Assembly (NCBI RefSeq): GCF_013170705.1
Contig: NZ_CP033334.1
Span: 496,001-560,000, forward strand
Source: Mesorhizobium loti
Lineage (GTDB): Bacteria > Pseudomonadota > Alphaproteobacteria > Rhizobiales > Rhizobiaceae
Length of the DNA: 64,000 nt
Direction: 5' to 3'
Of the stretch, positions 1-64,000 are shown piece by piece (position 1 is the first letter of the stretch; the number at the start of each line of letters is the position of its first letter). A program made the translations under genes and the position numbers. A model generated the notes under the pieces. The model did no database searches, had not been told where the DNA came from, and saw nothing but the letters and a program-made list of their open reading frames with translations.

Positions 1-2
1 CC

Positions 3-734
<732 letters not shown>

Positions 735-936
735 ACGGCGCCAACGTGGCCTTTTTTTCCAGCTTGGGCTTCTTATACGCCCGAGTGATAAACATATGAC
801 TTTTTTATATTTTTCAGATTTCGTCCGCCTCGAATACAAATGCCGATGCTTTTATCTTTCCGAGTGCAGCCGGTGCTGAGCCGCTGCAGGCGGCCGTCAC
901 CTTGTGGCGGCGGTACCAGAAAGAAGGAAGTCTTCG

Positions 937-1128
937 ATGTTCCTCTCAGACGGGCTCTATCTGCCCACTCATCGTCCGCTGCCGGCGTCGCAGGTCGAAC
1001 AGATCAGGCGTGTGGCGAACACCAATCGCCGGCCGGTCAGCCTGATCGCGCCGTTCACACCGACATGGTGGCTCCTGGTCGTCGGCGCCTTGCTGGCCGC
1101 CGCCGCGATCGCTGCCCAGCTTTCCTGA
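937..1128 (+). CDS. Small hypothetical protein with one C-terminal membrane helix
   Basis: A 63-residue protein that I do not recognise. The ATG at 937 is preceded by a good ribosome binding site (AGAAGGAAG about 8 bases upstream), which is why I prefer it to the in-frame codon at 904. Residues 1-40 are polar with several Arg and Pro. Residues about 43-61 form a hydrophobic segment (TWWLLVVGALLAAAAIAAQL) ending almost at the C-terminus, so it may be tail-anchored. It lies 10 bases upstream of another small gene and both point toward dapA, suggesting a small operon. The function is unknown. Confidence 0.55.
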   Translation: MFLSDGLYLPTHRPLPASQVEQIRRVANTNRRPVSLIAPFTPTWWLLVVGALLAAAAIAAQLS

Positions 1129-1138
1129 AAGGCAGGAG

Positions 1139-1366
1139 ATGACCATGCAAAGCTCCCCTATTCCCCCCGACGGAAACGCCCTTCACCGCTTCATCGTCGG
1201 GCGCGATGGCGAAGGCCACTGGATCGCGCGTGACGAAGAAGGCCAGACCGGCGGCGTTTTTGCCGACAAGAATTCCGCTGTCCGTTTCGCCACCATGGAA
1301 AGCGGCCATCGGGCCGGCGCGATACGCTTCGCACCGGCGAGTGTGCGGCTTTCCCTGTTCAACTGA
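1139..1366 (+). CDS. Small hypothetical protein (75 aa)
   Basis: A short soluble protein starting at ATG 1139, with a second ATG two codons on (1145). GGCAGGAG just upstream serves as ribosome binding site. The sequence contains HWIARDEEGQTGGVF followed by an FATMES segment, resembling the small one-domain proteins of rhizobia that carry a DUF2188-like fold (a Gly-rich strand, then a helix). That likeness is weak and stays an inference. The gene sits between another small gene and a further unknown gene, all on the plus strand before the DapA homologue. Confidence 0.5.
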   Translation: MTMQSSPIPPDGNALHRFIVGRDGEGHWIARDEEGQTGGVFADKNSAVRFATMESGHRAGAIRFAPASVRLSLFN

Positions 1367-1404
1367 GCCGCGCCTTGTTCCGAACTGATCGGAACGATCT
1401 GGCC

Positions 1405-1974
1405 ATGGACAATTCCAACACCATTGCTGGCGCCAACAGCGCCGACCTCGCCGGATTGCTCGATCGCCTGCCGCATGTCGGCAGGCTGCTCGAACACCAG
1501 CTTTGGGAGGCGGCACGCGCCCTGTCGCTCGACAGATCATCCCGCCAAGGGCGGCGATTTGCCGGCCTGATGGACGCTGGCGCCACGCTCGACGCCGTCC
1601 TCCTGCTGATCGCCGTGTCGAAGCCGGAACGTTCGGTATCGGCCATCGGCAAGATCGGCGAGCGTTGGTTTTGCTCCATTCAGATCACGTCCGCGGGAAC
1701 AACGGCCGGGGCGGACCAAATCGATCTGGCTGCCGCGCTGCTGTCGGCCCTGCTGTCCTCGCATCTCGAAAAGACGGTGCCTTCAGAAACTCATCCAGGA
1801 GACTTTGACTGCCATGACACCAGAACAAGCCCGAATGCGCCTGACCGGAGCGATGACCGCGCCGGTAACGCCGTTCACCCGCGGCGAGGTCGACCTGAAG
1901 CAGCTGACCGCGCTGTTGCGCTGGCAGATCGAACAAGGGATCAATGGGCTGGTCCCATGCGGCACCACAGGTGA
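1405..1974 (+). CDS. Hypothetical protein whose 3' end overlaps the dapA-like gene
   Basis: Read from ATG 1405 (an in-frame TTG lies at 1375) this gives 189 residues. The first 125 or so look like a genuine helical protein (DLAGLLDRLPHVGRLLEHQL and an alternating hydrophobic stretch near residues 60-75). The last 55 residues run inside the dapA-like gene and are rich in Arg, Asp and Pro, as expected of an out-of-frame read. The true gene therefore probably ended near 1790-1815, with a sequencing error or a real frameshift removing its stop. No function is recognised. Confidence 0.4.
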   Translation: MDNSNTIAGANSADLAGLLDRLPHVGRLLEHQLWEAARALSLDRSSRQGRRFAGLMDAGATLDAVLLLIAVSKPERSVSAIGKIGERWFCSIQITSAGTTAGADQIDLAAALLSALLSSHLEKTVPSETHPGDFDCHDTRTSPNAPDRSDDRAGNAVHPRRGRPEAADRAVALADRTRDQWAGPMRHHR

Positions 1975-2767
1975 GGCCCCCACCCTGTCGTGGGAGGAGC
2001 GCCTCGACATCATTGCGCTGTGCGTGAAGATCGCCGCCGGCAGAGTGCCTGTTATCGCCGGAACCGGCACGAACAGCACCGAGACGACAATCGCCTTTTC
2101 GACAGCCGCCGAGGCCTTTGGCGCCGATGCCGCTCTCATCGTGACGCCCTACTACAACAGGCCGAGCCAGGAAGGGATCTTTCGCCATTTCGAGGCGGTC
2201 GCTGCCAAGGTCAGGATACCGATCATCATCTACAATGTGCCGGCGCGAACCGGCGTAGACCTGTCCGAGGAGACGCTCGGACGCTTGGCGCAGATCCCAA
2301 CCATCATCGGCATCAAGGACGCAACCGGGGATGTGAGCCGGCTATCCATGCTTCCGGCTGTGCTCAGGCGCCGCTTCATCTGCCTCTCCGGCCACGACGC
2401 GACGTCGTTCGGCTTCAACACGATGGGCGGCCGTGGAACGATCTCGGTGATCTCCAATATCGCGCCGCGACTGTGCGTCGAGATGCATGATGCGTGCAGG
2501 CAGGGTGACCATCACACCGCGCGCGCCATCCATCATCGCCTGCGGCCGCTGATCGCGGCATTGGAGCTTGAGAGCAATCCGGTGCCGGTCAAATACGCAA
2601 TGAGCCTGGCGCTGGGCATGAGCGCCGATGTGCGTTTGCCGCTGACTCCGGTTCGTCCTGAAACCGAGACCGCGATACGCGAGGCCATGCTGGGCCTGAA
2701 CGGGAGCATCGCCGGCGCCGTGCAATCAAGACCGGTGCCGGCCTCGCCCGTGCCGTGGCGGCCTTGA
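1814..2767 (+). CDS. dapA: DapA-family aldolase (4-hydroxy-tetrahydrodipicolinate synthase-like)
   Basis: A 317-residue TIM-barrel class I aldolase. It has the N-terminal strand AMTAPVTPF, the substrate-binding GTTGE loop near residue 48, the YYNRP motif carrying the catalytic Tyr, the YNVPARTG segment, and the Schiff-base lysine in GIKDATGD. These are the DapA hallmarks, so condensation of pyruvate with aspartate semialdehyde is possible. DapA paralogues for other 2-keto acids are common in rhizobia, and this copy is not beside lysine genes. ATG 1814 follows AGGAG by about 12 bases; an upstream in-frame TTG at 1805 is less likely. The C-terminus has about 15 extra Pro-rich residues. Confidence 0.85.
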   Translation: MTPEQARMRLTGAMTAPVTPFTRGEVDLKQLTALLRWQIEQGINGLVPCGTTGEAPTLSWEERLDIIALCVKIAAGRVPVIAGTGTNSTETTIAFSTAAEAFGADAALIVTPYYNRPSQEGIFRHFEAVAAKVRIPIIIYNVPARTGVDLSEETLGRLAQIPTIIGIKDATGDVSRLSMLPAVLRRRFICLSGHDATSFGFNTMGGRGTISVISNIAPRLCVEMHDACRQGDHHTARAIHHRLRPLIAALELESNPVPVKYAMSLALGMSADVRLPLTPVRPETETAIREAMLGLNGSIAGAVQSRPVPASPVPWRP

Positions 2768-3046
2768 CGAAGGCGCCTTGCTGTCAACGGCATAGACCAG
2801 CCCCGGCTGGACGATCCATTCCCCGGTGCGGAGCGCTTCGACATCGAAGCGCCCGCTGCGGTCGCGAGGTGCAACGCCGACAAAACGGTATTGCAGTCCA
2901 CTCGCATCGACGACGATATCGGCGATCGGATGATCTGCGAGCCGCCCGATGATCTTCCCCTTTTCCCTGAGATTTGCCAGGACGAAATACTCCGTCGGCA
3001 CCCTTTGGCTGGCCCCGGAGGTCAGCCAGGCTGAATGTGATTTCAT
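2726..3046 (-). CDS. Conserved-looking hypothetical protein (106 aa), convergent with dapA-like gene
   Basis: The frame stays open upstream to 3280, but the protein-like part begins at ATG 3046. It contains a coherent beta-rich segment (IIGRLADHPIADIVVDASG, then YRFVGVAPRD, then GEWIVQPGLVY) that reads as real coding sequence rather than a shadow. The last dozen residues are Arg-rich and cross into the 3' end of the convergent dapA-like gene by 42 bases, which is unusual. No strong ribosome binding site is visible before 3046. The function is unknown. Confidence 0.5.
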   Translation of the reverse strand: MKSHSAWLTSGASQRVPTEYFVLANLREKGKIIGRLADHPIADIVVDASGLQYRFVGVAPRDRSGRFDVEALRTGEWIVQPGLVYAVDSKAPSSRPPRHGRGRHRS

Positions 3047-3185
3047 GGTCGTCTGAAGCCAGTTTGTTGATCGGGCCTCAGTCAGGCAGCGGCCCGGAAC
3101 TACATAATCGCTGGCCGCATAGGAATTCGAGAGGAGGTTTTGGCCTGAATTATATACGCCGCATATGTCCTGGCAGTCCGTGAGG

Positions 3186-4115
3186 TCAGGCGCCCCGTCC
3201 GAGCGCAGCGATCGCGTCGACGATCCGCGTGAAACTTTCGCGAGCGCGACCGACCGTGTGCCGGGCCCTGAGGTAGCCATGCACCAGACCCGGCTCCTCG
3301 AACCAGGTGGCCCGCCCGCCCGCCGCGATGATCCGGTCGCGATAGGTCTCGCCGTCGGAAGACAGCGGATCGCACTCGGCGGTGATCAGTACCGTCGGCG
3401 GCAGGTTGGCGAAATCGGTGTCCGCCAGCGGCGAGAGTGTTACGTCGCCGGCCAGGTCCGCGCCACCGGTGCGGATATGTTTGTAGAATTCGAGATCGCG
3501 CATGGTCAGCATCGGCGCTTCGGCATGCGTGACATAGGAACCTTTCGAGCGATCGCCGCCAAGGCCGGGATAGATCAGCACCTGGCCCACCGGCCGTTTC
3601 GCGCGGCCGCGCGTGGCGTGCGCAACGGCGGCGCAAAGATTGCCGCCGGCACTGTCGCCGCAGAGCAGGATGGGGCGGTCGCGGGTGGACGCAACCCATG
3701 CGAAGGCGCTCATCGCGTCGTCGAAGGCGGCGGGGTGCAGATGCTCCGGCGCCAGCCGGTAATCGACCGAGACAACCTCATGGCCGGTGCGGGCGCAAAG
3801 CTCGGCGCAGACATCGTCATGGCTGTCCAGCCCGCCAAGAATGAAGCCGCCGCCATGGATGTAGAGCACTGTCGCCGTCGGTTGCGGAGCGCTTCGGTAG
3901 ATGCGGATCCGGATTTCGTGCGTGGTCGTTGCAATGGTTGAGGTTTCGACCGCCACGCCCTCGGGATAGCCGGCAAAGAATTCGCGGCACATGCGGTCAT
4001 AGATCTCGCGCTGCTGCGCGATTGTGTAGTCGATCGTATCGGGCGGATAGTAGGAATTGGTCCGCTCGATGAAGGCCGAGGTCTCGGCGTCAATGAGTTT
4101 CGTGTAGTCGGTCAT
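3186..4115 (-). CDS. Alpha/beta hydrolase, hormone-sensitive-lipase (type IV esterase) family
   Basis: A 309-residue cytosolic esterase. The oxyanion-hole motif HGGG lies at residues 87-90, the nucleophile elbow GDSAGG at 153-158 (Ser155), the acid in ECDPL (Asp249) and the catalytic His in VHGY (His279), all in the order and spacing of the HSL family. The ATG at 4115 follows a clear AAGGAG. The gene is downstream of and co-directional with the carnitine operon, but a 107-base gap holding a repeat separates them, so shared transcription is uncertain. The natural ester substrate cannot be inferred. Confidence 0.88.
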   Translation of the reverse strand: MTDYTKLIDAETSAFIERTNSYYPPDTIDYTIAQQREIYDRMCREFFAGYPEGVAVETSTIATTTHEIRIRIYRSAPQPTATVLYIHGGGFILGGLDSHDDVCAELCARTGHEVVSVDYRLAPEHLHPAAFDDAMSAFAWVASTRDRPILLCGDSAGGNLCAAVAHATRGRAKRPVGQVLIYPGLGGDRSKGSYVTHAEAPMLTMRDLEFYKHIRTGGADLAGDVTLSPLADTDFANLPPTVLITAECDPLSSDGETYRDRIIAAGGRATWFEEPGLVHGYLRARHTVGRARESFTRIVDAIAALGRGA

Positions 4116-4124
4116 GGAACTCCT

Positions 4125-4215
4125 TCCCCCCCTTGATGGAGGAGGTCACCGCGGTGGGGGTGACGGCGCTTCACCCACCCCGGACCTTCGATCCGACCCT
4201 CCCATAACGGGGGTA
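4125..4215. repeat. Rhizobial intergenic repeat (GC-rich, with internal inverted repeats)
   Basis: The gap between the esterase and the CaiD gene holds GGAGGTCACCGC and CGGTGGGGGTGACGG segments, the kind of GC-rich, hairpin-forming mosaic found between many rhizobial genes. A related block lies around 36940-37160 (GTGGGGGTCG-type segments). No coding potential is seen. Confidence 0.45.
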
Positions 4216-4222
4216 AGGTGGC

Positions 4223-5005
4223 TCACTTCCCCTTCCACACCGGATCACGCTTTTCGGCGAAGGCGCGGAAACCTTCCATATTGTCTTCGGAGCCGTAGAG
4301 CGCATCAACCGTCGCCAACTGGCGGCGCGTCACCTTGTTCATGGCGTCCTGGAAGGTCAGCGCTTCGGCCACGCGTGCCGTCTCCTTGATCGCCGCAAAC
4401 ACCAGCGGCGGACCGCTGGCCAGCAGGCGGGCGATCTCCCAGACGCGATCCTCGAGCTTTTCCCTGGGTAGCACCTCGTTGACCAGACCCCAGCGGTGCG
4501 CCTCGGCGACATCCATCCAGCGTCCGGTAAGCAGGAGATCCATGGCGACATGGTAGGGGATGCGCTTGGGCAGCTTGATCGTCGCCGCATCGGCCAGCGT
4601 GCCGGCGCGAATCTCCGGCAGCGCGAAGGAAGAGTGATCGGAGGCGTAGATGAGGTCGCAGGACAGCGCCAGTTCGAAGCCACCGCCGACCGCCATGCCG
4701 TTGACGCAAGCGATGACCGGCTTGTTCAAGTCGCGCAATTCCTGCAGCCCGGCAAAGCCGCCGACACCGTAGTCGCCGTCGACCGCGTCGCCGCCGGCGG
4801 CCGCCTTCAGGTCCCAGCCGGCGCAGAAGAACTTGTCGCCCGCGGTCTTGACAATGGCGACGCGCAGTTCCGGATCGTCGCGGAACGCCTTGAAGGTTTC
4901 GCCCATCAACCGCGACGTCTTCAGGTCGATGGCGTTGGCCTTGGGCCGGTCGAGCGTGACCTCGAAGATCGAGCCTTCGCGGCGGGTCGAAATGACGTCA
5001 GACAT
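4223..5005 (-). CDS. caiD: Enoyl-CoA hydratase family, carnitinyl-CoA dehydratase-like
   Basis: A 260-residue crotonase-fold enzyme. The oxyanion-hole residues are in FFCAGWDLKAA and MAVGGGFELALSCD, and the substrate/acid region is FALPEIRAG. The GWDLKAA wording and overall length are those of CaiD-type crotonobetainyl-CoA hydratases. The known CaiD reaction is reversible hydration of crotonobetainyl-CoA to L-carnitinyl-CoA. The gene overlaps the 3' end of the CoA ligase gene by 8 bases, so the two are translationally coupled. Context with a carnitine dehydrogenase and BKACE supports a carnitine/gamma-butyrobetaine role; a general enoyl-CoA hydratase is the alternative. Confidence 0.8.
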   Translation of the reverse strand: MSDVISTRREGSIFEVTLDRPKANAIDLKTSRLMGETFKAFRDDPELRVAIVKTAGDKFFCAGWDLKAAAGGDAVDGDYGVGGFAGLQELRDLNKPVIACVNGMAVGGGFELALSCDLIYASDHSSFALPEIRAGTLADAATIKLPKRIPYHVAMDLLLTGRWMDVAEAHRWGLVNEVLPREKLEDRVWEIARLLASGPPLVFAAIKETARVAEALTFQDAMNKVTRRQLATVDALYGSEDNMEGFRAFAEKRDPVWKGK

Positions 5006-7082
5006 TCTTGTTTTCTCCCAGCACCAGCAGCGCGTCGGCGATCCAGGCGCCCTTGCCCTCGACGCAGACGATCAGCGGGTTGATATCGAGTTCCTCGATC
5101 TCGCCGGCATTCTTCTGCACGAAGGAAGCGATGCCCGCGATGGCGTCGATGGCGGCCGCGACGTCGGCCTTCGGCCGGCCGCGATAGCCTTCGAGCAGCG
5201 GGAACAGCTTCAGGCCGCGCAGTGCCGCCTCGATGTCGTCGCGGGTCGCCGGGAGCATCAAGGTGACGCTGTCACGCAGCAATTCGACCAGGACGCCGCC
5301 GGTGCCGAGCGTCATGACCGCGCCAAACATCGGATCGCGGGTGAAGCCGACGATCAGTTCCGCGACGCCGTCGCGCACCATGCGTTCGACATAGAGGCCG
5401 GTGCCGAGCGGCAGCAGATCATGTGCCGCCGTGCTGACGGATTCCGCGTCCTTGAGGTTGAGCCTGACGGCGCCGACCTCGGATTTATGGGTGACGCCCA
5501 GCGCCTTCAGGGCGACGGGAAAGCCGAGCGCCATCGAGGAGATCACCGCTTCGACCGCATTGCCGGCACGCTCGCCCTTCGGCACGGGAAGCCCGGCCTT
5601 GATCAGCCGCGCCTTGGCTTCGGCCTCGTCAGGCGTGACATGCTCGCCGCCGGCGGCACCGGCGGCGGAGGTGTCGACCGGCTGCGCCTGCGGTTCAGCC
5701 CATGCCCAGCCGATGAAGGCCGCCGCGCCGGCGGCATCCATCGCCTCGGAAATGCCGAACAACGGCACCATGCCGCGCGCCATCAGTTCGGCGGTGTATT
5801 CCTCGGGCAGGTTCTCCGGTAGCGAGGAGACGATGGCGCCATGCGCCTTGTTGGTCTTCAGCGCCGATTCGAAGGCGCGCAGCGTCGCCCACCAGTCAGT
5901 GACCGAGCAGCGGTCCGGGCGCGGAAAGTCGAGCACCAGCATGTTGAGGTCGAAACCGCCCGACACCATGGCGGTGAAGGTGGCGGTCATCGCCGGCTCG
6001 TTGTTCCAGATGAAGGTGTGATAATCCAACGGGTTGGCGACCGCGACCAGCGGCCCGAGCGTCGATTTGACATGAGCGCGGTGCTGTTCCGTCAGGACCG
6101 GGAAGTTGACCCAGCGCCCTTCGGCGCTGTCGGCCATGACGGAAGCCTCGCCGCCCGAGCAGCTCATCGACGAGAGTTTGTACCCCGGCAGCGGGCCGGT
6201 GATGTGCAGCAGCTTCAGCGCCTCGATGAAGGCCGGGATGGAATCGACGCGGGCAATGCCAAGCCGCCTCAGAAAGGCGCCCGAGGCCGCGTCCGAGCCG
6301 GCGAGCGAGGCGGTGTGCGAGACAGTTGCTTGCCGTGCCTGCTCGGAACGCCCGACCTTCATGGCAATGATCGGCTTCTTCAGTTCGCGCGCGCGTGCCG
6401 CCAGCCGTTCGAAGCCGGCTACGGAGTCAAAAGCCTCGATGTGCAGGCCGAGCGAGGTCACCCGTTCATCCTCGATCAGGCCGAGCGCCATCTCGGACAG
6501 GCCGGTCTGCGCCTGGTTGCCGGCGGTCATCAGGAAGGCGATCGGCAGGCCACGCTTCTGCATCGTCATGTTGATGGCGATGTTGGAGGACTGGGTGATG
6601 ATGGCGACGCCCTTGCCGCCTTCCTCCAGCCTGATGCCGCCATGCTGGTCGGGCCACAAAAGCGCGCCGTCCGCATAGTTGATCAGGCCATAGCAGTTCG
6701 GGCCGATGATCGGCATCTGGCCGGCGGCCGCGACCAGCTCGGCCTGCAACCGTTCGCCATCGTCGTCATAGGCCTCGGTTTCGAGGAAACCGGCGGCAAA
6801 GCAGACGGCGCCACCGGCGCCGCGCTCGGCCAGCGCCTTGACGACCTCGATGGTCAGATGGCGGTTGACGCCGACAAAGGCGGCATCCGGCGCGCCTGGA
6901 AGATCGGCAACCGAGCGATAGGCCTTGCGGCCGGCAACCTCGTCCTTGGTCGGATGCACCGGCCAGATTTCGCCGGCAAAGCCCATCTTGATCGATTGCG
7001 CGACGACGGCGGCGGCCTGCACGCCGCCGAAGACGGCGATGGATTTCGGGCGCAGGAGACGTTCGAGTTTATGCATGGTCAT
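4998..7082 (-). CDS. NDP-forming acyl-CoA synthetase (acetate-CoA ligase family), probably for gamma-butyrobetaine/carnitine
   Basis: A 694-residue protein with the fused layout of NDP-forming CoA ligases. The N-terminal CoA-binding domain has SIAVFGG and the PNCYGL segment, the middle ligase-CoA domain has ITQSSNIAINM and a histidine in TVSHTASLAG, and a C-terminal ATP-grasp half ends in IEELDINPLIV. Such enzymes make acyl-CoA from acid, CoA and ATP with ADP and Pi as products. In this operon the likely acid is gamma-butyrobetaine or carnitine, by context only. A 79-base gap holding a palindromic repeat separates it from the upstream dehydrogenase gene. Confidence 0.85.
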   Translation of the reverse strand: MTMHKLERLLRPKSIAVFGGVQAAAVVAQSIKMGFAGEIWPVHPTKDEVAGRKAYRSVADLPGAPDAAFVGVNRHLTIEVVKALAERGAGGAVCFAAGFLETEAYDDDGERLQAELVAAAGQMPIIGPNCYGLINYADGALLWPDQHGGIRLEEGGKGVAIITQSSNIAINMTMQKRGLPIAFLMTAGNQAQTGLSEMALGLIEDERVTSLGLHIEAFDSVAGFERLAARARELKKPIIAMKVGRSEQARQATVSHTASLAGSDAASGAFLRRLGIARVDSIPAFIEALKLLHITGPLPGYKLSSMSCSGGEASVMADSAEGRWVNFPVLTEQHRAHVKSTLGPLVAVANPLDYHTFIWNNEPAMTATFTAMVSGGFDLNMLVLDFPRPDRCSVTDWWATLRAFESALKTNKAHGAIVSSLPENLPEEYTAELMARGMVPLFGISEAMDAAGAAAFIGWAWAEPQAQPVDTSAAGAAGGEHVTPDEAEAKARLIKAGLPVPKGERAGNAVEAVISSMALGFPVALKALGVTHKSEVGAVRLNLKDAESVSTAAHDLLPLGTGLYVERMVRDGVAELIVGFTRDPMFGAVMTLGTGGVLVELLRDSVTLMLPATRDDIEAALRGLKLFPLLEGYRGRPKADVAAAIDAIAGIASFVQKNAGEIEELDINPLIVCVEGKGAWIADALLVLGENKNV

Positions 7083-7092
7083 CTTTTCGTTT

Positions 7093-7163
7093 GAGCGCGA
7101 TCCCAGGACAGACGATCTCGTTTGCCCGACAAAACCGAATCCCGGCTTGGGCGATCATGCTCT
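7093..7163. repeat. Palindromic repeat family A, copy 1 (inside the carnitine operon)
   Basis: About 70 bases running from GAGCGCGATCCC to GATCATGCTCT. It aligns along its length with copies at 22731-22797 and 30647-30718, sharing CGTTTGTCCGA/CGTTTGCCCGA and GAGCATGATC ends in inverted orientation. It fills the gap between the acyl-CoA dehydrogenase and CoA ligase genes and so would form a hairpin inside the operon transcript. Confidence 0.7.
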
Positions 7164-8325
7164 AAGCTCCGAACGGACGCAGCAGCGCCCGCGAAATAAT
7201 ATGTCGCTGAATCTCCGACGTGCCTTCCCAGATGCGCTCGACGCGGGCGTCGCGCCAGATGCGTTCCAGCGGCAGGTCGTCCATCAGCCCCATGCCGCCA
7301 TGGATCTGGATCGCTTCGTCGGCGACGTAGGCCAGCATTTCGGTGGCCTTCAGCTTGGCCATGGCCATGTCCTGGTCGGTGACCGTGCCCTGATCGTATT
7401 TCCAGCCGGCTTCGAACACCATCAGGTCGGCGGCTTTCAGTTCCGTGGCCATGTCGGCAAGCTTGAACGACACACCCTGGAACTTGCCGATCTGCTGGCC
7501 GAACTGCTGGCGCTGCGCGGAATACTCGATGGCGTGGCCGAGCGCCCGCTCGGCCCGGCCGAGACAGGTGGCGCCAACCTGAAGGCGGGTGGCACCCAGC
7601 CAGGAATTGGCGACCTCGAAACCCTTGTGCACTTCGCCGAGCACCTGGCTCGCCGGCAGGCGGCAATCGTCGAATTCAAGGATGGCGTTGGTGTAGCCGC
7701 GATGCGAGACATTGCGGTAGCCGTCGCGGACCGTGAACCCCTTGGTGCCCTTGTCGACAAAGAAGGCGGTGATCTTCTTGCGTTTTCCGCGCGCGGTTTC
7801 TTCCTCTCCCGAGGCCATGAAGCAAATCGCGAAATCCGCGAGATCGGCGTGGGAGATAAAGTGCTTGGTGCCGTTCAGCACCCAGTCGTCGCCATCCTGC
7901 ACCGCGGTCGCCTTCATGCCGCGCAGGTCCGAGCCGGCGCCCGGCTCGGTCATCGCCAGGCAATCCCACTTCTCGCCGCGAATGCACGGGAACAGGTATT
8001 TTTCGCGCTGCTCCGGCGTGCCGGCCAACAGGATGTTGGAGGGACGCGCGACACAGGTCCAATGCAGCGCGTAATTGGCGCGGCCGAGTTCCTTTTCGTA
8101 GAGCAGCCAGGTCACCGTATCGAGGCCGGCACCGCCAACGTCCGCCGGCATGTTGGCGGCATAGAGACCGGCTTCGATCGCCTTGGCCTTGAGCTCCTCG
8201 ATCAGGTCGCGGCGCAGCACGCCTGTGCGCTCGACCTCGCGCTCATGCGGGTAAAGCTCGTTCTCGACGAAGGCGCGCGTCGTCTCGACAATGAGCTTCT
8301 GTTCCTCCGACAGCCCGAAATCCAT
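7162..8325 (-). CDS. Acyl-CoA dehydrogenase, candidate gamma-butyrobetainyl-CoA dehydrogenase
   Basis: A 387-residue flavoprotein with the normal three-domain acyl-CoA dehydrogenase plan: helical N-terminus, beta domain with CLAMTEPGAGSDL (FAD/substrate loop), and C-terminal helical domain ending QIHGGMGLMDDLPLERIWRD-type and EGTSEIQR motifs. Catalysis is alpha,beta-dehydrogenation with electrons passed to ETF. Its stop lies against the family A repeat, and it begins 4 bases after the carnitine dehydrogenase gene. In this setting it would turn gamma-butyrobetainyl-CoA into crotonobetainyl-CoA (inference from context). A generic short/medium-chain acyl-CoA dehydrogenase is the alternative. Confidence 0.85.
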   Translation of the reverse strand: MDFGLSEEQKLIVETTRAFVENELYPHEREVERTGVLRRDLIEELKAKAIEAGLYAANMPADVGGAGLDTVTWLLYEKELGRANYALHWTCVARPSNILLAGTPEQREKYLFPCIRGEKWDCLAMTEPGAGSDLRGMKATAVQDGDDWVLNGTKHFISHADLADFAICFMASGEEETARGKRKKITAFFVDKGTKGFTVRDGYRNVSHRGYTNAILEFDDCRLPASQVLGEVHKGFEVANSWLGATRLQVGATCLGRAERALGHAIEYSAQRQQFGQQIGKFQGVSFKLADMATELKAADLMVFEAGWKYDQGTVTDQDMAMAKLKATEMLAYVADEAIQIHGGMGLMDDLPLERIWRDARVERIWEGTSEIQRHIISRALLRPFGA

Positions 8326-8329
8326 GGTC

Positions 8330-9424
8330 TCAGCCTTTCTTCTTTTTCTTCGGCTTTTCCGCCTTCTTCACCGGCTTGGAGGCCTTGGCCTTTTCGGCAG
8401 CCTTTGAGGCCGCCGGCTTCTTCGCCGCCAGCTTGGCCAACTGCCTGGTATAGTCCTTGTGCAAGGCGCCCGCGCCCCAGCCTTTGCCCTTGTTCTGCTT
8501 CGACAGCGCATCCATGATCGCGACCAGATTGTCGTCGCGGATCTTTTCCAGTTCGCGGATCGACAGGCCGTGCGCCTGGTCGTCCGACTGCGTGGCGATC
8601 AGGTCGACCAGTTCGTCGTTGAATTCAGGCACGTCCATCAGCTTGGTCCACGGCCATTTCAGGCATGGGCCGAACTGGGCCATGAAGTGGCGCATGCCGG
8701 CCTCGCCGCCGGCGACGCGGTAGACCTGGAACATGCCCATCTGCGCCCAGCGCAGGCCGAAGCCGTAGCGCATGATGTCGTCGAGTTCCTCGACCGTGCA
8801 GATGCCGTCCTTGATCAGCCAAAGCGCCTCGCGCCAGGCCGCTTCGAGCAGACGATCGCCGACGAAGGCCTCGATCTCCTTGCGGATGACGACCGGCTTC
8901 ATGCCGATCGAGGCATAGATCTCCTTGGCGACCTCGATGGCCTCGGGGAAGGTCTGATCGCCGCCGACGATTTCGACCAGTGGCAGGAGGTAGACCGGGT
9001 TGAACGGATGGCCGACGACCAGCCGCTCCGGGTGCTTCTTCATCGCCACCTGCATATCGGTCGGTTTGATGCCGGAGGTTGACGAGCCGACAATGGCGTT
9101 TGCCGGCGCATGGGCGTCGATCTCGGCCAGCACCTTGTGCTTGAGGTCGAGCCGTTCCGGCACGCTTTCCTGGATGAAGTCGGCGTCGGCAACGGCCTCC
9201 GCGATCGTCTTGGCGAAGGTCAGCTTGCCTTCCTTCGGCAGGCCGCCGGGCACCATCTGTTTGTAGGCGCGGCGCGCGCCCTTCATCACTTCCGAGACCT
9301 TGCGCGAGGCTTCCGGGTCCGGATCGAAGATCGACACGTCGATGCCGTTCAAGAGCAGCCGCGCCACCCAGCCGGCGCCGATGACACCGCCGCCAATGGC
9401 GGCCGCCTTGTTGATGATGCTCAT
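8330..9424 (-). CDS. lcdH: L-carnitine 3-dehydrogenase with Lys/Ala-rich C-terminal tail
   Basis: A 364-residue 3-hydroxyacyl-CoA dehydrogenase-fold protein. The NAD loop is GGGVIGAGW near residue 12. The stretch RYGFGLRWAQMG, followed by GGEAGMRHF and CLKWPWTKL, is the signature I associate with carnitine 3-dehydrogenases. It would oxidise L-carnitine to 3-dehydrocarnitine with NAD. The core ends near residue 320 and is followed by about 40 residues made mostly of Lys, Ala and Pro. Some rhizobial enzymes carry a fused thioesterase at this end; here it is absent. The start overlaps the HD gene stop by 4 bases (ATGA). Confidence 0.85.
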   Translation of the reverse strand: MSIINKAAAIGGGVIGAGWVARLLLNGIDVSIFDPDPEASRKVSEVMKGARRAYKQMVPGGLPKEGKLTFAKTIAEAVADADFIQESVPERLDLKHKVLAEIDAHAPANAIVGSSTSGIKPTDMQVAMKKHPERLVVGHPFNPVYLLPLVEIVGGDQTFPEAIEVAKEIYASIGMKPVVIRKEIEAFVGDRLLEAAWREALWLIKDGICTVEELDDIMRYGFGLRWAQMGMFQVYRVAGGEAGMRHFMAQFGPCLKWPWTKLMDVPEFNDELVDLIATQSDDQAHGLSIRELEKIRDDNLVAIMDALSKQNKGKGWGAGALHKDYTRQLAKLAAKKPAASKAAEKAKASKPVKKAEKPKKKKKG

Positions 9425-10050
9425 GCGGAAGCTCCGGTTCTTGTCCTGGCTGTTTCGGGATCGATGAGAGGCACGCGCTCGCCGGCGCGGATCACCGCGG
9501 GGTCGTAGGCCTTGCGGGCGAAGACCTCGAGCACGAAGGGCCGGAAGAAGTCGATCGGCAGCGTCTCGTAATCGGGGTCAAAGCTCGACTGGTCCCAGCG
9601 TTCGCAAAACTGGTCGCAGTCGTCGAAATAGGCATGGCCGGCAAAGCGGTCGCGCGCATGGCGATTGCCGCCGAGATGGTGGGCGTAATAGAGCCGCTGG
9701 AAGTCACCGTGCTTTTCCACCACCCAGGTGCATTGCTCGCGCACGAAGGGTTTCAGGATCGAAGCGGCGTATTCGTCGTGATTGTAGGGCGCGTAGATGT
9801 CGCCGATGTCGTGCAGCAGCGCGCAGGCGATCCAGTCGGTGTCGGCGCCGTCGCGCCAGGCGCGCGTCGCCGCCTGCAGCGAATGGCCGAGCCGGGTGAT
9901 CTTGTAGCCCGACAGGCCTTCGTCGAGTTGCACCAAAGCGTCGAGCAGACGATCGCCGGTCTTGGCGGCGTAGTCGATTTCATGGGCGGTCAGGAACTCG
10001 TAATCGTCCCTGTCACCATCCTTCATCGCGGTGAATTTGACGGTTGTCAT
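9421..10050 (-). CDS. HD-domain protein, possible mixed-valent di-iron oxygenase or hydrolase of the carnitine operon
   Basis: A 209-residue HD-superfamily protein. Potential metal ligands are His56 (LGHS), His80-Asp81 (LLHDIGD), His91 (NHDEY), His114 (VEKHGD) and Asp153 (RWDQ). This H...HD...H...H...D pattern is longer than the minimal HD phosphohydrolase set and recalls the PhnZ/TmpB/myo-inositol oxygenase group, some of whose members act on trimethylammonium compounds. The gene lies between BKACE (17 bases) and carnitine dehydrogenase (4-base overlap), so a role on a trimethylammonium intermediate is plausible. Whether it is an oxygenase, a thioester hydrolase substitute or a nucleotide phosphohydrolase cannot be decided from sequence. 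Confidence 0.75.
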   Translation of the reverse strand: MTTVKFTAMKDGDRDDYEFLTAHEIDYAAKTGDRLLDALVQLDEGLSGYKITRLGHSLQAATRAWRDGADTDWIACALLHDIGDIYAPYNHDEYAASILKPFVREQCTWVVEKHGDFQRLYYAHHLGGNRHARDRFAGHAYFDDCDQFCERWDQSSFDPDYETLPIDFFRPFVLEVFARKAYDPAVIRAGERVPLIDPETARTRTGASA

Positions 10051-10067
10051 TCTCGATGCCCTCCAAA

Positions 10068-10985
10068 CTATGCCGCGATCGGCGCCCGCTTGGTCAGGTT
10101 GAGCTTCTTGCGCACTTCCTCTGGCCCCAGGATCCGAGCGCCGAGATTGGTGACGATGCTGGCGGCGCGCTCGACCAGCTGCGCATTGGTCGCCAGCACG
10201 CCCTTGTCCAGCCAGAGGTTGTCTTCCAGCCCGACGCGGACATTGCCGCCGGCGAGCACCGCGGCCGCGGCATAGGCCATCTGGTTGCGGCCGATGGAAA
10301 AAGCCGACCAGTTCCAGGTCGACGGCACGTTGTTGACCATGGCCATGAAGGTGTTGAGATCGTCAGGCGCGCCCCACGGCACGCCCATGCAGAGCTGCAC
10401 CAGCGCGTCGGGGTTGAGCACCTTTTCCTCGACCAGCTGCTTGGCGAACCATAGATGGCCGGTGTCGAAGGCCTCGATCTCGGGCTTGACGCCGAGCGCC
10501 GTCATCATGCCGCCCATGGCACGCAGCATGCCGGGCGTGTTGGTCATGACATAGTCGGCTTCGGCGAAATTCATGGTGCCGCAGTCGAGCGTGCAGATTT
10601 CCGGCAGGCACTGGCGCACATGTTCCATGCGGTTGGTGGCGCCGCCCATGTCGGTGCCCTTCTCGTTAAGCGGCAGCGGCGCTTCCGGCGAGCCGAACAC
10701 CATGTCGCCGCCCATGCCGGCGGTGAGGTTCAGGATGACGTCGACATCCGCCGCGCGGATGCGCTCGGTCACCTCGCGGTAGAGATGCACGTCGCGGCGC
10801 GGCTTGCCGGTCTCTGGGTCGCGGACATGGCAATGGACGATCGCGGCACCGGCCTTGGCCGCGTCAATGGCCGAATCGGCGATCTGCTTGGGCGAACGCG
10901 GCACATGCGGGCTACGATCCTGCGAGCCGCCGGATCCGGTCACGGCACAGGTAATGAAGACCTCACGGTTCATCGCAAGCGGCAT
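10068..10985 (-). CDS. BKACE (DUF849) beta-keto acid cleavage enzyme, candidate 3-dehydrocarnitine:acetyl-CoA enzyme
   Basis: A 305-residue TIM-barrel enzyme of the 3-keto-5-aminohexanoate cleavage family. The zinc ligands are visible as HCHVRD (two His) near residue 47 and the Glu in RVGLEDN near residue 230. Start choice: the ATG at 10985 follows GGGAGGAG, while the open frame extends uselessly to 11078 through a repeat. Known family members condense a beta-keto acid with acetyl-CoA, giving acetoacetate and a new acyl-CoA. With carnitine dehydrogenase downstream the expected products are betainyl-CoA plus acetoacetate. It is the first gene of the minus-strand operon. Confidence 0.88.
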   Translation of the reverse strand: MPLAMNREVFITCAVTGSGGSQDRSPHVPRSPKQIADSAIDAAKAGAAIVHCHVRDPETGKPRRDVHLYREVTERIRAADVDVILNLTAGMGGDMVFGSPEAPLPLNEKGTDMGGATNRMEHVRQCLPEICTLDCGTMNFAEADYVMTNTPGMLRAMGGMMTALGVKPEIEAFDTGHLWFAKQLVEEKVLNPDALVQLCMGVPWGAPDDLNTFMAMVNNVPSTWNWSAFSIGRNQMAYAAAAVLAGGNVRVGLEDNLWLDKGVLATNAQLVERAASIVTNLGARILGPEEVRKKLNLTKRAPIAA

Positions 10986-11012
10986 GGAATTCTCCTCCCA
11001 ATCGAAACAGCC

Positions 11013-11060
11013 ATGCATGTCGCCCAAAAGTGGGAACCGGTTTTGGGGCAACGACATGCA
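11013..11060. repeat. Palindromic repeat family B, copy 1
   Basis: A 48-base element bounded by ATGCATGTCG and CGACATGCA, with an internal CCCAAAAGTG...GGTTTTGGGGC inverted arm. A closely matching copy lies at 53491-53538. It sits in the divergent region between the BKACE operon and the GlxA regulator, and contains the misleading ATG at 11056. Confidence 0.75.
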
Positions 11061-11121
11061 CAGGAACCCGCATAACATTGCGCGACTTGCAGGGGACTGC
11101 TTTGCGCTTTACGAAGGCTGC

Positions 11122-12102
11122 GTGACAAAAAACGAAAAACCGACAATCTTTCGCGCCGAACAGTCGCCGCTCAAGGTGACGCTGCTGGTGTTTTCCGGCG
11201 CATCCATCATGTGCGTGGCGTGCACCGTCGACCCGCTGCGTGCCGCCAACCGTATTGCCGGCGAAACCCTGTTCGACTTCAAACTGGTTTCGGTGACCGG
11301 GGAAGCGCCGGTCACCACATGCGGCCTGCCCGTGGCGGTCAGCGGCCGGTTCGATGCGACGGAGCCAACCGATGTCCTGGTCGTGGTCGCGGGCTTCGGC
11401 ACACAGAACTATGCCACGTCGGCCTTGCTCGCCGGCCTGCGCCGCGCGGCGCGGGCGGCTCGCGCCTGCGGCGGCGTCGAGGCGGGCACATGGCTGGTGG
11501 CGCGCGCCGGCCTGCTGGAGGGGCGCAGCGCCACGACGCATTGGGAGGACATGGAGGATTTTTCGTCGGCCTTTCCCGGGGTCGACGTGCGCCCCGACCG
11601 GTACATCATCGATGGGCCGGTATTCACCACCGGCGGCGCCTCGCCGACGCTGGACCTGATGCTGCACCTGATCCGCACCCGGCTCGGCATGGCCGTGGCG
11701 CTCGATGTGGCAAGCGCGTTCATCTACGACCAGGCACGGGTAGCGACCGACGCGCAGCCGCTGGTCTCGCTTGGCCGGCTCGACGGCTACGATCCACGCC
11801 TGGCGCAGGCGATCCGGCTGATGGAAGCGCATGTCGACCAGCCGCTGACCATAGAAGCCATAGCAAAGCGCGCCGGCGTGACGGCCCGGACCCTGGAAAG
11901 TATTTTTCGCAAGTCGATCGGCGAGACGCCTGGCGCCTATTATCTGAGGCTTCGCCTGGGCGCGGCGCGCCGGCTGGTGGTCGACACCAGGGTGGCGATG
12001 GCGGATATTGCCGGGCGGACGGGATTCTCATCCGCCGCGGCGTTTTCCAGAGCGTTTTCAAGAGCATTTGGCGAAGCCCCGGTCAGGCTTCGTCGGGGTT
12101 AA
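11122..12102 (+). CDS. GlxA family (AraC/DJ-1) transcriptional regulator, likely regulator of the carnitine operon
   Basis: From GTG 11122 the protein has 326 residues, usual for this family; GAAGG lies 4 bases upstream. An in-frame ATG at 11056 lies in a mobile palindrome and is a doubtful start. Residues about 15-195 form the DJ-1/PfpI-like sensor (VTLLVFSGASIMC, VVVAGFGTQNY), lacking an obvious catalytic triad. The C-terminal third is an AraC double helix-turn-helix (IEAIAKRAGVTARTLESIF and MADIAGRTGFSSAAAFSRAF). It is divergent from the carnitine operon. CdhR, which controls carnitine catabolism in Pseudomonas, belongs to the same family, supporting the role. Confidence 0.82.
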   Translation: MTKNEKPTIFRAEQSPLKVTLLVFSGASIMCVACTVDPLRAANRIAGETLFDFKLVSVTGEAPVTTCGLPVAVSGRFDATEPTDVLVVVAGFGTQNYATSALLAGLRRAARAARACGGVEAGTWLVARAGLLEGRSATTHWEDMEDFSSAFPGVDVRPDRYIIDGPVFTTGGASPTLDLMLHLIRTRLGMAVALDVASAFIYDQARVATDAQPLVSLGRLDGYDPRLAQAIRLMEAHVDQPLTIEAIAKRAGVTARTLESIFRKSIGETPGAYYLRLRLGAARRLVVDTRVAMADIAGRTGFSSAAAFSRAFSRAFGEAPVRLRRG

Positions 12103-12302
12103 GCGGCGTTCCGGCGATCGGTGCCAGCGTCGATCTGCGAGCGCATCTGCCTCGCAAGACGGATTTCGAAACGGCTGCTGACGGCGCGATCCCATTCGTT
12201 TTTCACGTCGTCGGTCGGCCGCGGCAGCGCCATCAGCCGGTCAATGATCGATCCGGTCTCACCGGATGAGAGCAGGGCGTCGATTTCGCGTTCGTGCTGC
12301 AT
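12099..12302 (-). CDS. Small hypothetical protein (67 aa)
   Basis: A short, charged, probably helical protein that I do not recognise. The ATG at 12300-12302 follows an excellent ribosome binding site (AAGGAGG about 8 bases upstream), the main reason for accepting it. The sequence has KNEWDRAVSSRFEIRLARQM, consistent with a soluble helical bundle. It is convergent with the GlxA-type regulator gene, overlapping its stop by 4 bases. Confidence 0.6.
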   Translation of the reverse strand: MQHEREIDALLSSGETGSIIDRLMALPRPTDDVKNEWDRAVSSRFEIRLARQMRSQIDAGTDRRNAA

Positions 12303-12477
12303 ATCGGTTCGCCTCCTTCCTTTTCACCCGCCACAGGTCCCTTTTATACGAGATACGTGACGGCAGTTTGAAGGCAAGAGCGAGGTCATTGAGGGGCACC
12401 CAGGGGCAAAACCTTGTCGCCGAATGAGCGCTTTGGCGCAAAGCCGTTACGCACGCCAAAATCCGGATCAGGGGACG

Positions 12478-12963
12478 TCAGCCCAGCCGCTTCTCGAACA
12501 GAACGGTTGTGAAACCGCTGTCCCATTCGTCATCCGGATAGCGATCTTTTTCGACGTAGCCGAGCGCCTTGTAGACGCTCTGGGCGCGCTCGTTGAACGT
12601 ATCGGTCTCGAGCCGAGCCTGGCGGAATCCGTCAGCGCGGATAGCCTGTTCGGCGTGCGCCAGCAGACTGCCGCCTACGCCCTGGCCCTGACGGCTGGCC
12701 CTGACATGCAAAGCCTCGATGAAATCGCCGCGCCAGTGGATCAGGCCGGCAATCTCGCCGCCGATCTCGGCAATGGTGAATTCCGGCCAGCTCTCCTGGA
12801 CATAGCGCCCGCCAAGATCGGTCTCGACATAGCGCCGCGCCGATGCCTGGGTAATGTGCGGCAGCCAGGTGCCCTCGAACGTCTCCCGCAGCACCTTTTT
12901 GAGAGCCACGAGATCGCTCAGCCGCGCCTTGCGCACCGTGATCTGTCCGTTTGCCATTTTCAT
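12478..12963 (-). CDS. GNAT family N-acetyltransferase
   Basis: A 161-residue single-domain acetyltransferase. It shows the N-terminal ITVRKARLSDL strand, the EIAGLIHW strand, the acetyl-CoA pyrophosphate loop in RGQGVGGSLL-like form (SRQGQGVGGSLLAHAE) and the C-terminal ETDTFNERAQSVYKALGY motif. All four GNAT motifs are in order. The acceptor substrate is unknown. A GGGAG lies before the ATG. It precedes xylA's 3' end by 84 bases on the same strand, but nothing ties it to xylose use. Confidence 0.85.
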   Translation of the reverse strand: MKMANGQITVRKARLSDLVALKKVLRETFEGTWLPHITQASARRYVETDLGGRYVQESWPEFTIAEIGGEIAGLIHWRGDFIEALHVRASRQGQGVGGSLLAHAEQAIRADGFRQARLETDTFNERAQSVYKALGYVEKDRYPDDEWDSGFTTVLFEKRLG

Positions 12964-13047
12964 CTCCCTTCGGGAGAGCGAACTAGCAAAAGGCGATCAC
13001 GGCGGCTTTCAGCCACATCGGGCAGATGTCTGTCCAGAAGTCAGGCG

Positions 13048-14373
13048 TCAGACGTAACGGTTGACGATGTTCTCCAGCAGTTCCTGGCGGCCGGAGCGCG
13101 GCTGCGGCTCGATCTTCTTCTTCACCACGCGCTCGGCGATCTCCTCCAGCGTGCGCTTGCCCGCCAGCATCGCCTTGGCCTCGGCGCTGTTCCAGCCGGC
13201 GTAGCGCTCGGCCAACGGCGCGGACAACGCCTTGTCCTCGATCATGCGGGCGGCTGCCTTGAGTCCGCGCGCGCAGGAATCCATACCGCCGATGTGGCCG
13301 ATCAGCAGATCCTGCGGGTCGAGCGACTGGCGGCGCAGCTTGGCGTCGAAATTGGTGCCGCCGGTCTTGAAGCCGCCGGCCTGCAGGACCTGGTAATAGG
13401 CCAGCGCCATCTCCGGCACGTTGTTGGGGAACTGATCGGTGTCCCAACCCGACTGGTAGTCGTTGCGGTTCATATCGATGGAGCCGAAGACACCGAGCGC
13501 GTTGGCCAGCGCCAGCTCGTGCTCGAACGAATGGCCGGCCAGGATGGCATGGCCCTGCTCGATGTTGAGCTTGACCTCCTTCTCCAGGCCGAAGCGCTTG
13601 AGGAAGCCGTAGACGGTGGCGACGTCGTAATCGTATTGGTGCTTGGTCGGCTCCTGCGGTTTCGGCTCGATCAGGATGGTGCCCTTGAAGCCGATCTTGT
13701 GCTTGTAGTCGACGACGAGGCTGAGGAAGCGGCCGGCCTGTTCCTGCTCGCGGGCGAGGTCGGTGTTGAGCAGCGTCTCGTAGCCCTCGCGGCCGCCCCA
13801 CAGCACATAGTTCTCGCCCTTCAACCGCTTGGTGACGTCGATGCAGCTCTTCACCGTCGCCGCCGCATAGGCGAACACGTCCGGATCGGGATTGGTGGCG
13901 GCACCCGACATGAAGCGGCGGTTGGAGAACAGGTTCGCCGTGCCCCACAGGAGCTTGACACCGGTCTGCTTCATCTTGGTGGCGAAATAGTCGGCGATCT
14001 CGTCGAGGCGGGCGGCACTCTCGGAAAAATCCTTGCCCTCGGGCCGGACATCGGCGTCATGGAAGCAGAAATAGGGCGCGCCGAGCAGAGAGAACATCTC
14101 GAAGGCGACATCGGCCTTGAGTTTCGCCAGTTCCATCGTGTCGACGCCGCCGGCCTTGGGGAACCAGGGACGGTCGAAGGTCTGGCCACCGAACGGATCG
14201 CCGCCCGGCCAGGCGAAGGAATGCCAGTAGGCGACAGCGAAACGAAGATGGTCTTCCAGCCGCTTGCCGGCGACGACCTCGTCGGGGTTATAGAAGCGAT
14301 AGGCCAGCGGATTGGTCGAATCCGGCCCCTCATATTTGATCTTCTGGATGTCGCCGAAAAATCCGCTGCTCAT
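13048..14373 (-). CDS. xylA: Xylose isomerase
   Basis: A 441-residue isomerase converting D-xylose to D-xylulose, of the usual class II length. The TIM-barrel active site is evident: [11 protein letters not shown] (catalytic His and Asp), metal-binding [15 protein letters not shown], and [11 protein letters not shown]. The N-terminal [10 protein letters not shown] and [18 protein letters not shown] segments are typical. The ATG at 14373 is preceded by GAGAGGAC. The xylulokinase gene lies about 500 bases upstream on the same strand, separated by a plus-strand SnoaL-like gene, so the pair is not a simple operon. Confidence 0.96.
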
Positions 14374-14480
14374 GATTTCTGTCCTCTCTCGAATAGTTCG
14401 CCCTGATTACCTCAGGCGTAATTGGTTTCGGTCCTGCACCGGTCGAAAAGGCTGATGTCAACAAACAAAGGAGACAGACC

Positions 14481-14843
14481 ATGACCGACCTCAACGCAAT
14501 CGCCGAGGGCTACATCACCGCCTGGAACGAAAGCGATGCCAGCCGCCGCGCCGAATTGCTCAAGGCGACCTTCACCGAAGACGTCAGCTATCGCGATCCG
14601 CTCATGCAGGGCGACGGCCATGACGGCGTCGCGGCGCTGATCGACGGCGTGCATCAGCGCTTTGCCGGCTTCCGGTTCTCGCTGAAGGGCGCGCCGGACG
14701 GGTTTGCCGACAAGATCCGCTTCTCCTGGAATCTCGGCCCGGAAGGCACACCTTCCATGATCGAAGGCACCGACATCGGTGTCATCGAGAACGGCCGCCT
14801 GAAGAGCGTCACCGGCTTCCTCGACAAGGTGCCGGCGCAGTGA
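14481..14843 (+). CDS. SnoaL/NTF2-like fold protein
   Basis: A 120-residue cone-shaped NTF2-like domain. It has the N-terminal helix with YITAWNESDASRRAELL, the Trp and Asp of which line the pocket in this superfamily, then FTEDVSYRDPL, HQRFAGFRF and the closing IEGTDIGVIENGRLKSVTGFLD strands. A good AAGGAG lies about 8 bases before the ATG. It is on the plus strand wedged between minus-strand xylA and xylB. Members may be isomerases, dehydratases or ligand-binding proteins, so the function is open. Confidence 0.8.
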   Translation: MTDLNAIAEGYITAWNESDASRRAELLKATFTEDVSYRDPLMQGDGHDGVAALIDGVHQRFAGFRFSLKGAPDGFADKIRFSWNLGPEGTPSMIEGTDIGVIENGRLKSVTGFLDKVPAQ

Positions 14844-14875
14844 GTTGCCGAGCTGTGGCGTGGGCGAGAAACCGC

Positions 14876-16330
14876 TCACGCCGTGGCGCCCCTGATTGCC
14901 GGATACAGCGCCCGGTAACGGTGATACGCATCGGCATAGGCACCGCCGAGCCTGGCATCCGGTTCGATCGTGGCATCTGTCCTGGGCGCGGAGCAGACGG
15001 CCAGCGGATCGGCACCGGTCGCCGCGATCAGGCCAAGCCTGGCGGCGCCAAAGGCGGCGCCGAAATCGCCGTCGGCTGGAATATCCACCGGCACCTGCAG
15101 CGCGGTGGCGATCGATTTCAGCCAGTAGCGCGAGCGCGAGCCGCCACCGATCGCCGTCACCCGCGTCAGTGTGGTGCCGGCTTTCTTCAGGGCTTCGAGG
15201 CTGTCGCGAAAGGCGAAGGCGACGCCTTCCAGAACCGCCTGCGTCAGCACCGCGCGGCTCGATTCATGCGCCAGGCCGGTGAAGGAACCGCGAATGGCGG
15301 AATCATTGTGCGGCGTACGCTCGCCGGAGAGATAGGGCAGGAAGGACACGCCGCTCGGCGCCATCAGCGCGTCACCCAGTTCAGCGGTCAGTTCGCCCGC
15401 GCCTTTGCCCGTGATCTCCGACAGCCAATTGAGCGAATCGGTCGCCGACAGGATGACGCCCATCTGATGCCAGGTGTTGGGCAGCGCATGGCAGAAGGTG
15501 TGGACCGCGCTTGCCGGGTTGGGCAGATAGGACGCGTTGGCGGCAAACAGCACGCCCGACGTGCCGAGCGAGACAAAGGCATGGCCGGCGCCGACCGTGC
15601 CCATGCCGCAGGCGGAAGCCGCATTGTCGCCGGCGCCGCCGGCAACCGGGATGCCGGCCTCGACGCCCCATTTCGACGCCAATTCGGCACGCAACCCGCC
15701 GGCCTTCTGTGTGCCCTCGACCAGGGACGGCATCTGCTTCTCGTCAAGCGCGGTGGCGGCGAGCAGTTCGGCCGACCAGCGGCGCTTGCCGACATCGAGC
15801 CAGGACGTGCCGGCCGAATCCGACATCTCCGAAATGTGTTCGCCGGCGAGCCAGAGCCGCAGGAAATCCTTCGGCAGCAGCACCTTGGCAACCTTGGCGA
15901 AGACGGCGGGCTCGTTGTTCTTCACCCAGGCAAGCTTGGGTGCGGTGAAGCCAGGGAAAACGATGTTGCCGGTCAGCGCGCGGAAGCGCGGGTCGGCGTC
16001 GAGTGCCGACGCCTCGACATGGCTGCGCGTATCGTTCCACAGGATGCAGGGACGCAGCACGTGATCGGCCGCGTCGAGCAAGGTGGCGCCGTGCATCTGG
16101 CCCGACAGGCCGATGCCTTTGACCGCCGCGAACTGCTTGGGATGGGAAGCCTTCAGTTCACCGATCGCGTCTTCGCAGGCGCGTATCCAGTGCGACGGAT
16201 CCTGTTCGGACCAGCCGGGATGCGGCCGCGAAACGTCAAGCGAGCCGTGGCCGGAGCCGACGACATTCTGTCCGGCATCCATCAGCAGCGCCTTGACGCC
16301 CGACGTGCCCAGGTCGAGGCCGAGATACAT
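14876..16330 (-). CDS. xylB: Xylulokinase
   Basis: A 484-residue FGGY-family kinase phosphorylating D-xylulose at O5. The start at 16330 is supported by GGGAGGAAAAC just upstream; the frame extends six codons further. Visible motifs are the phosphate-1 loop LGLDLGTSGVKALL at the N-terminus, GLSGQMHG near residue 78, the catalytic Asp region in GGAGDNAA, and the C-terminal AIGGGSRSRYWLKSIA adenosine motif. With xylA it completes entry of xylose into the pentose phosphate pathway. No xylose transporter or XylR is in the window. Confidence 0.95.
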   Translation of the reverse strand: MYLGLDLGTSGVKALLMDAGQNVVGSGHGSLDVSRPHPGWSEQDPSHWIRACEDAIGELKASHPKQFAAVKGIGLSGQMHGATLLDAADHVLRPCILWNDTRSHVEASALDADPRFRALTGNIVFPGFTAPKLAWVKNNEPAVFAKVAKVLLPKDFLRLWLAGEHISEMSDSAGTSWLDVGKRRWSAELLAATALDEKQMPSLVEGTQKAGGLRAELASKWGVEAGIPVAGGAGDNAASACGMGTVGAGHAFVSLGTSGVLFAANASYLPNPASAVHTFCHALPNTWHQMGVILSATDSLNWLSEITGKGAGELTAELGDALMAPSGVSFLPYLSGERTPHNDSAIRGSFTGLAHESSRAVLTQAVLEGVAFAFRDSLEALKKAGTTLTRVTAIGGGSRSRYWLKSIATALQVPVDIPADGDFGAAFGAARLGLIAATGADPLAVCSAPRTDATIEPDARLGGAYADAYHRYRALYPAIRGATA

Positions 16331-16351
16331 GTTTTCCTCCCATGCCATTAT

Positions 16352-16372
16352 TTTTTTCGGATCTCGAAAAAA
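16352..16372. promoter_or_regulatory. Inverted repeat upstream of xylB (possible operator)
   Basis: Perfect 8-base arms TTTTTTCG and CGAAAAAA separated by GATCT, about 22 bases upstream of the xylB start. The size and symmetry suit a repressor operator overlapping the promoter or leader. It could instead act as a terminator for the upstream TPR gene (stop at 16412), as T and A tracts flank the stem in both directions. Confidence 0.4.
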
Positions 16373-16411
16373 TCTGGCCGAGCCAGTTTTTAAGGCAAGA
16401 TCCGCTCCGGG

Positions 16412-17734
16412 TCAATTCTCTGACAAATCGGCGGCGCGTCGTGAAAACAGTAGCGACAGCGGGCTGTCCGGTCGCGCCATCGCCCGCTCGGCCGCGAGCG
16501 CCCTGGCGAGCACGCGGTCCCCGCCTCGCAGCGCGGCTTCGATCAGCGTCAGGTCGATGACGTCGCGCTGCGCATGGCTTCCACCGAAACGGTGGGCGAT
16601 CGCGCGGATCGGCCGGATCAGGCGTATGGCCTCGGCGTAGTTGCCCTCGCCGAACGCCTTGATCGCCAGCGTCAGGGGATAGCCGACATCGCGGGTGAAG
16701 GCGGCGTTGTCGTCGCTGCCACGCATGGCCTCGCGCTGTGCCTCGAGCAAGGTCCGGGCCTGTGCATCGAGCCCGGCGCCCACAAACGCCATCATCGCAT
16801 GGGCATCGTTGAAGGCATAGTCGCCGGCGCCGGCCCCCGGCCAATTGGCGGCCAGCGCTGCCCAGCGGTCGCCGATATCGACGCCGCCGAGATAGAGCCG
16901 CCACAGCAGCGCCGACGCATCGACCATATTGAGCGCCATTGTTGATGGTGTGCCGTAGATCGGCCCGTCGTAGAGCGCCAGCACCTGGTCGGTCTCGCCG
17001 AGATCGTAGTGAAACAGCGCCAGATGCCACCAATTGTGCACCTGCAGGAAGCTATCCTTCGTCCAGGCTTCGGGGTTGGCGCGCATCCAGGCAATGCCGT
17101 CTCTTTGCCGGCTTTGCATTTCCATCACATGGGCGACGGCGTGTTGCGCCCAGCCGTCGCGCGGTTCGATCTCGACCGCCATGCGACCGAGTTTTTCAGC
17201 CTTGGTATAGTCACCCATCTCCTCCAGCCCGAAGGCCTGCATGCCAAGCATGGCATGGTAACCGGGCATGCCGCTCTGCCAGGACGGCAAGGCGCGCGCG
17301 ATGCGGTCGCGCAGCATGCGGGCATTGCCGGTGAAAAAGTCGATCTGGTGCCCGACCTGCAGCGCCACGGCGTCGAGTGGGGTCTCGATGGTGATGTCCT
17401 CAAGGATCCTGGCGGCATCATGCCAGCGCCCGTTGGCGAGGTGGCCGAGGGCTGAGACATGGGCCTTTTCGCGCGTTGTCGCGGCAAGCGGCAGCGCCGC
17501 CTCGTGGCAGGCCCTGGCCACGGCCGTCGCCTCACGCTCGGTGGCAAGCCCGAAGAGATAGCCCTTGAAGACATGCGCCATGACAAAACCTGGGTCCTGC
17601 GCGATGGCGCGATCGACGGAAGCCACGGGATCGCCGATGAAGCACTGCAATTGGCTCACCGCTTGGCTGTAGGGCACGAATCCCGCTTGCGTCGCACCCG
17701 AAAGTGCCAGGTCGAATGCATCCTTGATCGCCAT
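16412..17734 (-). CDS. Tetratricopeptide repeat protein, TTC38 family
   Basis: A 440-residue soluble helical repeat protein. Its features are the VMAHVFKGYLFGLA segment, repeated helix pairs such as AMLGMQAFGLEEMGDYTKAEKLGRMAVEIEPRD-type TPR units around residues 170-210, and the HNWWHLALFHYDLGE segment typical of bacterial homologues of TTC38. No signal peptide or enzyme motif is seen. It lies about 80 bases upstream of xylB on the same strand, with the inverted repeat between them. The role is unknown; a scaffold or binding function is the family expectation. Confidence 0.8.
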   Translation of the reverse strand: MAIKDAFDLALSGATQAGFVPYSQAVSQLQCFIGDPVASVDRAIAQDPGFVMAHVFKGYLFGLATEREATAVARACHEAALPLAATTREKAHVSALGHLANGRWHDAARILEDITIETPLDAVALQVGHQIDFFTGNARMLRDRIARALPSWQSGMPGYHAMLGMQAFGLEEMGDYTKAEKLGRMAVEIEPRDGWAQHAVAHVMEMQSRQRDGIAWMRANPEAWTKDSFLQVHNWWHLALFHYDLGETDQVLALYDGPIYGTPSTMALNMVDASALLWRLYLGGVDIGDRWAALAANWPGAGAGDYAFNDAHAMMAFVGAGLDAQARTLLEAQREAMRGSDDNAAFTRDVGYPLTLAIKAFGEGNYAEAIRLIRPIRAIAHRFGGSHAQRDVIDLTLIEAALRGGDRVLARALAAERAMARPDSPLSLLFSRRAADLSEN

Positions 17735-17959
17735 GCAACCCCCCTTGACCGGCGCGTTGCGGGCACGATGCCCCTCGGTCCAACGCGATCTTAAAGCATC
17801 GGCCGCGGACGCGCCAACCGTGCACCGCGCACACTGATCTCAGTAGATTTCGCAATTCATCAACCATGGCGAGCAGATTAGGCTTTGTAAAATCGAACGG
17901 ATTGTGGCTTCATTGCGGCGCGGCGAAGGGCTTGTAATCGCGATCTGAGAGGGGACGCG

Positions 17960-20749
17960 ATGCGGCATTTTGAAATACAGCTTCCGAATGGTCGTTCGGA
18001 GCACGTTGATGGGGTGATTTCTTTGTCGCGGCAAAGGCCGCAGCAAATTCGACCATGGTTTATTAGCTTGCTTGCAACTACAGCGTTTGTGTTGCTGCCC
18101 GGTTCCGCGGCTTTCGCGGCCTGCGTGCTGGTTCCATCGGCGGGAAATACCACCTTCACCTGCGATAGCGGCGATTCAGGCGGCAGCCTCACCGACACCA
18201 GCGGCGACAATACGCTCACCTTTCCCGCCGGCGGCACCGGCCAGGTGAGTGGCAACGTCACTTTCGGTCCCGGCATGGACCGCATCAACATGCAGTCCGG
18301 CATCATTACCGGCACGGTCGACCAGGGCGACGGCACGGATTTCCTCACCATCGGCGGCGGCACTGTCACAGGCAACGTCCAGCAGGGCGCCGGCATCGAC
18401 GACTTCAACATGAGCGGTGGCCAGATCGGGTCGCTCAACCAGGGCGACGGGCTCGACACCTTCACCATGACGGGAGGGCGCATCGTCGATTTCTTCGACG
18501 ATGGCGACCGTGCCGTGATGACCGGCGGCCGCATCGGCCGCGTCAACATGAAGCTCGACAAGAACTATTTCAACATGTCCGGAGGCACCATCGACCGCAA
18601 CCTCGTCACCGGCTTCGACCAGGACACCATCATCCTCTCGGGAGGCACGATCGGCGGCAACATCAGCGTCAGCGGCGGCAATGACAGCGTGACAATCACC
18701 GGCGGCACCGTCGGTGGCGACGTGCTGATGAGCTTCGGCTCCGACAATTTCGTCTGGAATGGCGGCGGCATCATCTATGGCGCGGTCGATCTCGGCGCCG
18801 ACAACGATACCGCCAAGCTCAGCAACCTTACCAACGCCAATCTCGGCGGCACGGATGCCATAAATGGCGGCCTTGGCACCGACACGCTGACCTTCGACAA
18901 CGTCAAACTGGAGGGGATCGCCCGGGTCCAGAACTGGGAGAGCATCGACGCCAGCAACGACACGCAATTGATGCTCGACGGCAATCTTGTGCTCGGCGAC
19001 AGCGGCACCGGTACAGGCTCGCTCAGCGTCGATGCTGCGAGCACGCTCTATGGCGGCGGCTTCAACTCGACGATCCAAGCCTTCACGGCGGGCCAGTTGG
19101 CTGAGGTCACCAATGCCGGGCGCATCGACCTGACCAACGGCACCACCGGAGCGACCGACCGGCTGACGATTTCGGGCAATTATGTCGGCGCCGGCGGCGT
19201 GCTGCTTGTCCAGACCGAACTCGGCGACGACTCTTCCGCGTCCGACAGGCTGGTCCTGTCAGGCGGGACAGCTTCCGGCTCGACCGGCATTTCCGTGGTC
19301 AATGTCGGCGGCGCGGGTGCCGCGACCACGCAGGACGGCATCATGCTCGTCCAGGCCATCAACGGCGCCACCTCGGGCGCCTCGACCTTCGCACTTGACG
19401 GGCCGGTCGCCGCCGGCGCCTTCGAATACTATCTTTTCAAGGGTGGCGTCAGCGCCGGCAGCGACGAGAACTGGTATCTGCGCTCGACACTGATAACACC
19501 GACGTCGCCGGCCGCGGCGCCACCGACGCTCGAGCCCTCGCCACCGGTGGAACCGGTGCCCCCGGCGGCCGAGCCGCCGCCTCCGCCGCCCTCCGAACTG
19601 CCGCCGACGCCACCGCCGAGCGAGGGCGACATCAACAATCCGCCGGTCGACCCGACGCCGCCGGTGCAAACCAGCGACCCGCAACCCGAACCACCACCGC
19701 CGCCACCACCGGCGCCTCCGGCGGATCCGCCACCGCCGCCACCGGTGGTGCCGACTGCCGTGCCCGACCTGCCGGTGCCGGCGGTCGGTCAGGAAATCGT
19801 GCTCTACCGCATCGAGGTGCCGGTCTATTCGGCCTTGCCGCCCGTGGCCGAGCACCTGGCGATGACGACGCTCGGCACTTTCCATGAACGGCGCGGCGAG
19901 CAAAGCCTGTTGTCGGACACGGAGTTGTCGCCGGTCTGGGGCCGCATCCATGGCCAGGACGCCAAGATGGGCTGGTCGGGAACAGTGTCGCCATCCTTCG
20001 ATGGCACCCTGTTCGGCCTGCAGGCGGGCTTCGACGTGTTCGGCCGCGACACCGCCTCGGGCGGAATCGATCGCGCCGGCCTGTTCGTCGCCTATGCCAG
20101 CATGAAGGGTGATGTGCGCGGCCAGGCGCTGGGATGGAACGACCTGTCCGTCGGCAGCCTCGACGTCACCGGCACCAGTGTCGGCGGCTACTGGACCCGC
20201 ATCGGCCAGGGCGGCTGGTATCTGGACGGCGTCCTGATGGCCACCTTCTTCGGGGGCAACGCGACGTCGTCGCGCGACATTGGCATCGATATCGGTGGGA
20301 CAGGCGTCACAGCTTCACTTGAAGGCGGCTATCCCATTGCGCTGGCGCAGGGCTGGACGCTCGAGCCGCAAGCGCAACTGGTCTGGCAGCATCTGTCGCT
20401 GGACGATACCAACGACCGCTTCTCGTCGGTTTCCTTCGGCACCGACGAGAGCGTCAGCGGCCGGCTGGGCGCGCGGCTGCAGGGCGAGACCACGATCAAC
20501 GGCATGGCGCTGCAGCCTTATCTCAAGGCCAACATCTGGCACGATTTCGGCGGCACCGACCGTGTCAGCTTCGACACCACCGACATCACGACCGAGGGCA
20601 GGTCGACCTCGCTCGAGTTCGGCGGCGGCGTCGTTGCCAAGGTGACGGACAAGGTCAGCATCTTCGCCACCGGCGACTACACGACCAATCTCGGCGGCGC
20701 CAAGCGCCGCATCCTCGATGGCAATCTGGGAATCAGCGTCAAATGGTGA
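17960..20749 (+). CDS. Autotransporter (type Va secretion) with beta-helical passenger
   Basis: A 929-residue outer membrane protein. An extended signal peptide covers residues 1-53: a polar N-region, a hydrophobic core (SLLATTAFVLLP) and likely cleavage after AAFA. The passenger (about 55-510) is Gly/Asp/Thr rich with recurring units of the type GG.I.G...QGDG.D.F.M.GG, as in stacked beta-helices. A Pro-rich linker follows (about 511-620, with PPPPPPP runs). The last 280 residues form the translocating beta-barrel, with VWGRIHGQD near its start and a terminal SVKW ending in the aromatic residue needed for BAM insertion. The exposed function is unknown, perhaps adhesion. Confidence 0.88.
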   Translation: MRHFEIQLPNGRSEHVDGVISLSRQRPQQIRPWFISLLATTAFVLLPGSAAFAACVLVPSAGNTTFTCDSGDSGGSLTDTSGDNTLTFPAGGTGQVSGNVTFGPGMDRINMQSGIITGTVDQGDGTDFLTIGGGTVTGNVQQGAGIDDFNMSGGQIGSLNQGDGLDTFTMTGGRIVDFFDDGDRAVMTGGRIGRVNMKLDKNYFNMSGGTIDRNLVTGFDQDTIILSGGTIGGNISVSGGNDSVTITGGTVGGDVLMSFGSDNFVWNGGGIIYGAVDLGADNDTAKLSNLTNANLGGTDAINGGLGTDTLTFDNVKLEGIARVQNWESIDASNDTQLMLDGNLVLGDSGTGTGSLSVDAASTLYGGGFNSTIQAFTAGQLAEVTNAGRIDLTNGTTGATDRLTISGNYVGAGGVLLVQTELGDDSSASDRLVLSGGTASGSTGISVVNVGGAGAATTQDGIMLVQAINGATSGASTFALDGPVAAGAFEYYLFKGGVSAGSDENWYLRSTLITPTSPAAAPPTLEPSPPVEPVPPAAEPPPPPPSELPPTPPPSEGDINNPPVDPTPPVQTSDPQPEPPPPPPPAPPADPPPPPPVVPTAVPDLPVPAVGQEIVLYRIEVPVYSALPPVAEHLAMTTLGTFHERRGEQSLLSDTELSPVWGRIHGQDAKMGWSGTVSPSFDGTLFGLQAGFDVFGRDTASGGIDRAGLFVAYASMKGDVRGQALGWNDLSVGSLDVTGTSVGGYWTRIGQGGWYLDGVLMATFFGGNATSSRDIGIDIGGTGVTASLEGGYPIALAQGWTLEPQAQLVWQHLSLDDTNDRFSSVSFGTDESVSGRLGARLQGETTINGMALQPYLKANIWHDFGGTDRVSFDTTDITTEGRSTSLEFGGGVVAKVTDKVSIFATGDYTTNLGGAKRRILDGNLGISVKW

Positions 20750-20780
20750 GACCCTCCGGGCCTCACCATGCGTCAGGAGA

Positions 20781-21404
20781 TCAATTGCCCGAACGCATCG
20801 CCACCGTGGCGATGCCGGCACCAACCAGCAATGTGCCGCCGGTGCGGTTGAAGACGCGGATCGCCTTGGGATTGCGCACGACGTTTCGCGCGCGTGCCGC
20901 GATCAGCGCATAGCCAAACGCATTGGCAAAGGCGAGCGCCAGGAAGGTGGTCTCGAAGACCAGCATCTGCGTCCAGAAGTCGGCATGCCGATCGAGGAAC
21001 TGCGGCAGGAAAGCAACGAAGAAGGTGATGCTTTTCGGGTTGAGCGCGGTGACCAGCCAGGCGTGCGCCATCATTTTTGCCGACGATACGGCATCGGTCC
21101 GGGGTTCGGCCTTCAGCGCTCCGCCAGCGCGGAACAGTTTCACGCCGAGATAGACCAGATAGAAGGCACCGATCAGCTTCAGGATGGTGAAGACACCAGC
21201 CGATGCGGCGAGCAGCGCGCCGATGCCCAGCATCGACAAGGTCATGGCGGTGAAGTCGCCGAGCGCCACGCCGACGGCCATCGGCAGAGCGGTGCGCCAG
21301 CCCTGGCCCAGCGCATAAGACACGACCAGCAGAATGGTCGGTCCCGGAATGATGAGAAGGATCGTCGACGCGGCGGCGAAAGCGGCCCAGTTTTCGAAGG
21401 ACAT
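20781..21404 (-). CDS. LysE/RhtB family amino-acid exporter
   Basis: A 207-residue inner-membrane protein with about six hydrophobic segments. The family markers are the N-terminal PGPTILLVVSYALGQG motif and NPKSITFFVAFLPQF in the middle. Members export lysine, threonine, homoserine or other small amino acids using the proton gradient; the substrate cannot be read from sequence. It is convergent with the autotransporter gene, 31 bases away. A second LysE member lies at 50776-51411. Confidence 0.9.
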   Translation of the reverse strand: MSFENWAAFAAASTILLIIPGPTILLVVSYALGQGWRTALPMAVGVALGDFTAMTLSMLGIGALLAASAGVFTILKLIGAFYLVYLGVKLFRAGGALKAEPRTDAVSSAKMMAHAWLVTALNPKSITFFVAFLPQFLDRHADFWTQMLVFETTFLALAFANAFGYALIAARARNVVRNPKAIRVFNRTGGTLLVGAGIATVAMRSGN

Positions 21405-21561
21405 GTCTGTCTCCCTTGGGTTAAGGAAAAGGATAAATCCTCAGCCCCGGGAGAATGTAAAGGGGCATGATCCTTGTTTCTTGCGCAATTGCGGACGCAA
21501 GACCAAAACGCATTCTTCCTGAAATTGCCGCGCCATCAATTGCGCGAACGGCAGGTTGGCG

Positions 21562-21684
21562 TCAGTTCGCGCCGCCCAGCGTGCTCACGATATCGGCCAG
21601 GCTGACATTGGCGCCGAGGACCAGTGCGGCCGCGACAATGGCAGCGGCAAAAAGCTTGATGTCGGTCTTTAACGTCTTGCACAT
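21562..21684 (-). CDS. Small membrane or secreted peptide (40 aa)
   Basis: A 40-residue product from the ATG at 21684, with GAGGGG about 6 bases upstream. A short basic N-terminus (KTLKTDIK) precedes a hydrophobic helix (FAAAIVAAALVLGANVSLA) and a short tail. It could be a signal peptide with SLA as cleavage site, or a single-pass membrane peptide. The frame extends upstream to 21852, but that part has no protein character. No function is known; the gene stands alone between divergent genes. Confidence 0.5.
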   Translation of the reverse strand: MCKTLKTDIKLFAAAIVAAALVLGANVSLADIVSTLGGAN

Positions 21685-21922
21685 GGAGGCCCCTCGCTGA
21701 TCGCTTGCTGCGTAGGAGCCTCCGACGCCGGGATTATGACATGAACCGGGTCTTTTTGTGCAGGAGCTCTCGGTTGGCGGTGACCCGGGAGGGCCGAACC
21801 GCGCCAGGCGACGCGCAAATGCAGGCGATGCAAGGCATTCACGCTTTATCAACCATGAATGATGAAAATGCCTGCCATCCGGCCGGACCGTGCTTCCCGC
21901 CGACAGCGTAAGGTTTGGGTAT

Positions 21923-22690
21923 ATGCGTGAGTTGCCGCAAGGTCTGACGCCGCCACGAAACGGCGACGCAATCGAAACCGATCATCATCTTTCCCGCCGC
22001 GCCGTCCTTTCGGGGGCAGGCGCGCTGGCGCTGCTCAGCGCCGCCGGTTGCTCGACTTCCGGCGGCGGCATGCCGGCGCTTGAACTCGACAATACGGTCA
22101 CCGGTTCCGTACCGCCGATGCGGCCGGCGATCAGCGTCGACAAGAACATCACCAGCCCCGACCTGATGTATGCCGCGTTGACGGACAACGGTTTCAACGT
22201 GCCCGAGGTGCCGTATCTGAAGGTCAAGCCGGAATTCCGCCGTCAGATCGTCGTGGACACGACCGGCGAAGCGCCCGGCACCATCGTCGTCCATCTCAAG
22301 GAGCGCATGCTCTATCTCGTCCAGCCGGATGGCGACGCGATCCGCTATGGGGTCGGCATCGGCAAGGACGGCTTCCGCTGGTCCGGCCGCGCCAACATCC
22401 AGTATGGCCGAGAATGGCCGACCTGGACACCGCCACCCGAAATGATCCAGCGTAAGCCCGAACTGGTGAAGTGGCAGGGCGGCCAACCCGGCGGCCTCAC
22501 CAACCCGCTTGGGGCGCGCGCGCTCTACATCTACCAGGACGGCAAGGATACTGGCTACCGCATCCACGGCTCGCCCGAATGGTGGAGCATCGGCCAGGCG
22601 ATGTCGTCGGGCTGCGTGCGCCTGATCAACCAGGACATCATCGACCTCTACAGCCGCGTTTCGAAGAAAAACCCGGTCGTCGTCATGTGA
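21923..22690 (+). CDS. L,D-transpeptidase (YkuD/ErfK family), lipoprotein
   Basis: A 255-residue envelope enzyme from ATG 21923 (AAGG upstream); the frame reaches back to 21890. Residues about 24-46 contain twin Arg (SRRAVL), a hydrophobic core and a lipobox-like LLSAAGC, suggesting a lipoprotein, possibly Tat-exported. The YkuD domain starts at IVVHLKERMLYLV and ends with the catalytic HGSPEWWSIGQ...SSGCVRL motif (His and Cys). Such enzymes form 3-3 peptidoglycan cross-links or anchor proteins. A hairpin follows the stop. Confidence 0.92.
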   Translation: MRELPQGLTPPRNGDAIETDHHLSRRAVLSGAGALALLSAAGCSTSGGGMPALELDNTVTGSVPPMRPAISVDKNITSPDLMYAALTDNGFNVPEVPYLKVKPEFRRQIVVDTTGEAPGTIVVHLKERMLYLVQPDGDAIRYGVGIGKDGFRWSGRANIQYGREWPTWTPPPEMIQRKPELVKWQGGQPGGLTNPLGARALYIYQDGKDTGYRIHGSPEWWSIGQAMSSGCVRLINQDIIDLYSRVSKKNPVVVM

Positions 22691-22697
22691 TCTTTCG

Positions 22698-22720
22698 AGC
22701 GGCCAACGCGGCCGCTTTAT
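22698..22720 (+). terminator. Probable rho-independent terminator after the L,D-transpeptidase gene
   Basis: Stem AGCGGCC/GGCCGCT with loop AACGC (22698-22716), followed by TTAT, starting 8 bases after the stop codon. The T tract is short, so efficiency is uncertain. Confidence 0.55.
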
Positions 22721-22730
22721 CGTCTCGTTC

Positions 22731-22797
22731 GAGCATGATCCCTGGCCAAACGGAAACCGTTTGTCCGAGAAACCGGTTTCCATTTTTCGGGATCGTG
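22731..22797. repeat. Palindromic repeat family A, copy 2
   Basis: About 67 bases from GAGCATGATCCCTGG to TTTCGGGATCGTGC, with internal arms CGGAAACCG and AAACCGGTTTCC. It closely matches the copy at 30647-30718 and more loosely that at 7093-7163. It lies between the terminator hairpin and the phosphofructokinase gene. Confidence 0.8.
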
Positions 22798-22874
22798 CCC
22801 GCGACTCCCCGTTGCGCGATGCCGCGAGACAGGCGAAGGTGCCTTGAAACCCATCGCCTCGGGAGACGTCAGGA

Positions 22875-24041
22875 ATGGCCGGAACTTTTGTTATCGCGCA
22901 AGGCGGCGGCCCGACCGCCGTCATCAACCAGACGGTTGTCGGCGCCACGCTGGAGATCCGCAAGCGGCATCCCGGCGCCAGGGTGCTGGGCTCCCTCCAT
23001 GGCGTGCGCGGCATTCGTGACGGCAATTATGTCGACCTTTCGGCCATCCCCGAGGATAGGCTGCGGCTGATTGCCGGGACACCGAGCGCGGCGCTTGGCT
23101 CGACGCGCGACAAACCGGACGCGGCCTACTGCGATGTCATCCTCAAGGGCTTGCAGAAGGCCGGGGCCGACGCCTTCATCTATATAGGCGGCAACGACAC
23201 GTCGGGCACACAGCAGATCCTGACCGACGCCGCCGGCGGTTCCATTGCTTTCGTCCATGCACCCAAGACCATCGACAATGATCTCGAGGAGAACGACCAT
23301 ACACCGGGCTTCATTTCGGCGGCGGAGTTCGTCGCCGGCGCCTTTCTGTCCGTCGACCTCGATTTTCGCGCCTTGCCCGGCATCTATGTCGGCATCGTCA
23401 TGGGCCGGCACGCCGGCTTCCTGACTGCCGCCGCCGCGGCCTGGCAGCTCGATCCCAACAGCGGCCCACATCTCGTCTACGTGCCCGAGCGGCCGTTCTC
23501 CGCGGCCGGTTTCATCGACGACGTGCGTGCCATGCTCGACCGCCACAAGCGCTGCATCGTCGCGGTGTCGGAAGGGGTCAGCACCGCCGACGGCAAGGCA
23601 CTGGTCGAGAGCCTGGTGCCGCCGGAGAAACTGGAACGCGACCAGCACGGCAACGTCAAATTGTCGGGCAGCGACCTGCCGGCCGCGCTGGAACGGGCAT
23701 TGGCCGACGGGCTTCCGGGCAAGCGGGCCCGCGTCGACGCACTCGGCTACATGCCGCGCGGCTATGTCGGCGCCATCAGCGCCGTCGACGCGCAGGAGGC
23801 ATTCGATGCCGGCGCCTTCGCGGTCTCTGTCGCCGAACAGGGCGGCGGCTCGGTGGCGCTGCAATATGATGGCACAAAGACCGTGCTGAAGAAGGTGCCG
23901 CTGAAGAATGTCGCCGGCAAGACCCGCCACATGCCTGACAATTTCATGAAGCCGGACGTCAGCCAGCTGTCCGACGCCGGCATGGCCTATCTCAAGCGGC
24001 TGGTGCCGGAAAAGTACAAGGTCGGGAAGCCGTTCGTCTAA
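22875..24041 (+). CDS. pfp: 6-phosphofructokinase, pyrophosphate-dependent type
   Basis: A 388-residue PFK-family enzyme. The N-terminal IAQGGGPTAVINQTVVG is the phosphoryl-donor loop. YIGGNDTSGTQ replaces the GGDGS of ATP enzymes, PKTIDNDL carries the catalytic Asp, and MGRHAGFLT binds fructose 6-phosphate. A non-Gly residue in the GGxD loop is a mark of the pyrophosphate-using group, so reversible PPi + fructose 6-phosphate is the likely reaction, though exact donor use needs assay. The gene overlaps the next one by a single base (TAATG). Confidence 0.88.
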   Translation: MAGTFVIAQGGGPTAVINQTVVGATLEIRKRHPGARVLGSLHGVRGIRDGNYVDLSAIPEDRLRLIAGTPSAALGSTRDKPDAAYCDVILKGLQKAGADAFIYIGGNDTSGTQQILTDAAGGSIAFVHAPKTIDNDLEENDHTPGFISAAEFVAGAFLSVDLDFRALPGIYVGIVMGRHAGFLTAAAAAWQLDPNSGPHLVYVPERPFSAAGFIDDVRAMLDRHKRCIVAVSEGVSTADGKALVESLVPPEKLERDQHGNVKLSGSDLPAALERALADGLPGKRARVDALGYMPRGYVGAISAVDAQEAFDAGAFAVSVAEQGGGSVALQYDGTKTVLKKVPLKNVAGKTRHMPDNFMKPDVSQLSDAGMAYLKRLVPEKYKVGKPFV

Positions 24042-24778
24042 TGTCAGGCTCACACCTGATGCCGGGCTGGTTCACCAAGAGCATCGTCGACGACAGGACG
24101 ACGATGCTGACCGAGCCGTTCGTGCATGGCTATGTGCGCGCCAACATCTGGCATTTGCGCGGTCGCGACGCCGATCTTTTGGTCGATACCGGCATGGGCA
24201 TCCGTCCGCTGGCGCCGGAGATCGAAACGCGGCCGGGCAAGCCGCTGCTGGTCGTCGCCACGCACATCCATCTCGACCATGTCGGCTCGCTGCACGAGTT
24301 TCCATGGCGGGCTGGACCCAAGATGAGTGCCGCGCAGTTCGAGAGCATGGATGAGGCGGCGACCTACGCCTACATGTTCCACGATCTCGAAGGTGCCGTT
24401 TCGAAACTGCCGGAGCCGGGCTGGAAGTCGGCGGATTACAAGATCCCATCGGCGCCGCTGACGCGGACCCTTGACGAGGGCGACGTGATCGATCTCGGCG
24501 ACCGGCAATTCCGAGTCCTGCATCTGCCCGGGCATTCGCCGGATTCGATCGCGCTGTTCGACGAGGCCGACGGCCTGTTTTTCAGCGGCGACGCCATCTA
24601 CGACGACACGCTGATCGACAGCCTGCCGGATTCCGACCGGGCCGCCTATGTCAGCACCATGCAGCGGCTGCTCGACCTGCCGATCCGCATCGGCCATGGC
24701 GGCCACGGACCGAGCTTCGAGCGCAAGCGTATGCGTGAAATTGCAACGGCTTACATCAAAAAGACCGGCGATATTTGA
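24041..24778 (+). CDS. MBL-fold metallo-hydrolase
   Basis: A 245-residue beta-lactamase-fold hydrolase. The metal-binding motifs are HIHLDHVGS (HxHxDH) near residue 85, LPGHSPDSI (third His), FSGDAIYDD (bridging Asp) and HGGHGPSF at the C-terminus. It overlaps the phosphofructokinase stop by one base, so the two are translationally coupled. The reaction is not defined; glyoxalase II-like or other esterase/phosphodiesterase activity is possible. Confidence 0.88.
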   Translation: MSGSHLMPGWFTKSIVDDRTTMLTEPFVHGYVRANIWHLRGRDADLLVDTGMGIRPLAPEIETRPGKPLLVVATHIHLDHVGSLHEFPWRAGPKMSAAQFESMDEAATYAYMFHDLEGAVSKLPEPGWKSADYKIPSAPLTRTLDEGDVIDLGDRQFRVLHLPGHSPDSIALFDEADGLFFSGDAIYDDTLIDSLPDSDRAAYVSTMQRLLDLPIRIGHGGHGPSFERKRMREIATAYIKKTGDI

Positions 24779-25021
24779 ACCTCGCCAAGCCCGCACACTG
24801 CAAGGGGCGGTCAGGCGCCTATCAGGCCGCAAAGAATTAAATCTTTGTAATATAACCGAAAAAACCTAATTCGCCCGCATCCGCGTCCTAGATTCCGGTT
24901 TCATCGACCTGAACGGCCGCCGCATGAAGCGAGACAGGCGGCCGCGACGGCCGGTACGCCGAATGGGCCGCTCCCATACAGGCCACGGCGCCAAACCCAA
25001 TGTCTCGCACGGACAACGACC

Positions 25022-26563
25022 ATGTCATCTCACAACATTCTTCGCAGACATCGCGTCGCCGCATTGCTGGGCGCCGCCCTCATCATCAGCCCCTTCGTCG
25101 TTTCATTTGCTCAAAGTGCCGGCAACACAGCCGTGAGCAACGTTGTCGCGACGACCCAGACCCCTGTCGCCGGTATCACCGCGCCAAATGGCTCCTTTGC
25201 GCCGATCGTGGCGGCCGACAAGCCGGCGGTGGTGACGGTCACCACCGTCATGAAGGCGCAGCCGGCAAGCGCCGATGACGGGATGCCTCTCGGCAACTCG
25301 CCGTTCGACCAATATTTCCGCCAGTTCTTCGGCGACCAGGGCATGCCCGCTCCGCGGACACCGCCGCAACAGGCGCAGCGCGCCGAAGCGCTCGGCTCCG
25401 GCTTCATCGTCAGTGCCGACGGCACGATCGTCACCAACAACCACGTCGTCGACGGCGCCTCCTCGATCAAGGTGACGCTCGACGACGGCACCGAACTTCC
25501 CGCCAAGCTCATCGGCCGCGACGCCAAGAACGATCTCGCCGTGCTCAAGATCAAGGCCGACAAGTCCTTGCCGACGGTCAAGTGGGGCGATTCCGACCGC
25601 CTGATGACCGGCGACCAGGTGCTGGCGATCGGCAATCCGTTCGGCATCGGCACCACGGTGACGGCCGGCATCGTTTCGGCGCGCGGCCGCGACCTGCACA
25701 GCGGACCGTTCGACGATTTCATCCAGATCGACGCGCCGATCAACCATGGCAATTCCGGCGGCCCGCTGGTGGACGTGAACGGCAATGTTGTCGGCATCAA
25801 CACGGCGATCTATTCGCCCAATGGCGGCAGTGTCGGCGTCGGCTTCGCCATCCCGTCGGACCAGGCGCAGAAGGTCGTGGCCAAGCTGATGAAGGACGGC
25901 TCGATCCAGTATGGCTATCTCGGTGTCGAGATCCAACCGGTGACGCCTGACGTGGCAAGCGCCATCGGGCTCGATCATCCCGGCGGCGCGCTGGTTTCGA
26001 AAGTCAATGACAGCTCGCCCGCCGCCAGCGCCGGCGTCGAGGCCGGCGACGTCATCACCGGCTTCGCCGGACAGGACGTCAAGGACCCCAAGGATCTGTC
26101 ACGCGCCGTCGCCGATGTCGCCCCTGGCGCGAAGGAATCGCTCGATGTCTGGCGCAAGGGCAAGGCCATGCAGATTTCCGTCAATGTCGGGCAAAACAGC
26201 GACGACGTGAAGACGGCGTCGACTGACGACTCCGGCATGCCGAGCGCCGAACAAGGCTCACGCGCGCCGGCGATCGGCCTAGGCCTGATGGATATCACGC
26301 CCGACATCCGCCAGGAAATGAACCTCGCCGATAACGAGCATGGCGCGGTGGTTGCGCGCGTCAGTCCCGACAAGGCGGCGGCCGCGGCCGGCATCCAGCC
26401 GGGCGATATCATCGTCGCCGTCAACCAGGCGCCGGTGAAGAGCGCCAGGCAGGTCACGCAGGCGATCGCCCAGGCCAGCAAGTCGGGCCGCAAGTCGGTG
26501 CTGCTGCTGGTCGAACGCGACGGCGGCCAGATCTATGTCGCCGTGCCATTCGCGAATGGCTGA
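25022..26563 (+). CDS. degP: DegP/HtrA-type periplasmic serine protease
   Basis: A 513-residue Do-family protease/chaperone. A signal peptide covers about residues 1-36 (LLGAALIISPFVVSFAQSA). The chymotrypsin-like domain shows TNNHVVDGA (His), DAKNDLAVLK (Asp) and NHGNSGGPLVD (Ser nucleophile). Two PDZ domains follow, about residues 290-390 (GYLGVEIQPVTPD) and 415-505. It degrades or refolds misfolded envelope proteins. The 243-base upstream region contains an AT-rich patch near 24840-24870 but no promoter I can name. A strong hairpin follows. Confidence 0.95.
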   Translation: MSSHNILRRHRVAALLGAALIISPFVVSFAQSAGNTAVSNVVATTQTPVAGITAPNGSFAPIVAADKPAVVTVTTVMKAQPASADDGMPLGNSPFDQYFRQFFGDQGMPAPRTPPQQAQRAEALGSGFIVSADGTIVTNNHVVDGASSIKVTLDDGTELPAKLIGRDAKNDLAVLKIKADKSLPTVKWGDSDRLMTGDQVLAIGNPFGIGTTVTAGIVSARGRDLHSGPFDDFIQIDAPINHGNSGGPLVDVNGNVVGINTAIYSPNGGSVGVGFAIPSDQAQKVVAKLMKDGSIQYGYLGVEIQPVTPDVASAIGLDHPGGALVSKVNDSSPAASAGVEAGDVITGFAGQDVKDPKDLSRAVADVAPGAKESLDVWRKGKAMQISVNVGQNSDDVKTASTDDSGMPSAEQGSRAPAIGLGLMDITPDIRQEMNLADNEHGAVVARVSPDKAAAAAGIQPGDIIVAVNQAPVKSARQVTQAIAQASKSGRKSVLLLVERDGGQIYVAVPFANG

Positions 26564-26584
26564 GGCGCGGAGCCGGGTTTGACC

Positions 26585-26618
26585 CGAGGGCGGGCTTGTC
26601 GCGACGAGCCCGCCCTCG
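26585..26618. terminator. Bidirectional terminator-like hairpin between degP and coaA
   Basis: Twelve-base arms CGAGGGCGGGCT and AGCCCGCCCTCG around a 10-base loop that is itself partly self-complementary (GTCGCGAC). It sits between the convergent stops of degP and coaA and could serve both directions. No T tract follows, so termination may be aided by Rho. Confidence 0.65.
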
Positions 26619-26622
26619 CCAT

Positions 26623-27582
26623 CTAGAGTTTGCGCAGGGCCACTTCCTCGACCAGATGGTCGGCGCCCTTGCGCAGGATGAGGTCGGCGCGGGCGCGCGT
26701 CGGCAGGATGTTTTCGCGCAAATTCTTCAGATTGATGTTGGTCCACAGGCCTTCGGCGATGGCGCGCGCCGAATCCTCCGAGAGCTGCGAATAGCGGTGG
26801 AAGAAGGAATCCGGATTGCGGAATGCGGTCTCGCGCAGACGCATGAAACGGGAAATGTACCACTGGTGGATCAGTTTCTCGTCGGCATCGATATAGATGG
26901 CGAAGTCGAAAAAGTCCGACAGGAAAGGCACGATCTTGCCGTCCTGCGGCAGCTTGCCCGGCTGCAGCACGTTGATGCCTTCGAAGATCAATATGTCCGG
27001 CCGGTCGATGGTGACGAATTCGCCGGGAATGACGTCGTAGGTGAGATGCGAATAGACCGGCGCGCGCACATTGGGCAGCGCCGACTTGATGCCGGAGAGG
27101 AAACGCAGCAGCGCTCCGACATCGTAGCTGTCGGGAAAGCCCTTGCGTTCCATCAGGTTTTCGCGGCGCAGGACCTCGTTGGGCAGCAGGAAGCCGTCGG
27201 TGGTGATGAGATCGACCTTGGGGCTCGACGGCCAGCGCGCCAGCAATTCCTTCAGCACGCGGGCCGTGGTCGATTTGCCGACCGCCACCGAGCCGGCAAT
27301 GCCGATGATGAACGGCGTCTTGACGATATCGACGGCGTTGAAGAAGGCCTGGCGCTGCCTGAACAGCAATTGGCTGGCCTCGACATGGGCGGACAAGAGC
27401 CGCGACAGCGACAGATAGATACGCTTGACCTCTTCGAGGTCGACCGGGTCGTTGAGCGAACGCAGCCGGCGGAATTCGTCCTCGCTCAGTGTCAGCGGCG
27501 TGTCGGCTCGGAATTGCGACCATTGCTCGGCGGAGAAGAAACGAAAGGGGGAATATTTCTCGGTTGGCGCGAGCTGATCCAT
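26623..27582 (-). CDS. coaA: Pantothenate kinase, type I
   Basis: A 319-residue kinase making 4'-phosphopantothenate, the first committed step of CoA synthesis. The Walker A loop is [11 protein letters not shown] near residue 98, followed by [11 protein letters not shown] (catalytic Asp), a [10 protein letters not shown] segment and [12 protein letters not shown]. Length and motifs match bacterial CoaA. It is the last gene of the his cluster, 24 bases after hisE, a conserved rhizobial arrangement. The terminator-like hairpin lies right after its stop. Confidence 0.95.
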
Positions 27583-27606
27583 CGAGATACCTGCCCTCCC
27601 TCGTGC

Positions 27607-27930
27607 TCAGCCCTTGGGCCGCGACGCCTTCTCGGCGATGCCCGAACGCGCCGTGCGGCTTTCGAGCTCCTGGAGCACGTCGCGCAACGGGACACCCGAA
27701 ATGCCGAGAACGACGAGCCAATGATATATAAGATCGGCACTTTCGGAAACGAGGCCCTGCCTTTCGCCCTTGACGGCGGCAATCACGGTCTCGACCGCCT
27801 CTTCGCCAAGCTTCTGCGCCGCCTTGTCGATGCCACGCGAAAACAGCTTGGCCGTCCACGAGTCCGCATCGCCGGAATGGGCGCGCTCATGGACGATTTT
27901 TTCCAGATCGGACAGCGAAAATTCAGCCAT
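27607..27930 (-). CDS. hisE: Phosphoribosyl-ATP pyrophosphatase
   Basis: A 107-residue all-alpha NTP pyrophosphohydrolase catalysing the second step of histidine synthesis (PR-ATP to PR-AMP). The metal-binding helices carry [13 protein letters not shown] and [11 protein letters not shown] (E...E and ExxD type). It is the stand-alone HisE form, as usual in alphaproteobacteria, where HisI is separate. It lies 31 bases downstream of hisF. Confidence 0.94.
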
Positions 27931-27961
27931 GGCGCCGGGAGCCTTTCTTAGCCGGAAGCCT

Positions 27962-28753
27962 CTAGGGCCGATCGACCGAGGAGTCCAGCCGCATCGGCAG
28001 CCCGGCCTCGGCCATATGCGCCTTGGCCTGCGCTATCGTGTAGGTGCCGAAATGGAAGATCGAGGCCGCCAGAACCGCGCCGGCATGGCCGTCGCGAATG
28101 CCTTCGACCAGATGGTCCAGCGTGCCGACGCCGCCCGAGGCGATGACTGGCGCGCGCACCGCATCAGCAATCGCACGCGTCAGCGCGATGTCGTAGCCGG
28201 CCTTGGTGCCGTCGCGGTCCATCGAGGTCAACAGGATCTCGCCTGCGCCGCGATCGACCATTTTCCGGGCGAATTCGACCGCGTCGATGCCGGTCTTCTC
28301 GCGTCCGCCATGGGTGAAGATCTCCCAGCGGTCGGCCTCGCCGGCGCCGGAGACCTTCTTGGCGTCGATGGCGACGACGATGCATTGGTTGCCGAACTTG
28401 TCGGCCGCTTCGGCGACGAAATCCGGGTTCTTCACCGCAGCCGTGTTGATCGACACCTTGTCGGCGCCGGCCAAAAGCAGCTTCCTGATGTCGGCGACCT
28501 GGCGCACGCCGCCGCCGACGGTCAGCGGCATGAAACACTGTTCGGCGGTGCGGGCGATGACATCGAAGATCGTTTCCCGGTTGTCGGACGAAGCGGTGAT
28601 GTCGAGAAAACACAGCTCGTCGGCGCCGGCGGCGTCATAGGCCTTGGCTGCCTCGACCGGGTCACCGGCGTCGATGAGATCGACGAAATTGACGCCCTTG
28701 ACGACACGGCCGTCCTTGACGTCGAGGCACGGGATGACACGGGCTTTCAGCAT
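27962..28753 (-). CDS. hisF: Imidazole glycerol phosphate synthase, cyclase subunit
   Basis: A 263-residue TIM barrel. The N-terminal [18 protein letters not shown] holds the catalytic Asp (Asp11), and the second Asp is in [14 protein letters not shown]. Phosphate-binding loops are VGGGVRQ and ASGGVGTLD. With HisH it turns PRFAR and ammonia into IGP and AICAR. The start overlaps the stop of the arginase-family gene (TGATG), so translation is probably coupled. Confidence 0.96.
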
Positions 28754-29589
28754 CAGCGGCCCTCTATCGTGGCGATGAGGTCGTTGAGCAACTGGCCGAC
28801 CAGCGGTGGCACGTCGGCCTGGGCATCGAAGGCCGGATCGTAGGCGGAAACGGTGATGCCGACGACCGGTACGACAAGCGCCATGGCGCAGGCGGCGTCG
28901 CGCAACTGTTGGGGGCTCGGCCCGCCAGATGTGACGTAACGGTTGGCCTGCAGCTCCTTCGGGTCATGCACGTCGAGATCGAGATGCATGTGCACGCTTT
29001 TGGCGCCGGCGGCTTTCAGTCTTTCGGTCGCTTGCGCCACGCCGGGGCATTCAGTGCGGATCACCGGCAGGGTCTTGAGGAGTTGTTGCTCGGCCGGATC
29101 GAGATCGCGGGCGTTGACGAGCACGCAGCGCGACGGATCGATCGGCTGGAAGCCGGGAATGGCTGATGCCATCGGGCGCCAGCACAGGCCAAGCACGGTC
29201 GCCAGCGCCATGCCGTCGAGGAAGCCGTATACGGAGGTCTCGGGCGTGTTGAGGTCGCCATGCTGGTCGGCCCAGATGATCGCATCGGCGCCTTCGCCGG
29301 CGACCGCGCCGGCACTGGTCAGGCAGTTTCCGGCCAGAACGATAGGAAACCGCCCCCTGTCGATGGCAATGCGGACCTCGCCCGAGACGGCGTTGCAGAC
29401 AGCGAAACCGGTGGCGATCTCGCGTTCCTGGTCGTCGCCGACCCTGCCGATATCCTCGACCGCGACGTCGTGGCCGGCGATGGTCAGGGCGTCGACGAGA
29501 CCGCCCGCAATCAGCGCGTCCGGCCCCTGGCCCATGCCGCCATGGTAGTGGCCGCTGTCATAGGAGGCGAGGATGATGGTGATCTTCAC
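28753..29589 (-). CDS. Arginase/agmatinase-fold protein with altered first metal motif, inside the his operon
   Basis: A 278-residue ureohydrolase-fold protein. The second metal motif is present as WADQHGDLN (DxHxD) and the third as HLDLDVHDP (DxDxxDP). The first, normally GGDH, reads AGNC, so a Cys stands where a Mn-binding His is expected. The downstream TPETS segment is kept. The gene overlaps hisA by 4 bases and hisF by 1 base, so it is embedded in the operon and translated with it. The substrate is unknown. Formiminoglutamase-like or other C-N hydrolysis connected to histidine metabolism is possible but unproven. Confidence 0.8.
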
Positions 29590-30335
29590 GATTTCGCCTC
29601 CGCCACCGGCCGCCCCCGCAGGATCGCCAGCGCCTCGGCCGGATCGATGCGGCCGTCATAGAGCGCGCGGCCCGAGATGGCGCCTTCGAGCTTTTGTGCG
29701 TCCGGCATGGTCATGCGCACGATGTCGGCGATCGAGGCCAGCCCCCCCGAAGCGATGACCGGGATCGATACGGCGTCGGCGAGGTCGATGGTGGCATCCC
29801 AGTTGATGCCGGTGAGCACGCCGTCGCGATCGATGTCGGTGTAGATGATGGCGGCGACGCCGGCGCCCTCGAACTTCTTCGCCAATTCGATGACGCCAAG
29901 GCTCGACGCTTCGGCCCAGCCTTCGACCGCCACCTTGCCGCCCTTGGCGTCGATGCCGACCGCCACCTTGCCAGGGAAGGCCTTGCAGGCCTGCCGGACC
30001 AGACCGGGATCGCGCACCGCCACCGTGCCGAGGATGACGCGGGCGAGACCACGATCGAGCCAGTCCTCGATCTGCGCAATCGTGCGGATGCCGCCGCCGA
30101 GCTGCACCGGGTTCCTGGTCGCCTTGAGGATGGCGCCAACCGCCGCGCTGTTGACGCTTTGGCCCCTGAAGGCGCCGTTGAGGTCGACGACATGCAGCCA
30201 TTCGAAGCCCTGGTCCTCGAAGGCTTTTGCCTGCGCGCCGGGATCATCGTTGTAGATGGTCGCGGTCGCCATGTCGCCGTGCTTCAGGCGCACGCATTGG
30301 CCGTCCTTGAGGTCGATGGCAGGAAACAGGATCAC
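29586..30335 (-). CDS. hisA: ProFAR isomerase
   Basis: A 249-residue TIM barrel, paralogous to HisF, isomerising ProFAR to PRFAR. Visible are [15 protein letters not shown] (catalytic Asp8), LGGGIRTI, and [14 protein letters not shown] with the second Asp, then IASGGLASI for phosphate. It lies 3 bases after the DUF1330 gene and overlaps the arginase-family gene by 4 bases. Confidence 0.96.
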
Positions 30336-30338
30336 GAT

Positions 30339-30629
30339 TCAGGCGCCTTCAACGATGACGAAATGGCCCGTCGATCCGGCAAGCCTGAATTTCGAGGCAT
30401 GCTGATATTCCGGCGAATGATAGCATTCCACTGCCTTGTCGTAGGATTCGAACTCGATCACGACATGGCGATTGCCTGTCGGCTGTTCCGGGTTCTCGTG
30501 GCGACCCGCCCGCACGATGAACTTGGCGCCGTACTTGGCAAAGGCAACGGCATTCGCCTGGATATAGTGCTTGTAGATTTCGGGATCGCGAACATCGATC
30601 ATCGCCATCCAATAGCCCTTCTTGCTCAT
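30339..30629 (-). CDS. DUF1330 domain protein
   Basis: A 96-residue ferredoxin-like-fold protein of the DUF1330 family (dimeric alpha/beta-barrel type). The family pattern is KGYWMAMIDVRDPEIYKHYI, then KFIVRAGRHENPE, and VVIEFESYDKAVECYHSPEYQ. A GGGG/AGG-type site lies just upstream in the gap. It lies between hisH and hisA in many rhizobia, a conserved but unexplained linkage. The function is unknown. Confidence 0.9.
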   Translation of the reverse strand: MSKKGYWMAMIDVRDPEIYKHYIQANAVAFAKYGAKFIVRAGRHENPEQPTGNRHVVIEFESYDKAVECYHSPEYQHASKFRLAGSTGHFVIVEGA

Positions 30630-30646
30630 GACCTATCCCCTAGCTT

Positions 30647-30718
30647 GAGCATGATCCCTGGACAAACGGGGACCGTTTGTCCGAGAAAACCGGCGTCCAC
30701 TTTTCGGGACCATGCTCT
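30647..30718. repeat. Palindromic repeat family A, copy 3 (inside the his operon)
   Basis: Seventy-two bases from GAGCATGATCCCTGG to GGGACCATGCTCT, with nearly perfect outer arms (GAGCATG/CATGCTC) and inner ACGGGGACCGT. It fills the gap between hisH and the DUF1330 gene and is flanked on both sides by TAG, so it may have been inserted. It matches the copy at 22731-22797. Confidence 0.8.
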
Positions 30719-31367
30719 AGGGCCTCCACTTCAGGAAATTGGTGATCAGCGCCAGCCCCAGCGCCTGGCTCTTCTCCGGATGGAACTGCGTGCCGACGAG
30801 ATTGTCGCGGGCAACGGTGGCCGTCACCGGGCCGCCATAATCGGCGACCGCCAGAACCTCGTCCGGCTTGCGCGCGTCGAGATGATAGGAGTGGACGAAG
30901 TAGGCGTGCAGCCCCGCGGCTCCGGTTGGAATGCCGGCAAACAGCGGATGCTGGCGCCGAAGCTCGATCGTGTTCCAGCCGATCTGCGGGATCTTCAGCC
31001 CGGGATCCGCCGGCGTGATCTCCTTGACGTCGCCCGATATCCAGCCAAAGCCTTTGGTGACGGTCTTTTCCAGGCCGCGCTCGGACATCAGCTGCATGCC
31101 GACGCAGATGCCGAGGAAAGGACGAGCCTTGGCGATCGCGACATCCTCGACCGCTTCCCACATGCCCTCGACGGCACGCAAGCCTGCCGCGCAGTCGGCA
31201 TAGGCGCCGACGCCGGGCAGGACGATGCGGTCGGCAGTGCGCACCCGGTCGGCATCGGCCGTCAGCTCGATCTTAGCCGATATTCCGGCTTCGCGCGCGG
31301 CACGCTCGAAGGCCTTGGTGGCCGAGCGCAGATTGCCCGAGCCATAATCGATGATTGCCACCCGCAT
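30717..31367 (-). CDS. hisH: Imidazole glycerol phosphate synthase, glutamine amidotransferase subunit
   Basis: A 216-residue class I glutaminase. The nucleophile Cys is in GICVGMQLM near residue 85 and the catalytic His-Glu pair is in TQFHPEKSQ near residue 197. YGSGNLRS and LPGVGAY at the N-terminus are typical of HisH. It feeds ammonia to HisF, encoded three genes downstream. Its stop is the last codon before the family A repeat. Confidence 0.96.
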
Positions 31368-31368
31368 G

Positions 31369-31845
31369 TCAGGGCCGTCCTGGGATGTGGGTCAGGCCCA
31401 GCGCCATGCCAGGCTGCGCCGGGCGGGCCAGGGCGGCATCCGGAACGATGCGTGGCGCCGGAACGGTTTCCTCCGCGTGCCCTTCGGCCTCAAGCGCATA
31501 ACGGATGTCGGCATCGTCGAGCCGGCCGGCGTGAACCACGCCCCATTCATGCCAGCCGCGCCGGCGAAGGGCCGCGATGCGCAACCCCTGCCCTTCCAGG
31601 CCAACGTAGAGCGAGACGAGCAGCGACAGCAGGGAGCTGGCGAAACCGAGGCCAAGCTTCTGACCAGCCATCGAAAGCAGGCCCATGACGACGAAGGCAA
31701 GTCCGGCTTCGATCCACAGCCGATGCCAGGCGAGCCATAGCGGCGGCACCAGCAGGCCGAGCCAGGTGAAGCCATCGCGGACAAAGGCCGTTGCGTCGGC
31801 CTTCTCGCCGCGGCCGGGCGGTTCCATCACGACATAGGCGGCCAT
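31369..31845 (-). CDS. DUF2628 membrane protein
   Basis: A 158-residue protein with two or three hydrophobic segments between residues 30 and 85 ([19 protein letters not shown] and [13 protein letters not shown]). The charged C-terminal half contains [16 protein letters not shown]. This is the DUF2628 pattern. It lies 1 base before hisH and 5 after hisB, the standard rhizobial his arrangement. Its role is unknown; it may be carried along for expression only. Confidence 0.85.
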
Positions 31846-31850
31846 GAGCG

Positions 31851-32450
31851 CTATCCCTTCAAAGATCCCTTGGTGGAGGGAACCGCGTCCGGCTGGCGCG
31901 GGTCGGGCTCAAGTGCTGCACGCAGCGCGCGTGCCACCGCCTTGAAGCAGGTCTCGGCGATATGGTGGTTGTTGGCGCCATAGTGGTTGGTGACATGCAG
32001 CGTGATGCCGGCATTCTGCGCCAGCGCCTGGAAGAATTCCCGCACCAGTTCGGTGTCGAAGGTGCCGATCTTGGGCGACGAGAAGGACACGTTCCAGACC
32101 AGGAACGGCCGGCCCGACACGTCGATCGCCGCACGCGTCAGCGTCTCGTCCATGGCAAGGTCGATCGAGGCATAGCGCATGATGCCGCGCCGTTCGCCCA
32201 GCGCCTTGGTCAGCGCCTGGCCGAGCGCGATGCCGGTGTCCTCGACCGTGTGATGGTCGTCTATATGCAGGTCGCCCTTCGCCCTGACCGTCATGTCGAT
32301 CAGGGAATGGCGCGAGAGCTGGTCCAGCATGTGGTCGAAGAAGCCGACGCCCGTGGCGATATCGGATTTGCCCGAGCCGTCGACATGGACCGACACCGAG
32401 ATATCGGTTTCCCTGGTTTTGCGGCTGGCTTCGGCGGAACGGGGCGCCAT
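31851..32450 (-). CDS. hisB: Imidazoleglycerol-phosphate dehydratase
   Basis: A 199-residue monofunctional dehydratase from ATG 32450 (AAGGA upstream; the frame reads back to 32606 without protein character). The two Mn-binding repeats are clear: [13 protein letters not shown] with [14 protein letters not shown], and [17 protein letters not shown]. It acts on IGP to give imidazole-acetol phosphate. It is the first gene of the minus-strand his operon, and its promoter must lie in the 240 bases shared with divergent hslV. Confidence 0.96.
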
Positions 32451-32692
32451 CACTCTATCCTTGTCCCAGCGGTTCACGTGGTAAACCGGTTCACAGGCTC
32501 CAAGCGCTCGCGGGCTTGAAAACGAATGCCTTCTATCAGCATGATCCGGCGATTGCCAGTTGCCTCGGACAAAGCTATCGGGCCTTGCCGGAGAGGCGAT
32601 TTGCAATCATTGGTCCGGTGCATACATATGGCCGATAAATCACTCGTACCGCGCCAATCGCCTTTTGGGATCGCGCGAATCGGAGCCAGGAA

Positions 32693-33244
32693 ATGTCTGA
32701 TAATCTGACCATGCACGCCACGACCATCGTGACGGTGCGCAAGGGCAACAAGGTGGTGATTGCTGGCGACGGCCAGGTCAGCCTTGGCCAGACCATCATG
32801 AAGGGCAATGCCCGTAAAGTGCGCCGCATCGGCAAGGGCGGCAATGTGATTGCCGGCTTCGCGGGCGCCACCGCCGACGCCTTCACGCTGCTCGAGCGGC
32901 TGGAAGCCAAGCTCGAGCAGTATCCCGACCAGCTGACGCGCGCCTGCGTCGAACTCGCCAAGGACTGGCGCACCGACCGTTATCTGCGCCGGCTTGAGGC
33001 GATGATGCTGGTGGCCGACAAGTCGGTCTCGCTGGCGCTGACCGGCACCGGCGACGTGCTCGAACCCGAATTTGGCGTCATGGCCATCGGGTCGGGCGGC
33101 AATTACGCACTGGCCGCGGCGCGCGCCTTGATGGACACCGACAAGGACGCCGAGGAAATCGCCCGCAAGGCAATGCAGATCGCTTCCGACATCTGCGTCT
33201 ACACCAACAACAATTTCGTCGTCGAAACGCTCGATGCCGGTTGA
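32693..33244 (+). CDS. hslV: ATP-dependent protease, peptidase subunit HslV
   Basis: A 183-residue N-terminal-nucleophile peptidase. After a short propeptide (MSDNLTMHA) the mature protein begins with the catalytic Thr of [37 protein letters not shown] and [16 protein letters not shown] are family motifs. It forms two stacked hexamers capped by HslU. The gene is divergent from hisB and overlaps the next gene by 11 bases. Confidence 0.97.
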
Positions 33245-33785
33245 GCAGCTCTACGATTTTCGGCCGGTGACCACGAAAGACCTGCCGATGATCGCCGGCT
33301 GGCTGGCCGAGCCCGAGGTCGCTCGGTGGTGGAACGATCCGGAGACGGAAATCGCCGAGATCCGCGATCATATCGACTCGATTTCGGTCGAGCCGCTGAT
33401 CGTCGAACTCGATGGCAAACCGATCGCCTATCTGCAGAGCTACGATCCACATATGGAAGACGACCATCCCTATGCCGACCAGCCGTTCGGCACGCTCGGC
33501 ATCGACCTGTCGATCGGCCGGCCTGAACTGATCGGCATCGGCCATGGCTCGGCGATCGTGCGCCAATTCGTCGAGGACCTGTTCAGGGAAGGCGTGCCGC
33601 GCGTCATCATCGATCCGGACCCGGCCAATATCAGGGCCATCCGCGCCTATGAAAAAGCCGGATTCCGGGCCATTGATCGCAGGCAATCGGTCTATGGCAA
33701 CGTGGTGCTGATGGCTATCGATGCTGAAGAGGGCGACGCTGAAGAGGGCGATGCCGAAGAAGGCGACGGGAAAGAGGGGCTATAG
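33234..33785 (+). CDS. GNAT acetyltransferase (AAC(6')-like) with acidic tandem-repeat tail
   Basis: A 183-residue acetyltransferase with the fold of aminoglycoside 6'-acetyltransferase relatives (VARWWNDPE, a [17 protein letters not shown] acetyl-CoA loop, [16 protein letters not shown]). The gene is embedded in the hslVU locus as in other rhizobia, so it is likely a housekeeping gene of unknown substrate rather than a resistance gene. The last 20 residues are an acidic repeat of (A)EEGD units encoded by an imperfect 12-base tandem repeat at 33719-33779. Translation is coupled to hslV by an 11-base overlap. Confidence 0.85.
33719..33779 (+). repeat. 12-base tandem repeat encoding an acidic C-terminal tail
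   Basis: About four imperfect copies of a GCTGAAGAGGGCGA-like unit with a 12-base period, giving the peptide repeat Ala-Glu-Glu-Gly-Asp with frame kept. Differences between copies are mostly at third positions. Such repeats are prone to copy-number change. Confidence 0.8.
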
Positions 33786-33788
33786 GGC

Positions 33789-34388
33789 ATGAACGCATCC
33801 GGCGAGGAGAAGAACCTCTCGGCCTACGAAAACAGCTGGCGGATGGGGTTGCTGATCGTTGCCGGGCTTGTCATCGTCCAAGCCGGCACGCTCTATCTGA
33901 TGGGCCGGACGCCGATCTGCACATGCGGCTACGTCAAGCTCTGGCATGGCGTGGTGAACAGTTCCGAGAATTCCCAGCACATTTCGGACTGGTACACCTT
34001 CTCGCACATCATCCACGGCTTCCTGTTCTACGCGCTGGCACGGTTCCTGTTCCCACGCTCGCCGATCGGCCTGAGGCTGGCGTTCGCCGTTCTCATCGAA
34101 GGCGGCTGGGAATTGCTCGAGAACAGCCCGTTCATCATCGACCGCTACCGCGCCGGCACCATCTCGCTCGACTATTACGGCGACAGCATCATCAATTCGG
34201 TGTCCGACACACTGGCCATGGTGCTGGGATTTGTGATGGCGCGAAGGCTACCTATATGGGTGATCGTCAGCCTCGCCATCCTTTTTGAACTGGGTACCGG
34301 CTACCTCATCCGGGACAATCTGACACTCAACGTGATCATGCTGCTGCATCCGTTCGAGGCCATCAAGCAGTGGCAAAGTGGAATTTAG
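33789..34388 (+). CDS. DUF2585 membrane protein
   Basis: A 199-residue inner-membrane protein with about four to five hydrophobic segments ([54 protein letters not shown]). [16 protein letters not shown] with paired Cys and [18 protein letters not shown] with His residues are the conserved DUF2585 motifs. It sits between the GNAT gene and hslU as in other rhizobia. The biochemical role is unknown. Confidence 0.9.
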
Positions 34389-34392
34389 TGAT

Positions 34393-35703
34393 ATGAGCAC
34401 ATTCTCTCCCCGCGAAATCGTTTCGGAACTCGACCGCTTCATCATCGGCCAGAAGGACGCCAAGCGCGCCGTGGCCATCGCCTTGCGCAACCGCTGGCGC
34501 CGCCAGCAGCTGGAAGGCCAGATGCGCGAAGAGGTGATGCCGAAGAACATCCTGATGATCGGACCGACCGGCGTCGGCAAGACCGAGATCTCGCGCCGCC
34601 TGGCGCGTCTGGCCGGTGCGCCTTTCGTCAAGGTCGAGGCAACCAAGTTCACCGAAGTCGGCTATGTCGGCCGTGACGTCGAGCAGATCATCCGCGATCT
34701 CGTCGAGATCGCCATCGGCCTGGTGCGCGAGAAGATGCGCGAGGACGTCAAGGCGCGCGCCCATATCAACGCCGAGGAACGCGTTCTGGAATCGCTGGTC
34801 GGCAAGACGGCGAGCCCGGCGACGCGCGACAGCTTCCGCAAGAAGCTGCGCGACGGCGAACTCGACGACAAAGAGATCGAGATCGAAGTGGCCGATACCG
34901 GCAATGGCGGCATGCCCGGTTTCGAGATCCCCGGCATGCCGGGCGCCAATATCGGCGTGCTCAACATCAACGACATGCTGTCCAAGGCGATGGGCGGCAA
35001 GAAGACCAAGCTGCGCAAGACCACGGTGAAGGAATCCTATGATCTGCTGGTCAGTGACGAGTCCGACAAGCTGCTCGACCAGGACGAGGTGGTGCGCCGG
35101 GCGCTCGATGCCGCGGAAAATGACGGGATCGTCTTCCTCGACGAGATCGACAAGATCGCCGCCAGGTCGGATATTTCGGGCGGGCCTTCGCGCGAAGGCG
35201 TGCAGCGCGACCTGCTGCCGCTGGTCGAAGGCACCACGGTGGCGACCAAATACGGGCCGCTGAAGACGGACCACATCCTGTTCATCGCTTCAGGCGCCTT
35301 CCACGTCTCGAAGCCGTCAGACCTGTTGCCGGAATTGCAGGGCCGCCTGCCGATCCGCGTCGAGCTGCGCGCGCTGGAGAAGGAGGATTTCGTCCGCATC
35401 CTGACCGAGACGGAAGCGAGCCTGATCAAGCAGTATATCGCGCTGATGAAGACGGAGGGCGTCGACCTGACCTTCACCGACGACGCCATCGATTCACTCG
35501 CCGGCATCGCCGTCGATCTCAACGCCAGCGTCGAGAATATCGGCGCCAGGCGGCTGCAGACGGTGATGGAACGGGTGCTGGACGAGATCTCCTACGACGC
35601 GCCCGACCGCAACGGCACGAGCGTCACCATCGACGCCGCCTATGTGGAAAAGCATGTCGGCGATCTGTCCAGAAACACAGATTTGTCGCGATTCATCCTG
35701 TAA
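34393..35703 (+). CDS. hslU: HslU ATPase subunit of the HslUV protease
   Basis: A 436-residue AAA+ unfoldase. The start is ATG 34393 (an in-frame GTG at 34378 is too close to the DUF2585 stop). Walker A is [17 protein letters not shown] near residue 60, the intermediate I-domain spans about 110-240, Walker B is [13 protein letters not shown] near 255, and the C-terminus ends LSRFIL, which docks into HslV. It recognises and unfolds substrates for HslV, encoded three genes upstream. Confidence 0.97.
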
Positions 35704-35762
35704 CGACAGCTCTGGAGGTTCCGGCGCCGGATCAGGCAACACCGTTCCGGCGGAAATCATGT

Positions 35763-35788
35763 GTGGCCAGATGGTACCATCTGGCCAC
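35763..35788. terminator. Perfect 26-base palindrome downstream of hslU
   Basis: The arms GTGGCCAGATGGT and ACCATCTGGCCAC meet with no spacer, about 60 bases after the hslU stop, followed by CCTTTCG. It may be a terminator (a cruciform or stem with a tight turn) or a dimeric-protein binding site. No long T tract is seen. Confidence 0.5.
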
Positions 35789-35874
35789 CTTTCGTCTTGC
35801 CGGCGAAAAGCGCGCTCTCGACTCAGCCCGGAGCATTACCCTAGTTTGCGCGGCATACCTGAAGGCGGCGGCGC

Positions 35875-36834
35875 ATGAAAAAATTCATTCTGGTCATTCT
35901 CGGCTTGACGCTGGCGGCGACGCTTTTCGTCGCTGATGCGGCGACATTGGTGCCGCCGGGAAACCGCAATGCCGAGCAGCCCGACATTCCCGGCGCATCG
36001 AGCCGGCGCACCCAGGCGACCAACACCACCTTCCAGGCGAAATACCGCAAGGTCTACGCCCTGCTGCAGAATGACGCCGATCTGCGCGCCAAGATCAAGA
36101 AGGCCGCTTCCGCCTACGGCATTGATCCCTTGCACATCGTCGGCGCCATCGTCGGCGAGCACACCTACAATGTCGACGCCTATGACCGGCTGCAGACCTA
36201 CTACGTCAAGGCGATCTCCTATCTCTCCAGCAAACTGTCCTTCGCCTATGACGGCGAGGACGTCACCGATTTCGTGCAGCGGCCGGAGTTCAAGAAATGC
36301 GCCGCAATGTCGGACAGCTACGACCTTTGGGAATGCCGCGAACAAGTCTGGAACCATTCGTTTCGCGGCAAAACGGTCGGCGGGACAAGCTTTCCCGATG
36401 ACCGCTTCGGCGCCACCTTCTTCCAGCCCTACTATGCCGGCCAGACCTTCGGCCTTGGCCAGCTCAACCCCTTGACGGCGCTGCAGATGAGCGATCTCGT
36501 GCACAAGGTCTCCGGCTTGCCGAGGCTCGATGTCGGCGACCCCAATTCGGTCTACAAAACCATCATGGATCCCGACCTGACGCTGCCCTACGTCGCCGCG
36601 ACGATCAGGAAATCGATCGATGCCTACAAGAGCATCGCCGGCTTCGACATTTCGGGAAATCCGGGGCTGACCGCCACGCTCTACAATGTCGGCAATCCGG
36701 AGCAGCGTGCCTATGCGCTGAAGGCGGAGAACGACAAGCGTCGCGCCGCCGGCGAACAGGTGAAGCTGCCGGAGGAGAATTATTACGGCTGGCTGGTCAA
36801 CGACAAATTGTCGGAACTGAAGGCGCTGTTTTAG
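35875..36834 (+). CDS. DUF1402 family secreted protein
   Basis: A 319-residue protein. The signal peptide is residues 1-22 (FILVILGLTLAATLFVADA). The mature part shows AYGIDPLHIVGAIVGEHTYNVDAYDRLQ and QTFGLGQLNPLTALQM, which resemble a lytic-transglycosylase-like fold: a Glu in VGEHTYN and a GLGQLNP motif in place of the usual GLMQI. This is the DUF1402 pattern of rhizobia. A periplasmic peptidoglycan-related role is inference. The ATG at 35875 starts within a GGCGGCGGCGC run with no strong ribosome binding site. Confidence 0.85.
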   Translation: MKKFILVILGLTLAATLFVADAATLVPPGNRNAEQPDIPGASSRRTQATNTTFQAKYRKVYALLQNDADLRAKIKKAASAYGIDPLHIVGAIVGEHTYNVDAYDRLQTYYVKAISYLSSKLSFAYDGEDVTDFVQRPEFKKCAAMSDSYDLWECREQVWNHSFRGKTVGGTSFPDDRFGATFFQPYYAGQTFGLGQLNPLTALQMSDLVHKVSGLPRLDVGDPNSVYKTIMDPDLTLPYVAATIRKSIDAYKSIAGFDISGNPGLTATLYNVGNPEQRAYALKAENDKRRAAGEQVKLPEENYYGWLVNDKLSELKALF

Positions 36835-37253
36835 ACGCGTCGAGGGGACGGAGCGCATCGGAGTTGAATTCGCCGACGCCAGTGCCGCCCCTCATTGCCC
36901 TGCCGGGCACCGGCGTGACTGATCGGCGCGAGGCTTGATTGCCACGTGGTTCCCCCAATCCGTCGCTGCTTCGCAGCGCCACCTTTCCCCCTCCGGAGGG
37001 AAAGGAAGGGAGCTTTGCTGGAGGAGCGTTGCTGGCAAAAAGCTTGGCGCCTTTCCTCTACCCCGTCGATCGGGGGGTCCGAAGGACGGGCGAGACCCGT
37101 GGCTCGCCCCGGCTAGGTGGCTCGGCGAAGCCGAGACGGAGTGGGGGTCGACCAGCGCGGCATAAGACAATGCATGCAGTAGCGCTTTGCGGGGAGAAGA
37201 TGCCGGCAGGCAGATGAGGGGCAGCGCAGACCTCTATAGTTGGCGCGACGGCC
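36835..37253. repeat. 419-base intergenic mosaic of rhizobial repeats
   Basis: No gene is seen. Short hairpin-forming blocks include TTTCCCCCTCCGGAGGGAAAGG near 36987 and GGCGAGACCCGTGGCTCGCC near 37089, with GTGGGGGTCG nearby. At 37190-37230 is a GGGGAGAAGATGCCGGCAGG segment shared with 58493-58556. Open frames here are incidental. Confidence 0.6.
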
Positions 37254-38483
37254 TCAAGCCGCCAGCAAAGACTTCAGCTTCACGGCCTGCGATCCCAGCG
37301 CCTCCGGCGCCGGCCTGGCCTGCTTGCCGATCAGCATTTCGGCCAGCCTGATGTCACGGGCGACCGCGTTGCCGGGACCGATGCCGCTGGCCGCCACCAG
37401 CCTGCCGTCCTCGGCCAGGTGGAAGAGGATGAAGGCGCCGTCGCCGAGATCGCGCCGCACGGTGCCGCGGCCTTCGTCGGCAAGGCCGGATATCTGCAGG
37501 GTGAGCCCATACTGATCCGACCAGAACCACGGCACCGCCACATGCGCCTCGCCGGCACCAAGCATGTTCCTGGCGGCAAGCGCGCCCTGTTCCTGCGCAT
37601 TGCGCCAGGCCTCCAGCCGCACGCGGCGGCCGCCATAGACGGCAAGCGGGAACGAACAGCAGTCGCCGGCGGCAAAGATATCGGGATCGCTGCTGCGCAG
37701 CTCGGCATCGACCGCGATGCCGTTTTCAATGGCCAGCCCGGCCTCGGCCGCGAGCCCGGTCGCCGGCACGGCGCCGATGCCGATGATGGCGAGATCGGCT
37801 GTGATCTCGCGTCCGCCGGCAAGCGCGATACGCACTTGTTCCCCGTCGTCGGCAATGGACGCAATGCCTTCACCGCACAGGATATCGACGCCTTCGGCGA
37901 CATGCGCCGCATGGATAATTTCGGCGATCTCGGCCGGGACGCCGCGCATCAGGATGCGCGGCTGGGCCTCGATGACAGTGACCGCAGCGGCGAGCTTGCG
38001 GGCCGCGGCGGCGAGTTCGAGGCCGATGAAGCCGCCGCCGATGACGGCGATGCGGTTGTCCGCGCGGAGGTGGGCGCGAATGGCCAGCGCATCGGCGAAT
38101 GTCCTGAGATAAACGCAGCGCTTGCCGAGGCCAGGCATCTGCAGTCTGCGCGGGGTCGAGCCGGTGGCCAGCAGCAACTTGTCGTAGGGCAGGACCGAAC
38201 CGTCCGACAGGCGCACCGTATGGGCGGCGCGATCGATCGCCACGGCCCTGACGGAACGGATATGCCGGATCGATTTCTCGGCCAGGATCGCGTCGCTGGC
38301 GATCGCCTTGATTTCCGGCACGTCGCTGGCCATCGCGTCCTTGGACAAAGGCGGACGTTCGTAGGGCAGATGCGGCTCGTCGCCGACCAGCGTCACCGGC
38401 CCGCCATAGCCAAGATCGCGCAGCGCAAGAGCCGCCCGCCCGCCGCATTCGCCGGCCCCGATGATGACCATTGCGCGCGCCAT
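37254..38483 (-). CDS. mocF: NAD(P)H:ferredoxin reductase, MocF-like
   Basis: A 409-residue FAD/NAD oxidoreductase of the rubredoxin/ferredoxin reductase type from ATG 38483. FAD motif: VIIGAGECGGRAALALR. Then PYERPPLSK, the NAD motif VIGGGFIGLELAAAARKL, and DIFAAGDCCSFPL near residue 290. A 44-codon extension upstream of 38483 overlaps the ferredoxin gene and is not real. It starts 5 bases after the Rieske ferredoxin gene and would pass electrons from NAD(P)H to it. Assignment to rhizopine demethylation rests on neighbours. Confidence 0.85.
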   Translation of the reverse strand: MARAMVIIGAGECGGRAALALRDLGYGGPVTLVGDEPHLPYERPPLSKDAMASDVPEIKAIASDAILAEKSIRHIRSVRAVAIDRAAHTVRLSDGSVLPYDKLLLATGSTPRRLQMPGLGKRCVYLRTFADALAIRAHLRADNRIAVIGGGFIGLELAAAARKLAAAVTVIEAQPRILMRGVPAEIAEIIHAAHVAEGVDILCGEGIASIADDGEQVRIALAGGREITADLAIIGIGAVPATGLAAEAGLAIENGIAVDAELRSSDPDIFAAGDCCSFPLAVYGGRRVRLEAWRNAQEQGALAARNMLGAGEAHVAVPWFWSDQYGLTLQISGLADEGRGTVRRDLGDGAFILFHLAEDGRLVAASGIGPGNAVARDIRLAEMLIGKQARPAPEALGSQAVKLKSLLAA

Positions 38484-38488
38484 CTCCG

Positions 38489-38803
38489 TCACCCGATCTG
38501 CACGAGGACTTTGCCGCCCTCGACCTTGACCGGATAGGTCCTGAGGCTGACGCAGACCGGCGCGCCCCTGGCCGCGCCGGTCTTGTAGTTGAAGCGGCCA
38601 TTGTGTTTGGGGCATTCGATGATGTCGTCCATCACCAGGCCGTCGGCAAGATGCACCTTCTCATGCGTGCAGAGCCCGTCCGTGGCGAAGTATTCGTCGT
38701 CGGGACTGCGATAGATGGCGAAGGTGCGCCCGCCATGATCGAAGCGCATTACGTCCTCTTCATCGATGTCATCGGCAGCACACGCCTCGACCCAGTCGCT
38801 CAT
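38489..38803 (-). CDS. mocE: Rieske [2Fe-2S] ferredoxin, MocE-like
   Basis: A 104-residue one-domain Rieske protein. The cluster ligands are CTHEKVHL (C-x-H) near residue 46 and CPKHNGRF (C-x-x-H) near residue 64, the bacterial oxygenase-ferredoxin pattern. It would shuttle electrons from the downstream-encoded reductase to the membrane oxygenase encoded upstream. The family includes MocE of rhizopine catabolism; other three-component oxygenase ferredoxins are alternatives. Confidence 0.88.
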   Translation of the reverse strand: MSDWVEACAADDIDEEDVMRFDHGGRTFAIYRSPDDEYFATDGLCTHEKVHLADGLVMDDIIECPKHNGRFNYKTGAARGAPVCVSLRTYPVKVEGGKVLVQIG

Positions 38804-38818
38804 TCAGTCCTCCGCAAA

Positions 38819-38900
38819 AGCAATTCCAGGAAAGGTGCGCAACGGTTTCCCGGGAAAGCGCTTGGCGCTTTCCCCCAGGGAATTGCGTTGAAACAAAGAG
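38819..38900. repeat. Palindromic repeat family C, copy 1 (between mocE- and mocD-like genes)
   Basis: About 80 bases beginning AGCAATTCCAGGAAA and containing CAACGGTTT, a GGAAAGCGC/GCGCTTTCC hairpin and AATTGCGTTGAAACAA. It aligns with the element at 59987-60084, which is inserted in another repeat. It occupies the gap between two genes of one operon. Confidence 0.75.
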
Positions 38901-38919
38901 TGCAGATCGGATGCCACGA

Positions 38920-40011
38920 TCATTCCGCCGCGGCGGCGACGGCATCGCCATGGAATTCCTCGCGGTACGGCCTGGCGGTCGGCGGCAGTTCGCGCTTAAG
39001 GACGTAATCCTCGTTGCGCAGCTGGCGCAGGAAGACCGGGATCATCTCGCGGTAGCCGGCCAGGATGGATGGCGTCGGCGCCGGCAGATCATGCTTGATC
39101 AGCGCATGCAGCTTGGGTAGCGCGTGGTACGGCACCATCGGGAACATGTGATGCTCCACATGATAGTTCATGTTCCAGTAGATGAAGCGGCTGATCGGGT
39201 TCATGTAGACGGTACGGCTGTTGAGCCGGTGGTCGATGACATTGTCGGCGAGGCCGCCATGCTGCAGCAGGCCGACCATGACGTGGTGCCAGGCGCCATA
39301 GAGCCTGGGCAGGCCGACCAGCATCAAGGGCAGGAACGATCCGGTGTAGAGCGCCAGCGCCATGGTCGCGGCATAGATCGCGGTCCAGATGCGGGCAACA
39401 CGGATCGCCTTGCCCTGCTCCTGCTCGGGAATGAAGGTTTTTTCCGCCGCGCTGATGTTGCCGGCGGCGTTGCGCAGCATGTCCGACATCGCATGCCAGG
39501 CATCGAGCACGCCGACAAAGCCAAGGACGGCGCGCACCAGGTCGGGCGGCCGCATGACAGAGATTTCCGGGTCCCGGCCGACGATGACGGTGTCTGTGTG
39601 GTGGCGCGTGTGGCTCCAGCGCCAGGTCACCGGGTTGCGCATGATCATGAAGCAGGCGATCTGATAGATCGCATCATTCATCCACTGCGTCCGGAAGGCC
39701 GTGCCGTGGCCGCATTCATGCCAGCGTGAATCGGTGGACGAGCCGTAGAGAACGCCATAGACGAAGAAGAACGGTACGCACCACCAGGTGCCCCAGAACC
39801 AGGCGCCGCCGGCGCCGCTGACGATGAGGGCGGCCAGCCAGATCGCGGTGTCGCGGATCGCCGGCCCGTCGGAGCGCTGCATCAGCTCCTTCATCTGCTT
39901 GCGGGACACGTCGGTGTGATACCACTCGGCGGCCGACAGGCCGTTCTCCACGGCGAGCTTGGCGTCGCGGCCGATCAGGCTGTAGTCACGCCGGGACGGC
40001 GCTGTCGTCAT
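38920..40011 (-). CDS. mocD: Membrane fatty-acid-desaturase-type oxygenase, MocD-like
   Basis: A 363-residue integral-membrane di-iron enzyme from ATG 40011 (GGGAGG upstream). The three His boxes are HECGH (in WHECGHGTAF), HTRHH (WRWSHTRHHTDT) and HVEHH (MNYHVEHHMFP), the layout of desaturases, alkane hydroxylases and MocD. With MocE and MocF relatives downstream it forms a complete three-component system. MocDEF is known to demethylate 3-O-methyl-scyllo-inosamine; hydroxylation or desaturation of a lipid is the alternative. It is divergent from a LacI-type regulator. Confidence 0.8.
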   Translation of the reverse strand: MTTAPSRRDYSLIGRDAKLAVENGLSAAEWYHTDVSRKQMKELMQRSDGPAIRDTAIWLAALIVSGAGGAWFWGTWWCVPFFFVYGVLYGSSTDSRWHECGHGTAFRTQWMNDAIYQIACFMIMRNPVTWRWSHTRHHTDTVIVGRDPEISVMRPPDLVRAVLGFVGVLDAWHAMSDMLRNAAGNISAAEKTFIPEQEQGKAIRVARIWTAIYAATMALALYTGSFLPLMLVGLPRLYGAWHHVMVGLLQHGGLADNVIDHRLNSRTVYMNPISRFIYWNMNYHVEHHMFPMVPYHALPKLHALIKHDLPAPTPSILAGYREMIPVFLRQLRNEDYVLKRELPPTARPYREEFHGDAVAAAAE

Positions 40012-40091
40012 GGTTGCCTCCCTCGGCAGGGCATCCGCCCAGGCGAATGCCGCTTGCCCATTGGCCTCGAACCTAAAAATACCGCCGAGCC

Positions 40092-40140
40092 ATGATAGAC
40101 TCAATATCACAAAGATAGTTTCTATCATTTCCTATCAGAA
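40092..40140. promoter_or_regulatory. Candidate LacI-type operator region between mocD-like gene and regulator
   Basis: This AT-rich stretch contains GATAG-TTT-CTATC (40114-40126), a perfect inverted repeat, flanked by TGATAGA near 40093 and CCTATCAGA near 40131 as further half-sites. It lies in the 166-base divergent gap, so one repressor could control both directions. The match to a particular regulator is inferred from position only. Confidence 0.5.
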
Positions 40141-40177
40141 TGATGTATCCATGTGTTGGGACTCGAACGAGGCGATC

Positions 40178-41209
40178 ATGGCGAAACGGCCGACCATCAC
40201 CGATCTGGCGCGCATTTCCGGCGTCAGCGTTGCCACGGTGGACCGGGTGCTCAACAACCGCCTGCCGGTGCGCGAGGAAACCGCCCGCCGCGTCTACGAG
40301 ACGGCGACCGAGATCGGCTATCACGCCGCCGGCCTGATCAAGCAGCGGATGCGCCATGAGCTGCCGGAGTACCGGCTCGGCTTCCTGCTGTTGCGAGGCA
40401 ATGACGTGTTCTATTCGGAGTTCGCGCGGCAGCTCGAGCTCGCGGTGTCGCAATCACAGCGCTTCCGCGGCGTCGCGATCATCGATTTCGCCAGTTCGCT
40501 GACGCCGGACGAAATCGTCGAACGCACGCGCAAGCTGGCGGCCAAATGCAGGGCCGTCGCGCTGGTCGGGCCGGATCACCCGACGCTGACGGTCGTCGTC
40601 GAGGAGATGAAGGCCCAGGGGTTGCCGGTGTTTTCGTTGCTGTCCGATTTCGCGGCCGGCATTCGCGAGGGTTATGTCGGCCTCGACAACCGCAAGGTCG
40701 GCCGCACGGCGGCCTGGATGATCTCGAAAGCGGCGAAACGGCCGGGCAAGGTCGCGCTGTTCGTCGGCAGCCACCGCTTCCACGGGCATGAGCTGCGCGA
40801 GATCGGCTTCCGCTCCTTCTTCCGCGAACAGGCGCCGGACTTCACCTTGCTTGAAACGCTGGTCAATCTCGAGGCCAACCAGATCACGCAGGATACGCTG
40901 CTCGATGTTCTCGCCCGCCATCCCGATCTGGTCGGCTGCTATGTCGCCGGCGGCGGCATGGAAGGCGCGGTCGCGGCACTGAGGCAAGCCAGGCCGGCGG
41001 AGATGCCGGCGGTGATCTGCAACGAGATCACCGCGGTCTCACGTTCGGCCCTGGCCGACGGCATCCTGACGATGGTGATCTCGACACCGCTGGCCGCACT
41101 TTGCCGCGAGCTCATGGACCTGATGGCGCATGCCATCGAGACCGGCGCCGCGAACGCACCGGGGCAGACCTTCCTGCCGTTCGAAATCTACCTGCCCGAG
41201 AATATCTAG
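40178..41209 (+). CDS. LacI family transcriptional regulator
   Basis: A 343-residue repressor-type protein. The N-terminal helix-turn-helix and hinge read TITDLARISGVSVATVDRVLNNRLPVREETARRV (residues 3-37). The rest is a periplasmic-binding-like sensor (LGFLLLRGNDVFYSEFARQL and GYVGLDNRKVGRTAAWM). ATG 40178 has ACGAGG upstream; an in-frame ATG at 40151 is possible. It is divergent from the mocDEF-like operon and probably responds to a sugar-like or inositol-like ligand. Confidence 0.85.
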   Translation: MAKRPTITDLARISGVSVATVDRVLNNRLPVREETARRVYETATEIGYHAAGLIKQRMRHELPEYRLGFLLLRGNDVFYSEFARQLELAVSQSQRFRGVAIIDFASSLTPDEIVERTRKLAAKCRAVALVGPDHPTLTVVVEEMKAQGLPVFSLLSDFAAGIREGYVGLDNRKVGRTAAWMISKAAKRPGKVALFVGSHRFHGHELREIGFRSFFREQAPDFTLLETLVNLEANQITQDTLLDVLARHPDLVGCYVAGGGMEGAVAALRQARPAEMPAVICNEITAVSRSALADGILTMVISTPLAALCRELMDLMAHAIETGAANAPGQTFLPFEIYLPENI

Positions 41210-41278
41210 CGATGCATCGCGCTTCCAGGCATGGCCGGCCGAGTTGACGCAGAATCCGGTCGCCAATATAGACCGCTA

Positions 41279-42073
41279 ATGGGTGAGGACAGGTTTGGGT
41301 ACATCGCCTTTGGCAAGGATGCTCTCTATGCTCGTGGAGCGCTTTTCAGCGCCCTTCGGCTGTTGCACTACACGCCAGGAGCCAGAATTTCAGTCCTGAC
41401 GGACCGGCCAGGCGTTTTCGACGGCTATCCGATCGAAGCGATCGAGCTTACCGCCAAGGAAATGACCGAGATGTCTTTCGGCGATCGGTACCTGTTTGGC
41501 ATCAAGGCCGCCGGCATCATTGAGCTGTTGCGGCGTTGCGATCGCCTGTTTTTCATGGATACCGACATCTACCCCGTCGGCAATGTATCGAGATGCTTCG
41601 GAAAAATCTCCGCCTCGCACTCGATCATGAGAAAATGCGAAGGCACACCAAAGGCCGCCGCCTACCGGGCAATCGCGGATAAGGGATTCTTGCTTGGCGA
41701 CCAGCGGCTGTCGGGACGTGAGCCGATGTGGAATAGCGGCGTCGTGGGTGTCCACAATTCCAATCTCCCGGCGTTGGCTGACGCTTACCAGGCCATCGAG
41801 CAAATGATCGGCGTGGTCAGAGCGCACACGGCCGAACAGTTCTGCATTGGTGTGGCGTTATCGCAGCACGGCCGCTCCATAAGCGGACATTGGCTGCCCC
41901 TGCGGAACTATAACACCAGGGGCCGAAAGCTATTTGCCAGGCAGCGCATCGAAGCCTTTTTCGAGCGCGCCAATCAGCTGACCTTAAGTCAACAGATCGA
42001 GTCTGCGGCGAAATACCGGATATCGCGGGCTCCGCTCGACTTGTTGATGCAGAGGGACATCTGGCACTTCTAG
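41279..42073 (+). CDS. Glycosyltransferase-like protein with DxD motif
   Basis: A 264-residue protein. The N-terminal FGYIAFGKDALYARGALFSALRLL, ISVLTDRP and especially RLFFMDTDIYPVG (DxD for metal and nucleotide sugar) match a GT-A fold, and NSGVVGVHN is like the acceptor loop of such enzymes. ATG 41279 is chosen because homology-like sequence starts there; the frame extends to an ATG at 41231. Neither has a convincing ribosome binding site. Base composition is lower in GC than its neighbours, and with the next gene it forms a patch unrelated to the surrounding catabolic genes. Confidence 0.65.
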   Translation: MGEDRFGYIAFGKDALYARGALFSALRLLHYTPGARISVLTDRPGVFDGYPIEAIELTAKEMTEMSFGDRYLFGIKAAGIIELLRRCDRLFFMDTDIYPVGNVSRCFGKISASHSIMRKCEGTPKAAAYRAIADKGFLLGDQRLSGREPMWNSGVVGVHNSNLPALADAYQAIEQMIGVVRAHTAEQFCIGVALSQHGRSISGHWLPLRNYNTRGRKLFARQRIEAFFERANQLTLSQQIESAAKYRISRAPLDLLMQRDIWHF

Positions 42074-42190
42074 GCCGCGCCCATCACAGGCATCGCGATA
42101 CCGCGGACGGCGGCAGCACCCCAAGGGAAGAGGCCGCCGCGGCCCTCGGCAAAGCACCCACCGCCTAACTGGTTGGATGGCGATCGTTCG

Positions 42191-43036
42191 CTATGGCAGA
42201 AAGAGAATATCGTTGGTCCCGCCGGGCAAGTTGCGAATGTCCACATCCCTTTCGGACTTTCCGCTGAAGACGACACAACGTCCATAATATTGGGCCAAAT
42301 CCGCCGCCATTTCACTTGCTTCCGACGGCTCATACCGAGATGGCACATATTCCATCAGGATTGGAACTCGGCGTTCCAGCAAGTCCCTCATGGATCTCAG
42401 GGCCGCAGGCTCGGCGCCCTCAATGTCCATCCAGACGAGGCCAATATCGTCAGGATTGACGTCGACCTCACGCAGGATTTCATCCACGCGCCGAAGAGGC
42501 ACTTGGACAGATCGAGCACCCTCCCCAGGCCTGATAACACCGCCTGCCCCACAATTTTTTTCGTCAAAGTAAAAGTCGACGACGCCATTGTGGTCACCCA
42601 CCGCGCACTCAATAACGGTTGTTCCATCCATCAGCCCATTGAGAGACAGATTTTGCTTCAATAGCTGAATATTGTCGGGCGCAGGCTCGATGCAAACCAG
42701 TCGGTCGAACCGGCCGCTACGTGTCAAGTAGACGCTATGTGTACCGATATTGGCGCCAACCTCTAAAAGTGTTCTCCCGCCGGTCTGCCCAATGATCTCC
42801 AGCACTCTGTCCGCTAGATCGCGTTGGTAATGGCCGTCCTTGAACAAGCTTCTCCCTATGTACTCATGTGGCGAGAAGGTAAGGCGATGATCCGCGAACT
42901 GTCTGGTGACGAGGACAATATCTTCGTTAATGGTCAGCAGGCTGAAGTAGCGGAACCGGTCGAAGGTTCGAAGTCCGGCAAACATCCTATCGCGTGAACG
43001 CTGAAGCACTCTGTCAATTGGCCGAAATAATCTCAT
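42191..43036 (-). CDS. FkbM family methyltransferase
   Basis: A 281-residue SAM-dependent methyltransferase. Motif I is LLEVGANIGTHSVYL near residue 90, followed by LVCIEPAPDNIQLL (acidic residue for the ribose), and GLVWMDIEGAEPAAL near residue 200, the FkbM signature. Substrates in the family are often sugar or polyketide hydroxyls. It is convergent with the glycosyltransferase-like gene and also lower in GC, so a role in decorating a surface glycan is possible. No motif ties it to inositol or rhizopine. Confidence 0.85.
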   Translation of the reverse strand: MRLFRPIDRVLQRSRDRMFAGLRTFDRFRYFSLLTINEDIVLVTRQFADHRLTFSPHEYIGRSLFKDGHYQRDLADRVLEIIGQTGGRTLLEVGANIGTHSVYLTRSGRFDRLVCIEPAPDNIQLLKQNLSLNGLMDGTTVIECAVGDHNGVVDFYFDEKNCGAGGVIRPGEGARSVQVPLRRVDEILREVDVNPDDIGLVWMDIEGAEPAALRSMRDLLERRVPILMEYVPSRYEPSEASEMAADLAQYYGRCVVFSGKSERDVDIRNLPGGTNDILFLP

Positions 43037-43586
43037 ATGCAGATCCCCAAAATATTTCGAGGGACCTGATTTGTTGCAAATTCCACATATTGATGCGCAT
43101 ATTTTAAAATCCCCCCAATATTTTTTACCTCCAAGCGTGAGTTCTTACAAGATTGGAAAATGACAATATTTCCTGATCCCCTCGCTTCTACCAACCACGG
43201 CATGGCTCCGGTGGAGACGACGACAGAGGCTGGCGATCTGGCCATCACCGATATCCCCGGACTTGCCTCGGCTTTGGATCAGCCTCGCACAGAGCACGCG
43301 CGCCCCAACCCGCATCGACGCCGCTTTTCCGCATCGGCCAAAATCGAGCGTCCGGTTTTGGAATCGCCCTTGACGCCTCGTGGCAAAATGGAATAAATAT
43401 TTCACCAACTGTACATTTTGGTTCTTTCGTTCCGGAACGTCTGTTTCAAACGGCGAGTTTGGCGTTCCAGCCGATGCAGGGCCCTGCAGCGCGGAACGAA
43501 ACGATATCAGGGAGAGATTCCCCGGGGAGATCGGGGATTCCGGAGAAATCGGTGCAACCGGACACCAAAAGTGGAGGAGAGATACA
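43037..43586. other. 550-base AT-rich intergenic region upstream of the inositol/rhizopine transporter
   Basis: I see no convincing gene. The first 110 bases are very AT-rich. A 78-codon frame (43160-43396) has no ribosome binding site and no family resemblance. The region contains the candidate IolR site (43390-43403), a 12-base palindrome CGTTCCGGAACG (43428-43439) and the ribosome binding site of the transporter operon, so it is mainly a promoter region plus unexplained sequence. Confidence 0.6.
43390..43403. promoter_or_regulatory. Candidate IolR site upstream of the transporter operon
   Basis: GGAA-TAAATA-TTTC, one mismatch from the GGAA-N6-TTCC palindrome described for rhizobial IolR. 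The same variant occurs in the iolC upstream region at 54572-54585. It lies about 185 bases before the substrate-binding protein gene. Confidence 0.4.
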
Positions 43587-44528
43587 ATGAAGAAACTGCT
43601 TTTGGGCGTCGCCTTCGCGGCGCTGATGAGTTCATCGGCCATGGCCGCCAAGATCGGCGTATCGATGGCCAAGTTCGACGACAACTTCCTCACCGTGCTG
43701 CGCAACGGCATGATTGCGCAGGCAAAGGGCATGAGCGGCGTCGAGCTGCAGGTCGAGGACGCGCAGAACGACGTCGCCAAGCAACTCGATCAGATCAAGA
43801 ACTTCGCCGCTTCGGGCGTTGACGCCATCATCGTCAACCCTGTCGACACCTCGGCGACGCAGGCGATGTCGGACGCCGCGGCAGCCGCCAAGATCCCACT
43901 GGTCTACGTCAACCGCGAGCCTGTCAATGTGAACTCGCTGCCGGACAACCAGGCCTTCGTCGCCTCGAACGAAGCCGATTCCGGCACGCTCGAGACCAAG
44001 GAAGTCTGCCGCCTGTTCAAGGAAGCCGGCAAGAAGGAGGCCAATGTCTATGTGATCATGGGCGAGCTTTCCAACCAGGCCGCCGTGCAGCGCACCAAGG
44101 ACATCGAAGAGGTGATCGCCACGCCGGACTGCAGCTTCATCAAGATCATCGACAAGCAGACCTCGAACTGGAACCGCGACGAGGCGCAGAACCTGATGAC
44201 CAACTGGCTGTCGACCGGCAAGAAGTTCGATGGCGTCATCGCCAACAATGACGAAAGCGCCATCGGCGCGATCCAGGCGATGAAGGCCGCCAACATCGAC
44301 ATGAAGTCGGTTGTCGTCGGCGGCGTCGACGCCACCCAGGACGCTCTGGCGGCGATGCAGGCGGGCGACCTTGATGCAACCGTGTTCCAGGACGCGGCCG
44401 GCCAGGGTGCCGGCGCGTTGGATGCGGCGCTCAAGCTGTCCAAGGGTGAGAAGGTCGAGCACAAGGTCTACGTGCCGTTCCAGCTCGTCACCCCGGCCAA
44501 CATCGACAAGTTCCTGAAGAAGAACTGA
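43587..44528 (+). CDS. ABC transporter substrate-binding protein (CUT2), inositol/rhizopine type
   Basis: A 313-residue periplasmic binding protein. Signal peptide 1-20 (KKLLLGVAFAALMSSSAMA), then IGVSMAKFDDNFLTVLRNGM, DAIIVNPVDTSATQAMSDAA, VYVNREPVN and DGVIANNDESAIGAIQAM, the pattern of ribose/inositol-binding proteins. GGAGGAGA precedes the ATG. Length and wording recall MocB and IbpA, and the inositol dehydrogenase downstream supports that class of ligand. It is the first gene of a five-gene operon. Confidence 0.9.
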   Translation: MKKLLLGVAFAALMSSSAMAAKIGVSMAKFDDNFLTVLRNGMIAQAKGMSGVELQVEDAQNDVAKQLDQIKNFAASGVDAIIVNPVDTSATQAMSDAAAAAKIPLVYVNREPVNVNSLPDNQAFVASNEADSGTLETKEVCRLFKEAGKKEANVYVIMGELSNQAAVQRTKDIEEVIATPDCSFIKIIDKQTSNWNRDEAQNLMTNWLSTGKKFDGVIANNDESAIGAIQAMKAANIDMKSVVVGGVDATQDALAAMQAGDLDATVFQDAAGQGAGALDAALKLSKGEKVEHKVYVPFQLVTPANIDKFLKKN

Positions 44529-44541
44529 GCCGCGGACATAT

Positions 44542-44577
44542 GGAGCGGCGCTTTCGCGCCAAGGAAGGCGCCGCTCC
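44542..44577 (+). terminator. Hairpin between binding-protein and permease genes
   Basis: Ten-base arms GGAGCGGCGC and GCGCCGCTCC, loop of 16 bases, then TCTTTCC, 13 bases after the binding-protein stop. Such structures often stabilise the upstream message or partly terminate, raising binding-protein over permease levels. Confidence 0.6.
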
Positions 44578-44637
44578 TCTTTCCCTCAGCGCCTGAAGGC
44601 GATCGAGGAACGACCGCGGCTGACGGAGGATAGAAGA

Positions 44638-45714
44638 TTGTCACAGACATCCCATGGCGTTGGAGGGCTCACCTACGATGCGAAGAAGCGCGCATGGCCG
44701 GCCGAACTCAATGTCTTCCTGGCGCTTGTCATCCTCGTCGTCGCCTTCGAAGTGATCGGGCGGGTCTTTCTCGGCGACAGTTTCCTGTTCAACACGCGCA
44801 GCGACGTCGGCGGGATCTTCAACGAGGCGCGCCTGCAGATCATCATCCTGCAGGTGTCGATCGTCGGCATCATCGCCATCGGCGTGACGCAGGTGATCAT
44901 CACCGGAGGTATCGACCTGTCCTCGGGTTCGATTGTCGGCGCCACCGCCATGATCGCCATGAGTTTCGCCCAGGTGGCAACCGTCAACGGCAACCCAAAT
45001 CCCAAGGCGATGTTCCTGGCACAAGGCTGGACCGACCTGCCTGTGATCGTGCCACTGCTGGTCGCGATCGGCTGCGGCTTGCTGGCCGGCCTCGTCAATG
45101 GCTCATTGATCGCCTACACGCGCATTCCGCCCTTCATCGCCACGCTCGGCATGATGGTCACCGCGCGCGGCATCGCCAAATGGTGGTCCAAGGGCCAGCC
45201 GATCTCTTTTCCCACCGACAGTTTCGCGGCGATCGGCAAGGGCTTGATGCCGGTCATCATCTTCCTGTCGCTGGCGGTGCTGTTCCAGCTGGTTATGACC
45301 TACACAAGGTACGGCAAGCACTGTTATGCGATCGGCTCCAACGAGGACGCCGCGCGCATGTCCGGCATCAAGATCGCCAATCACAAGATCCTGGTCTACG
45401 CCATCGCCGGCATACTCGCCGCGCTCGCCGCCGTGGTGCTGAGCTCCAAGAACTTGACCGCGCAGTCCGGCATGGGCGTGATGTACGAACTCGACGCCAT
45501 CGCCATGGCGGTCATCGGCGGCGTCTCGCTGTCGGGCGGCCGCGGCTCGATCATCGGCACGGTGATCGGTTCGCTGATCTTCGGCGTCATCATCTCCGGC
45601 TTCACCTTCCTGCGCCTCGACGCCTACTACCAGGAGATGGTCAAGGGCGTGATCATCGTCGGCGCGGTCGTTCTCGACCAGTGGCGCCAACGCCTGCGGG
45701 CATTGAGGGCTTGA
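44638..45714 (+). CDS. ABC transporter permease (CUT2)
   Basis: A 358-residue inner-membrane permease of the RbsC/FrcC family with about nine to ten hydrophobic segments. Landmarks are VTQVIITGGIDLSSGSIVG, IPPFIATLGMMVTARG and AIAMAVIGGVSLSGGRGSIIGTVIG. The start is a TTG at 44638 following a good ACGGAGGAT, with no suitable ATG nearby. The ATPase gene starts 2 bases after its stop. Confidence 0.93.
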   Translation: MSQTSHGVGGLTYDAKKRAWPAELNVFLALVILVVAFEVIGRVFLGDSFLFNTRSDVGGIFNEARLQIIILQVSIVGIIAIGVTQVIITGGIDLSSGSIVGATAMIAMSFAQVATVNGNPNPKAMFLAQGWTDLPVIVPLLVAIGCGLLAGLVNGSLIAYTRIPPFIATLGMMVTARGIAKWWSKGQPISFPTDSFAAIGKGLMPVIIFLSLAVLFQLVMTYTRYGKHCYAIGSNEDAARMSGIKIANHKILVYAIAGILAALAAVVLSSKNLTAQSGMGVMYELDAIAMAVIGGVSLSGGRGSIIGTVIGSLIFGVIISGFTFLRLDAYYQEMVKGVIIVGAVVLDQWRQRLRALRA

Positions 45715-45716
45715 CC

Positions 45717-46484
45717 ATGTCAGACATCGTCCTGAAGACCGAAAACCTCACCAAGCGCTATGGCGGTGTGCATGCGCTGGAAGGCGCCAACTTCGAGCTG
45801 CGCAAGGGCGAGCATGTCGCCATCATGGGTGACAATGGCGCCGGCAAGTCGACCTTCGTGCGCCAGATCACCGCCGTGGAGCAGCGCACCAGCGGCCAGA
45901 TCTGGTTCGACGGCAAGGAAGTGAATTTTGCCGGGCCGATCGAGGCCCGCACGGCGGGCATCGAGACGGTGTTCCAGAACCTGGCATTGGCCGATGATCT
46001 CGACGTGCCGTCGAACCTGTTCCTCGGCCGCGAAAAGGTGCTGTTCAATCTCGGGCCATTCTCGATCCTCGACCGCAAATACATGCGCAAGGCAACCGAA
46101 GCGGCACTGATCCGCACGGCGGTGAAGATCCCCAATCTCTCCAACACCATCCGCCACATGTCGGGCGGCCAGCGTCAGTGCGTGGCAATCGCCAGGACGG
46201 CGACCTTCGCCTCCAAGCTGATCATCATGGACGAGCCGACGGCGGCCCTTGGCGTGCAGGAGACGGCGCAGGTCGAAAACATCATCCGTACGCTGAAAGA
46301 CAATGGCGAGCCGCTGATCCTGATCAGCCACAATATGCGCCAGGTGTTCGACCTGTGCGACCGCATCGTCGTCTTTCGGCGCGGCCGCATCGTCGCCAAT
46401 CTGCGCAAGGAGAACACCGACGGCCAGGACATCGTCTCCTACATCACCGGCGCCAAGACCGGAGAGGCGGAACTCGCGGCCTAG
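45717..46484 (+). CDS. ABC transporter ATP-binding protein (CUT2, single-domain)
   Basis: A 255-residue ATPase: Walker A GDNGAGKSTFVRQ near residue 40, Q-loop ETVFQNLALADDLD, signature MSGGQRQCVAIARTATF, Walker B LIIMDEPTAALG, and switch His in LILISHNMRQ. Most CUT2 ATPases are double-length; this single-domain form resembles FrcA. It presumably works as a homodimer with the two membrane subunits. It starts at ATG 45717, directly after the permease stop. Confidence 0.92.
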   Translation: MSDIVLKTENLTKRYGGVHALEGANFELRKGEHVAIMGDNGAGKSTFVRQITAVEQRTSGQIWFDGKEVNFAGPIEARTAGIETVFQNLALADDLDVPSNLFLGREKVLFNLGPFSILDRKYMRKATEAALIRTAVKIPNLSNTIRHMSGGQRQCVAIARTATFASKLIIMDEPTAALGVQETAQVENIIRTLKDNGEPLILISHNMRQVFDLCDRIVVFRRGRIVANLRKENTDGQDIVSYITGAKTGEAELAA

Positions 46485-46603
46485 GCGGAGTGGTTGCCCG
46501 GTTCCGGGACGATCCGCCGCGCCAGGAAAATACCCAGCCACCTTTCCCTGACAGAAAGGTCAGGACACAACTCTCTCGAACCCATCCCTCAGAGGAAATA
46601 TCC

Positions 46604-47599
46604 ATGACTGTTCGTTTCGCCCTCCTCGGCGCCGGCCGCATCGGCAAGGTCCATGCCCGCGCCGTCGGCTCCAACCCCGATGCAAAACTGGTGGCGGTGG
46701 CCGATGCTTTCGACAAGGCGGCTAAGGAGCTGGCGAGCGCCTATGGCGCCGAGGTGCGCACCATCGACGCCATCGAGACATCCAAAGACATCGACGCCGT
46801 CGTCATCTGCACGCCGACCGACACCCATGCCGATCTGATCGAGCGTTTCGCCAAGGCCGGCAAGGCGATCTTCTGCGAGAAGCCGATCGACCTTAACGTC
46901 AAGCGGGTGGAGAAGTGCCTGGCCGTGGTCGAGAAGGCCAAGGCGACGCTGATGGTGGGTTTCAACAGGCGCTTCGACCCGCATTTCGCCGCCGTGCGCA
47001 AGGCCATCGACGACGGCGCCATCGGCACGGTCGAGATGGTCACCATCACGTCGCGCGATCCCGGCCCGCCGCCAGTCGACTACATCAAGCGCTCGGGCGG
47101 CATTTTCCGCGACATGACCATTCATGATTTCGACATGGCGCGCTTCCTGCTCGGCGAAGAACCTGTCGCCGTGAGCGCGCACGCCTCGGTGCTCGTCGAC
47201 AAGAAAATCGGCGAAGCCGGCGATTTTGATAGCGTCAGCGTCATCCTGGAGACGGCTTCGGGCAAGCAGGCAATCATTTCGAACTCGCGCCGCGCCACCT
47301 ATGGCTACGACCAGCGCATCGAGGTGCATGGTTCGAAAGGCATGATCGCGGCCGAGAACCAGCGGCCGGTGTCGATCGAGCTGGCCAACGAGAAGGGTTA
47401 TACGCGCCCGCCTTTGCACGACTTCTTCATGACCCGCTATCTCGACGCCTATGCCAATGAGATTGCCGCCTTCATCACGGCCGCGACAAAGGGCAAGAAG
47501 GCGACGCCAAGTGGCGCCGACGGCCTCGTGGCGCTGAAGCTGGCCGATGCGGCGCTGAAATCGGCGACATCAGGCAAGACCGTCCGTCTCGACAAGTAA
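46604..47599 (+). CDS. iolG: myo-Inositol 2-dehydrogenase
   Basis: A 331-residue Gfo/Idh/MocA oxidoreductase. NAD motif FALLGAGRIGKVHARAV at the N-terminus, then the family motif CEKPIDLNVKRVEKC with the catalytic Lys, and GFNRRFDPHF and GGIFRDMTIHDFDMARFLLGEEP (catalytic Asp and His), typical of inositol dehydrogenases. It oxidises myo-inositol to scyllo-inosose with NAD. AGAGGAAAT precedes ATG 46604. It lies 119 bases after the ATPase gene, probably in the same operon. Confidence 0.9.
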   Translation: MTVRFALLGAGRIGKVHARAVGSNPDAKLVAVADAFDKAAKELASAYGAEVRTIDAIETSKDIDAVVICTPTDTHADLIERFAKAGKAIFCEKPIDLNVKRVEKCLAVVEKAKATLMVGFNRRFDPHFAAVRKAIDDGAIGTVEMVTITSRDPGPPPVDYIKRSGGIFRDMTIHDFDMARFLLGEEPVAVSAHASVLVDKKIGEAGDFDSVSVILETASGKQAIISNSRRATYGYDQRIEVHGSKGMIAAENQRPVSIELANEKGYTRPPLHDFFMTRYLDAYANEIAAFITAATKGKKATPSGADGLVALKLADAALKSATSGKTVRLDK

Positions 47600-47625
47600 G
47601 AATTCCAAGACACAGGAGCAGAGCG

Positions 47626-48420
47626 ATGAGCGTATCCGCCGATCGTAATTCACAGACACGCGCCATCGTCACCGGCGGCGCGCAAGGCATCGGCTTCGCC
47701 GTCGCCGAGGCACTCGCCGACGAGGGCTGCCGGGCGCTGGCGCTTATCGGCCGCTCGCAGGAGAAGGGCGACAAGGCCGTCGCCACCCTCAAGAAGTCGG
47801 GCGTCGACGCCATCTTCATCAGCGCCGACGTTTCCAAGGTGGCCGACTGCAAGCGCGCGGTGGCAACCGCGCTCTCGCATTTCGGCACCATCAACGCGCT
47901 GGTCAATGCCGCCGCGACGTCGGCGCGCGGCTCGCTGGTCGAGACATCGGAAGAGCTTTTCGATCAGATCTTCGACACCAATGTGCGCGGCCCGTTCTTC
48001 CTGATGCAGGGCGTGGTGGCGCATCTCCTGGAGAAGAAGGCTTCCGGCTCGATCGTCAATGTTCTGTCGATGTCGGCACATACCGGCCAGTCCTTCCTGA
48101 CGCCCTATTCGACCAGCAAGGGCGCGCTGATGACGCTGACCAAGAACGTCGCCAACGCCTATCGCTTCAACCGCATCCGCTGCAACGCGGTGCTGCCGGG
48201 CTGGATGGATACCGAGGGCGAGGACCTCGTGCAGAAGAAATGGCATGACGCCCCGGACGACTGGCTGGCGAAAGCCGAAGCCGCACAGCCGATGGGCCAG
48301 CTGGTCAAGCCGGACCAACTCGCCCGGCTGATCAGCTACATGGTCAGCCCGCAATCGGGGGTCATGACCGGATCGCTGGTCGACTACGACCAGAGCGTTG
48401 CGGGGTCGTCACCGGAGTAG
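47626..48420 (+). CDS. Short-chain dehydrogenase/reductase
   Basis: A 264-residue SDR. Cofactor loop VTGGAQGIGFAVAEAL, NAAATS structural motif, and catalytic SMSAHTGQSFLTPYSTSKGA (Ser, Tyr, Lys). The C-terminus ends TGSLVDYDQSV. It lies 26 bases after the inositol dehydrogenase gene with GGAGCAG upstream, so it is likely part of the same operon and acts on an inositol- or rhizopine-derived polyol. The substrate is unknown. Confidence 0.88.
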   Translation: MSVSADRNSQTRAIVTGGAQGIGFAVAEALADEGCRALALIGRSQEKGDKAVATLKKSGVDAIFISADVSKVADCKRAVATALSHFGTINALVNAAATSARGSLVETSEELFDQIFDTNVRGPFFLMQGVVAHLLEKKASGSIVNVLSMSAHTGQSFLTPYSTSKGALMTLTKNVANAYRFNRIRCNAVLPGWMDTEGEDLVQKKWHDAPDDWLAKAEAAQPMGQLVKPDQLARLISYMVSPQSGVMTGSLVDYDQSVAGSSPE

Positions 48421-48469
48421 GTTCAACCAGTAGCCTCGCGCCTGTTGCTGCAGCATCGCCATTCCCATA

Positions 48470-48493
48470 TAGTCAAGATAGTCAGACTAGTCA
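48470..48493 (+). promoter_or_regulatory. Three TAGTCA direct repeats at 9-base spacing, upstream of toxin-antitoxin genes
   Basis: TAGTCA occurs at 48470, 48479 and 48488 with exact 9-base period, ending 12 bases before the antitoxin start. The last two copies also make a GACTAGTC palindrome. Phd/YefM antitoxins autoregulate by binding such repeats over their own promoter, so this is the likely operator. Confidence 0.6.
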
Positions 48494-48504
48494 TGGAGAT
48501 TGAG

Positions 48505-48768
48505 ATGCTGCCTGTGGCCAAAGATACGAGCTGGACGGTCGCTGGGGCAAAGGCTCGGCTCTCGGAGGTTATCGAGCGCGCGCAGTCTTCTCCGCAGACG
48601 ATCACCAAAAACGGCAAACCAAGCGTGGTTGTCGTCTCGGCCGAGGAATGGCAGCGAAAGACCGCGCGCAAGGGTACGCTTGCGCAGTTCCTGCTGGAGT
48701 CACCGCTGCGCGGCGCCGATCTCGACCTCGAGCGCCAGCGTGACGAACCGCGTGACCTGCCGCTGTGA
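48505..48768 (+). CDS. Type II antitoxin, Phd/YefM family
   Basis: An 87-residue antitoxin. The DNA-binding N-terminal domain reads SWTVAGAKARLSEVIERAQ followed by ITKNGKPSVVVVSAEEWQ, the Phd/YefM pattern. The C-terminus is the toxin-binding tail with many charged residues (ADLDLERQRDEPRDLPL). ATG 48505 has GGAG 6 bases upstream; an in-frame ATG at 48493 is possible. Its stop overlaps the toxin start (GTGA), as usual for these pairs. Confidence 0.88.
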   Translation: MLPVAKDTSWTVAGAKARLSEVIERAQSSPQTITKNGKPSVVVVSAEEWQRKTARKGTLAQFLLESPLRGADLDLERQRDEPRDLPL

Positions 48769-49187
48769 GGCTGCTGCTCGATACGAATGTCCTGTCCGAG
48801 GTGACAAGGCCGGGGCCAGACGCGCGCGTTCTGGACTGGCTGGACGGGCTTGATGAGGATCGCTCATTCATCAGTGTCGTGTCGATCGCCGAGATCCGGC
48901 GTGGCGTCGCCCTCATGGACGAGGGCCGGAAACGCAAGGCACTGGCCGAATGGCTCGCCCGAGACCTGCCGCAGCGTTTCGAGCAAAGGATTTTGCCTGT
49001 GGACGAGCCGGTTGCCCTGGCCTGGGGCGACCTTATAGGCCTTGCGAAGCGTCGCGGTCGCGGCCTGTCGTCAATGGACGGGCTGATCGCAGCCACGGCG
49101 ATTGCGCAGCGGCTAACCTTGGTAACGCGCAATACCAGGGATTTCGAAGGCTTTGGGATAGAACTCCTCGATCCCTGGACGGCATGA
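48765..49187 (+). CDS. vapC: Type II toxin, VapC-type PIN-domain ribonuclease
   Basis: A 140-residue PIN nuclease. Acidic active-site residues are visible at Asp6 (LLLDTNVLSE), Glu43 (SIAEIRRG) and Asp105 (SSMDGLIAATA), with a fourth position near Asn123/Asp126 (TRNTRDFEGFG). It begins at GTG 48765 inside the antitoxin stop, so expression is coupled. Family members cleave tRNA or rRNA. All catalytic residues are intact, so the toxin is probably active. Confidence 0.92.
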   Translation: MRLLLDTNVLSEVTRPGPDARVLDWLDGLDEDRSFISVVSIAEIRRGVALMDEGRKRKALAEWLARDLPQRFEQRILPVDEPVALAWGDLIGLAKRRGRGLSSMDGLIAATAIAQRLTLVTRNTRDFEGFGIELLDPWTA

Positions 49188-49209
49188 AGTTTGGCGGGAA
49201 CGTCCATCA

Positions 49210-49397
49210 CTTCGTCATCCACGGGCGGAGCAAGGAGCGCAGCGACGCGGCGCGGACCCTGGACTCCATGCCGGGGCTCGAAAGCGTTGCCGCGGTGCAG
49301 AATTCTGCTTCGCTGCACCCTTCGACCGAGGTCGCGGAATGGATCCCAGGGTCTCCGCGACGGAGCTTGGCTCCTGCTTCGCCCAGGGATGACAAAA
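49210..49397. repeat. Repeat family D, copy 1 (about 190 bases)
   Basis: It runs from CTTCGTCATCC to AGGGATGACAAAAT and contains AGCAAGGAGCGCAGCGACGC and CTCCGCGACGGAGCTT. It matches 59846-60137 block by block, with the second copy interrupted by a 98-base insertion. It has no coding potential and lies between the toxin gene and the aroG leader. Confidence 0.8.
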
Positions 49398-49466
49398 TCG
49401 CGAGGGTTCGGCCTCCCCGGAATTGACTGCCATCAAAGACGTGACAAGCGCCTCGGCTTCGATTAT

Positions 49467-49547
49467 ATGAGCGGCATGATCCACCTGTCCGCCACCTATT
49501 GGTACTTTAGCAGCTCGCTGGCGGCGGGAGGATTGCGCTCGATCTGA
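49467..49547 (+). CDS. Leader peptide of the DAHP synthase gene (26 aa) with Tyr-Trp-Tyr-Phe codons
   Basis: A 26-codon frame upstream of aroG. Codons 11-14 (49497-49508) are TAT TGG TAC TTT, giving consecutive Tyr, Trp, Tyr and Phe, an arrangement expected for an aromatic amino acid attenuator sensing all three end products. A second Met codon lies at 49476. No strong ribosome binding site is seen. The segment CTGGCGGC inside the frame (49518-49525) can pair with the 5' arm of the downstream terminator, so ribosome stalling at the aromatic codons would favour antitermination. Confidence 0.75.
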   Translation: MSGMIHLSATYWYFSSSLAAGGLRSI

Positions 49548-49571
49548 AGATTGCAGCAACAACATCCGAAC

Positions 49572-49596
49572 AGCCGCCAGACCTGGCGGCTTTTTT
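49572..49596 (+). terminator. Attenuator terminator upstream of aroG
   Basis: Arms AGCCGCCAG (49572-49580) and CTGGCGGCT (49583-49591) followed by a T run to 49596 make a classic rho-independent terminator 41 bases before the aroG start. The 3' arm is identical in sequence to leader segment 49518-49525, so the 5' arm can pair with either, giving mutually exclusive antiterminator and terminator. Confidence 0.8.
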
Positions 49597-49636
49597 GTTT
49601 CAGCCGGCAGGTCTCCTAAACCAGGAGCAGAAAGCC

Positions 49637-50728
49637 GTGTTGACCACCACAGACGACCTTCGGGTCAAGGAAATCCGAGAACTGAGCACGCCGGACCAGG
49701 TGATGCGGGAAATCCCGCGCACGCTGACGGCGACGCGCACCGTCAGCGCGTCACGCAATGCCATCCACGCCATTCTGAACGGGTCCGACGACCGGTTGCT
49801 TGTCGTCGTCGGGCCCTGTTCGATCCACGATCCGGTCGCGGCCGTTGATTATGCCAGCCGTCTGGCGGCGCTGCGCGAAACCCTGTCCGACCGGCTCGAG
49901 ATCGTCATGCGGGTCTACTTCGAGAAGCCGCGCACCACGGTCGGCTGGAAAGGGTTGATCAACGATCCCGACCTTGACGGCAGCTTCAACATCGACAAGG
50001 GGCTGCGGATGGCGCGCAATGTGCTGTCGGCCGTCAACAATCTCGGCCTGCCGGCGGCGACCGAATTCCTCGACATGACCACCCCGCAATACATTGCCGA
50101 CCTCGTCGCCTGGGGCGCGATCGGCGCGCGCACGACCGAGAGCCAGATCCACCGTGAACTGGCATCGGGCCTGTCCTGCCCGGTCGGCTTCAAGAACGGC
50201 ACCGACGGCAATCTCAGGATCGCCGGCGAGGCGGTGAAATCCGCTGCCCAGCCGCACCATTTCATGGCGGTGACCAAGGGCGGACGCAGCGGCATCGCGA
50301 CCACCACCGGCAATGAGGACTGCCATGTCATCCTGCGCGGCGGCGTCCAGCCCAATTATGACGCGGCGAGCGTCGAGGCGGCCTCGGTCGAACTCGCCCG
50401 CATCGGCGTCGCGCCAAGGCTGATGATCGATGTCAGCCACGCCAACTCGAGCAAGAAGCCGGAGAACCAGCCAAAGGTGGCGGCCGACGTGGCAGGCCAG
50501 GTCGCGGCGGGCGACGAGCGCATCATCGGCTTGATGATCGAGAGCAATCTCGTCGCCGGACGACAGGACGTCGTGCCTGGCAAGCCGCTGGTCTACGGCC
50601 AGAGCATCACCGATGGCTGTATCGACTGGGCGACCACCGAGACCGTATTGCACGGCCTTGCCGGTGCCGTCGAATGGCGCCGGTCGGCGCGCCGCGCCAT
50701 GCTGGAGAGCCGGCAGGGAGCCGCCTGA
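49637..50728 (+). CDS. aroG: 3-deoxy-7-phosphoheptulonate (DAHP) synthase, class I
   Basis: A 363-residue enzyme of the AroF/G/H type, condensing PEP and erythrose 4-phosphate at the head of the shikimate pathway. Motifs are VVVGPCSIHDP, MRVYFEKPRTTVGWKGLINDP, GARTTESQIHRELASGLS, FKNGTDGN and DVSHANSSKKPENQP (metal ligand His). GTG 49637 with AGGAG 9 bases upstream is the best start; there is no ATG. The leader peptide and terminator upstream indicate control by transcription attenuation. Confidence 0.94.
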   Translation: MLTTTDDLRVKEIRELSTPDQVMREIPRTLTATRTVSASRNAIHAILNGSDDRLLVVVGPCSIHDPVAAVDYASRLAALRETLSDRLEIVMRVYFEKPRTTVGWKGLINDPDLDGSFNIDKGLRMARNVLSAVNNLGLPAATEFLDMTTPQYIADLVAWGAIGARTTESQIHRELASGLSCPVGFKNGTDGNLRIAGEAVKSAAQPHHFMAVTKGGRSGIATTTGNEDCHVILRGGVQPNYDAASVEAASVELARIGVAPRLMIDVSHANSSKKPENQPKVAADVAGQVAAGDERIIGLMIESNLVAGRQDVVPGKPLVYGQSITDGCIDWATTETVLHGLAGAVEWRRSARRAMLESRQGAA

Positions 50729-50775
50729 TCTGGCCGGAGACAAGGCAGGGCGGCGGTTCCCGTTTCAGCCGGGGA

Positions 50776-51411
50776 TCATGCCGCCCTCAGCCCCTCCCAT
50801 GCCGTAAACACCGCAACCGCAAAGAGCAGCAGCCCGGCCGCCCGGCCCGCAAGAGTGGTCGCCCGCGGATTGGCGATCAGAAGGTTGCGGCTGCGGCCAG
50901 CCGTGATCGCGAGCCCACCATAGATCGCGGCCTGGGTCAGGACCGTCATCAGGCCCATGATTGTCGCTTGCATCCAGATCGGGCCGTAATCCGGTCTCAG
51001 AAACTGCGGATAGACGGCAAGCACGAACAAGTATGCCTTCGGATTGATCAGGCAGGTCACCAGTCCCTGCCGAAACGCCTTCCATGCCGAGCGGCTGCCG
51101 GCAGGCCCGTCCTGACCGACGGTGATGGAGCAGCGCATCAACGAGATGCCGATGAAGGCCATGTAGGCGGCGCCGGCGATCAGCAGCGGCTTGAACAGGA
51201 TCGGCACGAAATGCATCAGAAGCCCGACGCCGATGGCGCCGTTCAGCGTGTGCACCATGCCGCCGACCATGATGCCGCCGGTCGCGGCCAAGCCCCTGTC
51301 GCGGCCGCCGGTCAGCGCATTGGCCAGCACGAACAGCATATCCATGCCCGGAACGATGATGATGCCGAGCAGGAGGATAAAGAAAAGCCAGAGATTTTCC
51401 GCGTAGCCCAT
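50776..51411 (-). CDS. LysE/RhtB family exporter
   Basis: A 211-residue membrane protein with about six hydrophobic segments. VPGMDMLFVLANALTGG corresponds to the PGP-type N-terminal motif (here PGMD) and LINPKAYLFVLAVYPQFL to the central one. The substrate is unknown. It is divergent from a WYL-domain regulator, with a strong palindrome between them, suggesting substrate-dependent control. Confidence 0.88.
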   Translation of the reverse strand: MGYAENLWLFFILLLGIIIVPGMDMLFVLANALTGGRDRGLAATGGIMVGGMVHTLNGAIGVGLLMHFVPILFKPLLIAGAAYMAFIGISLMRCSITVGQDGPAGSRSAWKAFRQGLVTCLINPKAYLFVLAVYPQFLRPDYGPIWMQATIMGLMTVLTQAAIYGGLAITAGRSRNLLIANPRATTLAGRAAGLLLFAVAVFTAWEGLRAA

Positions 51412-51492
51412 GTCAGTTGCCTGCCGCCCCGATCCGCCATGTCGCTGCGGAACCTGTTGATTTTCAAGTCGATAGGCAGTCCTATAGGTCTA

Positions 51493-51520
51493 CCCAACTG
51501 ACAATGGTGTGTCAGTTGGG
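51493..51520. promoter_or_regulatory. Perfect 11-6-11 inverted repeat between lysE-type gene and WYL regulator
   Basis: Arms CCCAACTGACA and TGTCAGTTGGG with spacer ATGGTG, 20 bases before the regulator start. A second inverted repeat, ATAGG-CAGT-CCTAT, lies about 15 bases further upstream near 51473-51486. This is the expected place for an operator controlling both genes. Confidence 0.7.
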
Positions 51521-51540
51521 ATCGAAGCCGGGTGAGGAAA

Positions 51541-52236
51541 ATGCGCAAGGCGTCACGCCTGTTCGAGATCATCCAGATCCTGCGTCTGGCGCGGCAGCCG
51601 GTGACGGCGGCCATGATTGCCGAGCGGCTGGAAATGACGATCCGTTCGATCTATCGCGACATCGCCGCGCTGCAGGCGATGCGCGTGCCGATCGAGGGCG
51701 GGCGCGGCATCGGCTATATACTGCGCCCCGGCTTCGACCTGCCGCCGCTGATGTTTTCGATCGAGGAGATGGAGGCGATCGTGCTGTCGTTGGCGCTGCT
51801 GGAGCGCACGGGGGACGATGAGCTCAAACAGGCCGCCAAGCGGGTCAGCGCCAAGATCGCCGGCGCGGTGCCACCGCCCTTGCGCCAGACGCTCGACGCC
51901 AATGCGCTGCATGCGTGGGGGTTCGCCGCACCTTCGGCCGGCGCGATCGACCTGGCGCTGGTGCGCCGCGCCATCCGCGACGAGGAAAAGCTGGACCTCT
52001 CCTACCGCGACGAAATGGGCCGCGCCTCCGAGCGGCTCATCCGTCCGATCGCGCTTATCTATTACGCCGAGACCGCCAACATCGTCGCCTGGTGCGAGCT
52101 GCGCCAGGCGATCCGCAATTTCCGCAGCGACCGGATCGAGGATTGCCAGCCGACCGGGCTGCGCTTCAAGGGCGAAGGCGACCGCTTGCGGCAGATCTGG
52201 GTCGACGGCTGGGAAACCCCGGCGGTCGGCGGCTGA
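51541..52236 (+). CDS. YafY-type transcriptional regulator (HTH-WYL)
   Basis: A 231-residue regulator. The N-terminal HTH reads RLFEIIQILRLARQPVTAAMIAERL-like, then TIRSIYRDIAALQAM. The WYL domain starts near residue 140 with LDLSYRDEMGRASERLIRPIALIYY and ends with NFRSDRIEDCQ. ATG 51541 is preferred (GAGGAAA upstream) over an in-frame GTG at 51532. It is divergent from the LysE-type exporter gene and probably represses or activates it. Confidence 0.88.
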   Translation: MRKASRLFEIIQILRLARQPVTAAMIAERLEMTIRSIYRDIAALQAMRVPIEGGRGIGYILRPGFDLPPLMFSIEEMEAIVLSLALLERTGDDELKQAAKRVSAKIAGAVPPPLRQTLDANALHAWGFAAPSAGAIDLALVRRAIRDEEKLDLSYRDEMGRASERLIRPIALIYYAETANIVAWCELRQAIRNFRSDRIEDCQPTGLRFKGEGDRLRQIWVDGWETPAVGG

Positions 52237-52248
52237 GGCGCGCTTGTA

Positions 52249-53358
52249 TTATCGCACGTCCACCCAGCGTTTTTCCTGGAACGAGCGCGCCATGGCGTGC
52301 ACGGTGCGTTCGATCTCCAGACCTTCGGCGAATTCGATGAGCCGCGCCGGTTTGCCGGCGAGCCGCGTCAGCAATTCGTGACACTCGATGATCTTGAGGT
52401 CGTTGAAGCCGAGATTGTGGCCGGGCGCCGGCAGGAAGGCGTCGTAGGGTCTGTGATGCGGCGCCATCAGGATGGTGCGGTAGCCCTGTTCGGTCGGACG
52501 ATCCGCGGTGACATAGAGCTGGATCTCGTTCATCCGCTCCTGGTCGAACAGGATCGACCCTTTCGAACCGAAAATCTGGATGGCGATGCGGCCCTTGCGG
52601 CCCCAGGCCGAGCGGTTGACCTGAAGCGTGCCGGCGATGCCGTTTTCCAGATGCATCAGCACACTGGCGATATCATAGGTCTCCACCGCGCGGCGTCCGC
52701 CGGCCGCGAGCTTCCGGTCGGCATAGGGCTTGGCCATGTCGCAGATGACGCTGGCGACGCGGCCGAACAGCGCCGAGACCAGCGACAGCGGATGCACGGC
52801 GAAATCGTCGAGCGCGCCATAGCCGGAAGACGCCTCGTGCTTCCAGAAGAACAGGGCCTCGGGATCGGCCATGAAATCCTCGTCCATCTCGATGCGCAGA
52901 TGGTTGACCTCGCCGATGATCCTCTCCTCGAGCAGCGCGCCGATGTGGCGGATGGCCGGGCTCTGGATGTAATTGTAGCCAAGCGCCGCGATCTTGCCTG
53001 ATATCTTCGCCGCGGTCGTCATCGCCTCTGCCTCGGCAAAACTTGGCGCCATCGGCTTTTCGCACCACAAATGCTTGCCGGCCTCCAGAACAGCGATGGC
53101 CATTTCCGGATGGAACTGGTTGGGCGTGGTCAGCGAGACAATGTCGACCTCCGGGTCGTTGACGACGGCGCGCCAGTCGCCGGAGGCCTTGGCGAAGCCG
53201 AATTCGCCGGCTTTGCGTCGGGCCAACTCATCATTGACCTCGCCGAGATGGACGAGCCTGGGCTTGGCGACATCCGGAAAGACGGCGCCGACGGCACTCC
53301 ACGCGATGGCATGGCATTTGCCCATGAAGCCCGTGCCGATAAGACCGACGCCAACCAT
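52249..53358 (-). CDS. Gfo/Idh/MocA family oxidoreductase
   Basis: A 369-residue NAD(P)-dependent dehydrogenase. N-terminal VGVGLIGTGFMGKCHAIAW, then LTTPNQFHPEMAIAVLEAGKHLWCEKPMA with the catalytic Lys, and GYGALDDFAVHPLSLVSALFG with Asp and His. It is divergent from the RpiR regulator of the iol genes, so it probably acts on an inositol isomer or inosose (scyllo-inositol or rhizopine-derived). It is longer than and clearly distinct from the inositol dehydrogenase at 46604. Confidence 0.87.
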   Translation of the reverse strand: MVGVGLIGTGFMGKCHAIAWSAVGAVFPDVAKPRLVHLGEVNDELARRKAGEFGFAKASGDWRAVVNDPEVDIVSLTTPNQFHPEMAIAVLEAGKHLWCEKPMAPSFAEAEAMTTAAKISGKIAALGYNYIQSPAIRHIGALLEERIIGEVNHLRIEMDEDFMADPEALFFWKHEASSGYGALDDFAVHPLSLVSALFGRVASVICDMAKPYADRKLAAGGRRAVETYDIASVLMHLENGIAGTLQVNRSAWGRKGRIAIQIFGSKGSILFDQERMNEIQLYVTADRPTEQGYRTILMAPHHRPYDAFLPAPGHNLGFNDLKIIECHELLTRLAGKPARLIEFAEGLEIERTVHAMARSFQEKRWVDVR

Positions 53359-53390
53359 GTTCCGTTTCTCCGCTGCCTCAAGTACCGCGT

Positions 53391-53404
53391 GGATGAATTA
53401 ATCC
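53391..53404. promoter_or_regulatory. Palindrome GGAT-GAATTA-ATCC upstream of the Gfo/Idh/MocA gene
   Basis: A perfect inverted repeat 33 bases from the dehydrogenase start in the iolR divergent region. It shares the outline GGA-N8-TCC with the IolR motif, so it may be a variant operator, but the match is weak. Confidence 0.3.
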
Positions 53405-53490
53405 ATTTTTTCTTGGAATGGAATGTCTGCCTCATTTTTTATGGCGTTCTTGCGCAGGCTCGCTATGATGGGGCAGAGAGGACGCTTCCA

Positions 53491-53538
53491 ATGCATGCCG
53501 CCCAAAAGTGCGCAGCGGTTTTGGACAACGACATGCAT
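53491..53538. repeat. Palindromic repeat family B, copy 2
   Basis: A 48-base element with outer arms ATGCATG and CATGCAT and the inner CCCAAAAGTG / GGTTTTGG segments of the copy at 11013-11060. As there, it lies just upstream of a regulator gene and carries a spurious start codon (53537). Confidence 0.75.
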
Positions 53539-53596
53539 GGAAGCAAACGGTCTGAAGCGCCCTGACGCGCCTTGGACAAGCTTGGACGGGCCGACG

Positions 53597-54442
53597 ATGG
53601 ACGAACGGGTACCTCGCGACTTCGAGACGCTGCGCGCCACGATCCTCGATCGTCGCGAAACCCTGCCGAAACGCATCGCGCAGATCGCCGCCTATGCGCT
53701 CGACAATCCCGACGATATCGCCTTCGGCACCGCCGCCAGCATCGCCGCCTCGGCCGGCGTGCAGCCCTCGACCCTGATCCGGTTCGCGCAGCAGCTTGGC
53801 TTCGACGGCTTCACCAGCCTGCAGCAGGTGTTCCGCGAGCGGCTGCGCGAGCGCAACTCGTCCTACGACGAACGGTTGCAGGCCTTGCGCGCCAAGGCCG
53901 AGGGCGGCGCCGGCCATCGCGCCATCTTCGATGGATTCGTCGCCGCCGCCAGCACCTCGCTCAACGACATTTCGCGTACGCTGGACGACGCGCATCTGGA
54001 AGACGCGATTTCGCTGCTGGCAAAAGCGCAGACCATCTACGTGCTGGCCAAGCGCCGCTCCTACCCGGTGGCGACCTATATCGCCTATGCGCTGGGCAAG
54101 CTGAAGATCCGCAACCAGCTGATCGAATCGGCCGCCGGCCTGAACGCCGAGATGGTCGGCTTCGCCACGCCGGCGGACGCCGTCATCGCCATCTCCTTCT
54201 CCCCCTATGCGCCGGCCACCATCGAGGAAGCACGCACCATCTCCGAACAGGGCGTGCCGATCGTCGCCATCACCGACAGCTCATTCTCGCCGCTTGCCCA
54301 GTTCGCCAGGGTCTGGTTCGAGGTTGCCGAGGCGGACTTCGCCGGCTTCCGTTCATTGTCGGCGACGATGGCGCTGGCCATGGCGCTGACCGTCGGCGTT
54401 GGGGAGAAACGGCGCGACGCAAGCCGCAAGCGCAAGGCCTGA
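53597..54442 (+). CDS. iolR: RpiR family transcriptional regulator, probable IolR
   Basis: A 281-residue regulator from ATG 53597. An in-frame ATG at 53537 is part of a palindromic repeat and is less likely. Residues about 1-80 are the RpiR helix-turn-helix (AQIAAYALDNPDDIAFGTAASIAASAGVQPSTLIRFAQQLGF). The SIS sugar-phosphate-sensing domain covers about 120-260 (IYVLAKRRSYPVATYIAYALG, VIAISFSPYAPATIEEARTI). Its position before iolC matches rhizobial IolR, a repressor of inositol genes. Confidence 0.85.
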   Translation: MDERVPRDFETLRATILDRRETLPKRIAQIAAYALDNPDDIAFGTAASIAASAGVQPSTLIRFAQQLGFDGFTSLQQVFRERLRERNSSYDERLQALRAKAEGGAGHRAIFDGFVAAASTSLNDISRTLDDAHLEDAISLLAKAQTIYVLAKRRSYPVATYIAYALGKLKIRNQLIESAAGLNAEMVGFATPADAVIAISFSPYAPATIEEARTISEQGVPIVAITDSSFSPLAQFARVWFEVAEADFAGFRSLSATMALAMALTVGVGEKRRDASRKRKA

Positions 54443-54541
54443 GCCTGTCTTCGGCGGGCGCGGGCCAGGCTCAAAATCAGGCGCTGCCTCCTGCTTCCCA
54501 CGCTCCCACCGCGGGATCATGATTCCGTACTTTTCGATGCG

Positions 54542-54585
54542 GGAATGGTCATTCCATATTGACTATGGATTGGAATTATTATTTC
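54542..54585. promoter_or_regulatory. Candidate IolR operators upstream of iolC
   Basis: GGAA-TGGTCA-TTCC (54542-54555) is a perfect match to the GGAA-N6-TTCC motif reported for rhizobial IolR. A second site with one mismatch, GGAA-TTATTA-TTTC (54572-54585), is centred exactly 30 bases away, so both would lie on the same DNA face. The iolC start is 83 bases further on. Confidence 0.65.
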
Positions 54586-54667
54586 ATATTCCCGGCACCA
54601 CGCTGCCGCTCGCGCGTGTTACCCAAACAAATGTTGTTCCTGACAACAAGACCGACGGGAGGTTCCA

Positions 54668-56602
54668 ATGAGCGAAGCCGTGGATTTGAAACAGGCGCCG
54701 CTCGACGTCATCACCATCGGTCGCGCTTCCGTCGACCTCTATGGCCAGCAGATCGGCTCGCGGCTGGAGGACATCACCTCTTTCGCCAAGTCGGTCGGCG
54801 GCTGTCCGGCCAACATCTCGGTCGGCACGGCCAGGCTCGGCCTGCGCTCGGCGCTGCTGACGCGCGTCGGCGACGAGCAGATGGGCCGCTTCATCCGCGA
54901 ACAGCTCAAGCGCGAAGGCGTCAACACCGACGGCCTGAAGACGGACAAGGAGCGCCTGACGGCTCTGGTGCTGCTCTCGGTCGAGAGCGAAGGCGTCTCG
55001 CCGATGATCTTTTATCGCAGCGACTGCGCCGACATGGCGCTGGCGCCGGAGGATATCGACGAGGCGTTTGTCGCTTCGGCGCGTTCGATCGTCGTCACCG
55101 GCACGCATTTTTCCCGCCCCAACAGCGACGCCGCCCAGCGCAAGGCGATCCGCATCATGAAGGCCAGGGGCGGCAAGGTTGTCTTCGATATCGACTATCG
55201 GCCCAATTTGTGGGGCCTCGCCGGCCATGCCGAGGGCTTCGAGCGCTATGTCAAGTCGGACCGCGTCTCGGCCCAGCTGAAGACGGTGCTGCCCGATTGC
55301 GACCTCATCGTCGGCACCGAGGAGGAGATCATGATCGCCTCGGGCGCAGACGACTGCCTGAGCGCGCTGAAGACGATCCGCGCACTGTCCTCGGCCACCA
55401 TCGTATTGAAGCGTGGCGCCATGGGCTGCATCGTCTATGACGGACCGATCAGCGACGATCTGGAAGACGGCATCGTCGGCAAGGGCTTCCCGATCGAGAT
55501 CTACAATGTGCTGGGTGCAGGCGACGCTTTCATGTCCGGCTTCCTGCGCGGCTGGCTGGGTGGGGAAGACCATGCGACGGCGGCGACCTGGGCCAATGCC
55601 TGCGGCGCGTTTGCCGTGTCGCGGCTGCTGTGCGCGCCGGAATATCCGACCTTCGAGGAACTGCAGTTCTTCCTCAAGAACGGCAGCAAGCACCGGGCCT
55701 TGCGCAAGGACGAGGCGATCAACCACATCCATTGGGCAACGACCCGCCGGCGCGACATCCCCTCGCTGATGGCGCTCGCCTGCGACCATCGTGTGCAGCT
55801 CGAGGACGTGGCGGTCAAGGCCGGCGCCGATCCGGCGCGCATCCGCGATTTCAAGGTTCTGGCGGTCAAGGCGGCGGCCAAGGTCGCGGCCGGCCGCGAC
55901 GGCTACGGCATGCTGATCGACGAGAAGCATGGCCGCGAGGCGATGTTTGAATTCGCCAGGCACCCCTTCGCCTGGCTTGGACGGCCTGTCGAACTGCCGG
56001 GTTCGCGGCCACTGCGCTTCGAATTCTCGCAGGACATCGGCTCGCAACTGGTGGAATGGCCGGTCGATCACTGCATCAAATGCCTGTGCTTTTATCATCC
56101 CGACGATCCGGCGGCGCTCAAGGAAGAACAGCAGCAGAAGCTGCGCGCGCTGTTCGAGGCGGCACGGAAAGTCGGCCGGGAACTGCTCATCGAGATCATC
56201 GCCGGCAAGCACGGCAAGCTCGACGACACCACCATTCCGCGCGCGCTGGAGGAGCTTTATGCGCTTGGCATCAAGCCCGACTGGTGGAAGCTGGAGCCGC
56301 AGGCATCGAGCGGCGCCTGGGCCAGGATCGAAACGGTGATCCTGAAGCATGATCCGTGGTGCCGCGGCATCGTCCTGCTTGGCCTGGAAGCCCCGCAGGA
56401 CGAGCTGGTGGCGGCTTTCGCCGCCACCGCCAAGGCGCCCATCGTCAAGGGCTTTGCCGTCGGCCGCACCATCTTCGTCCACGCGGCCGAGGAGTGGCTG
56501 GCCGGCCGGATGTCGGATGACGAGGCTGTCGCCGACATGGCGTCGCGCTTCGAACAGCTGACCGAGGCGTGGCTTGCCGCGCGCGGACGCAAGGCGGCAT
56601 AA
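54668..56602 (+). CDS. iolC: 5-dehydro-2-deoxygluconokinase fused to DUF2090 (IolC)
   Basis: A 644-residue two-domain protein. Residues 1-330 are a PfkB kinase (VITIGRASVDLYG, GGCPANISVGTARLGL, and IYNVLGAGDAFMSGFLRGWLGG with the catalytic Asp). Residues 335-640 form a DUF2090 aldolase-like TIM barrel (LACDHRVQLEDVA, GYGMLIDEKHGREA), which may cleave the kinase product. The long IolC form is normal in proteobacteria. It phosphorylates 5-dehydro-2-deoxygluconate. AGGTTCC precedes ATG 54668. Confidence 0.94.
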   Translation: MSEAVDLKQAPLDVITIGRASVDLYGQQIGSRLEDITSFAKSVGGCPANISVGTARLGLRSALLTRVGDEQMGRFIREQLKREGVNTDGLKTDKERLTALVLLSVESEGVSPMIFYRSDCADMALAPEDIDEAFVASARSIVVTGTHFSRPNSDAAQRKAIRIMKARGGKVVFDIDYRPNLWGLAGHAEGFERYVKSDRVSAQLKTVLPDCDLIVGTEEEIMIASGADDCLSALKTIRALSSATIVLKRGAMGCIVYDGPISDDLEDGIVGKGFPIEIYNVLGAGDAFMSGFLRGWLGGEDHATAATWANACGAFAVSRLLCAPEYPTFEELQFFLKNGSKHRALRKDEAINHIHWATTRRRDIPSLMALACDHRVQLEDVAVKAGADPARIRDFKVLAVKAAAKVAAGRDGYGMLIDEKHGREAMFEFARHPFAWLGRPVELPGSRPLRFEFSQDIGSQLVEWPVDHCIKCLCFYHPDDPAALKEEQQQKLRALFEAARKVGRELLIEIIAGKHGKLDDTTIPRALEELYALGIKPDWWKLEPQASSGAWARIETVILKHDPWCRGIVLLGLEAPQDELVAAFAATAKAPIVKGFAVGRTIFVHAAEEWLAGRMSDDEAVADMASRFEQLTEAWLAARGRKAA

Positions 56603-56636
56603 GAAGGCGCGGCACAAGGACTGCGGAGGAAACACA

Positions 56637-58487
56637 ATGAGCAAGACAATCCGCCTGACGATGGCGCAGGCGCTGACCCGCTTCCTGTCCCGCCAGATGA
56701 CGGAGATCGACGGCAAAAAAGTGCCGATCTTCGGCGGCGTCTGGGCGATCTTCGGCCACGGGAATGTCGCCGGCATCGGCGAGGCGCTCTACCAGGTGCG
56801 CAACGAATTGCCGACCTTTCGCGCCCACAACGAACAGGCGATGGCGCATGCGGCGATCGCCTACGCCAAGGCCAATTTCCGCCGCCGCTTCATGGCCGCG
56901 ACCTCGTCGATCGGCCCCGGCGCGCTCAACATGGTCACGGCCGCGGCGCTTGCCCATGTAAACCGGTTGCCCGTCCTGTTTTTGCCCGGCGACGTCTTTG
57001 CCAATCGCATCCCCGACCCGGTGCTGCAGCAGGCCGAGGATTTTTCCGATGGTACGGCAACGGTCAATGACTGTTTCCGCCCGGTGTCGCGCTATTTCGA
57101 CCGCATCACCCGGCCTGAGCAGATCATCCCGGCACTCAGCCGTGCCATGCAGGTGCTGACCGATCCGGCCGATTGCGGACCGGTGACGCTGTCGCTTTGC
57201 CAGGATGTACAGGCCGAGGCCTATGAGTATCCCGAGAGCTTCTTTGCCGAGCGGGTCTGGCACCCGCGCCGGCCGCGCCCGGATCGCCACGAGCTTGCCG
57301 CCGCTGTCGCAGCACTCAAGGGCGCGAAGAAGCCGCTGGTGATCGCCGGCGGCGGCGTGCTGTATTCGCAGGCCTCGAAAGAACTGGCGACATTCGCCGA
57401 GGGCGCCGGCATTCCGGTCTGTGAGACGCAAGGCGGCAAGTCCTCGCTGCCGGACGATCATCCGCTCAACATGGCGGCGGTCGGCGTCACCGGCACTTCG
57501 GCGGCCAACCGGCTCGCGGAAGAGGCAGATGTGGTGATCGCCATCGGCACGCGCCTGCAGGATTTCACCACCGGCTCGTGGGCGCTGTTCAAGAATTCCG
57601 GCAAGACCATCATCGGGCTGAACGTCCAGCCTTTCGATGCCGGCAAGCACCGGGCGCTGCCGCTGGTCGCCGACGCGGCCGAGGGGCTTGCTGAACTCGG
57701 TGCCGCGCTGAAGGGGTGGAAGGCGCCTGCCGCCTGGACCGACAATGCTGCCACCGGCAAGAAGGAATGGCAGGCCGAAGCGGCCAAGGTGACGGCGTCG
57801 ACCAATGCCGCTTTCCCGTCCGACGCACAGGTGATCGGCGCCGTGCAGCGGGCCATGGGCTCAGGCGTCACCTTGCTGCATGCCGCCGGCGGTCTGCCGG
57901 GCGAGTTGCACAAGCTTTGGCAGGCCGGCGCGCCGGGCTCCTACCACGCCGAATACGGCTTCTCGACCATGGGTTACGAGATTGCCGGCGGGCTCGGCAC
58001 CAAGATGGCCAAGCCCGGCGAAGAGGTCGTCGTCATGATCGGCGACGGCTCCTACCTGATGCTGAATTCCGAGATCGCCACCTCGGTGATGCTTGGTTTG
58101 AAGCTGACCATCGTGCTGCTCGACAACCGTGGCTATGGCTGCATCAACCGGCTGCAGATGGCGACAGGCGGCGCCAACTTCAACAATCTCCTGAAGGACG
58201 CGCGCCACGAGATCCTGCCCGACATCGACTTCGCCGCGCATGCGGCGAGCATGGGCGCGATATCAGAGAAAGTACCCTCGATCGCCGGGCTCGAAAATGC
58301 GCTGCAGAAGGCCAAGAAGAACGACCGCACCACCGTTGTGGTCATCGACACCGATCCGCTGGTCTCCACCGATGCCGGCGGCCATTGGTGGGATGTGGCG
58401 GTGCCGGAAGTCTCGGCGCGGTCGCAGGTCAACGCGGCGCGCAAGGCCTATGACGAGAAGCGCCAGATGCAGAGCGTCGGCGATTGA
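56637..58487 (+). CDS. iolD: 3D-(3,5/4)-trihydroxycyclohexane-1,2-dione hydrolase (IolD)
   Basis: A 616-residue ThDP-dependent enzyme. N-terminal pyrimidine-binding domain with RAHNEQAMAHAAIAYAKA (catalytic Glu), a central domain with VIAGGGVLYSQA, and the C-terminal pyrophosphate domain with VVMIGDGSYLMLNSEIATSVM, the GDG...N metal-binding motif. It opens the inositol ring after IolE. It starts at ATG 56637 with GGAGGAAAC upstream, 34 bases after iolC. Confidence 0.95.
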   Translation: MSKTIRLTMAQALTRFLSRQMTEIDGKKVPIFGGVWAIFGHGNVAGIGEALYQVRNELPTFRAHNEQAMAHAAIAYAKANFRRRFMAATSSIGPGALNMVTAAALAHVNRLPVLFLPGDVFANRIPDPVLQQAEDFSDGTATVNDCFRPVSRYFDRITRPEQIIPALSRAMQVLTDPADCGPVTLSLCQDVQAEAYEYPESFFAERVWHPRRPRPDRHELAAAVAALKGAKKPLVIAGGGVLYSQASKELATFAEGAGIPVCETQGGKSSLPDDHPLNMAAVGVTGTSAANRLAEEADVVIAIGTRLQDFTTGSWALFKNSGKTIIGLNVQPFDAGKHRALPLVADAAEGLAELGAALKGWKAPAAWTDNAATGKKEWQAEAAKVTASTNAAFPSDAQVIGAVQRAMGSGVTLLHAAGGLPGELHKLWQAGAPGSYHAEYGFSTMGYEIAGGLGTKMAKPGEEVVVMIGDGSYLMLNSEIATSVMLGLKLTIVLLDNRGYGCINRLQMATGGANFNNLLKDARHEILPDIDFAAHAASMGAISEKVPSIAGLENALQKAKKNDRTTVVVIDTDPLVSTDAGGHWWDVAVPEVSARSQVNAARKAYDEKRQMQSVGD

Positions 58488-58492
58488 TGCTA

Positions 58493-58556
58493 ACTCCCTT
58501 CTCCCTATACGGGGAGAAGGTGCCGGCAGGCGGACGAGGGGCGGCGCCAGCGGCCA
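58493..58556. repeat. Repeat family E: hairpin and GGGGAGAAGGTGCCGGCAGG segment
   Basis: A CTTCTCCC-TATA-CGGGGAGAAG hairpin 5 bases after the iolD stop, continuing into TGCCGGCAGGCGGACGAGGG. The second half recurs at 37190-37230. Within the iol operon it could attenuate or stabilise the message between iolD and iolE. Confidence 0.65.
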
Positions 58557-58588
58557 AACAATGAACTGTTCCAATCTGGAGTGACGAC

Positions 58589-59506
58589 TTGAAAGCCAAA
58601 CTGGGCATGTCCCCCATCGCGTGGTGGAACGACGATCTTGCGGAACTGAGCGATGACGTGTCGCTGGAGGAGTGCCTGCGCCAGTCGCGTTCGGCCGGCT
58701 TCACCGGCATGGAAATGGGCCGGCGTTTTCCCAACGACCCCGCCGTCATGCTGCCGATCCTGAAGGCAGCCGACGTGACGCTGTGCGGCGGCTGGTTTTC
58801 CGGAACGCTGGTCGATGAGGAGATGGGCAAGAACAAGGACCGCATCCAGCCGATGATCGACCTGTTCAAGGCGGTCAATGCGCCTTGCATCGTCTATGGC
58901 GAAGTCGGCCGCTCGATCCAGGGCGACCGCTCGAAGCCGCTGGCCACCAAGCCGAAACTCACCGGTGACGAAATGAAGGTCTATGGCAGGCGCCTGACCG
59001 AGTTCGGCGAATGGTGCGCCGAGCAAGGCATGCCGCTTTCCTATCACCACCACATGGCGGCGGTGGTCGAGACCGAGCCGGAACTCGATGCCTTCATGCG
59101 CCATTCCGGCGAAGGCATCCCGCTGCTGCTCGATGCCGGACATCTGGCCTTTGCCGGCGGCGACGTGCTGCGCGCCATCGACAACCACCATAAGCGCATC
59201 AGCCATGTCCATGTGAAGGATGTGCGCATGGACGTGATCGACAAGCTCGACCGCACGAAACAATCCTTCCTCGACGCAGTGGCTCTCGGCGCCTTCACCG
59301 TGCCGGGCGACGGCTCGCTCGATTTCGGCGCCATCGTGCAGCGCTTCGCCGACCATGGCTATGAGGGCTGGTTCGTGGTCGAGGCCGAGCAGGACCCGAA
59401 AAAGAACCCGCCGCTCAAGATGGCGCAGGTCGGCCACAAGGAGTTGATGCGGGTGATGACGGCCGCCGGCTACACGGTGGAGACCCAGGGTTTTCCGAAT
59501 GCCTGA
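58589..59506 (+). CDS. iolE: Inosose dehydratase (IolE)
   Basis: A 305-residue xylose-isomerase-like TIM barrel dehydrating scyllo-inosose. The family start KAKLG.SPIAWWNDDLAEL is fully present only if translation begins at TTG 58589, with TGGAG 7 bases upstream. A later ATG at 58607 would remove it. Metal and catalytic residues are in SYHHHMAAVVETEPELD, LLLDAGHLAFAGGD and ISHVHVKDVR. It follows iolD by about 100 bases, with the hairpin between. Confidence 0.92.
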   Translation: MKAKLGMSPIAWWNDDLAELSDDVSLEECLRQSRSAGFTGMEMGRRFPNDPAVMLPILKAADVTLCGGWFSGTLVDEEMGKNKDRIQPMIDLFKAVNAPCIVYGEVGRSIQGDRSKPLATKPKLTGDEMKVYGRRLTEFGEWCAEQGMPLSYHHHMAAVVETEPELDAFMRHSGEGIPLLLDAGHLAFAGGDVLRAIDNHHKRISHVHVKDVRMDVIDKLDRTKQSFLDAVALGAFTVPGDGSLDFGAIVQRFADHGYEGWFVVEAEQDPKKNPPLKMAQVGHKELMRVMTAAGYTVETQGFPNA

Positions 59507-59549
59507 CGCGACGGGTTCACGACGAGGCAGGTTGCTGTAGATTGGCCCG

Positions 59550-59759
59550 ATGAAAGATTCCGAACACCCGTTCTTCCGGCCCCTGTGGCGGCGTGTCGCC
59601 GTCGTCGCGGTCTGCGTCATCTGGTCGATCATCGAGTTCGCCACCGGCACGCCGTTCTGGGGCGTCATCGCGCTCGGCTTCGCCGGCTATGGCGTCTGGC
59701 AGTTTTTTTATCTGTACAAGCCGATCGAAGATAAGCCTCCGGTCGAGCCGACGGAGTAA
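59550..59759 (+). CDS. Small membrane protein, DUF3329-like (69 aa)
   Basis: A 69-residue protein with a polar N-terminus (EHPFFRPLWRR), two hydrophobic segments (VAVVAVCVIWSIIEF and FWGVIALGFAGYGVWQFF) and a short acidic/Pro tail. The pattern resembles DUF3329 proteins common in rhizobia; this is from memory and not firm. It lies between iolE and iolB but has no known link to inositol. Confidence 0.6.
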   Translation: MKDSEHPFFRPLWRRVAVVAVCVIWSIIEFATGTPFWGVIALGFAGYGVWQFFYLYKPIEDKPPVEPTE

Positions 59760-59845
59760 GCGATCCATGGCGCAGAAGGCTTACGGTTCGAGCACTGCGC
59801 GCGTGACGGATCGGATGCGTTGGAGATTAGCCGAAACGCCTCTAG

Positions 59846-60137
59846 CTTCGTCATCCTGGGGCGAAGCAAGGAGCGTAGCGACGCGGCGCAGACCCCGGGA
59901 TCCATGCCGCGACATCAAAACAGCCGCTGCGGTGCAGAATTCCGCTCCGTCGCGCTTTTGGGCCGGGGTAACGGCATGGATCCTAGAGCAATTCCAGGAA
60001 AAGTGTGAAACGGTTTTCCGTCCGGAGTTGCGTTAAAACAATGAGTTAGAGCAGTTCGCCGTTTCCGTGAAACGGTGAAATGCTCTAGGGTCTTCGCGAC
60101 GGAGCTTCGCTCCTGCTGCGCCCTAGGATGACGAAGT
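59846..60137. repeat. Repeat family D, copy 2, interrupted by a family C element
   Basis: It matches 49210-49397 from CTTCGTCATCCTGGG through GCAAGGAGCGTAGCGACGC to GACGGAGCTTCGCTCCTGC and GGATGACGAAG. Between ATCCTAG and CTAGGGTC lies a 98-base insertion at 59987-60084 that is absent from copy 1. Together these fill the 425-base gap before iolB, where no gene is seen. Confidence 0.8.
59987..60084. mobile_element. Family C palindromic element inserted in a family D repeat, with CTAG duplication
   Basis: The element begins AGCAATTCCAGGAAA and ends GGTGAAATGCT, giving imperfect terminal inverted repeats (AGCA/TGCT outermost). CTAG stands on both sides (59983-59986 and 60085-60088), while the uninterrupted family D copy has a single CCAG/GG at that point. 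This is the structure expected of a small non-autonomous mobile element. A related copy lies at 38819-38900. Confidence 0.6.
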
Positions 60138-60184
60138 TGAGAGGCTTCGGCCAATCTCGAAGATTTGCGATAGGAGAGACAAGA

Positions 60185-60997
60185 ATGTCGAAGCTGCTCG
60201 TGAAGGCCGACAAGGGCCATGGCCGCGTCGCTCATGTAACGCCGAAAAGCGCTGGCTGGACCTATGTCGGTTTCGACCTGCACCGGCTGCGGCCCGGCGA
60301 AAACGCGTCGGGAAAAACTGAAGACCGTGAAGTCTGCCTGGTGTTCATCACCGGCAAGGGCAAGGCGAAAGCCGGCGGCAAGGATCTTGGCCTGCTCGGG
60401 GGACGCATGTCGCCCTTCGAAGGCAAGCCGTGGTCGGTCTATATTCCCGAGGGATCGGACTGGTCGGTAACGGCCGATACCGAGCTGGAACTCGCGGTGT
60501 GCTCGGCGCCCGGTCTTGGCGGCGGCCTGCCGGTTCGGGTGATCGGACCCGACGATCTCGGCCAGGAAGTGCGCGGCAAGGGCACCAACACGCGCTACGT
60601 CACCAACATCCTGCCGGAAGGCAAGCCGGCGGACTCGCTGCTGGTGGTCGAGGTCATCACGCCCGGCGGCCACACGTCGAGCTACCCGCCACACAAGCAT
60701 GACCAGGACAATCTGCCTGATGAATCCTATCTCGAGGAAACCTACTATCACCGTCTCAACCCGCCGCAGGGTTTTGCCTTCCAGCGCGTCTACACCGACG
60801 CCGACAAGAACGGCCATCGCGCGCTGGACGAAGCCATGGCGATCGAGGATGGCGACGTCGTGCTGGTGCCCAAGGGTTATCATCCCTGCGCCGCCTGCCA
60901 TGGCTACGATCTGTACTATCTCAACGTCATGGCCGGACCGAAGCGGACGTGGAAATTCCACAATGCCCCCGAGCACGAATGGTTGATGAAGGCCTGA
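60185..60997 (+). CDS. iolB: 5-deoxy-glucuronate isomerase (IolB)
   Basis: A 270-residue cupin isomerase. Metal-binding pattern GHTSSYPPHKHDQDN near residue 165 (two His) with the following Glu in ESYLEETYYHR, and DGDVVLVPKGYHPCAACHGYDLYYLNVMAG in the second cupin motif. It converts 5-deoxy-glucuronate to 5-dehydro-2-deoxygluconate, the substrate of IolC. ATG 60185 follows AGGAGAG. Its distance from iolE suggests a separate promoter or leader in the repeat region. Confidence 0.94.
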   Translation: MSKLLVKADKGHGRVAHVTPKSAGWTYVGFDLHRLRPGENASGKTEDREVCLVFITGKGKAKAGGKDLGLLGGRMSPFEGKPWSVYIPEGSDWSVTADTELELAVCSAPGLGGGLPVRVIGPDDLGQEVRGKGTNTRYVTNILPEGKPADSLLVVEVITPGGHTSSYPPHKHDQDNLPDESYLEETYYHRLNPPQGFAFQRVYTDADKNGHRALDEAMAIEDGDVVLVPKGYHPCAACHGYDLYYLNVMAGPKRTWKFHNAPEHEWLMKA

Positions 60998-61150
60998 TCG
61001 TTCCGGTCGCGCCGGCTGAAGTTGTTGGTCCAGTTTGAAAAAATCGTCGGCTAAGGACCGCCTGGCTCGATTTGCCTTCGAAAACCCTTCAAAGCTTCGT
61101 CAATCCGTCATGGAAATCACCTATGGCAACGGATCTGACGAGGACTTCCC

Positions 61151-61858
61151 ATGCGTTATGCCATCTATTTCACCCCCCGGCAGGACGAACCGCTGGCGCG
61201 GATCGCCGCCAATTGGCTGGGCCGCGACCCGTTCGGCGCGGCGACAAGGCCGGTCGAGGCCGTGGCCGATCTGGCGGCGGCGGAAGTTGCCTTCCACACA
61301 GCTTCGGCCCGCCGCTATGGCTTCCACGCGACGCTGAAAGCCCCCTTCCGCCTAGCCGCCAACGAGACGGAAACGTCGCTGCGCGCGGGGCTCAACCATT
61401 TTGCCGAGGCGACGCCTGTCGTGACGATACCGCGTCTCGTCGTCAGCCAGATCGACAGCTTCTTCGCGCTGGTGCCTGAGGGACCGTTGCCTTCGCTCAA
61501 CCGTTTCGCCGACGAGGTCGTGCGCGACTTCGACCGCTTTCGCGCGCCACTGACAGAGGCCGAGATCGAGCGGCGCAGCCCCGATTCGCTGAAGCCGGCC
61601 GAGTTCCGCAATCTCTGCCAGTGGGGCTACCCCTATGTCTTCGAGACCTTTCGCTTCCATATGACGCTGTCGGGTCGGGTCGGGCCACAGGAAAGCCCCC
61701 GTCTTCGCCTGGCAATCGACAGCCTGTTCGCCGAAGTGCTGCAACAACCTGTGCTGGTGGACGCGCTGACGCTGTTTGTCGAAACCGAACCGGGGGCGCC
61801 TTTCATGGTGCTTTCCCAGCACGCGCTGGGACGCCGACCGGCCAGAAAAATCGCCTGA
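61151..61858 (+). CDS. DUF1045 phosphonate-metabolism protein (2H phosphoesterase-like)
   Basis: A 235-residue protein with two H-x-T motifs, FHATLKAPF near residue 58 and FHMTLSG near residue 172, the signature of 2H phosphoesterases. In C-P lyase clusters this family often stands beside phnM and phnN. A cyclic-phosphate phosphodiesterase role in place of PhnP is an attractive inference but unproven. It lies 36 bases upstream of phnM and 153 bases after iolB. A lesser ORF with no ribosome binding site (61035-61337) overlaps in another frame. Confidence 0.85.
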   Translation: MRYAIYFTPRQDEPLARIAANWLGRDPFGAATRPVEAVADLAAAEVAFHTASARRYGFHATLKAPFRLAANETETSLRAGLNHFAEATPVVTIPRLVVSQIDSFFALVPEGPLPSLNRFADEVVRDFDRFRAPLTEAEIERRSPDSLKPAEFRNLCQWGYPYVFETFRFHMTLSGRVGPQESPRLRLAIDSLFAEVLQQPVLVDALTLFVETEPGAPFMVLSQHALGRRPARKIA

Positions 61859-61894
61859 ACAAGCCCTGCCCCAGATGATCAAGGACTGCCCGAA

Positions 61895-63034
61895 ATGACC
61901 GCCGAGACCGTTCTTTCCAACGCCCGTATCGTGCTAGCCGACGAGATCGTCGAGGGGTCGCTGGTGCTGCGCGACGGCTTCATCGCCGGCATCGATGCCG
62001 GCGCTGCCCGCACCGGCGACGACATGGGCGGCGACTATGTCATTCCGGGACTGGTCGAACTGCACACCGACCATCTCGAGGGCCATTACGCACCTCGGCC
62101 GAAAGTACGCTGGAACCCGATCGCGGCGGTGCTCGCCCATGACGCGCAGGTGGCGACGGCCGGCATCACCACCGTGCTCGACGCCTTGCGCGTCGGCATG
62201 GACGAGGACGCCGATCTTACCTTGGCCGATATCCGCAAGCTCGCCGATGCAATCGAGGACAGCGTCGCGCGGGATCGTCTGCGCGCCGATCATTTCCTGC
62301 ATCTGCGCTGCGAGGTTTCGGCGCCCGACTGCCTGCAGGCCTTCGCCAATTTCGATAAGGACGACCGGGTCAAGTTGGCGTCGCTGATGGACCATGCGCC
62401 CGGCCAGCGTCAGTTCGTCAATCTCGAAACCTATGCCTACTACTACCAGCGCAAGCTGAAGCTGACCGACCGCGACTTCAAATTGTTCTGCGAGAAGCGG
62501 ATGGCGGAATCGGCGCGCTATTCGGCGCCGAACCGCGCGGTGATCGCCGCTGCCTGCCAGGAGCGCGGCATCGTGCTCGCCAGCCATGACGACGCCACGT
62601 CGAGCCATGTCGACGAGGCGATCGAGCAAGGTGTGCGCGTCGCCGAGTTCCCGACCACCGAGGAAGCGGCGCGCGCCTCGAAGGCCGCGGGCCTGGGCGT
62701 GCTGATGGGCGCGCCCAACGTCATGCGCGGCGCTTCGCATTCGGGCAATGTCTCGGCGCGCACGCTGGCCAGCGACGGCCTGCTCGACATCCTGTCATCC
62801 GACTATATTCCGTTCAGCCTGATCCAGTCGGCCTTCTTCCTCGGCGACATGGTCGAAGGCATTTCGCTGCCGCAGGCGGTCGCCATGGTTTCGAAGAACC
62901 CCGCGGAAGCCGTTGGCCTCACCGACCGCGGCGTCATCGAACAGGGCCGCCGCGCCGACCTGGTGCGCGTGCGTGTCGATGACCATGTTCCGGTCGTGCG
63001 CACCGTCTGGCGGCAGGGACGCCGGGTCGCATGA
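61895..63034 (+). CDS. phnM: Alpha-D-ribose 1-methylphosphonate 5-triphosphate diphosphatase
   Basis: A 379-residue amidohydrolase-fold enzyme of the C-P lyase pathway, removing pyrophosphate from the 5-triphosphate intermediate. Metal motif LHTDHLEGHY near residue 55; VLASHDDATSSHVDEAIEQG, and FPTTEEAARA are typical PhnM signatures; SSDYIPFSLIQSAF holds the late Asp. It overlaps phnN by 4 bases (ATGA). Other phn genes (phnGHIJKL) are not in the window. Confidence 0.94.
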   Translation: MTAETVLSNARIVLADEIVEGSLVLRDGFIAGIDAGAARTGDDMGGDYVIPGLVELHTDHLEGHYAPRPKVRWNPIAAVLAHDAQVATAGITTVLDALRVGMDEDADLTLADIRKLADAIEDSVARDRLRADHFLHLRCEVSAPDCLQAFANFDKDDRVKLASLMDHAPGQRQFVNLETYAYYYQRKLKLTDRDFKLFCEKRMAESARYSAPNRAVIAAACQERGIVLASHDDATSSHVDEAIEQGVRVAEFPTTEEAARASKAAGLGVLMGAPNVMRGASHSGNVSARTLASDGLLDILSSDYIPFSLIQSAFFLGDMVEGISLPQAVAMVSKNPAEAVGLTDRGVIEQGRRADLVRVRVDDHVPVVRTVWRQGRRVA

Positions 63035-63660
63035 TGGTGTCGGCCTTGATCGAACGTGAATTGTCCGCCGAGACGTTTCCGATCCGCCACGGCGTCTTTG
63101 TCGCCGTCGTGGGGCCAAGCGGCGCCGGCAAGGACACGGTGATCGGCTACGCCCGCACGCTCTTTGCCGACGAGAGCCGGCTGGAGTTCGTCCGCCGCGT
63201 CATCACCAGGCCGAGCGATGCCGCGAGCGAGGATCACGACACGCTGGCCGACGCGGCCTTTGTCGAGGCCGAGGCCGACGGCGCCTTTGCCATCTCGTGG
63301 GAAGCGCATGGCTTGCGCTATGGCCTGCCTGCCGATGTCGACTGGTCGGTCGCCAATGGTCATGTCGCGGTCGCCAATGTGTCGCGCGCGATCATCCCCA
63401 CCTTGCGCGAGCGCTATGCCAATCTGGCCATTGTCGAGATCACCGCCTCGCCTGATGTGCTGGCCGAGCGGCTGGCGATGCGCGGCCGCGAGTCGCGTGG
63501 CGAAGTGCTGGCGCGGCTGGCGCGCAGCGCCAACGTCACCCTGTCCGGCCCCGGCGTCACCTCGATCGACAACAGTGGCCAACGCGAGGTTGCCGGCGAA
63601 CGTTTCGCCGAGCTGCTGCGCAAGGCGATGGCCTTCTCCGACATGTCGGGTATGATCTGA
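63031..63660 (+). CDS. phnN: Ribose 1,5-bisphosphate phosphokinase (PhnN)
   Basis: A 209-residue P-loop kinase. Walker A is VVGPSGAGKDTVIGYA near residue 30; RRVITRPSDAASEDHDTL holds the acceptor-binding Arg residues, and ISWEAHGLRYGLP matches the guanylate-kinase-like core. It turns ribose 1,5-bisphosphate into PRPP. ATG 63031 overlaps the phnM stop, so the two are translationally coupled. Confidence 0.93.
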   Translation: MMVSALIERELSAETFPIRHGVFVAVVGPSGAGKDTVIGYARTLFADESRLEFVRRVITRPSDAASEDHDTLADAAFVEAEADGAFAISWEAHGLRYGLPADVDWSVANGHVAVANVSRAIIPTLRERYANLAIVEITASPDVLAERLAMRGRESRGEVLARLARSANVTLSGPGVTSIDNSGQREVAGERFAELLRKAMAFSDMSGMI

Positions 63661-63850
63661 TCCAACCGCGCATCCCGCAGCCGCGGTGTGCGGCCTCGAT
63701 TGTCCTGAAGCGCCGCCCATTGGCGTTCACTTGCTTTCCCGCGGCTCCCGGAGCGCTATGTGGTGCGGACCATATATGTGATTCCGGGCCTCCCTTCCCG
63801 GGATTCCGCCCGGAAGCTTCGGGCCGGACGAGACAGGACAGGAAGCCTTG
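63661..63850. other. 190-base intergenic region before the last gene
   Basis: No gene is seen. Near 63781-63828 are two GC hairpins (CCGGGC...CCCGGG-type and CCGGAAG-CTTCGG), without a T tract. They could be a 5' leader or a weak terminator of phnN. I do not see a known riboswitch consensus. Confidence 0.35.
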
Positions 63851-64000
63851 ATGCAGACGCTGACACCCATGCTCTCGACGGTCACGGCGGCATTTCTCGC
63901 CTCCTTCGTCGAGGTCGTCGAAGCCTTTACCATCGTGCTTGCGGTCGGCGTGACGCGCGGCTGGCGCCCGGCATTGACCGGTGCCGCCCTGGCGCTGGCG
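63851..64000 (+). CDS. Predicted membrane protein, COG4280/GDT1-like, N-terminal part (3' end outside window)
   Basis: Fifty codons are visible. The hydrophobic segment has AAFLASFVEVVEAFTIVLAVGVTRGW, with a conserved EVVEA pattern reminiscent of the ExGD motif of UPF0016/GDT1 cation exporters and of the COG4280 membrane family. ATG 63851 has AGGAAG about 7 bases upstream. The protein runs off the window, so length and ends are unknown. Confidence 0.55.
   Translation, partial: MQTLTPMLSTVTAAFLASFVEVVEAFTIVLAVGVTRGWRPALTGAALALA

Follow-up and report, generated by a model that had tools for sequence, protein, structure and literature searches.

DAHP synthase governs flow into the whole shikimate pathway, and the best-known control at the gene level is that by TyrR and TrpR in enterobacteria (excerpts of PMC5343134). 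How might its gene be controlled in Mesorhizobium loti? We addressed this question in a stretch of 64,000 nucleotides of the M. loti genome (contig NZ_CP033334.1, positions 496,001 to 560,000; hereafter the window, with coordinates counted from its first letter). Here aroG (49637-50728, on the + strand like all features of the module below) encodes a class I-alpha DAHP synthase of 363 aa, as indicated by TIGR00034 aroFGH (523.5 bits, cut-off 173.2).

A putative attenuator precedes aroG

Upstream of aroG, the proposed regulated gene, positions 49441-49640 of the Mesorhizobium window contain a promoter-like pair of hexamers, a short frame with aromatic codons, a segment named R2 and an intrinsic terminator. 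The leader frame (49476-49547, MIHLSATYWYFSSSLAAGGLRSI) comprises 23 codons followed by TGA (49545-49547). The aromatic run given in the initial annotation of this DNA is read directly at 49497-49508 as TAT TGG TAC TTT (Tyr-Trp-Tyr-Phe), and these are the predicted stall codons. R2 (49518-49525, CTGGCGGC), the antiterminator 5' arm according to covariation and folding, matches the terminator 3' arm R4 (49583-49591, CTGGCGGCT), as had also been pointed out. The terminator 5' arm R3 (49572-49580, AGCCGCCAG), supported by covariation as is R4, would be used by the antiterminator too, and an early leader segment, R1 (49478-49494), would be able to pair with R2 and sequester it. The T run of the intrinsic terminator is read directly at 49591-49596. 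Thus the terminator with its T run is present at 49572-49596 as first described, but in folding it forms 8 bp with a closing GACC tetraloop, not 9-base arms with a 2-base loop. A Shine-Dalgarno-like AGGAG, read directly at 49623-49627, stands ahead of the GTG start of aroG at 49637.

We consider it very probable that this region is a ribosome-mediated (classical) transcription attenuator. Deep conservation supports this reading, already put forward in the initial annotation, as do the covariation among R2, R3 and R4 and the tight linkage to aroG. Several features by which an attenuator is recognised are found here: a leader ORF with a run of end-product codons, an intrinsic terminator between the leader ORF and the first structural gene, a mutually exclusive antiterminator that uses the terminator 5' arm (in sequence and in folding), and a regulated gene in the pathway of the sensed amino acids (aroFGH, in the window and in relatives). 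Sequence and conservation show the leader frame with its aromatic codons, the competing helices and the link to aroG, whereas the transcription start, ribosome stalling, termination in the cell and the amino acids sensed are inferred.

In a strict terminator scan of both strands of the window, this terminator was the only one returned (at two offsets), and four consecutive aromatic codons lie within the 130 bases before it. Among 30 shuffles of the window that preserved dinucleotides, none contained such a pair of terminator and four aromatic codons, and one contained a terminator alone. The folding of the leader region (49467-49600) is only moderately better than that of shuffled sequences (z of -2.22, with 6 of 200 shuffles equally good). 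Conservation is a stronger test than the shuffle scan.

The leader mRNA is probably leaderless

The predicted leader promoter consists of a -35 hexamer GTGACA (49441-49446) and, 17 bases after it, a -10 hexamer TATATG (49464-49469), which ends 6 bases before the ATG at 49476. We compared 57 distinct alphaproteobacterial upstream stretches, 33 of which come from the genus, so that many are near-copies. GTGACA is found in 51 of the 57, the spacing of 17 in 55, and a distance of 6-7 bases from the -10 hexamer to the leader ATG in 52. The exceptions for this distance are L059 (8 bases), L070 (9) and L114 (10), together with L016 (12) and L056 (13), for which the later of two in-frame ATGs was counted. 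Because the hexamers, their spacing and the short distance to the ATG are conserved, the predicted transcript probably starts at or next to the leader ATG, which would make the leader mRNA leaderless.

These observations also bear on the length of the frame. The initial annotation had given 26 codons from 49467, but the ATG at 49467-49469 coincides with the 3' half of the -10 hexamer, and an in-frame ATG at the corresponding position is absent from relatives such as L010, L011 and L030; moreover, L011 carries an in-frame TAA 12 bases upstream of the conserved ATG. For these reasons, the leader frame most likely has 23 codons and starts at the conserved ATG at 49476.

R2, R3 and R4 form competing helices

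In an alignment of aroG upstream regions from relatives, a comparison suggested in the initial annotation, aromatic codons are kept before R2, and R2, R3 and R4 covary at some positions. In the alignment of 53 leaders (A3), R2 and R3 pair in 86.3% of cells, compared to 17.0-50.7% when slid by 1-3 columns, and both partners differ in 21 cells, where shuffles average 5.9. R3 and R4 pair in 96.6% of cells; here both partners differ in 31 cells, where shuffles average 7.4. Counts by pair are not clearly above shuffles: the number of pairs changed on both sides was equalled by 50 (R2:R3) and 47 (R3:R4) of 500 shuffles, and the number of further pair types by 211 and 130 of 500, respectively. Three of the outer R2:R3 positions lack pairing in 13, 15 and 27 of the 53 leaders.

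One position changes jointly in R2, R3 and R4, from T/A/T to A/T/A (2) and to C/G/C (2). Moreover, a G-C pair of R2 and R3 is replaced by A-U in five leaders of one clade only (L016-L019, L090), where a G-U pair keeps R3:R4. The covariation events are few because related sequences share their changes, as this confinement to a single clade illustrates. R2 begins in frame 0 in 42 leaders and in frame 2 in 11, and codes for residues as unlike as LAAGG, SQRMR and SRWQP; it is therefore kept as RNA, not as peptide.

The Tyr, Trp, Tyr and Phe codons of the window start 21, 18, 15 and 12 bases upstream of R2. The nearest aromatic codon starts 12 bases before R2 in 29 of the 53 leaders (range 8-18), a distance that fits a stalled ribosome just leaving R2 free. 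With the RNA ending at 49581 and a ribosome occupying any one of the four codons, all 8 R2:R3 pairs formed in folding at about -29 kcal/mol, and comparable ribosome-placed folding gave at least 5 R2:R3 pairs in 53 of 53 leaders. With the RNA extended to 49601, the antiterminator is the minimum for a ribosome on Tyr 49497 or Phe 49506, and the terminator wins by at most 3.1 kcal/mol when Trp 49500 is occupied and by at most 0.7 kcal/mol when Tyr 49503 is, judging from shorter folds. Because the terminator is the full-length minimum for these two codons, the switch would rely on R2:R3 forming before R4 is made; other attenuators likewise rely on an antiterminator that forms before the terminator 3' arm.

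We thus propose the following course of events. A ribosome would begin at 49476 on the probably leaderless mRNA and, when tRNA charged with Tyr, Trp or Phe runs short, would stall at 49497-49508. The stall would disrupt R1:R2 and let R2 pair with R3 ahead of the synthesis of R4, so that the terminator would not form and aroG would be transcribed. With all tRNAs charged, the ribosome would reach the stop codon, R3:R4 would form and transcription would end near 49596.

Two further pairings were considered. The R1:R2 duplex has a predicted energy of -24.4 kcal/mol in the window, but it is not supported as a general feature of the leaders: folding finds the helix in 33 of 53, and its covariation in the alphaproteobacterial alignment is at chance (equalled or exceeded by 307 of 1000 shuffles). 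Folding and alignment also suggest a possible second antiterminator helix, between GGAT (49530-49533) and ATCC (49564-49567), which is the weakest part of the module. It reads CGGG(T)/(A)CCCG in L016-L019 and L090; 5 of 53 leaders have no pairing of at least 4 at the positions examined, and several pair at other positions.

The leader may respond to more than one aromatic amino acid

All 53 leaders carry both Phe and Tyr codons before R2, and 34 carry a Trp codon there (19 of 23 alphaproteobacterial leaders and 15 of 30 others). The suggestion in the initial annotation that one leader serves all three aromatic amino acids thus fits the genus but not the whole group. The best reading of these codons is that attenuation would respond to Phe and Tyr, plus Trp where that codon occurs.

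Only one amino acid, for example Phe or Tyr, might matter, the remaining aromatic codons being incidental. The lack of a Trp codon before R2 in 19 of the 53 leaders points this way, as does codon choice: Phe is encoded by TTT in 45 of 48 codons of 29 alphaproteobacterial leaders, compared to the window's long ORFs with high GC3 (76 of 456) and its aroG (0 of 5), whereas Tyr is without such a bias (TAT in 33 of 71 codons in the alphaproteobacterial leaders and 127 of 242 in the long ORFs). The preference for TTT may serve sensitivity or keep the aromatic run unpaired. However, Phe and Tyr codons are both universal among the leaders, and the four Mesorhizobium codons all lie 12-21 bases before R2, each of them freeing R2 in the model when occupied. 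We regard a response to a single amino acid as unlikely. Leaders of this type offer a natural case for studying how a single leader might weigh three amino acids.

The leader is conserved with aroG

A covariance model was built from the 53 leaders of A3, all of them aroG leaders. Of 146 genomes of the genus, 138 gave a full-length match, with E-values no higher than 4.5e-22. aroG is likewise present in 138 of the 146, and the eight genomes missed by the model are exactly the eight without aroG (G308, G325, G326, G357, G358, G360, G368 and G422); G360 gave no match, and the other seven gave only weak ones (E 7.7e-6 or worse), those listed being partial. Among the genus loci from genome searches examined by the leader/terminator scan, the leader lies directly upstream of aroG in 33 of 33. 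In the family sample, 16 of 297 genomes have aroG, one of them (G281) as a weak fragment, and a leader and terminator precede the gene at 14 of the remaining 15 loci, the exception being L015 (G272).

An automatic scan of 123 aroG loci found leader and terminator in 97, and a looser scan found an aromatic frame and terminator in six more (L058, L061, L071, L091, L097 and L107). The full set is absent from the other 20, one of which (L079) had just 52 upstream bases given. At three others of these 20 (L015, L093 and L111), the aromatic frame is present and the usual terminator absent. Two variants in layout were seen: L038, L040 and L045 have ~60 extra bases between terminator and aroG, which places the leader ATG at -220 to -224 compared to about -160 in other members of the genus, and in L091 (Candidatus Burkholderia humilis) the leader frame after the aromatic run differs from that of relatives.

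In a phylum sample of 398 genomes, 225 contain aroFGH above its cut-off; the gene and model searches covered the same genomes as far as these are listed, and adjacency of match and gene was judged from coordinates or tblastn. The model matched beside aroFGH in 23 of 23 alphaproteobacteria that have the gene, and in 25 of 202 such genomes outside Alphaproteobacteria. The latter fall into five families of the sample: f46 (6 of 6), f43 (10 of 11), f66 (6 of 10), f71 (2 of 3) and f77 (1 of 1). Altogether 56 genomes of this sample have a model match, eight beyond the 48 beside aroFGH. Those in G596, G768, G784 and G807 are Phe_leader according to Rfam, those in G626, G703 and G724 belong to the same family as G596 and G768, and the one in G543 was judged false by eye.

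A class sample of 385 genomes gave 15 with a match. Thirteen of these matches adjoin aroG (two of them shared with the phylum sample), L194 was left out of the count as a contig end cuts its match, and L202 was rejected. L202, which follows an argB-looking frame by eye (E 1.5e-7), and L208 (E 7.3e-7) are false matches of the model; matches weaker than ~1e-7 were not trusted alone, and two of that strength (G634 and G788) do adjoin aroG. In these samples, the module appears near universal with aroG in Alphaproteobacteria and common in some beta- and gammaproteobacterial families; in the other beta- and gammaproteobacterial families sampled, including enterobacteria and vibrios, it was not found beside the gene. 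The module is not peculiar to this genome: in many Alphaproteobacteria, Xanthomonadales and Burkholderiales it precedes aroG as well.

Gene and leader seem to be inherited together

A quick tree was computed from 110 AroG proteins, with L079 and L104 excluded in advance, near-copies dropped and leader labels taken from the leader/terminator scans and model matches. Support was by SH-aLRT alone; of the 107 inner branches 46 stay open, and the placement of some long rows is unsure. One starred branch holds 45 rows, namely 36 alphaproteobacterial and 9 Xanthomonadales (named or clustering), and 44 of them carry the leader; L120, a row named Lysobacterales, lies outside it. The leader label needs 8 changes on the tree, compared to a shuffled mean of 31.7. 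Gene and leader seem to have been inherited together and were perhaps transferred together, as far as the tree can tell.

The sole row without a leader label in this branch is L015, which keeps the aromatic frame and has no usual T-run terminator. We considered whether its aroG is a broken gene and rejected this, the only stop in it being at codon 359 of 360 matched, which is the natural end of the gene.

A broader reading, somewhat less likely than not, would make the aroG leaders one ancient attenuator family, missing from the catalogues and shared by Alphaproteobacteria, Xanthomonadales and Burkholderiales. It would read all aromatic amino acids at once, a shortage of any one sufficing, and sensor and class I-alpha DAHP synthase gene would have been handed down as a single unit; in Alphaproteobacteria it would work on a leaderless mRNA, and its terminated RNA or peptide may act in trans like trpL.

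Taken by itself, action of the terminated leader RNA or peptide in trans, besides attenuation, as for rnTrpL and peTrpL of Sinorhizobium meliloti, seems quite improbable. The trpL transcript of S. meliloti is leaderless too and its products act in trans (excerpts of PMC7298713), and the promoter layout here resembles that of trpL. However, the leader peptide beyond the aromatic run is not kept between lineages.

The diversity of the peptides also bears on whether the frame could encode a sensor of nascent-peptide arrest, in which a free aromatic amino acid or another ligand would stall the ribosome via the peptide, in a TnaC-like manner. A conserved short aromatic peptide before a terminator would fit such a sensor as well, but an arrest peptide is expected to keep fixed residues and the peptides here diverge (YWYF, SFYWYF, RFYSYR, FYFYFFWHL, FFTGYFYF), sharing mainly their aromatic content and the distance to R2. 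Moreover, a high level of the amino acid would then raise aroG expression, which would presumably make little sense for a biosynthetic gene. We hold this explanation to be very improbable. In a further reading, the hairpin would simply terminate transcription of the vapC-like gene upstream, as terminators can indeed end upstream transcripts, and the aromatic frame would be a product of chance. This was rejected as barely conceivable, given the predicted promoter between that gene and the terminator, a leader that is kept while the sequence upstream of it varies among relatives, and a module that travels with aroG.

Relation to known attenuators

The ribosome-mediated attenuator that we favour for aroG was compared with the catalogued families. 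No family of Rfam 15 reaches its cut-off in the window, where RF01859 Phe_leader scores 20.0 bits (cut-off 55) and RF00513 Trp_leader 13.2 bits (cut-off 41). At six aroG-leader loci, the only Phe_leader match listed was in L062 (30.5 bits, under the cut-off of 55), and at 20 further loci there was no Phe_leader match at E up to 1; the leader thus passes the Rfam cut-off at 0 of the 26 loci tested, the window's own included. For eight leader peptides, NCBIfam gave no family at E up to 1, and a protein search with the leader peptide, which is very short for this purpose, gave nothing. Membership of a known Rfam or NCBIfam family was accordingly rejected for the window, the leaders and the leader peptides.

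Phe_leader, the family of the Phe attenuators of Gammaproteobacteria (pheL-pheA, pheM-pheST), likewise has a leader frame rich in Phe codons and a GC-rich terminator with a T run. It regulates other genes, and in the aroG leaders codons for Tyr and Phe are mixed, often along with Trp. The aroG-leader model matches four members of Phe_leader (L203-L206), which are above Rfam's own cut-off, but these matches are weak (E 8.6e-10 to 4.2e-7) and near that of the false L202; they suggest that the two kinds of leader work alike and are no proof of a common origin. Enterobacterial ilv and thr leaders also combine codons for several amino acids in one leader, a trait shared with the aroG module, and differ from it in having branched-chain or Thr/Ile codons and in preceding other genes.

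Closer in lineage, the trpL-trpE(G) attenuator of S. meliloti is alphaproteobacterial too and its transcript begins at the leader ATG; in the runs given in the excerpts of PMC7298713 it has Trp codons only, and by eye its likeness to the aroG leader is limited to aromatic codons. Closer in target, uORFC-13-1 is a predicted uORF attenuator that also stands ahead of a DAHP synthase gene, Acholeplasma aroF. It belongs to another phylum, with 24 representatives, a U run coding for at least 1 Phe and a structure of its own, and the sections of PMC8632094 available to us give no Tyr-Trp-Tyr-Phe run for it. Attenuation has further been proposed for aroF-tyrA and aroH in E. coli and Shewanella, and in Vibrio in a web list of putative attenuators that holds the Vibrio operon and some in other phyla (parts of PMC2659441, PMC8632094 and PMC1173090); these are DAHP synthase genes with proposed leader control, as here. 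Among the families of the phylum sample that cluster with enterobacteria or vibrios, no model match at E 1e-6 or better adjoins aroFGH, and the named loci L117-L119, L121, L124 and L126 have no model match.

No description of the aroG module was found in the accessible portions of PMC8632094, PMC2659441, PMC7298713, PMC1173090, PMC2965389, PMC5343134, PMC1262725, PMC3039613, PMC4833913 and PMC1183508. The initial suggestion that the module may be undescribed therefore holds for Rfam 15 and the open-access literature searched; an earlier description, for instance in older comparative studies of attenuation or aromatic regulation, is possible. The aroG leader is common to many bacteria and has no Rfam family, and its putative mechanism is of a known kind. 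The module is a concrete proposal for RNA control of aroG in Alphaproteobacteria, Xanthomonadales and Burkholderiales, and the aroG leaders are a candidate family for RNA catalogues.

Neighbouring sequences

The same genome encodes a type II DAHP synthase (G000:C1:4380639-4381964, L129), whose 400 upstream bases contain neither three successive aromatic codons nor four successive Ts. In the window, an intergenic repeat (49225-49420) lies directly upstream of the predicted promoter. The matches listed for it place it at 54 sites in the genome, counting itself and some sites on both strands, and the best other copies span most of the repeat at ~75-83% identity. Further upstream (48445-49187), a short frame, antitoxin-like by eye, is followed by the VapC-like PIN gene (NF047863, 48.1 bits, under its cut-off of 140). 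At two loci of other genomes, a Cobalamin riboswitch match (116-119 bits) is found near the module: in L188 (1107-1292) ~200 bases upstream of it on the other strand, and in L191 (2811-3017) ~80 bases after aroG.
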